A DNA stretch of 33,363 nt from the NCBI GenBank assembly GCA_025352345.1, contig JANXTP010000090.1, positions 1-33,363 of the forward strand, in the 5' to 3' direction. Shown here one piece after another: positions 1 through 33,363 of the stretch. This DNA comes from Burkholderiales bacterium. Lineage in GTDB: Bacteria; Pseudomonadota; Gammaproteobacteria; Burkholderiales; Burkholderiaceae_C. The translations under genes were made by a program, and so were the position numbers. Each line of letters starts with the position of its first letter. Within the stretch, counting starts at the first letter, position 1. The notes under the pieces are model-generated. The model saw nothing but the letters and a program-made list of their open reading frames with translations, searched no databases and was not told the DNA's origin.

Positions 1-493
1 TGCGCGAGCGCATGTGCTCGATGTCCGGCATCCAGCCTGAGGATTCGTCGCAGCGGTAGTGCACCGGCGTGCCGCCCGACAGGCCGGCGACGGCCGTGTA
101 GAGCGGGTAGTCGGGCGACGGGATCAGCACCTCGTCGCCGTCGTTGAGCAGGGCGTTCATGCCCATCGCGATCAGCTCGGAGGCACCGTTGCCGAGGTAC
201 ACGTCGTCGATCGTCACGCCGGCGACGTTCTTCTGCTGCGTGTAGTGAACGACCGCCTTGCGCGGTGCGAACAGGCCCTTGCTGTCGGTGTAGCCGGCGC
301 TGTTCGGCAGGTTGCGGATCATGTCCTGCACGATCTCGTCGGGCGGCTCCAGCCCGAACACCGCGAGATTGCCGATGTTCAGCTTGATGATCTTCTGCCC
401 TTCTTCCTCCATCTGCCGGGCCTTGTCGAGCACCGGACCACGGATGTCGTAGCAGACGTTGGCGAGCTTGCTTGACTTGGCAACAGCTTTCAA
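1..493 (-). CDS. alaT: Pyridoxal-phosphate aminotransferase AlaT, N-terminal part (cut by window edge)
   Basis: Read on the minus strand this is the first ~164 residues of a class I/II aminotransferase of the AlaT/YfbQ type, which makes alanine from pyruvate with glutamate as donor in the cytoplasm. The N-terminus (KSSKLANVCYDIRGPVLDKA, then GQKIIKLNIGNLAVFG) and the GNGASELI and IPSPDYPLYT segments are hallmarks of this subfamily. The PLP lysine lies beyond the window. I chose the TTG at 491-493 because the protein then aligns with the usual AlaT start (K-x-x-x-K-S-x-K-L-A-N-V) and GGAG sits 6 nt upstream; I see no suitable ATG. It is divergent from the gene at 567, and both use TTG. A broad-specificity aminotransferase is an alternative, but AlaT is likely. 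Confidence 0.88.
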   Translation of the reverse strand, partial: MKAVAKSSKLANVCYDIRGPVLDKARQMEEEGQKIIKLNIGNLAVFGLEPPDEIVQDMIRNLPNSAGYTDSKGLFAPRKAVVHYTQQKNVAGVTIDDVYLGNGASELIAMGMNALLNDGDEVLIPSPDYPLYTAVAGLSGGTPVHYRCDESSGWMPDIEHMRSR

Positions 494-527
494 AGCGGGG
501 CTCCAGCACCGCGCCGACAGGGCGCGA

Positions 528-545
528 AGCCTACAATTTTAGGCT
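528..545. promoter_or_regulatory. Inverted repeat and -10-like box between two divergent genes
   Basis: AGCCTA (528-533) and TAGGCT (540-545) form a perfect 6-bp inverted repeat with a 6-nt centre. It overlaps TACAAT (532-537), a good -10 candidate for the gene at 567, and ATTTTA (536-541), which reads TAAAAT on the minus strand toward alaT. I see no convincing -35 for either. It may be a shared operator or a chance dyad. Confidence 0.35.
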
Positions 546-566
546 CAGTGATCAACCGAGGTCGCC

Positions 567-941
567 TTGAAACTGCACGCCGAACGGATCGAAGGAACCA
601 ACGCCATTGCACGCCACGGGCCCGACGGCGTGCTGGTCAACGGCGTGCAGCACACCTGCAGCGTGGTGGTGCCGTGGACGGGGCTGGTCACTGCCTGGCC
701 CGTGACCCGTTTCGAGAACCTGGCCGCTGACCATTTCAAAGCGCTGGCCGAGCACGCACCCGAGCTGGTGATCTTCGGCAGCGGCGCACGATTGCGCTTT
801 CCGCCGGCTGGCCTGCTGCGGCCGCTGATCGAGCGGCGTATCGGCGTCGAGACCATGGACACCGCCGCCGCCTGCCGCACCTACAACGTGCTGTTGTCCG
901 AAGGCCGCACGGTGGTGGCAGCGCTGCTGTTCGAGCACTGA
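567..941 (+). CDS. Mth938-like (DUF498) domain protein
   Basis: A 124-residue cytoplasmic protein with no signal peptide or membrane segment. The pattern (VLVNG near residue 22, WPVTRFENL, PELVIFGSGARLRFPP, then GVETMDTAAACRTYNVLLSEGRTVVAALL) matches the Mth938-like/DUF498 family, related to mitochondrial complex I assembly factor NDUFAF3. The bacterial role is not established. The start is TTG at 567, with GAGG at 558-561 five bases upstream. It is divergent from alaT and 103 bp ahead of bcp, which appears to have its own promoter. Family assignment is fairly secure; function unknown. Confidence 0.85.
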   Translation: MKLHAERIEGTNAIARHGPDGVLVNGVQHTCSVVVPWTGLVTAWPVTRFENLAADHFKALAEHAPELVIFGSGARLRFPPAGLLRPLIERRIGVETMDTAAACRTYNVLLSEGRTVVAALLFEH

Positions 942-996
942 GCCCCTCGCAGAGACCGCACACACCGGTCACCGCCGTCCAGACACGACCCACCCC

Positions 997-1002
997 TATA
1001 AT
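997..1002 (+). promoter_or_regulatory. Probable -10 box for bcp
   Basis: A perfect TATAAT lies 42 bp upstream of the bcp start codon. The -35 region 16-18 bp further up (about 973-980) is GC-rich and unlike TTGACA, so the promoter may be weak or activator-dependent. An OxyR-type site cannot be judged by eye. Confidence 0.5.
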
Positions 1003-1044
1003 TGAAAGCTACGCGCAGCGACAGCGCAACACTCCACCTTTCCC

Positions 1045-1521
1045 ATGACGCCAGCCCTCAACAAACCCCTCCCGGACTTTGAAGCGCTCGCCACCAGCGG
1101 AGTGAAATTCACCCCGCAGGCTTACGCCGGACGGACCGTGGTGTTGTACTTCTATCCTAAAGACAACACACCGGGCTGCACCACTGAAGCGATGCAGTTC
1201 CGTGATTTCCACAAGGAATTCATCGCCGCCGACGCGGTGGTGTTCGGTGTGTCGCGCGACAACATGGCCTCGCACGAGAAGTTCAAGCAGAACCTCGAAC
1301 TGCCGTTCGACCTGATCGCCGACACCGAAGAAAAGCTGTGCCACATGTTCGGTGTGGTCAAGAACAAGATCATGTACGGCAAGAAGGTCAAGGGCATCGA
1401 GCGCAGCACCTTCCTGATCGACGGCGCCGGTGTGTTACGTGGCGAGTGGCGCGGCCTGAAGGTCGCCGGCCACGTCGAGGAAGTGCTGGCCGCCGCGCAG
1501 GCCCTGAAAGAGCAAGTCTGA
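1045..1521 (+). CDS. bcp: Thioredoxin-dependent peroxiredoxin (Bcp/PrxQ family)
   Basis: A 158-residue thioredoxin-fold peroxidase that reduces hydrogen peroxide and organic peroxides in the cytoplasm. The peroxidatic cysteine is C45 in the motif PKDNTPGCTTEA, followed by FRD. Length and the C-terminal segment (STFLIDGAGVLRGEWRGLKVAGHVEEVL) fit Bcp. In many Bcp proteins a resolving cysteine sits five residues after the peroxidatic one (C50 in E. coli); here residue 50 is Met. The only other cysteine I see is C99 (EKLCHMFG), so the enzyme may use C99, or act as a 1-Cys type with an external thiol. It is monocistronic: own -10 box and a strong terminator just downstream. Confidence 0.93.
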   Translation: MTPALNKPLPDFEALATSGVKFTPQAYAGRTVVLYFYPKDNTPGCTTEAMQFRDFHKEFIAADAVVFGVSRDNMASHEKFKQNLELPFDLIADTEEKLCHMFGVVKNKIMYGKKVKGIERSTFLIDGAGVLRGEWRGLKVAGHVEEVLAAAQALKEQV

Positions 1522-1540
1522 TCTGCCATTCATTCCCACG

Positions 1541-1571
1541 AAAAGCCGCACACACCCTGTGCGGCTTTTTT
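1541..1571 (+). terminator. Rho-independent terminator after bcp
   Basis: A perfect 12-bp stem (1541-1552 pairs with 1558-1569) encloses a 5-nt loop and runs into a T-tract; the arms contain GCCGCACA/TGTGCGGC. It ends the bcp transcript. The flanking A- and T-runs make it potentially bidirectional. Confidence 0.92.
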
Positions 1572-1614
1572 GTTTTCCGATACGCTGTCATGTAACTTCA
1601 TTCGTCGCTGCCCC

Positions 1615-3279
1615 ATGCCACTGCCCAAGCCGCCTGCCAAACGTGCCTCCTTGTTGTCTGCTACCGATTTCGAGTCCCAGGCTGCCGCCAAACCGACGAA
1701 GCGTTCCACGCGCACCAGCGCAGACGCCGAGCTCGCAGCGCCTGCCGAGTTGAACCTGTACGACCCAGCTGCGCTGGCGCCGACGCGCGCATCGAGCCCG
1801 GCGCCCGTGGCTGCAGCAGTCAAACGGCAGGAACCCAGGCCACGCCCCGCGAAGCCGCGTGGCACTGGCCCCGCCAAGCTGTTCGTGCTCGACACCAACG
1901 TGCTGATGCACGACCCGATGAGCCTGTTCCGCTTCGACGAGCACGACGTCTACCTGCCGATGATCACGCTCGAAGAGCTCGACGATCACAAGAAGGGCAT
2001 GACCGAGGTCGCTCGCAATGCACGCCAGGTCAGCCGCGACCTTGACGCGCTGGCGGCGAACATGAGCGCACGCAAGAGCCAGAGCTCGATGGACGGCCTG
2101 GGTGAAGGCCTGCCACTGGCGCACACCGGCCACCGCGAGGCCGCGGGCAAGCTGTTCTTCCAGACCAATCTGGTCAATGTGACGCTGCCGGCCGGCCTGC
2201 CACAGGGCAAGGCCGACAACCAGATCCTGGGCGTGGTGCAGGCCTTGCGCGACCAGCAACCCGGACGCGAGGTGGTGCTGGTGTCGAAGGACATCAACAT
2301 GCGCATCAAGGCGCGCGCCCTGGGCCTGCCGGCGGAAGACTATTTCAACGACAAGACGCTGGAAGACGGTGACCTGCTCTACACCGGCGTGCTGCAGCTG
2401 CCTCCTGATTTTTGGGACCGCCATGGCAAGACGATGGAAAGCTGGAACCAGGGCGGATTCACGTTTTACCGCATCAGCGGGCCGCTGGTGCCCACGCTGC
2501 TCATCAACCAGTTTGTTTACCTTGAAGCACCGGGCGCAGCGCCGTTGCACGCCAAGGTGACCGAGATCACCGGCAAGACCGCCGTGTTGCGCACGCTGCG
2601 CGAATACACCCACACCAAGAACGCGGTGTGGGGCGTGACCGCGCGCAACCGCGAGCAGAACTTCGCGCTGAACCTGCTGATGGATCCGGACTGCGACTTC
2701 ATCACGCTCACCGGCACGGCAGGCACCGGCAAGACGCTGATGACACTGGCTGCCGGTCTCTCCCAGGTGATGGACGACCGCCGCTACACCGAGATCATCG
2801 TCACCCGGGTGACGGTGCCGGTGGGTGAAGATATCGGCTTCCTGCCCGGTACCGAGGAGGAGAAGATGAGCCCGTGGATGGGCGCCCTCGACGACAACCT
2901 CGAAGTGCTGGCGAAGACCGACGGCGGCGCCGGCGAATGGGGCCGCGCGGCCACCAACGACCTGGTGCGCAGCAAGATCAAGATCAAGAGCCTGAACTTC
3001 ATGCGCGGCCGCACCTTCCTGAACAAGTTTGTGCTGATCGATGAGGCGCAAAACCTCACACCCAAGCAAATGAAAACGCTGATCACCCGCGCCGGTCCGG
3101 GCACCAAGATCGTCTGCCTGGGCAACCTGGCGCAGATCGACACGCCCTACCTGACCGAAGGCAGCTCGGGCCTCACCTACGCGGTCGACCGCTTCAAGGG
3201 CTGGCCGCACAGCGGCCACGTGACACTGGCGCGCGGCGAGCGGTCACGGCTGGCGGACTTCGCCAGCGAGGTGCTCTGA
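1615..3279 (+). CDS. PIN-PhoH fusion ATPase/nuclease (PhoH2/YlaK-like)
   Basis: A 554-residue cytoplasmic protein. After a low-complexity basic/proline-rich N-terminus (about 1-85) comes a PIN nuclease domain (LFVLDTNVLMHD with D93, and ITLEELDDHKKG) and a C-terminal PhoH ATPase with Walker A GTAGTGKT (367-374) and Walker B VLIDEAQN (473-480), ending in the usual ERSRLADFASEVL. PIN-PhoH proteins are linked to RNA unwinding and cleavage, with some as toxin-antitoxin modules; the physiological role in this group is unclear. A longer frame opens at TTG 1570, but that lies in the T-tract of the bcp terminator, so ATG 1615 is the likely start. It is convergent with the ligase gene, 24 bp away. Confidence 0.9.
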   Translation: MPLPKPPAKRASLLSATDFESQAAAKPTKRSTRTSADAELAAPAELNLYDPAALAPTRASSPAPVAAAVKRQEPRPRPAKPRGTGPAKLFVLDTNVLMHDPMSLFRFDEHDVYLPMITLEELDDHKKGMTEVARNARQVSRDLDALAANMSARKSQSSMDGLGEGLPLAHTGHREAAGKLFFQTNLVNVTLPAGLPQGKADNQILGVVQALRDQQPGREVVLVSKDINMRIKARALGLPAEDYFNDKTLEDGDLLYTGVLQLPPDFWDRHGKTMESWNQGGFTFYRISGPLVPTLLINQFVYLEAPGAAPLHAKVTEITGKTAVLRTLREYTHTKNAVWGVTARNREQNFALNLLMDPDCDFITLTGTAGTGKTLMTLAAGLSQVMDDRRYTEIIVTRVTVPVGEDIGFLPGTEEEKMSPWMGALDDNLEVLAKTDGGAGEWGRAATNDLVRSKIKIKSLNFMRGRTFLNKFVLIDEAQNLTPKQMKTLITRAGPGTKIVCLGNLAQIDTPYLTEGSSGLTYAVDRFKGWPHSGHVTLARGERSRLADFASEVL

Positions 3280-3303
3280 CCCCGCGCGGAACCACCCACG
3301 CGG

Positions 3304-4188
3304 TCACAGCGCGGCGTCGTGCAAGCGCCAGTAGCTCGCGAAGCGCGGCACGCCAGAAGGCGTCATGCCGCGGTGGGTGTAGCTGATCCAGCTGCCCACC
3401 GGCGGCGGGTCGCGGCGCTCGGCATCAGTGAAACCGGTGCCGATGCGGAATTCGATGCCGCTGGCGCTGCGCACCCGCAAGGCGCCCATCAGATCGGCCA
3501 GGCGGCCATGGCCCGGCTCGTGGGCCAGCACCTGCGCTTCGGCATCCTGCAAGGGCTTGAGCTTCCACAGCGCGCTGCTGCGTCCGGGCGACCAAAGCGC
3601 ATCGGCACGGTGCAGCACCAGGCCTTCGCCACCGCCGCGGACCACGCTGTCGAGCCGCTGCTGCAAGGCGGCGCGATCGGGCAATTGGGTTTGTTCGACG
3701 GCCGCCCAGACCGTAGCCCGCGAGGCCGCAGCCAGCGCGGCGATGCGTGCGGCGCGTGTGGCGAAATCGCCCGGCGCACCTGGCAGATCGAACACCATCA
3801 GCCGCAGTGCGCGCCAGCCGGCGTCATCCGGCGTGACCCTGCGAACCGTGCCGGACACGAGGTCGAAACGCTCGCGCCCGCCCCACAGTTCGCCGTCCAG
3901 CGCGACCGGTGGCAAGGCCTCGGTGAACCAGGCAGGCGCAGGGACCGGTCGACCACTGCGAAAGCGCAGCCAACCACTATCCCAGATGGCCCGCACACCA
4001 TCGAGTTTTTCGCTGACGAGGTGGCCGCGAGGGTCAATGTCGGGTCGCGCTTCGGACAGCAGCGCAATGGAGGGCGCGCCCAGTGCCTCGTCGGCGCGAG
4101 GCTTGGCGTTGGAACGCGCTACCGGCCACGCCGCGGCCACAGCGGCAAGTGCATGGCGGCGCGAGCAAGGGATGTCGAACAAGGTCAT
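3304..4188 (-). CDS. Exported ATP-dependent DNA ligase
   Basis: A 294-residue minimal ATP-dependent DNA ligase that would seal nicks with AMP transfer. The adenylation lysine is K61 in SEKLDGVRAIWD (motif I); ALDGELW (motif III), EGLVLH (motif IV) and LWKLKP (motif V) follow, then a small OB domain (GALRVRS...FRIGTGF...VGSWISYTH). The N-terminus has twin Arg, a hydrophobic stretch and an Ala-rich end (SRRHALAAVAAAW), so it probably carries a Tat- or Sec-type signal, as in the small periplasmic ligases of Haemophilus and Neisseria. Start ATG 4186-4188 has GGAG 8 nt upstream, inside a hairpin. It is the last of three minus-strand genes after acuI and prpE, with a 120-bp gap. Family is confident; export is inferred. 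Confidence 0.88.
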   Translation of the reverse strand: MTLFDIPCSRRHALAAVAAAWPVARSNAKPRADEALGAPSIALLSEARPDIDPRGHLVSEKLDGVRAIWDSGWLRFRSGRPVPAPAWFTEALPPVALDGELWGGRERFDLVSGTVRRVTPDDAGWRALRLMVFDLPGAPGDFATRAARIAALAAASRATVWAAVEQTQLPDRAALQQRLDSVVRGGGEGLVLHRADALWSPGRSSALWKLKPLQDAEAQVLAHEPGHGRLADLMGALRVRSASGIEFRIGTGFTDAERRDPPPVGSWISYTHRGMTPSGVPRFASYWRLHDAAL

Positions 4189-4193
4189 GGCAT

Positions 4194-4215
4194 CGGCTCC
4201 ATCGTTGCGGAGCCG
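4194..4215 (-). promoter_or_regulatory. Hairpin covering the ligase ribosome binding site
   Basis: CGGCTCC (4194-4200) and GGAGCCG (4209-4215) form a perfect 7-bp stem with an 8-nt loop. On the minus-strand mRNA the 3' arm contains the GGAG that precedes the ligase start, so folding would mask it. This could lower ligase translation, or attenuate read-through from prpE. There is no U-tract, so it is not a standard terminator. Function is inference. Confidence 0.4.
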
Positions 4216-4308
4216 CCAGTCTGTTCATTGCACAGCGCTTCGCCCATCCCCCCGAGCGCGGACAGCCGTTCGGGGGACAACGACGGTGGAGCGCCCGGGC
4301 GCAGCCGG

Positions 4309-6204
4309 TCAGGACACCAGCGTGTCCTTGATCTGCTGCAGCGAGGTCGGATCGTCGATTGTCGTCAGATCGCCCGGATCCCGGTGTTCACACACGGCTT
4401 GAATCGCGCGGCGCAGCAGCTTGCCGGAGCGGGTCTTCGGCAGCGCGCTGACGAAGCGCACCCCGGCCGGCCGGGCCAGCGCGCCGAGCTGGGCGCCGAC
4501 CACCTTCATCACCTCGGCTTCCAACGTCGCTGCATCGGCTGCGGTCGCGGCCCTCGATGAATCCCTCAGCACGACGAACGCCATCGCCACCTGCCCCTTC
4601 AGCGCATCGGCGACTCCCACCACTGCGACCTCGGCCACCGCGGCATGGCTGGAAATGCTTTCCTCGATCTCGCGCGTGCCGAGCCGGTGGCCGGCGACGT
4701 TGATCACGTCATCGGTGCGACCGAGGATGAAGTAATAGCCGTCGGCATCGCGCAGCCCCCAGTCGAAGGTGCTGTAGACCAGCTTGCCGGGCGCGCCGCT
4801 CCAGTAGGTCTTGACGAAGCGCTCGTCGTCGCGCCAGACGGTCTGCATGCAGCCCGGCGGCAGCGGCCCGTCGATGACCAGCACGCCCTTCTGGTTAGGT
4901 TCGGTCAGCTCCAGGCCGGTCAACTCGTCCCTCACCTTGACGGCATAGCCGTACATCGCGAAGCCCGGGCTGCCCAGCTTCGCCGGCGCGGGTTCGACGC
5001 CGTGGGCGATGGTGAGGATCGGCCAGCCGGTTTCGGTCTGCCAGTAGTTGTCGATGACGGGTTTGCCCAGCGCTTGTGAAATCCACGCCGCGGTGGGCTC
5101 GTCGAGCGGCTCACCCGCCAGGAACAGCGCGCGCAGCGACGACAGGTCGTATTGCGACAGGTATTTCGGGTCAGCTTTCTTCAGAACCCGGATCGCGGTC
5201 GGCGAGCTGAACATCACCGACACGCGGTACTTCTCGACCAGGCTCCACCAGATGCCAGCATCCGGCCGCGTCGGCAGGCCCTCGTACAAGATGGTGGCCA
5301 TGCCATTGATCAACGGCGCGTAGACGATGTAGCTGTGGCCGACCACCCAGCCGATGTCGCTGCCAGAGAAGAAGGTCTCACCCGGGTGGGCGCAGTAGAT
5401 GTGCTTCATGCTGGCGGCCATGGCCACCGCGTAGCCCCCGGTGTCGCGCTGCACGCCCTTGGGCTTTCCGGTGGTGCCGCTGGTGTACAGCGTGTAGCTC
5501 GGGTGCGTGGACTCGACCCAGGTACAGGGGACGACCGCCGCGATGTGCTGCTCGCGCAGCGCTTCGTAGGACACATCACGCCCGGCAACGAGTTCCATCG
5601 GGCTCAGCCCGCGATCGATCAGCAGCACTTTCTGCGGCTTGTGTGACGCCAGCCGGATCGCTTCGTCGAGCAGCGGTTTGTAGGGCAGCACCTTGCCCGA
5701 GCGGCTGCCCGCGTCGGCGCTGATGATCACGGTGGGCTGCGCATCGTCGATGCGGCTCGCCAGGCTGCCGCTGGCAAAGCCGCCGAACACCACCGAATGG
5801 ATGGCACCGATGCGCACGCAGGCCAGCATCGCGAACACCGCCTGCGCCACCATCGGCATGTAGATCAGCACCCTGTCCCCCTGCTGCACGCCCAGCGACA
5901 GCAGGATCGCCGCCATCCGCTGCACCTCGGCATGCAGTTCGCGGTAGTTGTAGGTTCGCTCGGCGTCGGTTTCGGTCGACACGCAGATCAGCGCCGCCTG
6001 GTCGCCGCGCTCAGCCAGATGGCGATCGACCGCGTTGTGGCACAGGTTGGTCCGACCGCCGACGAACCAGCGGGCAAATGGCGGATTGCTGTGGTCACAG
6101 ACCTGATCGAACGGTCGGTGCCAGTCGATCAGCGCGGCCTGCTCGGCCCAGAAAGCGTCGCGGTCGGTCAGCGAGCGCTGGTGGAAGTCGGCATAGCGGG
6201 TCAT
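4309..6204 (-). CDS. prpE: Propionyl-CoA synthetase (PrpE, acyl-CoA synthetase family)
   Basis: A 631-residue AMP-forming acyl-CoA synthetase. It carries the P-loop TSGTTGKPKG (241-250) followed by VQRDTGG, typical of PrpE, the core motif NYWQTETGWP, the hinge region GRTDDVINVAGHRLGTREIEE, and the C-terminal catalytic lysine K595 (TRSGKLLRRAI). It activates propionate to propionyl-CoA; relatives also take 3-hydroxypropionate or acrylate. It follows acuI by 55 bp on the same strand, so the two are probably cotranscribed. The pairing suggests that acrylate, 3-hydroxypropionate or propionate is routed to propionyl-CoA. No 2-methylcitrate genes lie nearby. An acetyl-CoA synthetase is less likely, given the TLYTSGTTGKPKGVQRDTGG stretch and the length. 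Confidence 0.9.
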   Translation of the reverse strand: MTRYADFHQRSLTDRDAFWAEQAALIDWHRPFDQVCDHSNPPFARWFVGGRTNLCHNAVDRHLAERGDQAALICVSTETDAERTYNYRELHAEVQRMAAILLSLGVQQGDRVLIYMPMVAQAVFAMLACVRIGAIHSVVFGGFASGSLASRIDDAQPTVIISADAGSRSGKVLPYKPLLDEAIRLASHKPQKVLLIDRGLSPMELVAGRDVSYEALREQHIAAVVPCTWVESTHPSYTLYTSGTTGKPKGVQRDTGGYAVAMAASMKHIYCAHPGETFFSGSDIGWVVGHSYIVYAPLINGMATILYEGLPTRPDAGIWWSLVEKYRVSVMFSSPTAIRVLKKADPKYLSQYDLSSLRALFLAGEPLDEPTAAWISQALGKPVIDNYWQTETGWPILTIAHGVEPAPAKLGSPGFAMYGYAVKVRDELTGLELTEPNQKGVLVIDGPLPPGCMQTVWRDDERFVKTYWSGAPGKLVYSTFDWGLRDADGYYFILGRTDDVINVAGHRLGTREIEESISSHAAVAEVAVVGVADALKGQVAMAFVVLRDSSRAATAADAATLEAEVMKVVGAQLGALARPAGVRFVSALPKTRSGKLLRRAIQAVCEHRDPGDLTTIDDPTSLQQIKDTLVS

Positions 6205-6259
6205 GTGTGTCTCCAGTGGTTCGGGCCCGGCTCTGCGGCCGGTCTCACGGCGATCGATC

Positions 6260-7240
6260 TCAGGCGATGTTGACGACCAACCGGCCTCGCACCTTGCCGT
6301 CGATCAAGTCGGTCGCACGCGCCACGCAATCGTCGAGCGTGATGTCTTCGGCCATCGCTTCCAGCAGGCTCAGGTCGATGTCGCGCGCCAGCCGCGCCCA
6401 GGCTTGCTCGCGCAGCGCGAGCGGAACGATGACGCTTTCAACGCCCACCAGCGTCACGCCGCGCAGGATGAACGGCATCACCGTGGCCGGCAGGTCTGCG
6501 CCCTGTGCCAGCCCGCAGGCAGCAACCACGCCGTTGTAGCGCGTCTGCGCCAGCGCATTGGCCAGCGTGTGGCTGCCGACCGCATCGACCACCGCCGCCC
6601 AGCGCTCTTTCTGCAACGGCTTGCCGGGCGACGACAGCTCGGCGCGGTCGATCACCGTGGTGGCTCCCAACTTCTTCAGGTAATCGGCCCCGGCCGCCTT
6701 GCCGGTGGCCGCGACCACGGTGTGGCCCGCCTTCGCCAGCAGCATGGTCGCGACACTGCCGACGCCGCCAGTGGCGCCCGTCACCAGCACCTCGCCATCG
6801 CCGGGCTTCACGCCATGGCGTTCGAGCGCCAGCACGCACAGCATCGCGGTGTAGCCGGCGGTGCCGAGCGCCATCGCCTGGCGAGTCGTGAAGGCTTCGG
6901 GCAGCTTCACCAACCAGTCGCCCTTCAGCCGCGCCCGCGCGGCCAGGCAGCCCCAGCGCGTTTCACCCAATCCCCAGCCGTTGTGGATGAAGCGGTCGCC
7001 CGGCTTCCATTTCGGATGGCTGCTTTCCAGCACCGTGCCAGCGCCGTCGATGCCGGCGATCATCGGCCAGCTGCGCACCACCGGCCCGCGTTGGGTGATC
7101 GCGAGGCCGTCCTTGTAGTTCAACGTCGAGTGAGAGATGGCCGCCAGCACATCGCCCTCGGGCAATTGGGCCTCATCGACCGGCTTCACCGAAGCGATGA
7201 ATCCGGCGTCGGACTTTTCAAGCAGCAGCGCTTTGAACAT
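6260..7240 (-). CDS. acuI: Acryloyl-CoA reductase, MDR family (AcuI/YhdH)
   Basis: A 326-residue zinc-free medium-chain reductase of the AcuI/YhdH group, which uses NADPH to reduce acryloyl-CoA to propionyl-CoA. Visible marks are the start MFKALLLEK, NYKDGLAITQRGPVV, the GroES-fold segment GIDGAGTVLES, and the nucleotide-binding VTGATGGVGSVA; the structural-zinc cysteines of alcohol dehydrogenases are absent. Length fits E. coli YhdH (about 324). A frame continues upstream, but ATG 7238-7240 matches the family start and has AAGGA six bases ahead; the ATG at 7244-7246 is too close to it. It heads the minus-strand run acuI-prpE-ligase and is divergent from the NlpC/P60 gene. Confidence 0.9.
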   Translation of the reverse strand: MFKALLLEKSDAGFIASVKPVDEAQLPEGDVLAAISHSTLNYKDGLAITQRGPVVRSWPMIAGIDGAGTVLESSHPKWKPGDRFIHNGWGLGETRWGCLAARARLKGDWLVKLPEAFTTRQAMALGTAGYTAMLCVLALERHGVKPGDGEVLVTGATGGVGSVATMLLAKAGHTVVAATGKAAGADYLKKLGATTVIDRAELSSPGKPLQKERWAAVVDAVGSHTLANALAQTRYNGVVAACGLAQGADLPATVMPFILRGVTLVGVESVIVPLALREQAWARLARDIDLSLLEAMAEDITLDDCVARATDLIDGKVRGRLVVNIA

Positions 7241-7378
7241 GAGCATTCCTTGTGGTTCCTGGTCATCCCCCGGGGGGGTGTAAGCATCGCGCAGATGGCT
7301 GTCTGGCGTCTGACAGGGCCCCACCGCCCGAACGAATCGCATTTGACGCCCTCCGGGGCCTCGCCTATCCTGCGCCGC

Positions 7379-8041
7379 ATGCCGAAAACCCCCACCGCCT
7401 GCGCGCAGCCCCCACACCGTGTGCGGGTTTGGTGCCGGGGGACGGCGGTGATCGGCCTGGTCACAGCCGCAGTCTGCTGGCAGCCGCTGGCGGTGGCCGC
7501 CCCCGCCGAGGGCCCGCCCGATGCAGTGACACGCTTGCTAATCGACCGTGGCCTGCTGGCTGCCGACACGACCAGCGTCGCGCCCACGCTGGCGCAGAAG
7601 CTACGCGACGGCGCCTCCGACATGGTGCTGACCGCGATGAACTTCCTCGGTGTGCCCTACCGGCGCGGCGGAACGACCGAGGCCACCGGCTTCGATTGCA
7701 GCGGCTTCACCCGCCACATATTCGAGATGAGCCTGGGCCTGGTGCTGCCGCGCCGCGCCAACGAGCAGGCGAACGCGGCAGGGCTGACGAAGGTCGGACG
7801 TGACGAGTTGCGCCCTGGCGACCTGGTGTTTTTCAACACGATGCGGCGCGCCTTCTCGCATGTGGGCATCTACGTTGGCGACGGCAAGTTCATCCATTCG
7901 CCAGCCGCCGGCGGCGCGGTGCGTGTCGATGACATGCGCTACGCCTACTGGAGCCAGCGCTTCAACGGCGCCCGACGCGCCGGGCCCGCGATCGAGCTGG
8001 TGCCCCAGGCCGCGGCGCAAACCGGAGCCGGCGCTCGCTGA
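7379..8041 (+). CDS. NlpC/P60 family cell-wall hydrolase, exported
   Basis: A 220-residue protein with an N-terminal hydrophobic segment (about 22-41, ending AVAAPA), consistent with a Sec signal peptide after an unusually basic start. The C-terminal NlpC/P60 domain has the catalytic cysteine C107 in GFDCSGF, the histidine H161 in SHVGIYVGDG and a third polar residue H173 (FIHSP). Such enzymes cleave peptide cross-bridges of peptidoglycan (typically D-Glu-diaminopimelate) in the periplasm. I chose ATG 7379 because it gives a plausible signal peptide; the frame is open far upstream, opposite acuI, but that is a shadow. It lies 60 bp ahead of moaA; any link to molybdenum cofactor is positional only. 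Confidence 0.88.
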   Translation: MPKTPTACAQPPHRVRVWCRGTAVIGLVTAAVCWQPLAVAAPAEGPPDAVTRLLIDRGLLAADTTSVAPTLAQKLRDGASDMVLTAMNFLGVPYRRGGTTEATGFDCSGFTRHIFEMSLGLVLPRRANEQANAAGLTKVGRDELRPGDLVFFNTMRRAFSHVGIYVGDGKFIHSPAAGGAVRVDDMRYAYWSQRFNGARRAGPAIELVPQAAAQTGAGAR

Positions 8042-8101
8042 ATCACCCGCGCCGCTGACCGCAAAGGCCGCGGCCCGCAGCCCTGCGTTCACAATTCGGC
8101 A

Positions 8102-9229
8102 ATGGTTGAGAAAGTGATTCCGTTGGCCGATCACCGCTATGCGTCGGCCGTGCCGATCATCCCGGCGGATCTCACTGCGCCGATCGGATCGCTGCGCGAC
8201 CAGCTCGCCCGCCCGCTGCGCGACCTGCGCATCTCGGTCACCGACCGCTGCAACTTCCGCTGCAGTTACTGCATGCCGAAAGCGGTGTTCGACCCGCGCT
8301 ACGACTTCCTGCCGCACAGCTCGCTGCTGAGCTTCGAGGAGATCACCCGGCTGGCACGGCTGTTCGTGGCGCACGGCGTGCACAAGATCCGGCTGACCGG
8401 CGGCGAGCCGCTGCTGCGCAAGGGCCTCGACCAATTGGTGCACCGGCTGAGCGAACTGCGCACACCCGAGGGCCAAGCGGTCGATCTGACGCTGACCACC
8501 AACGCCTCGCTGCTGGCGAAGAAGGCGCAGGCCTTGCGCGATGCGGGCCTGCAGCGCATCACCATCAGCCTCGATGCGCTCGACGACGCGGTGTTCCGGC
8601 GCATGAACGACATGGACTTTCCAGTCGCCGAGGTGCTCAAAGGCATCGAGGCCGCCGAGCGCGCGGGTCTCGGGCCGATCAAGGTCAACATGGTGGTCAA
8701 GCGCGGCACCAACGACCACGAGATCCTGCCGATGGCGGCGCACTTCCGGCGCACGAAGGTGGTGCTGCGCTTCATCGAGTACATGGACGTGGGCGCCACC
8801 AACGGCTGGCGCATGGACGAGGTGCTGCCGTCGGCCGAGATGATCGCGCGGATCAACGCGGCGTATCCGCTGGAAGCACTTCAGGCGAACGACAGCGGCG
8901 AGACCGCGCAGCGTTGGCGATACCGGGACGGTGCAGGCGAGATCGGCGTGATATCAAGCGTCACGCAAGCCTTCTGCCGCGACTGCAACCGCGCGCGGCT
9001 GTCCACCGAAGGCAAGCTGTTCCTGTGCCTGTTCGCCACCCACGGCCACGACCTGCGCGCGCTGCTGCGCGGTGGGGCAGGTGATTTGGAGATCGCCAGC
9101 GCGATCGGCTTGGTGTGGCAGCAGCGCGGGGACCGGTATTCGGAGTTGCGGGCCGCAGGCAATGACACCGCAACTGGCGCCGATGGCTCTGGGCCGCGTC
9201 GCGTCGAGATGCATTACATCGGCGGGTAG
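8102..9229 (+). CDS. moaA: GTP 3',8-cyclase MoaA (molybdenum cofactor step 1)
   Basis: A 375-residue radical-SAM enzyme that converts GTP to 3',8-cyclo-dihydro-GTP in molybdopterin synthesis. The radical-SAM cluster cysteines are C50, C54 and C57 (CNFRCSYC). The second 4Fe-4S cluster that holds GTP uses C292, C295 and C309 ([19 protein letters not shown]). The chain ends in the conserved Gly-Gly (374-375). LTGGEPLLR near 98-106 is also typical. The N-terminal ~40 residues before LRISVTDRC are longer than in E. coli. The next small gene starts 8 bp after its stop, so moaA-orphan-mobA looks like one operon. Confidence 0.97.
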
Positions 9230-9236
9230 GCCCCTC

Positions 9237-9548
9237 ATGAATTGCAGCATGTGGAGGTCTGGTCGCGAGCAAGTGTCTTATGAAGAAAGCTCGCTCTGCT
9301 GCGACTTCACATGCACGTATCCGCGTAACGGTCAGCCTCAATGTTTCTACCTGATTGACCGGACGACGGAAAATGAAGTCGAACGCAAGCTCACGCCGAA
9401 CGAACTGGCGCGCATCGAAATTTGCCCCCGAGACGACCTGCCCACTCGAAGGTTTCCTCGCTTCAAGATCGGCAGTCAAGAACTGATGGTTGTTCGCGGT
9501 CAATCACTCCGAGAACTTGGTGGTCACCCGCGGCATTTCGCAAGCTAA
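9237..9548 (+). CDS. Small cysteine-rich protein of unknown function between moaA and mobA
   Basis: A 103-residue protein that I do not recognise. It has six cysteines (C3, C21, C22, C26, C36, C63), several in a CC-x3-C cluster, no signal peptide and no membrane segment. Its stop codon overlaps the mobA start (TAATG at 9546-9550), and its ATG lies 8 bp after the moaA stop, with a GGTAGG-like site upstream. This tight packing is the main evidence that it is translated. Codon use differs from its neighbours: by my hand count about 58% of codons end in G or C, with many GAA, CAA, GGT and CGA codons. It may be acquired DNA or a fast-evolving gene. It could bind metal or Fe-S through the cysteines, but nothing proves that. 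Confidence 0.65.
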
Positions 9549-10210
9549 TGATCCCCACTGAACACATCACTGGTCTGATCCTGGCCGGCGGCCGGGGCAG
9601 CCGGATGGGTGGGGTCGACAAGGGTTTGCAGAACCACTGGGGCATTCCGCTCGCGCTGCATGCCATGCAGAGGCTGTCGCCGCAGGTCGGCACGGTGATG
9701 ATCAGTGCCAACCGCCACCTCGACACCTACGCGTCGTTGGGCGTTCCGGTGTGGCCCGACGCGATGCCCGACTACGCCGGGCCACTCGCGGGCGTTCTCG
9801 CAGGGCTGGAACACTGCGACACGCCCTACTTGGTGACGGTGCCCTGCGACACGCCGAACTTTCCGACCGATCTGGTCGCGCGGCTGGCGGTTGGTTTGAT
9901 CGCAAAGGACACGCAGATCGCGATGGCCGCGACGCGCGATGGTGATGGCGCGCAGGCGCAGCCTGTGTTCTGCCTGATGACGTGCAGCCTGAAAGACAGC
10001 CTGATCGAATTCATCGCCAGCGGCCAGCGCCAGGTCGAGCGCTGGACGGCTTTGCACCGCTGTGCCACGGTGCTGTTCGACGACGTGGCCGCTTTTGCCA
10101 ACGCCAACACCGCACAAGAGCTACACCAGTTACAGACGGCTGCGATGACGCCGGGCGTGATTCAAACCGGCGACCGGGACAATGTGCTCCCGTTCGCCGG
10201 CCTTGCCTGA
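9548..10210 (+). CDS. mobA: Molybdenum cofactor guanylyltransferase MobA
   Basis: A 220-residue nucleotidyltransferase that joins GMP from GTP to molybdopterin to give the guanine dinucleotide cofactor used by DMSO-reductase-family enzymes. The signature [18 protein letters not shown] lies at residues 10-27, followed by [18 protein letters not shown] and [13 protein letters not shown], all typical of MobA. The start ATG overlaps the stop of the preceding small gene, which implies translational coupling; the frame stays open further upstream, but the motif position fixes this start. It is convergent with ppsA, with only 6 bp between the stops. Confidence 0.95.
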
Positions 10211-10216
10211 AAAGCG

Positions 10217-12625
10217 TCAGCGCTTCGCCAGCCGCTGCCAGGTCTCGACGACGGTGTCGGGGTTCAGCGAGATCGACACGATGCCTTCGGCCGCCAGCCA
10301 GTCGGCAAAGTCAGGGTGATCGCTCGGGCCCTGGCCGCAGATGCCGACGTACTTGCCCACCGCACGGCAGGCCGCGATGGCGCGTGAAATCATCGCCTTG
10401 ACGGCCGGATCGCGCTCGTCGAAGTCGCGCGCCAGCAGCTCCATGCCGGAGTCGCGGTCCAGGCCCAGCGTCAGCTGCGTCAGGTCGTTCGAGCCGATCG
10501 ACATGCCGTCGAAGTACTCGAGGAACTGCTCGGCCAGGATCGCGTTGCTCGGGATCTCGCACATCATGATCACGCGCAGGTCGTCGGTGCCGCCGAGTGC
10601 CGCGCGCTTCAGACCCCGCTCAGCCAGCATCTCGGTGACGCGCTTGGCTTGACCCAAGGTGCGTACGAACGGGATCATGATCTCGACGTTGCACAGGCCC
10701 ATGTCGTTGCGCACCCGCTTGAGCGCCTCGCACTCCATCGCGAAGGCTTCTCCGAATTCCTCGCTGACGTAGCGCGACGCGCCGCGGAAGCCAAGCATCG
10801 GGTTCTCTTCTTCCGGCTCATAGCGTGAGCCACCGATCAGCTTGCGGTACTCGTTGCACTTGAAGTCGCTCAGGCGCACGATCACCGGCTTCGGCCAGAA
10901 GGCCGCCGCGATGGTGGCGACACCTTCGACCAGCTTGTCGACGTAAAACGCTCGCGGCGACGCATGGCCGCGCGCCACCGATTCGACCGCCTTCTTCAGA
11001 TCGAGGTCGATGTTCGGGTAGTCGAGGATCGCCTTCGGGTGGACGCCAATGTTGTTGTTGATGATGAATTCGAGCCGCGCCAGGCCGACGCCGCTGTTGG
11101 GCATTTGCGCGAAGTCGAAGGCGAGCTGCGGGTTGCCCACGTTCATCATGATCTTGATCGGGCAGTACGGCAGTTCGCCGCGCACCACGTCGCTGATCTC
11201 GGTCTCCAGCAGGCCGTCGTAGACGTAGCCGGTGTCGCCCTCTGAACAGGCCACCGTCACCAGCGCGCCGTCCTTCAAGGTGTCGGTGGCGTCGCCGCAG
11301 CCGACCACCGCCGGCACGCCGAGCTCGCGAGCGATGATGGCCGCATGGCAGGTTCGGCCACCGCGGTTGGTGACGATCGCGCTGGCGCGCTTCATCACCG
11401 GCTCCCAGTTCGGATCGGTCATGTCGGCGACCAGCACGTCGCCGGGCTGTACCGTGTCCATGTCGGCCAGGCTGTGCACGATGCGCACCGGGCCAGTACC
11501 GATCTTCTGGCCGATCGCGCGGCCTTCAGCGAGCACCGTGCCAGTGGACTTCAACTTGTAGCGCTGTTCCAGCTTGCCTTCGGACTGGCTCTTCACCGTC
11601 TCGGGGCGCGCCTGCAGGATGTAGAGCTTGCCGTCACTGCCGTCCTTGCCCCATTCAATGTCCATTGGGCGGCCGTAGTGCTGCTCAATGATCAGCGCGT
11701 AGTGCGCCAGCTCGGCCACGTCGGCGTCGGTCAGAGAATAGCGGTTGCGCAGTTCCGGCGCGGTGTCTACCGTTGAGACCAGCTTGCCGGTGGCGGCGCG
11801 GTCGGCAGCGCTGGCGAACTCCATCTTGATCAGCTTCGAGCCCAGGTTGCGGCGGATGATGGCCGGCTTGCCCGCACGCAGCATCGGCTTGTGGACGTAG
11901 AACTCGTCCGGGTTCACGGCACCCTGCACCACCGTTTCACCGAGGCCATAGCTGGAGGTGATGAACACCACGTCCTTGAAGCCGCTTTCGGTGTCGATGG
12001 TGAACATCACACCGGCCGACCCGAGGTCAGAGCGCACCATGCGCTGCACGCCGGCCGACAAGGCCACTTCGGCATGCGCGTAGCCCTTGTGCACCCGGTA
12101 GCTGATGGCGCGGTCGTTGTAGAGGCTCGCGAACACCTCCTTCATCTTGTGCAACACGTCGTCGATGCCGACCACGTTCAGGAAGGTCTCCTGCTGGCCG
12201 GCAAAACTGGCATCTGGCAGGTCTTCGGCAGTGGCCGATGAGCGAACCGCGAAAGACGCGCCGGGGTTGCCCGCAGTCAGCGCCTCGAAATGATGGCGGA
12301 TGGCCTGGCCCAAGTCGGCAGGAAACGGGGTGTCTTCGATCCACTGGCGAATTTGTGCACCCGCCTCGGCGAGCGCTCGCACGTCGTCGGTGTTCAGCGT
12401 TTTCAGGTGCGCCTCGATGCGCGTGGCCAGGCCGTTGTGCGCCAGGAACTGCCGAAAGGCGTGCGCCGTGGTAGCGAAGCCACCAGGGACCCGCACGCCG
12501 GTGGCCGACAACTGACTGATCATTTCGCCGAGCGAGGCGTTCTTGCCGCCCACCGACTCGACGTCGGTCATCCTCAAGTGTTCAAGCGGTACGACCAGCG
12601 CGGTCGCCAGGTTCTGGGTTGACAT
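10217..12625 (-). CDS. ppsA: Phosphoenolpyruvate synthase
   Basis: An 802-residue enzyme that converts pyruvate and ATP to PEP, AMP and phosphate for gluconeogenesis. Domains in order are the ATP-grasp-like PEP/pyruvate-binding region ([35 protein letters not shown] near 125-147), the swivelling phosphohistidine domain ([14 protein letters not shown], with H427 as catalytic histidine and T425 as the expected regulatory threonine), and the C-terminal TIM barrel ([19 protein letters not shown], then [17 protein letters not shown] with the catalytic cysteine). Start ATG 12623-12625 fits the family N-terminus and has CGGAG 7 nt upstream; an upstream extension of the frame is rejected. It is divergent from ppsR, which controls it by phosphorylation of T425. 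Confidence 0.97.
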
Positions 12626-12778
12626 GGAAAAGCTCCGTGATGTGAAAAACCAGTGCCGCCTGCGAGGCATGTGCGGGGCCCGAGCGAGGCTTCGAGGGCA
12701 ACCATCCACCACCGCAAACATCGGAGGCATCGACTGCGTGCGACGGGTGGCGAAGTGGCAGCAACATGGGCAGGAGAC

Positions 12779-12802
12779 TTTCAACCGAGTTTACGGTTGA
12801 AA
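12779..12802. promoter_or_regulatory. 24-bp palindrome between ppsA and ppsR
   Basis: TTTCAACCG (12779-12787) and CGGTTGAAA (12794-12802) form a perfect 9-bp inverted repeat around a 6-nt centre (AGTTTA). It lies 44 bp before the ppsR start and 154 bp upstream of ppsA. Size and symmetry suit a dimeric transcription factor site that could coordinate both genes. TATGAT at 12807-12812 is a possible -10 for ppsR just downstream. The regulator is unknown; an RNA hairpin in a leader is the alternative. Confidence 0.5.
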
Positions 12803-12845
12803 TCCCTATGATGTGGTTGGTTACCCCCTTGAGAGGTCTGCCCAC

Positions 12846-13667
12846 ATGTCGAACCGCACAGTCTTCTTCGTCTCCGACGGCACGGGCATCACCGCCGAGA
12901 CCTTTGGCAACTCGATCCTGAACCAGTTCTCGATCCGGCCGCACCATGTGCGCCGACCGTTCATCGACAGCGTCGACAAGGCGCACCAGGTGATGCGCGA
13001 GATCAACCATGCTGCCGAGGTTGAGGGCTGCAAGCCCATCGTCTTCGTGACGCTGATCGACCCCGCGGCGCAGACCATCTTCAAGGAGAGCTGCGCCGGC
13101 CTGGTGCTCGACCTGTTCAACACCTTCATCGAGCCGCTGGAGGCGGAATTCGGCGTCAAGTCCAACCACCGGGTCGGGCGCTTCTCCGATGTGTCGAAAA
13201 GCCAGGAGTACACCGACCGCATCGAGGCGATCAACTTCTCGCTCGCCCACGACGATGGCCAGTCGTCGAAGAACCTGCTGTCGGCCGACGTGATCCTGGT
13301 CGGTGTCAGCCGCAGCGGCAAGACGCCAACCTCGCTGTACCTGGCCATGCAGCACGGCATCAAGGCGGCCAATTGCCCATTGATCCCGGAGGATTTCGAC
13401 CGCGGTCACATCCCGCCGGCCCTGGAGCCTTACAAGAAAAAATGCTTCGGCCTGACGATTGATCCGGTGCGGCTGAACCAGATCCGCACCGAACGCCGCC
13501 CCGACAGCACCTACGCCTCGCTGAACAACTGCCGCTACGAGGTGCGCGCCGCCGAGACGATGATGCGCAAGGCCGGTATCGCCTGGCTGTCGTCGACGCA
13601 CAAATCGATCGAGGAAATCGCCACCACCATCCTGCGCGACATTCGGCCGGATCGGCTGATGTATTGA
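12846..13667 (+). CDS. ppsR: PEP synthase regulatory kinase/phosphorylase PpsR
   Basis: A 273-residue bifunctional regulator (DUF299 family) that phosphorylates PEP synthase on a threonine using ADP and removes the phosphate by phosphorolysis. The N-terminus (TVFFVSDGTGITAET) and the P-loop GVSRSGKTPTSLYLA (starting at 153) are diagnostic, as is the C-terminal Y-A-S-L-N-N-C-R-Y-E block. ATG 12846 gives the normal N-terminus and has GAGAGG upstream; a GTG at 12813 in the same frame is less likely. It is divergent from its target ppsA, as is usual in this group. Confidence 0.97.
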   Translation: MSNRTVFFVSDGTGITAETFGNSILNQFSIRPHHVRRPFIDSVDKAHQVMREINHAAEVEGCKPIVFVTLIDPAAQTIFKESCAGLVLDLFNTFIEPLEAEFGVKSNHRVGRFSDVSKSQEYTDRIEAINFSLAHDDGQSSKNLLSADVILVGVSRSGKTPTSLYLAMQHGIKAANCPLIPEDFDRGHIPPALEPYKKKCFGLTIDPVRLNQIRTERRPDSTYASLNNCRYEVRAAETMMRKAGIAWLSSTHKSIEEIATTILRDIRPDRLMY

Positions 13668-13686
13668 TCAACAACCGAATAAAGTT

Positions 13687-13720
13687 GATATCATGATATC
13701 TTCTGTATCGGGAGATATCA
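13687..13720. promoter_or_regulatory. Operator of the FitAB-type toxin-antitoxin pair
   Basis: TGATATCT (13694-13701) and AGATATCA (13713-13720) form an 8-bp inverted repeat with an 11-nt spacer, ending directly at the antitoxin start codon. A further GATATCA at 13687-13693 makes a perfect 14-bp palindrome with the left arm. The layout resembles the FitA operator, where two half-sites flank a spacer of about one helix turn. The antitoxin ribosome site GGAG (13711-13714) lies within it, so autorepression is expected. Confidence 0.75.
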
Positions 13721-13969
13721 GTGGCCCAGTTCACCGTCAGAAACCTCGAAGAGGATTTAAAGACTCGCCTCAAGCGCCGAGCGGCACGGCATGGTGCCAG
13801 CATGGAAGAGGAAGTGCGCCAGATCCTGCGCAATGCGGTCAAGGACGAGACCCCTCCCGCCGCTCGGCTGGGCAGCCGCATCGCGGCGCGCTTTGCCAAG
13901 GTCGGCCTCGCCCAGCCCTTGCCTGAGTTGAAGGGTCAGCCGGTGCGGCCGGTGCGCTTCGGCGAATGA
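13721..13969 (+). CDS. FitA-like ribbon-helix-helix antitoxin
   Basis: An 82-residue antitoxin of the FitA/Arc type. The N-terminal ribbon-helix-helix (AQFTVRNLEEDLKTRLKRRAARHGASMEEEVRQILRNAV) binds DNA as a dimer; the C-terminal tail (about 45-82, with ARFAKVGLAQPLPEL) should wrap the toxin and block its active site. GTG at 13721 is the start: GGAG lies 6 nt upstream and the protein then aligns with FitA. Its stop overlaps the toxin start (ATGA at 13966-13969), so the two are coupled. Expected regulation is autorepression through the palindromes just upstream. Confidence 0.92.
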   Translation: MAQFTVRNLEEDLKTRLKRRAARHGASMEEEVRQILRNAVKDETPPAARLGSRIAARFAKVGLAQPLPELKGQPVRPVRFGE

Positions 13970-14382
13970 TCATCCTCGACACCAATGTGTTGTCGGAGCT
14001 GATGCGCAGCGCGCCCGACCCAGCCGTCGTGGCCTGGCTCGATGGGCAGGCCGCCGAATCGGTCTGGCTCACCAGCATCACCTTGTTTGAGGCGCGCATG
14101 GGCTTGGCGCTGCTGCCCAGCGGCAAACGCCGCCGTGCGCTCGAAGACAGTTTCGAGCAGTTGCTGGCGCAGGAACTCGAACACCGCGTGCTGCCCTTCG
14201 ACGCAGAGGCCGCAGCGCAGGCGGCCTTGCTCGGCGCAGCGCGCCAGCAGGCCGGACGCGTCGCCGACATGCGCGACACACAGATCGCCGGTATCGCGAT
14301 GGCCCGCCGGGCCACGCTCGCCACACGCAATCTGAAGCATTTCGACGACCTGACGACACCGGTGTTCAACCCTTGGGGTTGA
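13966..14382 (+). CDS. FitB/VapC-like PIN-domain ribonuclease toxin
   Basis: A 138-residue PIN-domain toxin, a Mg-dependent ribonuclease expected to cut RNA when free of antitoxin. Acidic active-site residues are visible: D5 (ILDTNVLSEL), E42 (TSITLFEARMG) and D104 (ADMRDTQIAGIA), followed by ATRNLKHFDDL with N122 and D127/D128. This pattern is closer to FitB than to short VapC proteins. It overlaps the antitoxin by 4 bp. All active-site positions look intact, so the module seems functional. The flavoprotein gene starts 8 bp downstream of its stop, so that gene may be transcribed with it. Confidence 0.92.
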   Translation: MIILDTNVLSELMRSAPDPAVVAWLDGQAAESVWLTSITLFEARMGLALLPSGKRRRALEDSFEQLLAQELEHRVLPFDAEAAAQAALLGAARQQAGRVADMRDTQIAGIAMARRATLATRNLKHFDDLTTPVFNPWG

Positions 14383-14390
14383 ATCCGCCG

Positions 14391-15635
14391 ATGCAGCATG
14401 TCGACGCGGTGATCATCGGCGCCGGCGCCGCCGGGCTGCATTGCGCGGCGATCGCCGGACAGCGCGGCTTGCGGGTCCTGCTGATCGACCATGCCGAGCG
14501 GGTGGCCGAGAAGATCCGCATCTCCGGTGGCGGGCGCTGCAACTTCACCAACCGCGACACCACGCCGGCCCAGTTCCTGTCGGCCAACCCGGCGTTCTGC
14601 CGCTCGGCGCTGGCCCGCTACACACCTACCGATTTCATCGCGCTGCTGCAGCGACACCGCATCGCCTTTCACGAAAAGCACAAGGGTCAGCTGTTCTGCG
14701 ACGAGTCCAGCGAAGACATCATCGCTATGCTGCTACGCGAGTGCGACGCCGGGGCGGTGACGCGCTGGCAGTCCTGCGCGGTGCACTCAGTCGCGCAAGG
14801 CGCCAGCGGCTTCGAGATCGCCACCGACCGCGGAACGGTGCGCGCCGCGCGCGTGGTCGTCGCGACCGGAGGCCTGTCGATCCCGAAGATCGGCGCCACC
14901 GACTTCGGCCACCGCCTGGCGCGCCAGTTCGGCCATGCCATCGTCGAGACGCGTCCGGCGCTGGTGCCCTTGACCTTTGACGCCACGGCCTGGCAGCCAT
15001 TCGTCGCGCTCGCTGGCTTGTCGCTGGAGGCGGTCGTGTCCACCGGCGGCGATGGCGGCAACGGTAAACGCCGTGGCAAGAGCGGTGGCGAGTTCACTGA
15101 GGATCTGCTGTTCACCCATCGAGGCCTGAGCGGGCCGGCGGTGCTGCAGATTTCGACCTACTGGCGCCCTGGCACGCCGCTGGTGCTGGACCTGGTGCCG
15201 CAGCACGATCTGCAAGGCACGTTGGCCGCGGCCAAGACGACCTCGCGGCGCAAGCTGTCCAACGAGTTGGCCGAATGGTTGCCGCGGCGCCTCGCAGACA
15301 CCTGGCTGCTCACCCACCCGGACATCGCCGACAGGCCGATGCCCGACATGCGCGACCGCGATCTGGCCGCGCTCGCCGCCAGCCTGAAGCAATGGCAACT
15401 CGTGCCCAGCGGCACCGAGGGCTACCGCAAGGCCGAGGTCACTGCCGGTGGCATTGACACCCGGGAGCTCAGTTCGATCACGCTGGAAAGCAGGCGGGTG
15501 CCGGGCCTGCACTTCATCGGCGAGGTGGTCGATGTGACGGGCTGGCTGGGGGGCTACAACTTCCAGTGGGCCTGGGCCAGCGCGGCAGCCTGTGCCGGCG
15601 CGCTGTCGGCGCCTACCAGCACATTGGCTGGTTGA
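14391..15635 (+). CDS. NAD(P)/FAD-dependent oxidoreductase (BaiN/HI0933 family)
   Basis: A 414-residue flavoprotein. The N-terminal FAD site AVIIGAGAAGLHCA (residues 6-19) is followed by KIRISGGGRCNFTN, the family signature, by ATGGLSIPKIGATDFGHRLARQFGH, and by the C-terminal GLHFIGEVVDVTGWLGGYNFQWAWASA. The family includes proteins annotated as BaiN or YhiN; physiological substrates in proteobacteria are not established. ATG 14391 is chosen because it gives the normal N-terminus; a TTG at 14373 would overlap the toxin gene. No good ribosome site is visible for it. It may be read from the toxin-antitoxin promoter or an unseen one. Confidence 0.88.
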   Translation: MQHVDAVIIGAGAAGLHCAAIAGQRGLRVLLIDHAERVAEKIRISGGGRCNFTNRDTTPAQFLSANPAFCRSALARYTPTDFIALLQRHRIAFHEKHKGQLFCDESSEDIIAMLLRECDAGAVTRWQSCAVHSVAQGASGFEIATDRGTVRAARVVVATGGLSIPKIGATDFGHRLARQFGHAIVETRPALVPLTFDATAWQPFVALAGLSLEAVVSTGGDGGNGKRRGKSGGEFTEDLLFTHRGLSGPAVLQISTYWRPGTPLVLDLVPQHDLQGTLAAAKTTSRRKLSNELAEWLPRRLADTWLLTHPDIADRPMPDMRDRDLAALAASLKQWQLVPSGTEGYRKAEVTAGGIDTRELSSITLESRRVPGLHFIGEVVDVTGWLGGYNFQWAWASAAACAGALSAPTSTLAG

Positions 15636-15646
15636 AACCGGTCAGG

Positions 15647-15675
15647 TTGCCAGCTTCGGGATGGCTGTCTATAAT
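15647..15675 (+). promoter_or_regulatory. Sigma-70 promoter for rpsU
   Basis: TTGCCA (15647-15652) and TATAAT (15670-15675) are separated by exactly 17 bp, the best sigma-70-type promoter I see in the window. It drives rpsU, whose start codon is 122 bp past the -10 box. Confidence 0.87.
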
Positions 15676-15797
15676 CTCGCGCTTTGCTGGCAAACACGCT
15701 TTGTGGTGGTTTGCTTGCGCGACTCGAGAGTCCGGACCTTCCGTTTCGATGTCGAGCATCCCGCCCCAAGCACATTCAATCTGGATTCAATCGATAC
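15676..15797 (+). other. Long 5' leader of rpsU
   Basis: With initiation about 7 nt after the -10 box, the rpsU mRNA has a leader of roughly 115 nt. It contains alternative short hairpins: TTTGC/GCAAA (15683-15687 with 15690-15694) and GCAAAC/GTTTGC (15690-15695 with 15709-15714), which share an arm and cannot form together. A regulatory leader is possible, but pairing alone does not prove it. Confidence 0.4.
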
Positions 15798-16010
15798 ATG
15801 ACTACGATTCGCGTGAAAGAAAACGAGCCATTCGACGTGGCATTGCGCCGCTTCAAGCGCACCATCGAGAAACTCGGCCTGCTGACCGACCTGCGGGCAC
15901 GCGAGTTTTACGAAAAGCCGACCGCCGAGCGCAAGCGCAAGAAGGCAGCGGCAGTGAAGCGCCACTTCAAGCGCGTTCGCAGCATGCAGCTGCCGAAAAA
16001 GCTGTTCTGA
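15798..16010 (+). CDS. rpsU: 30S ribosomal protein bS21
   Basis: A 70-residue, very basic small-subunit protein ([21 protein letters not shown] at the start, [18 protein letters not shown] in the middle, ending LPKKLF). Length and sequence fit bS21, which helps base pairing between mRNA and the 3' end of 16S rRNA. ATG 15798 gives the standard N-terminus. It has its own promoter, a long leader and a terminator immediately after it, with yqeY downstream. The usual dnaG-rpoD genes of the macromolecular synthesis operon are not in this window. Confidence 0.98.
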
Positions 16011-16029
16011 CAGTCTTCTCGCGCCACCG

Positions 16030-16055
16030 AAAGGCCCGCTCTTTGCGGGCTTTTT
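16030..16055 (+). terminator. Rho-independent terminator after rpsU
   Basis: GCCCGC (16034-16039) and GCGGGC (16045-16050) form the core stem around TCTTT, extended by A/T pairs on both sides and followed by TTTTT. It separates rpsU from yqeY and may be leaky. Confidence 0.88.
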
Positions 16056-16106
16056 CTTTGCCCCGCGGACTTTCCCGCATGATCAACATTCACCGGACGC
16101 GCCACC

Positions 16107-16553
16107 ATGAGCCTGAAAGACCAGATCACCGAGGACATGAAGACCGCGATGCGCGCCAAGGACGCGCCCCGGCTGCTGACGATCCGCGGGCTGCTGGCCG
16201 CCTGCAAGCAGCGCGAGGTCGATGAACGCATCGTCCTCGACGATGCAGCCGTCATCGCCATCATCGACAAGCTGATCAAACAGCGCAAGGACTCGATCTC
16301 GCAGTTTGGCGCCGCCGGCCGCACCGACCTGGTCGACAAGGAAACCGCCGAGCTGACGGTGCTGGAAGGCTACCTGCCGCAGCGCCTCGGTGCCGACGAG
16401 ATCACCGCGCAAGTGCAGGCCATCGTCGCCGAACTTGGTGCCACCGGCCCGGGCGACATGGGCAAGGTGATGGCGGTGGTCAAGGGCCAGCTGGCCGGCA
16501 AGGCCGACATGGGCCTGGTGTCGGCTGCCGTCAAGCAGGCCTTGGCCCGCTGA
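16107..16553 (+). CDS. yqeY: GatB/YqeY domain protein
   Basis: A 148-residue cytoplasmic, helix-rich protein of the YqeY family. The start SLKDQITEDMKTAMRAKD, the central LIKQRKDSISQF and the C-terminal MGKVMAVVKGQLAGKADMGLVSAAVKQAL are typical. The C-terminal domain resembles that of GatB, which suggests tRNA binding, but the cellular role is not settled. It follows rpsU across a terminator. Unlike the common rpsU-yqeY-dnaG-rpoD order, the next gene is a DUF442 protein. Confidence 0.95.
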   Translation: MSLKDQITEDMKTAMRAKDAPRLLTIRGLLAACKQREVDERIVLDDAAVIAIIDKLIKQRKDSISQFGAAGRTDLVDKETAELTVLEGYLPQRLGADEITAQVQAIVAELGATGPGDMGKVMAVVKGQLAGKADMGLVSAAVKQALAR

Positions 16554-16579
16554 ACCCACACCCCGCGAGAAGAACCACC

Positions 16580-16924
16580 ATGAGCTTGCCGCCATTGCAA
16601 CCTTTGAGCGCCGACGTCAGCGCCAGCTCCCAGCTCGAACCGGCTGCGATGGCCTTGCTGGCTCAGGCCGGCTTCAAGAGCGTCATCAACAACCGACCGG
16701 ACCACGAAGGCGGCACCGATCAGCCGACCAGCGCCGCGATCGAAGCTGCCGCCATGGCCGCTGGGCTGCGCTACGCGCACCTGCCGGTCGCGCCGGGCTA
16801 CCAGAGCCCGGAAGAGATCGCGAGGTTCCGCGAACTGTTGGACGCGATGCCCAAGCCGCTGTTGGTGTTCTGCCGCACCGGCACCCGCTCGGGCAAGCTG
16901 TTCCAGGCCGCCACCTCGGCCTGA
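16580..16924 (+). CDS. TIGR01244/DUF442 phosphatase-like protein
   Basis: A 114-residue protein with a dual-specificity-phosphatase-like fold. It shows SVINNRPDHEGGTDQP (residues 34-49), YAHLPVAPG, and the active-site loop VFCRTGTRSGKLF with C98. The loop reads C-x4-R, as in this family, not the classical C-x5-R. Members occur alone or fused to a metallo-hydrolase (Blh) and have been linked to sulfide metabolism or to phosphatase activity; which applies here is unknown. It lies 26 bp after yqeY and 10 bp before dctQ, so it may be cotranscribed with either. Confidence 0.85.
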   Translation: MSLPPLQPLSADVSASSQLEPAAMALLAQAGFKSVINNRPDHEGGTDQPTSAAIEAAAMAAGLRYAHLPVAPGYQSPEEIARFRELLDAMPKPLLVFCRTGTRSGKLFQAATSA

Positions 16925-16934
16925 TTCAAGCCTG

Positions 16935-17492
16935 GTGCTCAAGCTGCTCAAGCTGTCGCGCCTGATCGACCGGCTGAACGCCACGGTTGGGCGCTGGGTG
17001 GCATGGCTGGTGCTCGCCGCGGTGCTGATCAGCGCCGGCAACGCGGTGGTGCGCAAGCTGCTCAACACCAGCTCGAACGCCTTCCTGGAAATCCAGTGGT
17101 ACCTGTTCGCCGCGGTCTTCCTGCTGGTCGCAGGGGACACGCTGCGCCGTCAGGCACATGTGCGCATCGACGTGCTGTCCGCGCGGCTGTCGAAGCGCGC
17201 ACAGGCCTGGATCGACATCTTCGGTGTGCTGTGCTTTGTGCTGCCGCTGGTCGTGATGGTGATCGGCCTGTCATGGCCGATCGTGGCCCGCGCTTATGCG
17301 ACCGGCGAGATGTCGAACAACGCCGGCGGCCTGATCCGCTGGCCGGTGCTGGCACTGCTGCCGCTGGGCTTTTCGCTGCTGGGGTTGCAGGGCCTGTCTG
17401 AGCTGATCAAGCGGGTGGCCTGGCTGCGCGGCCTGATCGCAGAGCCTGCGGTCGCCCAAGACGACACCGCGGCCGGCAAGGACACCCGCTGA
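16935..17492 (+). CDS. dctQ: TRAP transporter small permease (DctQ)
   Basis: A 185-residue inner-membrane protein with about four hydrophobic helices (about 21-39, 54-68, 95-116 and 135-153). The conserved FLEIQWYLFAAVFLLVAGD block (50-68) and HVRIDVLSARL (75-85) mark the DctQ family. It pairs with DctM to form the membrane part of a sodium-driven TRAP importer. The start is GTG at 16935; no ATG fits. Its stop overlaps the dctM start (TGATG at 17490-17494), so the two subunits are translationally coupled. Confidence 0.93.
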   Translation: MLKLLKLSRLIDRLNATVGRWVAWLVLAAVLISAGNAVVRKLLNTSSNAFLEIQWYLFAAVFLLVAGDTLRRQAHVRIDVLSARLSKRAQAWIDIFGVLCFVLPLVVMVIGLSWPIVARAYATGEMSNNAGGLIRWPVLALLPLGFSLLGLQGLSELIKRVAWLRGLIAEPAVAQDDTAAGKDTR

Positions 17493-19069
17493 TGCACGCG
17501 CTGATCGCCACCAACATCGCGCCGCTGATGTTCGGCTCGCTGGTGATCTTTCTGCTGGTGGGCTACCCGGTGGCGTTCTCGCTGGGCGCCTGCGGGCTGT
17601 TTTATTCGCTGGTCGGGATCGAGCTGGGCCTGCTGCCGGCATCGCTGATGCAAGCGCTGCCGCTGCGCATCGTCGGCATCATGCAGAACGACACGCTGCT
17701 GGCGATTCCGTTCTTCACCTTCATGGGGCTGATCCTCGAACGCTCGGGCATGGCCGAGGACCTGCTGGACACCATCGGCCAGCTGTTTGGGCCGATCCGC
17801 GGAGGCCTCGCCTATGCAGTGATCTTCGTCGGCGCGATGCTGGCGGCCACCACCGGCGTGGTCGCCGCCTCGGTGATCTCGATGGGACTGATCTCGCTGC
17901 CCATCATGCTGCGCTACGGCTACGACCGGCGGGTGGCCAGCGGCGTGATTGCCGCCTCAGGCACGCTGGCACAGATCATCCCGCCGTCGCTGGTGCTGAT
18001 CGTACTGGCCGATCAGTTGGGGCAGAGCGTGGGCGATCTTTATCACGGCGCCTTCGCTCCGGCCTTGATGCTGACCGGGCTGTATGTGCTCTACGTGCTG
18101 GTCATCAGCCTCGTGCGGCCCGAGTGGGTGCCGGCGATGCCTGCCGCAGCGCGCACGCTCGGCGGTCAACCGATGGACTCAGGCTGGCCCTCACAGGTGC
18201 GGCTGTTTGGGCGTGTGGCTCTGGTGCTGGTGCCGCCGCTGACGCTGATCTTCCTGGTGCTGGGCACGATCTTTCTCGGCATTGCCACGCCGACCGAAGG
18301 CGGTGCGATGGGCGCGGTCGGGGCACTCGTCATGGCGATCGTGCGGCACCGGCTCGACATGAGCCTGCTGCGGCAGGCGATGGACAGCACGGCACGGCTG
18401 TCGTGCTTCGTGCTGTTCATCCTGATCGGCTCGACGGTGTTCAGCCTGGCCTTCCAGGCGGTCGACGGGCCGAAATGGGTGGAGCACCTGCTGACCGGGC
18501 TGCCCGGCGGCACGCTGGGCTTCCTGATCGTGGTCAACGTGCTGATTTTCGTGCTGGCCTTCTTCCTCGACTTCTTCGAGCTGGCCTTCATCGTGGTGCC
18601 GTTGCTCGCGCCGGTGGCCGTTGCGCTGGGCATCGACCTGGTGTGGTTCGGTGTGCTGCTGGCGGTGAACATGCAAACCTCGTTCATGCACCCGCCGTTT
18701 GGCTTCGCGCTGTTCTACCTGCGCAGCGTGGCGCCGGAGCGCGAATACACCGACGCGGTGACCGGCCAGCGCATGGCGCCCGTCACCATCGGGCAGATCT
18801 ACCGCGGCGCGATTCCGTTCGTGCTGATTCAGCTGACGACGGTGGCGCTGATCATTGCGTTCCCGCAGCTGGTGTCGCGCGGCGACAAGGAAGTCACCCA
18901 CATCGATGCTGACGCGGTGCTGCAACAGATGCAGACCGATCAGAACACAGTTGACGCCGCAGACGCGGCCAGTGCAGCCGAATCGCACGACCCGCAAACC
19001 GTCGATGAAGATCCGCTGAAAGCGCTGCAGGAGTCGGTCGAGGCCGACCGCAAGGCGCCGCAGAAGTGA
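17492..19069 (+). CDS. dctM: TRAP transporter large permease (DctM)
   Basis: A 525-residue polytopic membrane protein of the DctM type, the elevator subunit that moves substrate with sodium. Conserved pieces are IPFFTFMGLILERSGMAEDLL (near residue 71), TGVVAASVISMGLISLPIMLRYGY, ASGTLAQIIPPSLVLIVLAD and GTIFLGIATPTEGGAMGAVGAL. About a dozen hydrophobic segments are visible. It is longer than many DctM proteins because of a polar, acidic C-terminal tail (about the last 60 residues, rich in D, A and E), probably cytoplasmic. The dctP gene follows on the opposite strand, 36 bp away. Confidence 0.95.
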   Translation: MHALIATNIAPLMFGSLVIFLLVGYPVAFSLGACGLFYSLVGIELGLLPASLMQALPLRIVGIMQNDTLLAIPFFTFMGLILERSGMAEDLLDTIGQLFGPIRGGLAYAVIFVGAMLAATTGVVAASVISMGLISLPIMLRYGYDRRVASGVIAASGTLAQIIPPSLVLIVLADQLGQSVGDLYHGAFAPALMLTGLYVLYVLVISLVRPEWVPAMPAAARTLGGQPMDSGWPSQVRLFGRVALVLVPPLTLIFLVLGTIFLGIATPTEGGAMGAVGALVMAIVRHRLDMSLLRQAMDSTARLSCFVLFILIGSTVFSLAFQAVDGPKWVEHLLTGLPGGTLGFLIVVNVLIFVLAFFLDFFELAFIVVPLLAPVAVALGIDLVWFGVLLAVNMQTSFMHPPFGFALFYLRSVAPEREYTDAVTGQRMAPVTIGQIYRGAIPFVLIQLTTVALIIAFPQLVSRGDKEVTHIDADAVLQQMQTDQNTVDAADAASAAESHDPQTVDEDPLKALQESVEADRKAPQK

Positions 19070-19105
19070 CCCGAGAGGACGTGAATCTTCCTGCCTCGCG
19101 GCCTC

Positions 19106-20188
19106 TCAGAGCTTGACGCTCTGCATGTAGCGGTCAAAGCTCGCCTCGGCGAAACGGAACCACAGGTTCTGTTCGCGGCGGAAGGCGGAATAGTCTTCGT
19201 AGACCTTCTTCCAGTTCGGGTTCTTCGCGCTCAGCTCGTCGTAGAGCTGCATCGACTGCTTGAACGCTTCGTCGAGCACCGGCTTCGGAAACGGCAGTAC
19301 CTTCACGCCGGCCTTCACCAGTGACTTCAGCGCGGCCGGGTTCTTCGCGTCGTAGCGGGCCTGCATGTCGATGTGGGCGACCGCAGCGGCCGCTTCGACG
19401 ATCGCCTTGTACTCGGCCGACAACGCCGCGTAGGCCTGGGTGTTGATGAAGAAGTCGACCTGCGGGCCGCCTTCCCACCAGCCGGGGTAGTGGTAGACCG
19501 GTGCGACCTTGTAGAAGCCGAGCTTCTCGTCGTCGTACGGGCCGATCCATTCGGCCGCGTCAATCGTGCCTTTTTCCAGCGCCTGGTAGACCTCGCCGCC
19601 CGGGATGCTCTGCGACACCGCGCCCATGCGTTCGATGACGCGGCCGGCAAAGCCGCCGATGCGCACCTTCAAGCCCTTCATGTCGTCCAGCGACTTGATT
19701 TCCTTGCGGTACCAGCCGCCCATCTGCACGCCGGTGTTGCCGCCGGGGAAATTGATGATGTTGTACCTGGCGTAGAACTCGCGCATCAGCTTCAGGCCAT
19801 TGCCCTGGAAAGTCCAGGCGCTCATCTGGCGTGAATTCAGGCCGAACGGAATGGCAGCACCGATGGCAAAGGTCTCGTCCTTGCCGAAGTAGTAGTACGG
19901 CACCGTGTGCGCCATCTCGACGGTGCCGGCCTGCACGCCGTCGACCACGCCAAACGGCGGCAGCAGTTCACCGCCCGGATGGACGCTGATCTGGAACTTG
20001 CCGCCGGTCATCTCGCCGACCTTCTTCGCAAACAGCTCGGCCGTGCCGAAGATGGTGTCCAGCGACTTTGGAAAACTCGAGGCGAGCCGCCAGCGCAGAC
20101 GGGCCTGGGCGTGGACGATGGCTGGCGCTGCACCGGCGGCCAGCACACCCGCCAGACCACTGTGGTGGATGAATCGACGACGTTGCAT
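19106..20188 (-). CDS. dctP: TRAP transporter solute-binding protein (DctP, TakP-like)
   Basis: A 360-residue periplasmic binding protein. The signal peptide (MQRRRFIHHSGLAGVLAAGAAPAIVHA) has an Arg-rich start and ends near residue 27. The mature part shows PGGELLPPFGVVDGVQAGTVEM, IGAAIPFGLNSRQMSAW, KVRIGGFAGRV with the ligand-binding-type arginine R176, and AAEWIGPYDDEKLGF. This resembles TakP and other 2-oxoacid-binding members, so a 2-oxoacid or related carboxylate is a reasonable guess. It is convergent with dctQM rather than in the same operon, so binding protein and permease must be expressed from separate promoters. pmbA lies 39 bp upstream-side on the same strand (pmbA stop at 20228). 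Confidence 0.93.
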   Translation of the reverse strand: MQRRRFIHHSGLAGVLAAGAAPAIVHAQARLRWRLASSFPKSLDTIFGTAELFAKKVGEMTGGKFQISVHPGGELLPPFGVVDGVQAGTVEMAHTVPYYYFGKDETFAIGAAIPFGLNSRQMSAWTFQGNGLKLMREFYARYNIINFPGGNTGVQMGGWYRKEIKSLDDMKGLKVRIGGFAGRVIERMGAVSQSIPGGEVYQALEKGTIDAAEWIGPYDDEKLGFYKVAPVYHYPGWWEGGPQVDFFINTQAYAALSAEYKAIVEAAAAVAHIDMQARYDAKNPAALKSLVKAGVKVLPFPKPVLDEAFKQSMQLYDELSAKNPNWKKVYEDYSAFRREQNLWFRFAEASFDRYMQSVKL

Positions 20189-20227
20189 GGGCGATGTTCC
20201 GTGAGCGTGCAGGTCGGGACTCGGGCC

Positions 20228-21625
20228 TCAGCTGCCGGCGATCTTCATCGAGTCGATCAGCACCGAGCCGATGGTTTTCCCCCCGGTGGTGTAAGCATCG
20301 GCCCCGACGGCGACGATGCCCTTGAACATCTTCTTCAGGTTGCCGGCGATCGTGATCTCGTTGACCGGATACACGATGCGACCGCGCTCGACCCAGAAGC
20401 CGGCCGCACCGCGCGAATAGTCGCCGGTGACCGGGTTGACGCCCTGCCCCATCAGCTCGATCACGAACAGCCCGCGATCGAGCTTGCGCAACATCGCCGC
20501 GAGATCGTCGCCAGGCTGGGTCAGCCGGCTGGCGAGCGTCAGATTCTGCGAGCCGCCGGCATGGCCGGTGGTGTGCATGCCGAGCTTGCGCGCCGAGTAG
20601 CTCGACAGGAAGTAGCCCTGCGCCACGCCGCCCTTGACGACGTCACGTGCGCGGGTCACCACGCCCTCGTCATCGAACGGCGCGCTGGCCTTGCCGCGCC
20701 GCTGGTGCGGGTCCTCGTGGATGTCGATGTGCTTGGCGAGCACCCGCTTGCCGAGGCTGTCGAGCAGGAAGCTCGACTTGCGGTACAGGGCGCCACCGCT
20801 CGTGGCCTGCACATATGCGCCGAGCAGGCCAGCGGCGACGGTCGATTCGAACAGCACCGACACCTCGCAGGTCTTGACCTTGCGCGACTTCAACCGCGAC
20901 AGCGCGCGCTCGGCAGCGTAGCGGCCAACCGCCTCCGGCGCAGCCAATTCATCGGCCGAGCGCATCGAGCTGTACCAGGCATCGCGCTGCATGTCATCGC
21001 CACGGCGGCCGGGCAGCGAGGCGATCGGCGCCACTGACAGCGAATGCCGCGAGCTCGCGTAGCCGCCGCGAAAATCGCGGCTGTTGCCGGCGAAAAAATG
21101 CGACTGCTGTGCCGACACACCCGCGCCTTCGGAATTGGTGATGCGCGCATCCAGCGTCAGCGCCGCCTGCTCGCAGCGCCGTGCGATGTCGGCCGCGCCA
21201 GCGGCGTCGATGGCCCAGGGGTGAAACAGGTCGAGGTCACGCGTGGCAGCTTCGCCCATGGCCAGGTCAGCGGCGTCGGGCAGGCCGGCCGCCGGGTCGT
21301 CGGCGGTGAAGCGGGCGATGTCGTGTGCGGCGCGCACCGTCTGTTCGAGTGCCGCGCGCGAGAAGTCGGAGGTGCTCGCATTGCCGCGCCGCTGGCCGAT
21401 GTAGACCGACACGCTGATCGACTTGTCGCGATTGCGCTCGACGTTCTCGATCTCACCCTTGCGCACCGACACCGACAGGCCGACGCCCTCGGACACCTCG
21501 GCGCCGGCATCGCTGGCACCGATCTGGGCGGCGAACTTCAGCGCGTCATCGACCAGTTGCTGGAAGTCGGCACGGACGTACGCGAAGCCGGTGGACGCAG
21601 ATGACGACAAGCTCTTTGGGGACAT
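20228..21625 (-). CDS. pmbA: TldD/PmbA family metalloprotease subunit PmbA
   Basis: A 465-residue cytoplasmic protein. PmbA (TldE) partners TldD in a heteromeric peptidase that matures or degrades peptides such as microcin B17 and CcdA. Visible family parts are GAEVSEGVGLSVSVRKGEIENVERNRDKSISVSVY (about 43-77), GYFLSSYSARKLGMHTTGHAGGSQN, and the C-terminal MGQGVNPVTGDYSRGAAGFWVERG and ITIAGNLKKMF. The metal site is in TldD, which is not in this window. ATG 21623-21625 is the chosen start; no strong ribosome site is visible, and a TTG at 21664 would add 13 residues. It is divergent from darP. Confidence 0.93.
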   Translation of the reverse strand: MSPKSLSSSASTGFAYVRADFQQLVDDALKFAAQIGASDAGAEVSEGVGLSVSVRKGEIENVERNRDKSISVSVYIGQRRGNASTSDFSRAALEQTVRAAHDIARFTADDPAAGLPDAADLAMGEAATRDLDLFHPWAIDAAGAADIARRCEQAALTLDARITNSEGAGVSAQQSHFFAGNSRDFRGGYASSRHSLSVAPIASLPGRRGDDMQRDAWYSSMRSADELAAPEAVGRYAAERALSRLKSRKVKTCEVSVLFESTVAAGLLGAYVQATSGGALYRKSSFLLDSLGKRVLAKHIDIHEDPHQRRGKASAPFDDEGVVTRARDVVKGGVAQGYFLSSYSARKLGMHTTGHAGGSQNLTLASRLTQPGDDLAAMLRKLDRGLFVIELMGQGVNPVTGDYSRGAAGFWVERGRIVYPVNEITIAGNLKKMFKGIVAVGADAYTTGGKTIGSVLIDSMKIAGS

Positions 21626-21662
21626 GGGTGGGGGATGTCGGTTGGTGTGCGGCGCAGGCCGC

Positions 21663-21680
21663 AACAGGAACAGGAACAGG
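21663..21680. repeat. Three tandem copies of AACAGG
   Basis: Three exact 6-bp units lie in the 192-bp gap between pmbA and darP. Six-base units repeated in an upstream region can vary by slippage, but three copies is few, so this may be chance. Confidence 0.5.
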
Positions 21681-21817
21681 GAATCGGGATTTCGGTCGCC
21701 TCCACGCGGGCATCGAGTTCCCGGCGCTTGACAATCCCATGGCTATGATACCCAGCGGCTTTTCAGCGGCGGGTGCATTCTGCGCTTCGCCCTGCGCCCC
21801 GCTTTCGCAGTCGACCC

Positions 21818-22384
21818 ATGCCACACAACGAGTCACCAGACCCCGCCGACGCCGAACCGATCCCAGCCTGGCTGACCCGCCCGAGCAAGACACGGCGCAA
21901 GAAGGATTCGCACGATCTGCAGGACCTGGGCGTGGCGCTGGTCGAGATGCCGGACAACCGGCTGGTCGACTTGCCGATGGACGAGATCCTGCTCGATGCG
22001 ATCCGCCAGTACCGCGGCACCAAGACACACGAAGGCCGACGCCGCCAGATGCAGTACATCGGCAAGCTGATGCGCCGCAGCGATCCCGAGCCGCTGCGTG
22101 AAGCGGTCGCTGCGATGCAGCTCGGTCATGCGAAGGACGCGCTCGCGCTGCACGACGCCGAACGCTGGCGCGCCGAGCTGATCGCCAGCGACGACGCGCT
22201 GACCGCGTGGACCGCCGAACGCCCACAGGCCGATGTGCAGCAGCTGCGCAGCCTGATCCGCGCCGCACGCAAGGACGCCTCGGTACTGCCCGAGCAACGC
22301 AGCGGCAAGGCTTTTCGCGAGCTGTTCAAGTTCATCCGGCAGTACCCAGCGACACCATCGGTGCCGGCCGCTGACGGTGGCTGA
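21818..22384 (+). CDS. darP: Ribosome-associated protein DarP (YjgA, DUF615)
   Basis: A 188-residue basic, helical protein of the DUF615/YjgA family, now called DarP, which associates with the large ribosomal subunit during late assembly. Family marks are PSKTRRKKDSHDLQDLGVALVEM (about residues 22-44), LPMDEILLDAIRQYRGTKTHEGRRRQMQYIGKLMR and the C-terminal SGKAFRELFKFIRQ. ATG 21818 gives the standard N-terminus; the frame opens earlier at 21773. mogA follows after 21 bp, so the two may share a transcript. TATGAT at 21744-21749 is a possible -10. Confidence 0.93.
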   Translation: MPHNESPDPADAEPIPAWLTRPSKTRRKKDSHDLQDLGVALVEMPDNRLVDLPMDEILLDAIRQYRGTKTHEGRRRQMQYIGKLMRRSDPEPLREAVAAMQLGHAKDALALHDAERWRAELIASDDALTAWTAERPQADVQQLRSLIRAARKDASVLPEQRSGKAFRELFKFIRQYPATPSVPAADGG

Positions 22385-22405
22385 CTTCTCTCCATCGGCG
22401 CCAAC

Positions 22406-23014
22406 ATGAGTGACCTCGACGCCGCCTTCGACACCGTGCGCATCGGCATCGTGTCGATCAGCGACCGTGCGTCGGCGGGAGTCTACGAAGACAAGGGCGT
22501 GCCCGCCCTGAAGGACTGGCTGTCCCGTGCGGTGCGCAACCCGGTGCACTGGGAAACGCGGCTGATTCCCGACGACCAAGCCGGCATCAGCGCCGCGCTG
22601 TGCGAACTGGTCGACGAGGCGGGCTGCCACCTGGTGCTGACCACCGGCGGCACCGGCCCTGCGCCGCGCGACGTGACGCCCGAAGCCACGCTGGCGGTGG
22701 CCCACAAGCTGATGCCGGGCTTCGGCGAGCAGATGCGCAGCATCAGCCTGCAGTTCGTACCGACCGCGATCCTGTCGCGGCAGGTCGCGGTGGTCCGCGG
22801 ACAAGCCTTGATCATCAACCTGCCGGGCCAGCCGAAGTCGATCGCCGAAACCCTCGAAGGCCTGCCGGCAGCCACGCCGCCGGTGCCAGGCATCTTTGCT
22901 GCAGTGCCTTACTGCATCGACCTGATCGGCGGGCCGTATCTGGAAACCGACCCGGCGCTGTGCAAGGCGTTCAGGCCGAAATCGGCGCAAAGACCGGCGC
23001 CACCGCCTACTTGA
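22406..23014 (+). CDS. mogA: Molybdopterin adenylyltransferase MogA
   Basis: A 202-residue MogA/MoaB-fold enzyme that adenylates molybdopterin before molybdate insertion. The motif [17 protein letters not shown] (79-95) is the substrate-binding signature; [12 protein letters not shown] near the start and [16 protein letters not shown] are also typical. It is the third molybdenum-cofactor gene in the window, but lies about 12 kb from moaA-mobA, next to darP. The C-terminal ~25 residues are poorly conserved and proline-rich. Its stop overlaps the end of cysE on the other strand by 8 bp. Confidence 0.95.
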
Positions 23015-23786
23015 CGAGTTGACTCAGCGCCGCCGCGTCGAACTGGTCTTGGGTCTGCGCATCGGGCGGCACGCAGTGGGTTGGCGCGTTGGTTCCGGCT
23101 TGCTTCGACAAGGTCTCGATCGCCTGCCACAGCAGCGTGATCTGATGCTCCTGCGTGGCGGCATGGTCGATCAAGCCCTTCATCGCCTGCGCCACCGGAT
23201 CATCGCCCTGCGTGATTCCGTAGGCCGAGAAGCCCATCTTGGCGGCGGTCGCCTCGCGCACCGCGTCGATCTGCGCATCGATGATGCGCGCCGGGTTGCC
23301 CACCGCGGTCGCCCCTGCGGGCACCGCTTTGACCACCACAGCGTTCGAGCCGATGCGCGCGTTGTCGCCCACGGTGAAGCCGCCCAGCACCTGCGAATTG
23401 GCGCCGACGATCACGCCACGCCCGAGCGTCGGGTGGCGTTTCGCGCCCTTGGCCAGCGACGTACCGCCCAGCGTCACGCCCTGGTAGATGGTGCAGTCAT
23501 CGCCGATCTCAGCCGTCTCGCCGATCACCACCCCCATCCCGTGGTCGATGAAAACCCGCCGACCGATGACGGCGCCGGGGTGGATTTCGATGCCCGACAC
23601 AAAGCGCGCCAAATGCGAAATGAAGCGGCCCAGCCACGGCCAGCCCTGCTGCCAGCACCAGTGCGCACTGCGGTGCAACAGCAGCGCATGCAGTCCCGGG
23701 TAGCAGGTCAGCACCTCCCACGCGCTGCGCGCCGCAGGGTCGCGCTCGAGGATGCAGGCAATGTCTTCACGGAGGCGCTGGAACAT
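23007..23786 (-). CDS. cysE: Serine O-acetyltransferase
   Basis: A 259-residue enzyme that acetylates L-serine with acetyl-CoA, the first step of cysteine synthesis. An N-terminal helical part ([21 protein letters not shown]) is followed by the left-handed hexapeptide-repeat helix with [45 protein letters not shown] and [20 protein letters not shown]. The last ~60 residues are a polar extension beyond the usual end. ATG 23784-23786 matches the family start. It lies downstream of trmJ on the same strand with a 112-bp gap, and its 3' end overlaps mogA tail-to-tail. Confidence 0.95.
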
Positions 23787-23898
23787 GGTCGGATGGGTCG
23801 TGCCAGTAGTCAGTCTAGCCGCACACCTGTCGATCCGCTGCGCGTGGCGATCGGGGAAAAGTCTGCAACGACAGGGCGCAAACGCTGGCCCGTGGCAT

Positions 23899-24645
23899 TC
23901 ATGTGCGCTTTTGCACCGCCTTCGCAATGCCCCGCAGCAGATGGATCTCTTCCTCAGTGACCTGCAACCGGTTCAAGGCCTGGTTCAGCCGCGGCATCAG
24001 CTTCTGTGGCGATTGCGGGTTCAGGAAGTCGATGTCGATCAACACCTGCCGCCAGTGCGCGAGCGCGCCCTGAACCGCCACCGCATCGGCCAGTGCCGGA
24101 TCAGCGGTGCGCGAGGCGACCTCGAAGCCGCCGAGGGCTTGCCGCCAGTCGTAGGCGATCAGCTGCAGCGCCTGCGCCAGGTTCAGCGAGCCGTAGCCTG
24201 GCGCGGTAGGGATGCTGAGGCAGGCGTGGCACTGGTAGACCTCGTCGTTGCTCATGCCGTAGCGCTCTGAGCCGAAGACGAATGCGACGCGCTGAGGCTG
24301 CTTCGCCAGCGTCGCAAACAACTCACGCGGCGCATGGGTGGGCGGGCCGAAGTCGCGCGGGGTCATGGCGGTGGCGCACGCATAGGTGACACCGTCCAGC
24401 GCCTCGGCCAGGGTGCCGACCACGCGTGCACCCTCCAGCACATCAAGCGCGCCACTGGCCAGCGAGATCGCATCGGCTTTGGCCTTCACGTTCGAGTAGC
24501 GCGGCGCGACCAGCACCAGGTCTGAGAAACCCATCACCTTCATGGCGCGCGCGGTCGAGCCGACGTTGCCCGGGTGGCTGGTGTTGAGCAGCACGAAGCG
24601 GGTCGCGTCGGGTGCGGGGCGCACTGGGGAATTCAGGGTTTGCAT
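23899..24645 (-). CDS. trmJ: tRNA (cytidine/uridine-32-2'-O) methyltransferase TrmJ
   Basis: A 248-residue SPOUT methyltransferase that 2'-O-methylates nucleotide 32 in the tRNA anticodon loop. The three SPOUT motifs are present: [24 protein letters not shown] (17-40), [14 protein letters not shown], and the trefoil-knot block [23 protein letters not shown] helical C-terminal extension follows, as in E. coli TrmJ. ATG 24643-24645 is the start. It is divergent from suhB across a 115-bp gap, an arrangement I know from other Burkholderiales. Confidence 0.95.
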
Positions 24646-24760
24646 GGGGTGCCCGCTAAAATCTCAATTATCAGAAGTGCATGCAGGGTGCCACCCGCCG
24701 GCCACTTCCGCCACGTTCTTTGTCCCCACCAGTCCGAATCCCGCCCCCGAAGGTTGCCCC

Positions 24761-25756
24761 ATGTCGCAAGCGCTCCATCCCATGCTCAACATCGCCATCA
24801 AGGCGGCGCGAACGGCGGGCGCGCTGATCAACCGGGCCTCGATGGACCTCGATCTGCTGCGCATCAGCAGCAAGGCGCCGAACGACTTCGTCACCGAGGT
24901 GGACCAGGCCGCCGAGCGGGCCATCATCGAGGTGCTGCTGACCGCCTACCCCGGCCACGGCATCCTGGCCGAAGAATCGGGCCGCGAGCACGGCGCCAAG
25001 GACAGCGACTACCTGTGGATCATCGATCCGCTCGACGGCACCACCAACTTCATCCACGGCTTTCCGGTGTATGCGGTGTCGATCGCGCTCGCCTTCAAGG
25101 GGCAGGTGCAGCAGGCGGTGGTGTATGACCCGTCGCGCAACGACCTGTTCTATGCCTCGAAGGGCCGCGGCGCGTTTTGCAACGACAAGCGCTTGCGCGT
25201 CTCCAAGCGCATCCGCATGTCGGAATCGCTGATCGGCACCGGCTTCCCGTTCCGCAAGGGCGACAACTTCAAGCGCTATGTGCAGATGTTCGAGGCCGTG
25301 ATGCAAAACTGCGCTGGGCTGCGCCGCCCCGGTGCCGCCGCGCTCGACCTGTGCTATGTGGCCGCCGGCTATTACGACGGCTTCTTCGAAACGGGCCTGA
25401 GCCCCTGGGACATCGCCGCCGGCTCGCTGATGATCACCGAGGCCGGTGGGCTGATCGGCAACTTCACTGGCGACGCTGACTTTTTGTACCAGCGCGAAGT
25501 GGTCGCCGGCAACCCGAAGATCTACGGTCAACTGGTGCAGACGCTGGCGCCCTACACCAAGGTGAGCAAAGCGGAAGCAGCAGCGCTTGCAACGTCGGTT
25601 TCAAGCTCAGAGCCGACTGCACCCGTCACCGAAGTCGGCCTCACGCCCGAGGCCGCGCTGTCGGCCTCGCTCGGCGTCGCCGAAACGGCCGCCCCCATCG
25701 CGCCAAAGAAGCCCACCGCCGTGCGCATCCGCAAGGCAGATGTGAAACCCGGCTGA
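24761..25756 (+). CDS. suhB: Inositol monophosphatase family protein SuhB
   Basis: A 331-residue Mg-dependent phosphatase. Metal-binding residues are E71 (ILAEESG), D89 and D92 ([17 protein letters not shown]), with [19 protein letters not shown] in the C-terminal half. SuhB hydrolyses inositol phosphates and, in E. coli, also binds NusA-type antitermination complexes on rRNA genes. ATG 24761 gives the expected start ([12 protein letters not shown]). From about residue 268 the protein carries a ~64-residue tail rich in Ala, Pro, Ser, Thr and Glu, ending in a basic [16 protein letters not shown], which E. coli SuhB (about 267 residues) lacks. Convergent with the GST gene. Confidence 0.93.
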
Positions 25757-25772
25757 AAGCGCAACGGCGTCT

Positions 25773-26492
25773 TCACGGGACCGACCGGATCGTCCCCGCA
25801 TCCTGCCCAAACAGCACCTTGCGCGAGGCTTCATCGACCACTGGCGTGGTGCTGAACTCCGCCGCTCGCGCGTAGGCGCGCAAAGTGCTGGGGCGGACGC
25901 GGATGCGCTCGAACCAGGCGGCCAGGTGCGGGAAGTCTTCCAGCTTCTGCTGCTGCCGCTCGTGCGGCACCACCCAGGGGTAGCAGGCCATGTCGGCGAT
26001 CGAGTAGCCGCCGGCGATGTGATCATGGCCCGCTGCGGCCATCACACCCAGGTGCTTGTTGAGCACCGCATACAGCCGCCCCGTTTCCTTCACATAGCGC
26101 TCGATCGCATAGGGCAGCTTCTCGGGTGAGTACTGCCCGAAATGGTGGTTCTGCCCGGCCATCGGCCCCAGGCCGCCCATCTGCCAGAAGAGCCACTGCA
26201 GCGCCAGGTTGCGGCCGCGCAGGTCCTGCGGGATGTAGCGATGGATCTTGTCGGCCAAGTACAAAAGGATGGCACCGGACTCGAACACCGACAAGGGCGC
26301 GCCACCATCGGCCGGCGTGTGATCGACGATGGCCGGTATGCGGTTGTTCGGCGCGATGTGCAGGAAGTCGGGCTGGAACTGCTCGCCACGGCCGATGTTC
26401 ACCGGCACGATGCGGTAGGGCAGCCCGGACTCCTCCAGAAACATCGTGATCTTGTGGCCGTTGGGCGTGGTCCAGTAATACAGATCGATCAT
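25773..26492 (-). CDS. Glutathione S-transferase, Nu-class-like (YghU/YfcG)
   Basis: A 239-residue cytoplasmic GST. The thioredoxin-like N-terminal domain reads IDLYYWTTPNGHKITMFLEESGLPYRIVPVNIGRGEQF, where TxPNG-x-K is typical of the YghU/YfcG group; NNRIPAIVDH and SVFESGAILLYLADK follow. The C-terminal helical domain contains LALQWLFWQMGGLGPMAGQNHHF and GGYSIADMACYPW. Nu-class enzymes bind two glutathiones or glutathione disulfide and have disulfide-bond reductase activity. ATG 26490-26492 has AAGGA 9 nt upstream. The metallopeptidase gene ends 50 bp upstream on the same strand. Confidence 0.93.
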   Translation of the reverse strand: MIDLYYWTTPNGHKITMFLEESGLPYRIVPVNIGRGEQFQPDFLHIAPNNRIPAIVDHTPADGGAPLSVFESGAILLYLADKIHRYIPQDLRGRNLALQWLFWQMGGLGPMAGQNHHFGQYSPEKLPYAIERYVKETGRLYAVLNKHLGVMAAAGHDHIAGGYSIADMACYPWVVPHERQQQKLEDFPHLAAWFERIRVRPSTLRAYARAAEFSTTPVVDEASRKVLFGQDAGTIRSVP

Positions 26493-26542
26493 CGTGAACT
26501 TTCCTTGGAAGGGGATCGGGACGCAGGAGCGTTGGCGCGTCT

Positions 26543-27505
26543 TCAGGCCAGGATCGCGCGCCGCACGTTGGCCAGCGGCGCCTGGTCGTTCAGCGTGCCG
26601 CCAGTGGTGCCGAGCTCGCGCCACAGGCCGGCCAGGTCGATCGGCTCGGCCGAGGCCTTCATCCGCTCGTACAGCTCGGTCAGCACAGTCTGGCCCACCG
26701 CCGCATCGCCAGTCGCAAGGATGCGCTCCACCGTCCACGGTACGCCGTACTGCCCACCCGCAGCCAGCACGCCTTGAAGGGCCTGCTGCAGCCCGGTGCG
26801 CAGCGCGCTGCGCTTGAGCAGCTCCACATCGGCCAGCAGGCAGAACATCGCGCCGCCCCAGTAGGTGCGGCCCCAGGTCGGCGTGTGGTCGAGCCCGGCG
26901 TCGCCCGCCTGCGGCTGGCCCTGTGGCATCGCCGTGGCCCACTCGCGCCACACCGTCTCGGCGCTGACCAGCCCGACGCGCCCGCGCGCCACGCTTTCGA
27001 CATAGGTGGCAATGCCTTCATGCAGCCAGTTCTGCGCGCGTGGAATGCGCGGGATGGCCAGGTGCACCATCTCGTGGACAAGCACCCAGTCGTCGATGAA
27101 CTGCGCCTCTGTCGTCTCGCGCCCGAGGCGGATGCGCATCAGCAGCGACGGCTCGGCATAGGTGACGCCGCTGCGCACGCCACTGCCCTCCTCCGGCACC
27201 AGCAGCAGTTCGACCTTGGGCACCGGGAAGCGGCCGAAGTAGCGCGCCACCGCATCGGCCGAGGTGATCGCCCAGGTGCGCGCCGCCTGCTGCGCGGGCT
27301 TGCTGAAACCGGGGGCGAACTGCAGCTCGATGCGCGAACGCAAGATGTGCAGGGTCTCGGTGTCGGGCTGTGCGCGGGCTGCCGCCGACTGGTCCACCGC
27401 CCGCGTGGCGTGAGGCGCGCTCAACATCAGCGCGGCACAGCCGGCACGCGACAGATCGACGAGCAGCGCGCGCCGGGACAGCGCCGCATCGGGTGTGGAG
27501 GTCAT
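26543..27505 (-). CDS. Exported HExxH metallopeptidase-like protein, function unknown
   Basis: A 320-residue protein. The N-terminus has twin arginine and a hydrophobic stretch (SRRALLVDLSRAGCAALMLSA), suggesting a Tat/Sec signal; AGC at 21-23 could also be read as a weak lipobox. The core shows a zinc-protease motif HEMVH (144-148), and 15 residues later HEGIATYVE with E163, the spacing of gluzincin peptidases with Glu as third zinc ligand. It is conserved-looking but I cannot name the family or substrate. The gene is divergent from dinB across 112 bp and followed by the GST gene. It would act in the periplasm or at the cell surface. Confidence 0.8.
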   Translation of the reverse strand: MTSTPDAALSRRALLVDLSRAGCAALMLSAPHATRAVDQSAAARAQPDTETLHILRSRIELQFAPGFSKPAQQAARTWAITSADAVARYFGRFPVPKVELLLVPEEGSGVRSGVTYAEPSLLMRIRLGRETTEAQFIDDWVLVHEMVHLAIPRIPRAQNWLHEGIATYVESVARGRVGLVSAETVWREWATAMPQGQPQAGDAGLDHTPTWGRTYWGGAMFCLLADVELLKRSALRTGLQQALQGVLAAGGQYGVPWTVERILATGDAAVGQTVLTELYERMKASAEPIDLAGLWRELGTTGGTLNDQAPLANVRRAILA

Positions 27506-27617
27506 CGTCGATTCCGGAAACAGGCGCTTCAGTCGGCCCGCATGCCCGCTACCTTACCGTCAACGCGATGTCCTTGCCGGGCCTCGCTGCGTCGGCGTGC
27601 CGATCAGAATCATCGGC

Positions 27618-28859
27618 ATGCCGCTCGCGCCCCGTCGCCTCATCGCCCACCTCGACATGGATGCCTTCTATGCGTCGGTCGAGCTGCTGCGCTATCCCGA
27701 GCTGCGCGGCCAGGCGGTGGTGATCGGCGGCGGGCGCGACCGGCAGCCGGCGCTGCAGCCGGATGGCACGCACCACTATGCGAGCCTGCGCGATTACGCT
27801 GGCCGCGGCGTCGTCACCACCTGCACCTACGAGGCCCGCGCCTTCGGCGTGCATTCGGCCATGGGCCTGATGAAGGCCGCGCGGCTGGCACCCGAGGCGG
27901 TGCTGCTGCCGGTCGACTTCGATGAATACCGCCTCTATTCGCGTCGTTTCAAGGACGCGGTGCGCGGCCTCGCGCCGCAGGTCGAAGATCGCGGCATCGA
28001 CGAGATTTACATCGACCTGAGCGAAGTACCCGGTGCGCAGCACGATGCCGGCGCCGCGGCGGCGCGCGCGTTGAAGGACGCGGTGTTCGAGGCCACCGGC
28101 CTGCGCTGCTCGATCGCGGTGGCGCCCAACAAGCTGCTGGCCAAGATCGGCTCCGAGCTCGACAAGCCCGATGGCCTGACGCTGCTCACCCACGCCGACC
28201 TCACCACACGCATCTGGCCGTTGGCCGCGCGCAAGGTCAACGGCATCGGGCCGAAGGCGGCCGAGAAGCTGGCCGGCTTCGGCCTGCACACCATCGGCGA
28301 TGTGGCCGCAGCCGATCCGCAGTGGTTGTTGGCGAACTTCGGGCTCAGCTACGGTGCCTGGCTGCACGCGGCGGCGCACGGCCGCGACGAGCGGGCCATC
28401 GTCACCCACAGCGAACCGAAATCGATCAGCCGCGAAACCACCTTCGAGCGCGACCTGCACGCGGTGCACGACCGCAGCACGCTGTCGGCCCTGTTCACCC
28501 GGCTGTGCGAGCGGCTGGCTGGCGACCTGCAACGCAAGGGCTACGCGGCGCAGACCCTGGGCATCAAGCTGCGTTTCGACGACTTCAAACGGGTGTCACG
28601 CGACGTGACGCTGCCCGCGCCCATCGCCGACGGGCAGGCGATCCGCCATGCCGCGGGCTCGTGCCTGAAGCGCGTGGACCTGTCGCAGCGGCTGCGGCTG
28701 ATCGGCGTGCGTGCGACCGGCCTGGTGCCCACCTCCGACGCCGCATCCGCTGAACCTCAGGCACCGCCGGGCACCCGAGCCGCGGCGACGCGCCCTGCGC
28801 TGATGACGCACAAATGGCAGGGCGAACTGCCGTTTTTCGATCCTTCAACAAAGACGTGA
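27618..28859 (+). CDS. dinB: DNA polymerase IV (Y-family, DinB)
   Basis: A 413-residue translesion polymerase. Catalytic parts are HLDMDAFYASVE (D13 metal ligand, Y18 at the steric-gate position that excludes ribonucleotides) and the acidic pair in RGIDEIYIDLSE. Helix-hairpin-helix (VNGIGPKAAEKLAGFGLHTIGDV) and little-finger domains follow. The C-terminal QGELPFF fits the beta-clamp-binding motif. Compared with E. coli DinB there is an extra stretch of about 20 residues between VVIGGGR and GVVTT. The start is the least certain part: ATG 27618 has no clear ribosome site, and the frame is open further up, with a GTG at 27597. No LexA box was identified by eye. Confidence 0.93.
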   Translation: MPLAPRRLIAHLDMDAFYASVELLRYPELRGQAVVIGGGRDRQPALQPDGTHHYASLRDYAGRGVVTTCTYEARAFGVHSAMGLMKAARLAPEAVLLPVDFDEYRLYSRRFKDAVRGLAPQVEDRGIDEIYIDLSEVPGAQHDAGAAAARALKDAVFEATGLRCSIAVAPNKLLAKIGSELDKPDGLTLLTHADLTTRIWPLAARKVNGIGPKAAEKLAGFGLHTIGDVAAADPQWLLANFGLSYGAWLHAAAHGRDERAIVTHSEPKSISRETTFERDLHAVHDRSTLSALFTRLCERLAGDLQRKGYAAQTLGIKLRFDDFKRVSRDVTLPAPIADGQAIRHAAGSCLKRVDLSQRLRLIGVRATGLVPTSDAASAEPQAPPGTRAAATRPALMTHKWQGELPFFDPSTKT

Positions 28860-28927
28860 GCTTGAAGAATAATCCGGGTTTGTACTAGATATCGCGTGCA
28901 TCGTCCCAAGCGCGCGGCTCGCCTCCC

Positions 28928-29935
28928 ATGAACCAGCATCGGCCTCGTTATTTCATGCGTCGTTTGACGGCAGCGGCCCTGCTCGTGTTCGGTCACGCAG
29001 GCATCTCATCGGCACAGGAAGCCGCCCCATCCACGCTCGCATCACCGCTCGCGCCAGCAACCTCGACACCCCCAGCGCAACCGCAGATGCCCGCCATGGT
29101 GCCGGGTCGCCAAGGCAAGCTGCTGCTGACCTCGGGCGTCAGCAGCATCGACGGCGCTGCCGGCGGCGGTCTGACGCCGTGGGCCGTGACCGGCGGCTAC
29201 GCCACCGATGGCAGCTTCGGCACCAGCGCCTTCTTTACCCGCACCATCGTGCAGGACTACGCGCTGAACGTGTATGGCGTGGCCGTGGGCTGGGGCGATC
29301 GGCTGGAAGTCTCGCTGGCGCGGCAGGAATTCAACACCGGCCAGTCGATCGCGCCGCTCGGCTTTCCGGGCCTGAAGCTGCGCCAGACCATCGTCGGCCT
29401 GAAAGTGCGCGTCGCGGGCGATGCGGTGCTCGACAGCGACAATTTCATGCCGCAGATTGCCCTCGGCATCGAATACAAGGACCTGGACTCGGGCCGCTTT
29501 GAGCCGGTGCTGCGCTCGCTCGGCGCTCACACGCAGGGCACCGATTTCTATGCCAGTGCCACCAAGCTGTTCCTGGCGCAGAGCGTGCTCGTCAACGCTA
29601 CACTGCGCGCCACCCGCGCCAACCAGAACGGCCTGCTCGGCTTCGGCAGCAGCAAGCGCAACGGCTACCGCCTCGAGGCCGAGATGTCGCTGGCGCTGGC
29701 CTTGCGCAAAGACCTGGCGATCGGCATCGAATACCGCATGAAGCCCGACAACCTGAACGGTGTGGTCTTCGGCAACGGCTTGCGTGAAGACGACTGGAAA
29801 GATGCCTTCATCGCCTGGACGCCCTGCAAAGATTTTTCGCTGACGCTGGCCTATGTCGACCTCGGCCACATCGTGCCAGCGCTGACGCCACGGCGGCAGA
29901 CCGGGCCCTATGTGTCGGCGCAGCTGTCTTATTGA
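28928..29935 (+). CDS. DUF3034 family outer-membrane-like protein
   Basis: A 335-residue protein with a signal peptide (hydrophobic AALLVFGHAGISSAQ, cut near residue 30), then a Pro/Ala/Thr linker to about residue 58. The rest shows KLLLTSGVSSIDGAAGGGLTPWAVTGGYATDG, typical of DUF3034, and alternating hydrophobic strands ending in an aromatic residue (YVSAQLSY, final Tyr), as in outer-membrane beta-barrels. The function is unknown; a porin or surface protein is inferred. It precedes an exported globin gene by 24 bp, and the two likely form an operon. The translated N-terminus may begin at the second Met (FMRRLT). Confidence 0.85.
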   Translation: MNQHRPRYFMRRLTAAALLVFGHAGISSAQEAAPSTLASPLAPATSTPPAQPQMPAMVPGRQGKLLLTSGVSSIDGAAGGGLTPWAVTGGYATDGSFGTSAFFTRTIVQDYALNVYGVAVGWGDRLEVSLARQEFNTGQSIAPLGFPGLKLRQTIVGLKVRVAGDAVLDSDNFMPQIALGIEYKDLDSGRFEPVLRSLGAHTQGTDFYASATKLFLAQSVLVNATLRATRANQNGLLGFGSSKRNGYRLEAEMSLALALRKDLAIGIEYRMKPDNLNGVVFGNGLREDDWKDAFIAWTPCKDFSLTLAYVDLGHIVPALTPRRQTGPYVSAQLSY

Positions 29936-29959
29936 ATCGACCGACTCAACGGGTGTGAC

Positions 29960-30466
29960 ATGAAACCTGCATCGAACCGCGCTCGCGCGCTGAACACGTT
30001 TTGGATCCTCGGGCTGTGCGGTCTGGCGACCAGTGGCTTGGCTCACGCCGAGGAACCAAAACGCCCACCGGCCGTGGTCGACTCCTACATTCCGGTGGCG
30101 CCACCCGACGACTCGCTGTACCAGGACCTGGGCGGGCAGAGTGGCTTGGTCAAGATCGCCGACGAATTTCTAACCCGCCTGCAGGCCGATCCGCAGCTGG
30201 CGGCGTTCTTCCGCGACATCGACGCCAAGCAGTTCAAGGAGCGACTGGTAACCCAGTTCTGCGAAGTCTCGGGCGGGCCGTGCAAGCAGGCCAAGCACGA
30301 CATGCGCAAAGTGCACAGCGCGGTCGACATCAACAAGGCCAGCTTCAATGCCACCGTCGAGGTGCTACAGCAGGCGATGGACGCGCAGGGCGTGGGCTAC
30401 CGCACACAGAACAGATTGCTGGCGCAGCTCGCGCCAATGCATCGCGACATCATCAACGCACCTTGA
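29960..30466 (+). CDS. Exported group 1 truncated haemoglobin
   Basis: A 168-residue truncated globin preceded by a signal peptide (hydrophobic FWILGLCGLATSGLAHA, cut near residue 30). The globin part runs from LYQDLGGQSGLVKIADEFL (53-71) to the C-terminus. The proximal haem histidine is H119 (MRKVHSAVDI), as in Mycobacterium HbN. The B10 position, Tyr in HbN, aligns with L71, and two cysteines (C101, C108, in FCEVSGGPC) could form a disulfide if the protein is periplasmic. Bacterial truncated globins bind O2 or NO and are normally cytoplasmic. It follows the DUF3034 gene by 24 bp. Globin assignment is firm; export is likely. Confidence 0.87.
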   Translation: MKPASNRARALNTFWILGLCGLATSGLAHAEEPKRPPAVVDSYIPVAPPDDSLYQDLGGQSGLVKIADEFLTRLQADPQLAAFFRDIDAKQFKERLVTQFCEVSGGPCKQAKHDMRKVHSAVDINKASFNATVEVLQQAMDAQGVGYRTQNRLLAQLAPMHRDIINAP

Positions 30467-30476
30467 GGTCCGGGGC

Positions 30477-30498
30477 CACCGCGCGGCAGCGCGCGGTG
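30477..30498. other. Strong GC hairpin between globin and FMN dehydrogenase genes
   Basis: CACCGCGCG (30477-30485) and CGCGCGGTG (30490-30498) form a perfect 9-bp stem around GCAG. There is no T-tract, so it is not a classical terminator. It could aid Rho-dependent ending or protect the mRNA 3' end of the globin gene. Confidence 0.45.
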
Positions 30499-30542
30499 AC
30501 GATTAGCATGCAGAGGCTGACATCCCGCGTCACCCCCCCAAC

Positions 30543-31688
30543 ATGCCACGCATCACCCACATCGAAGAACTGCGCCTCCTTGCCAAGAAGCGGGTGCCGC
30601 GGATGTTCTACGACTACGCCGATTCGGGCTCGTGGACCGAAGGCACCTACCGCGCCAACGAGGCTGACTTCCAGCGCATTCAGTTGCGCCAGCGCGTGGC
30701 CGTCGACATCGCCAAACGCAGCACGCGGGTGCAGATGATCGGCATCGACGCCGCCATGCCGGTGGCCATCGCGCCGACCGGCATGACCGGCATGCAGCAC
30801 GCCGACGGCGAAATCTTGGCGGCGCGCGCGGCCGAGAAGTTCGGCATCCCGTTCACGCTGAGCACGATGAGCATCTGCTCGATCGAGGACATCGCGGCGC
30901 ACACCACCGCGCCGTTTTGGTTTCAGCTGTATGTCATGAAGGACCGCGGCTTCGTCGAGCGGTTGATCGAGCGCGCCCGCGCTGCCAGGTGCAGCGCGCT
31001 GATGCTCACGCTCGATCTGCAGGTGCTGGGCCAGCGCCACAAAGACATCCACAACGGCCTGAGCGCACCGCCCAAGCCCACCATCGCCAACCTGATCAAC
31101 CTGGCCACCAAGCCGCGCTGGTGCATGGGCATGCTGGGCACGAAGCGACGCAGCTTCGGCAACATCGTCGGCCATGCGCAGGGCGTGGGCGATCTGTCGT
31201 CGCTGAGCTCATGGACGGCCGAGCAGTTCGACCCGGCGCTGACCTGGGCCGATGTCGAATGGGTCAAAAAGCGCTGGGGCGGCAAGCTGATCCTGAAGGG
31301 CATCATGGACGCCGAAGACGCGCGGCTGGCTGCCGACAGCGGCGCCGACGCATTGATCGTGTCGAACCACGGCGGCCGCCAGCTCGACGGCGCGCCGTCG
31401 TCGATCGCCGCGCTGCCGGCGATTGCCGACGCGGTCGGGGACCGCATCGAGGTGTGGATGGACGGCGGCATCCGCAGCGGCCAGGAGGTGCTGAAAGCCT
31501 GGGCGCTGGGCGCACGCGGCACGCTGATCGGCCGCAGCTTCCTCTATGGCCTGGGCGCGATGGGCGAGGCCGGCGTGACCCGCTGTCTGGAGATCATCCG
31601 CAACGAACTCGACCTGACGATGGCGTTTTGCGGGCACACCGACCTGCTCACGGTGGACCGAGGGATCCTGCTGCCCGGCAGCTGCTGA
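30543..31688 (+). CDS. lldD: FMN-dependent alpha-hydroxy acid dehydrogenase (LldD-like)
   Basis: A 381-residue flavoenzyme that oxidises L-2-hydroxyacids, probably L-lactate, to 2-oxoacids. Active-site positions known from glycolate oxidase are all present: Y25 (FYDYADSG), Y130 (FQLYV), K252 (LILKGI), H276 and R279 (SNHGGRQLDG). The FMN-binding end (DGGIRSGQEVLKAWALGARGTLIGRSFLYGLG) is intact. A membrane association is common for LldD but not visible here. It starts 76 bp after the globin gene, with a strong hairpin between. The true substrate (lactate, glycolate, mandelate) cannot be decided from sequence by eye. Confidence 0.9.
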   Translation: MPRITHIEELRLLAKKRVPRMFYDYADSGSWTEGTYRANEADFQRIQLRQRVAVDIAKRSTRVQMIGIDAAMPVAIAPTGMTGMQHADGEILAARAAEKFGIPFTLSTMSICSIEDIAAHTTAPFWFQLYVMKDRGFVERLIERARAARCSALMLTLDLQVLGQRHKDIHNGLSAPPKPTIANLINLATKPRWCMGMLGTKRRSFGNIVGHAQGVGDLSSLSSWTAEQFDPALTWADVEWVKKRWGGKLILKGIMDAEDARLAADSGADALIVSNHGGRQLDGAPSSIAALPAIADAVGDRIEVWMDGGIRSGQEVLKAWALGARGTLIGRSFLYGLGAMGEAGVTRCLEIIRNELDLTMAFCGHTDLLTVDRGILLPGSC

Positions 31689-31697
31689 TTCAGGGCG

Positions 31698-31991
31698 TCA
31701 ACCCACCAGCTCACGCAGCGCATCGGCCGGCACTTCGTAGCCGTCCAGCACCGCCTCGGCGTGGTCGCCGAACACGAGGCTGGGCTCCTCGTCCTGGAAG
31801 ATCGACAGCACACACAGCCCCAGCTTGCCGTCATAGACCGTAGCGTAGGTGTGTTCGTCCAGCAGCAGCCAGGTTTTTCCGGGGGCGTCGTCCTGAATCT
31901 GTACGCAGATGTGTCGACTGTCGTTCCAGGTGCAGTGACGCAACTCGTTGATGCGAGCAGCCAGCAGTTGTTCGGTCGTGATTGTTGACAT
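31698..31991 (-). CDS. Small acidic protein of unknown function
   Basis: A 97-residue protein that I do not recognise. It has no signal peptide or membrane helix, is acidic, and has a predicted alpha-beta look (LLLDEHTYATVYDGKLGLCVLSIF). It lies 9 bp tail-to-tail from the lldD-like gene and is divergent from the COG4705 gene across 283 bp. A poly-G run (GGGGGA) 7 nt before ATG 31989-31991 could serve as ribosome site. The third positions are G/C-biased as in the neighbours, so it looks like a native gene. The whole length, start and stop are plausible, but coding is inferred. Confidence 0.62.
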   Translation of the reverse strand: MSTITTEQLLAARINELRHCTWNDSRHICVQIQDDAPGKTWLLLDEHTYATVYDGKLGLCVLSIFQDEEPSLVFGDHAEAVLDGYEVPADALRELVG

Positions 31992-32274
31992 GGTGGTCCC
32001 CCAGCGCTACTCCGCCTGTCCATTCCCGGGCAGTAATGTAGTGCGTTACGTTCCCGATTCTGGAGAGACCCCAGAGGGAAAAAGATCAGCCAGAACGTTG
32101 ACGCGCGACCCAGCCGATTCAGCCGCCAGCGATCGCCGCGCCGAGCGGTTTCACCATCGTTATGGCTGGCTCATCGGCCCGCGGCAGCACTCGAATTCTT
32201 GCGCGGGGCGTAGCGCCGTTGCCACCCCTAAGGTCCCGCTAAGAGTTCGCGGCCAGACTGGCGGTCCGCAACTC

Positions 32275-33075
32275 ATGGCGCACTGCATCATCGTGAACGA
32301 GACCTCATCAGGCCGAACGATCGCGTGGCTCAACAAGGTCCCGGAGATCACACTGGCCTTCTGGATCATCAAGATCCTGTCCACCACCGTGGGCGAGACC
32401 GGCGCCGACTTCCTGGCGGTCAATGCAGGCTGGGGCCAGGGCCCGACCCGCATGGTGATGGCCACCTTGCTGGCGGTGGCGCTGGTCGTGCAGCTGAGAA
32501 CGCGCCGCTACACCCCTTGGGCCTACTGGCTCACTGTGGTGCTGGTGAGTGTGGTGGGCACCCAGGTCACCGACCTGCTGACCGATGGCCTGGACGTCAG
32601 CCTGTACGTCAGCACGGCGGCGTTCGCGCTGACACTGGTCGCGATCTTTGCTGTCTGGTACCGGGTGGAGCGCACCTTGTCCGTCCACGACATCGTCACC
32701 CCCAGGCGCGAGCTGTTCTATTGGCTGGCCATCCTGTGCACCTTCGCACTCGGTACGGCGGCCGGCGATCTGGCTACCGAAGCCCTGGGCCTGGGTTTCG
32801 TGTGGGGCGCTGTCGCGTTCGGTGCGTTGATCGCCGTGTCCTACGCAGCGTGGCGGATCGGCGGCAACGCGGTGCTCACTTTCTGGCTGGCCTACATCCT
32901 GACCCGGCCCTTCGGCGCGACCCTGGGTGACCTGCTGACCCAGGCCAAGACCTATGGCGGCCTGGGCGTGGGCGCCATGTGGACCAGCGCGCTGTTCCTC
33001 ACCGTGATAGTGGCGCTGGTGGCCACTGCGCAGTTAAGCCAGAACCACCGGTCTGCACAACCAGCTGCCGATTGA
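32275..33075 (+). CDS. COG4705-type membrane protein with four internal repeats
   Basis: A 266-residue inner-membrane protein with about eight hydrophobic helices. Four repeats each contain G-x4-D-[LF]: G40-D45, G95-D100, G160-D165 and G214-D219, spaced 54-65 residues apart. This fits COG4705, uncharacterised membrane proteins with duplicated two-helix units. The conserved Gly and Asp within membrane-near segments suggest a transport or ion-related role, but none is established. The start is uncertain: ATG 32275 has no ribosome site and the frame is open upstream to 31948; GTG 32293 is another option. A lipoprotein gene starts 53 bp downstream. Confidence 0.82.
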   Translation: MAHCIIVNETSSGRTIAWLNKVPEITLAFWIIKILSTTVGETGADFLAVNAGWGQGPTRMVMATLLAVALVVQLRTRRYTPWAYWLTVVLVSVVGTQVTDLLTDGLDVSLYVSTAAFALTLVAIFAVWYRVERTLSVHDIVTPRRELFYWLAILCTFALGTAAGDLATEALGLGFVWGAVAFGALIAVSYAAWRIGGNAVLTFWLAYILTRPFGATLGDLLTQAKTYGGLGVGAMWTSALFLTVIVALVATAQLSQNHRSAQPAAD

Positions 33076-33128
33076 ATAACCAATCGATGCGCTATACCTC
33101 TCAATCCTCTACCGCTCCAGGAAGCCCC

Positions 33129-33363
33129 GTGAACACTCACACTTCGCTCACTCGATCGTCCGTGTCTGCGGCGGCAGCGCTGCTTCTGATCATCGCCGCA
33201 GGTTGCTCCAAGCCACCCGAACAAGCCACCGGCGCTGGGAGCACGGCAGCAACGGGACAGCAGGCGTCGGCTACGGTTGATCACACCGCGTCGCGCCTGG
33301 GGGACCTCACTGCCTTTCGCACCATTGCGGCCGACGTTTCCGGCATCGTCAACAAAGGCGACC
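33129..33363 (+). CDS. Putative lipoprotein, N-terminal part (cut by window edge)
   Basis: The frame from GTG 33129 to the window end encodes 78 residues and stays open. A basic N-terminus is followed by a hydrophobic stretch (VSAAAALLLIIAAGC) whose IAAGC is a lipobox, so C25 would be lipidated. A low-complexity Ala/Thr/Gly/Gln linker follows, then LGDLTAFRTIAADVSGIVNKGD, which I do not recognise. CAGGAAG lies 4 nt before the start. It may share a transcript with the COG4705 gene. Confidence 0.65.
   Translation, partial: MNTHTSLTRSSVSAAAALLLIIAAGCSKPPEQATGAGSTAATGQQASATVDHTASRLGDLTAFRTIAADVSGIVNKGD

Follow-up and report, generated by a model that had tools for sequence, protein, structure and literature searches.

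The mmf cluster is carried by Tn6048 of Cupriavidus metallidurans (PMC4914505) and is induced by Zn and Pb (PMC2864759; PMC12029693). On CH34, pHB44 and pBS64 it runs mmfA-B-C1-D-C2-R-S and eamA, annotated in that order as PepSY, undecaprenyl-diphosphatase, DUF347, a ~150-aa protein, DUF347, response regulator, kinase and EamA. Strains of C. gilardii with mmf did not differ in growth with Cd, Co or Zn (PMC12029693), and the phenotypes described for pHB44, namely Fe/V-dependent growth and bacitracin resistance, are those of the plasmid as a whole (PMC4914505).

The mmfC1–mmfD pair in the window

The window, meaning the whole stretch of 33,363 nucleotides analysed here, is the entire contig C79 and ends in a DUF347 membrane protein gene (product P0001) followed by a lipoprotein gene that the contig end cuts off. 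Going by sequence, the pair is mmfC1–mmfD of the Tn6048 mmf cluster, because P0001 matches MmfC1 at 80.5% and the gene order is the same; its products are an inner-membrane protein and a small, helical lipoprotein of the periplasm. The 80.5% identity comes from a tblastn search of plasmids and applies to the DUF347 proteins on pHB44, in Burkholderia vietnamiensis G4 and on the CH34 megaplasmid of C. metallidurans; identity to MmfC1 overall was 80-85% and to MmfC2 about 33%, which makes P0001 C1-type. The operon was already named and known, which the preliminary description of this DNA had missed, while the detail on the pair is new.

Like the Tn6048 cluster, the locus holds an orthologous mmfC1 and then mmfD, with similar protein sizes, but here C1–D stands alone. 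Upstream, a gene for FMN_dh and a small ORF on the minus strand take the place of mmfA and mmfB, and no mmfB homologue was found in the window's 95%-complete genome. Downstream on contig C250, assumed to be the true continuation, neither the regulator pair mmfR/mmfS nor mmfC2 was found; past mmfD lie a convergent ypfJ-like gene and a dcd-like ORF. A C2-like paralogue is present on contig C326 of the same genome. No tni transposition genes were noticed among the listed flanking ORFs. Further upstream in the window, the gene for a DUF3034 protein (28928-29935) has immediately after it one for a bacterial-type globin with a signal peptide (29960-30466), and next comes that of the FMN-dependent dehydrogenase (30543-31688).

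Repeats, motifs and predicted topology of MmfC1

P0001 belongs to PF03988 (DUF347; COG4705 was the label used in the preliminary description), and all four of its repeats score above the curated cut-off of 28.2 bits, like those of the complete members seen; nothing distinguishes it from them. The preliminary description had reported G-x4-D-[LF] four times at regular spacing and a fourfold two-helix repeat in an eight-helix protein, and both are borne out by the four Pfam repeats, the eight predicted TM helices and a common helix register of the motifs. The motif occurs exactly four times, at residues 40, 95, 160 and 214, against a mean of 0.12 copies in composition-preserving shuffles of MmfC1, none of which reached four copies in 20,000. 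Profiles of the repeats built from 116 homologues were significantly similar in all six pairwise comparisons (E 8e-14 to 3e-5), and the repeats are therefore related and not just similarly hydrophobic. Chance repetition of the motif in a hydrophobic protein is refuted by the shuffles, the Pfam repeats and conservation across six phyla, which leave it a negligible probability.

Table 1. Features of the mmfC1–mmfD locus and of the DUF347–MmfD fusion proteins; positions are those of the window unless a contig or locus is given.
Feature	Position	Strand	Details
mmfC1-type DUF347 membrane protein P0001	32275..33075	+	266 aa, eight TM helices; PF03988 E=1.7e-56
DUF347 repeat 1 (helices 1-2)	32356..32511	+	Pfam 65.5 bits
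DUF347 repeat 2 (helices 3-4)	32521..32676	+	Pfam 60.7 bits
DUF347 repeat 3 (helices 5-6)	32716..32853	+	Pfam 44.3 bits
DUF347 repeat 4 (helices 7-8)	32881..33033	+	Pfam 52.9 bits
Motif G40-E41-x3-D45, helix 1	32392..32409	+	G 116/116, E 116/116, D 115/116
Motif G95-T96-x3-D100, helix 3	32557..32574	+	All positions 116/116
Motif G160-T161-x3-D165, helix 5	32752..32769	+	All positions 116/116
Motif G214-A215-x3-D219, helix 7	32914..32931	+	G 116/116, A 116/116, D 115/116; invariant R211-P212 precede
mmfD lipoprotein, N-terminal 78 residues	33129..33363	+	GTG start at 33129; cut by contig end
MmfD predicted lipidated Cys26 (LLLIIAAGC-SK)	33204..33206	+	Sequence lipobox
Full mmfD, 148 aa	contig C250, L035:4999-5442	-	Overlap of C250 with window tail
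DUF347–TM9–MmfD fusion, Rhodococcus opacus pROB01, 429 aa	L148:4971-6260		MmfD profile E 3e-28
DUF347–TM9–MmfD fusion, Mycolicibacterium rufum, 411 aa	L165:1691-2926		MmfD profile E 7e-22
DUF347–TM9–MmfD fusion, Cnuibacter physcomitrellae, 421 aa	L166:1691-2956		MmfD profile E 3e-19
DUF347–TM9–MmfD fusion, a Streptomyces, 418 aa	L168:1679-2935		MmfD profile E 1e-7
DUF347–TM9–MmfD fusion, Priestia megaterium, 400 aa	L167:3110-4312		MmfD profile E 1e-21

Conservation was assessed on 116 non-redundant proteins from Pseudomonadota, Actinomycetota, Bacillota, Bacteroidota, Deinococcota and Cyanobacteriota. Invariant across all of them were K33, T38, G40, E41, G54, W85, G95, T96, D100, W128, E146, W150, G160, T161, G164, D165, F203, W204, R211, P212, G214 and A215. 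The four motif Gly are thus all invariant, and the Asp expected in every repeat is likewise conserved, with D45 and D219 each missing from a single homologue. An aromatic-Trp pair stands ahead of each motif. The conserved motif set is acidic (the four Asp and E41), the invariant basic residues in the same helices being K33 and R211, and no Cys, His or Met of MmfC1 is invariant in this alignment. From sequence, this acidic set is the chief reason to propose a site for cations over one for phosphate or a lipid headgroup.

The proposal of two successive duplications predicts that repeat 1 should resemble repeat 3, and repeat 2 repeat 4, and it found no support in the profile scores or the repeat tree. 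R2-R3 was the closest pair by profile score, while R1-R3 and R2-R4 were the two weakest and R2-R4 the lowest. Each of the four repeats formed its own group in the tree, where R1+R4 against R2+R3 was the best arrangement (72/46, low support) and a grouping of R1+R3 was not rejected (p-AU 0.37). The order of duplication is unreadable from these scores and this tree, and DUF347 evidently was a four-repeat protein already before the family spread.

An AlphaFold model of MmfC1 from an 88-sequence alignment (pLDDT 92.3, pTM 0.88) placed TM helices at residues 27-50, 55-75, 81-105, 110-132, 143-170, 174-194, 199-222 and 234-261. Each motif sits at the same register of its helix (1, 3, 5 or 7), with the Asp 3-5 residues before the modelled helix end. 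Loops between repeats carried on average 2.27, 3.41 and 1.03 K+R, and loops within repeats 0.09, 0.50, 0.23 and 1.06; the Asp ends of helices 1/3/5/7 are therefore predicted to be periplasmic. This charge bias and the helix ends predict that both termini and the inter-repeat loops are cytoplasmic. Repeat detection, topology and structure prediction hence agree in placing the motifs at equivalent positions. The preliminary description had linked an intramembrane Asp in each repeat to ion or proton coupling. The Asp are conserved in every repeat, but charge bias and the modelled helix ends put them close to the periplasmic ends, which makes an acidic site towards the outer face more probable than a proton relay in the middle of the membrane; ion coupling as such may or may not apply.

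Searching the PDB by sequence, with P0001 and then with a profile of 88 sequences, gave no match. Foldseek comparison of two MmfC1 models with the PDB returned nothing at E <= 0.001 (best E 0.35, TM at most 0.38), nor did comparison of the better model with viral structures at the same threshold. The shape of MmfC1, as predicted, matches no solved structure.

MmfD and its probable partnership with MmfC1

The lipoprotein that had been proposed to start 53 bp after the membrane protein is real: the ORF coordinates and the gap from the mmfC1 stop codon are exact, and the full domain, truncated in the window, was recovered from contig C250. This contig shares the last part of the window: the two are identical at either end of the overlap but differ in between, and mmfD on C250 runs to a stop. 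The polymorphic overlap spans about 430 bp (window 32931-33363 against L035) and fits a strain mixture in the draft genome. A second mmfC1–mmfD locus was considered for C250, and a strain bubble is likelier given the identical overlap ends and the fact that each contig continues one way only. A profile of 33 MmfD proteins matched the window fragment at E 1.6e-13 and the C250 form at E 2.8e-57.

MmfD consists of a signal peptide, a lipobox Cys, a low-complexity linker and a helical core of ~90 aa, which has invariant D/E/K/R/W/H positions among close homologues. The lipobox pattern was found in 50/77 homologues, most of the others having a plain signal peptide, and alphaproteobacterial MmfD mostly lack the Cys; lipidation, as read from these sequences, is a feature of a branch and not universal. 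No family match was obtained for MmfD in Pfam, NCBIfam or the PDB, and weak coiled-coil-like matches (lamin E 0.07; CATASP 9e-4; cytochrome b562 0.04) were attributed to composition.

The suggestion that the lipoprotein might be a constant neighbour turned out to be nearly correct. Among 79 C1 loci whose downstream DNA was long enough, most of them from Burkholderiales, Pseudomonas, Bradyrhizobium and Methylobacterium, mmfD was directly next at 69, mmfR lay within 4 kb at 61, C2 at 32 and mmfB at 16, with mmfD and mmfR both present at 57. Strong mmfD matches occurred in 4/9 DUF347-bearing genomes of the family as against 0/52 others (61 genomes), and 39/40 plasmid records, by a count of listed coordinates, had MmfD either fused to DUF347 or no more than 0.5 kb from it. 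On plasmids mmfD lies downstream in the C1 branch and upstream in several Rhizobium and Thioclava. MmfD was found at only 2/20 distant plasmid DUF347 loci, so the notion that it partners all DUF347 was rejected: MmfD almost never occurs without DUF347, and many distant DUF347 occur without MmfD. A separate arrangement was seen in Methylobacterium/Methylorubrum (L106, L107, L111, L112, about 7000-9850), where three DUF347 genes are consecutive and mmfD sits between the first and second.

Five proteins, all annotated merely as hypothetical, carry both modules in one chain (Table 1), each combining the four motifs of DUF347, a ninth hydrophobic helix after a basic stretch, and the MmfD domain; the MmfD profile gave no match in 167 unfused DUF347 proteins. 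These fusions from Actinomycetota and Priestia have the same two modules as the window pair in the same order, but as one polypeptide in which the ninth TM helix replaces the lipoprotein signal. They keep the W-x3-D-x3-D core of MmfD and have lost its His, which weakens the invariant W-H as a candidate metal ligand. The best evidence that MmfC1 and MmfD act together is that they form one protein in five genera of two phyla. For the ninth helix to put MmfD outside, the C-terminus of DUF347 has to be inside; this fits the topology predicted from charge and would bring MmfD to the side of the Asp motifs. It is thus very likely that the two work together with MmfD outside the membrane, and near-constant adjacency, with the fusions in Actinomycetota and Bacillota, strongly suggests that C1–D is one functional unit.

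Candidate functions and comparison with known systems

The reading I favour, tentatively, is that the pair carries divalent metal, with an acidic site on the outside and a periplasmic domain as helper, in an envelope metal-stress response. MmfC1, a small protein with its N- and C-termini inside, would act as a carrier or channel for Zn, Pb and perhaps Fe; the four repeat Asp and E41 would form the outer-face site, K33 and R211 being in the same helices, and MmfD may cap, buffer or deliver metal there. A PmrAB/QseBC-like two-component system stands beside the pair in most close relatives and would make it a metal-triggered envelope-stress module, while the window's genome keeps only C1–D at the locus. 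The acidic invariant residues and the induction data are the grounds for favouring metal handling at the outer face. Genes for CDF, P-type ATPase, RND, FetAB, EfeUOB, MbfA and FeoAB proteins lie near DUF347 in several phyla. Counted against a metal carrier were the lack of an invariant Cys, His or Met in MmfC1, the loss of the MmfD His in the fusions, the null growth result in C. gilardii, the whole-plasmid nature of the pHB44 phenotypes, and neighbouring UPP phosphatases, DedA and EptA/MCR, which suit a lipid role too. As an observation of its own, an mmfC1-like DUF347 gene of another genome (G041) has a divergent CopK-family copper-resistance gene (PF11525, E 3.5e-19; L032:952-1290, minus strand) about 260 bp upstream.

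It is also conceivable, if rather unlikely, that DUF347 acts on the undecaprenyl carrier or lipid A precursors, as a flippase or as an accessory to UPP phosphatase or EptA, and that metal induction merely reflects the PmrAB-like sensor. A PAP2/UppP gene lay within 5 kb in 11/20 annotated plasmid records from six phyla, against a background, taken from 20 genomes with DUF347, of about 0.7 PAP2 per Mb, but in only 3/20 Pseudomonadota genomes, and mmfB, part of the full mmf operon, is near only 16/79 C1 loci and was not found in the window's genome; a constant association of DUF347 with UPP phosphatase was rejected on these counts. DedA proteins, which are C55-P flippases (PMC12893004), are encoded near DUF347 in Priestia, Cryobacterium and Deinococcus aquaticus, and among the 20 plasmid records DedA occurred in three, EptA or MCR-10 in two and MprF in one. 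PAP2 and kinase genes adjoin a Priestia fusion, a Methylophaga row reads EptA-PAP2-DUF2231-DUF347-DgkA (L162:12092-16134) and then LTA synthase, and MCR-10 is upstream of DUF347 in Enterobacter. The mostly acidic invariant residues, on the other hand, are poorly suited to binding a phosphate headgroup, and DUF347 is reported in algae too (PMC9756366).

With every score below the curated cut-offs, MmfR comes closest to PmrA, and MmfS to QseC, PmrB and heavy-metal kinases. Systems of the PmrAB type detect metals and promote modification of lipid A, and given the likeness of MmfR to PmrA the metal and lipid readings may be one. In that form DUF347–MmfD would be a two-part membrane transporter with no solved counterpart in architecture, a pseudo-fourfold 4x2-TM protein whose external helical cap is fused to it in some phyla, and it would tie undecaprenyl-lipid or lipid A chemistry to divalent metal at the outer face, which I consider unlikely as a whole; if true, mmf would link metal stress to cell-wall antibiotic tolerance. 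Two neighbourhoods are recorded here in their own right. On the conjugative plasmid pECL_A of Enterobacter roggenkampii (L158:12502-15741) mcr-10.1 is followed, about 0.85 kb downstream, by a DUF347 gene; the Enterobacter and Methylophaga loci raise a possible tie of DUF347 to lipid A phosphoethanolamine transferases that may merit separate attention. Another recurring neighbour is DUF2127, encoded within about 6 kb of DUF347 in Brasilonema, Mesorhizobium, Thioclava and Tolypothrix (L147, L155, L156, L160).

Less probable still is that MmfC1–MmfD is a co-sensor of MmfRS and not a transporter, with MmfD binding the stimulus and MmfC1 relaying it to the kinase. The compact C1–D–R–S order, the 57 loci with both mmfD and mmfR, and a Streptomyces fusion directly after a kinase gene fit such a relay, but the window's genome and several relatives keep C1–D without adjacent R–S, and fourfold repeats with membrane charges are more typical of carriers or channels. 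An MFS-type permease, the annotation found only in the pHB44 and C. gilardii papers (PMC4914505, PMC12029693), is highly improbable: some weak Foldseek matches are MFS proteins, but eight helices in four two-helix repeats are not the 12-14 of that superfamily, the Foldseek values above contradict it, and no MFS Pfam match was found.

DUF347 occurs in at least six bacterial phyla, beside the report from algae, on conjugative plasmids and on a metal-induced transposon, and has no solved fold. This analysis adds its invariant residues, a confident model that has no PDB counterpart, and an unannotated domain, MmfD, that is a near-obligate partner of one DUF347 branch and is fused to DUF347 in two phyla. 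It also adds recurrent neighbours tied to metal and envelope-lipid pathways, and together these results provide defined residues and gene pairs to test.

For metal carriage as the favoured reading, two further systems bear comparison. UppP–DUF347 operons of Frankia are induced by lead (PMC4531530); they share DUF347, a UPP phosphatase and metal induction with the mmf cluster, but belong to another phylum, have no reported mmfD, and their DUF347 protein was described with six TM helices as opposed to the eight predicted here. In the pbr operon, the efflux ATPase PbrA works with the C55-PP phosphatase PbrB, a precedent for a phosphatase in lead resistance (PMC3431237). No sequence relation was found between DUF347 and known metal pumps, nor was any mmfB found here; pbr offers a functional analogy only, of export combined with phosphatase-driven precipitation; by that analogy, the UPP phosphatase of mmf loci, where present, could supply phosphate that precipitates exported metal, as PbrB does in lead resistance.
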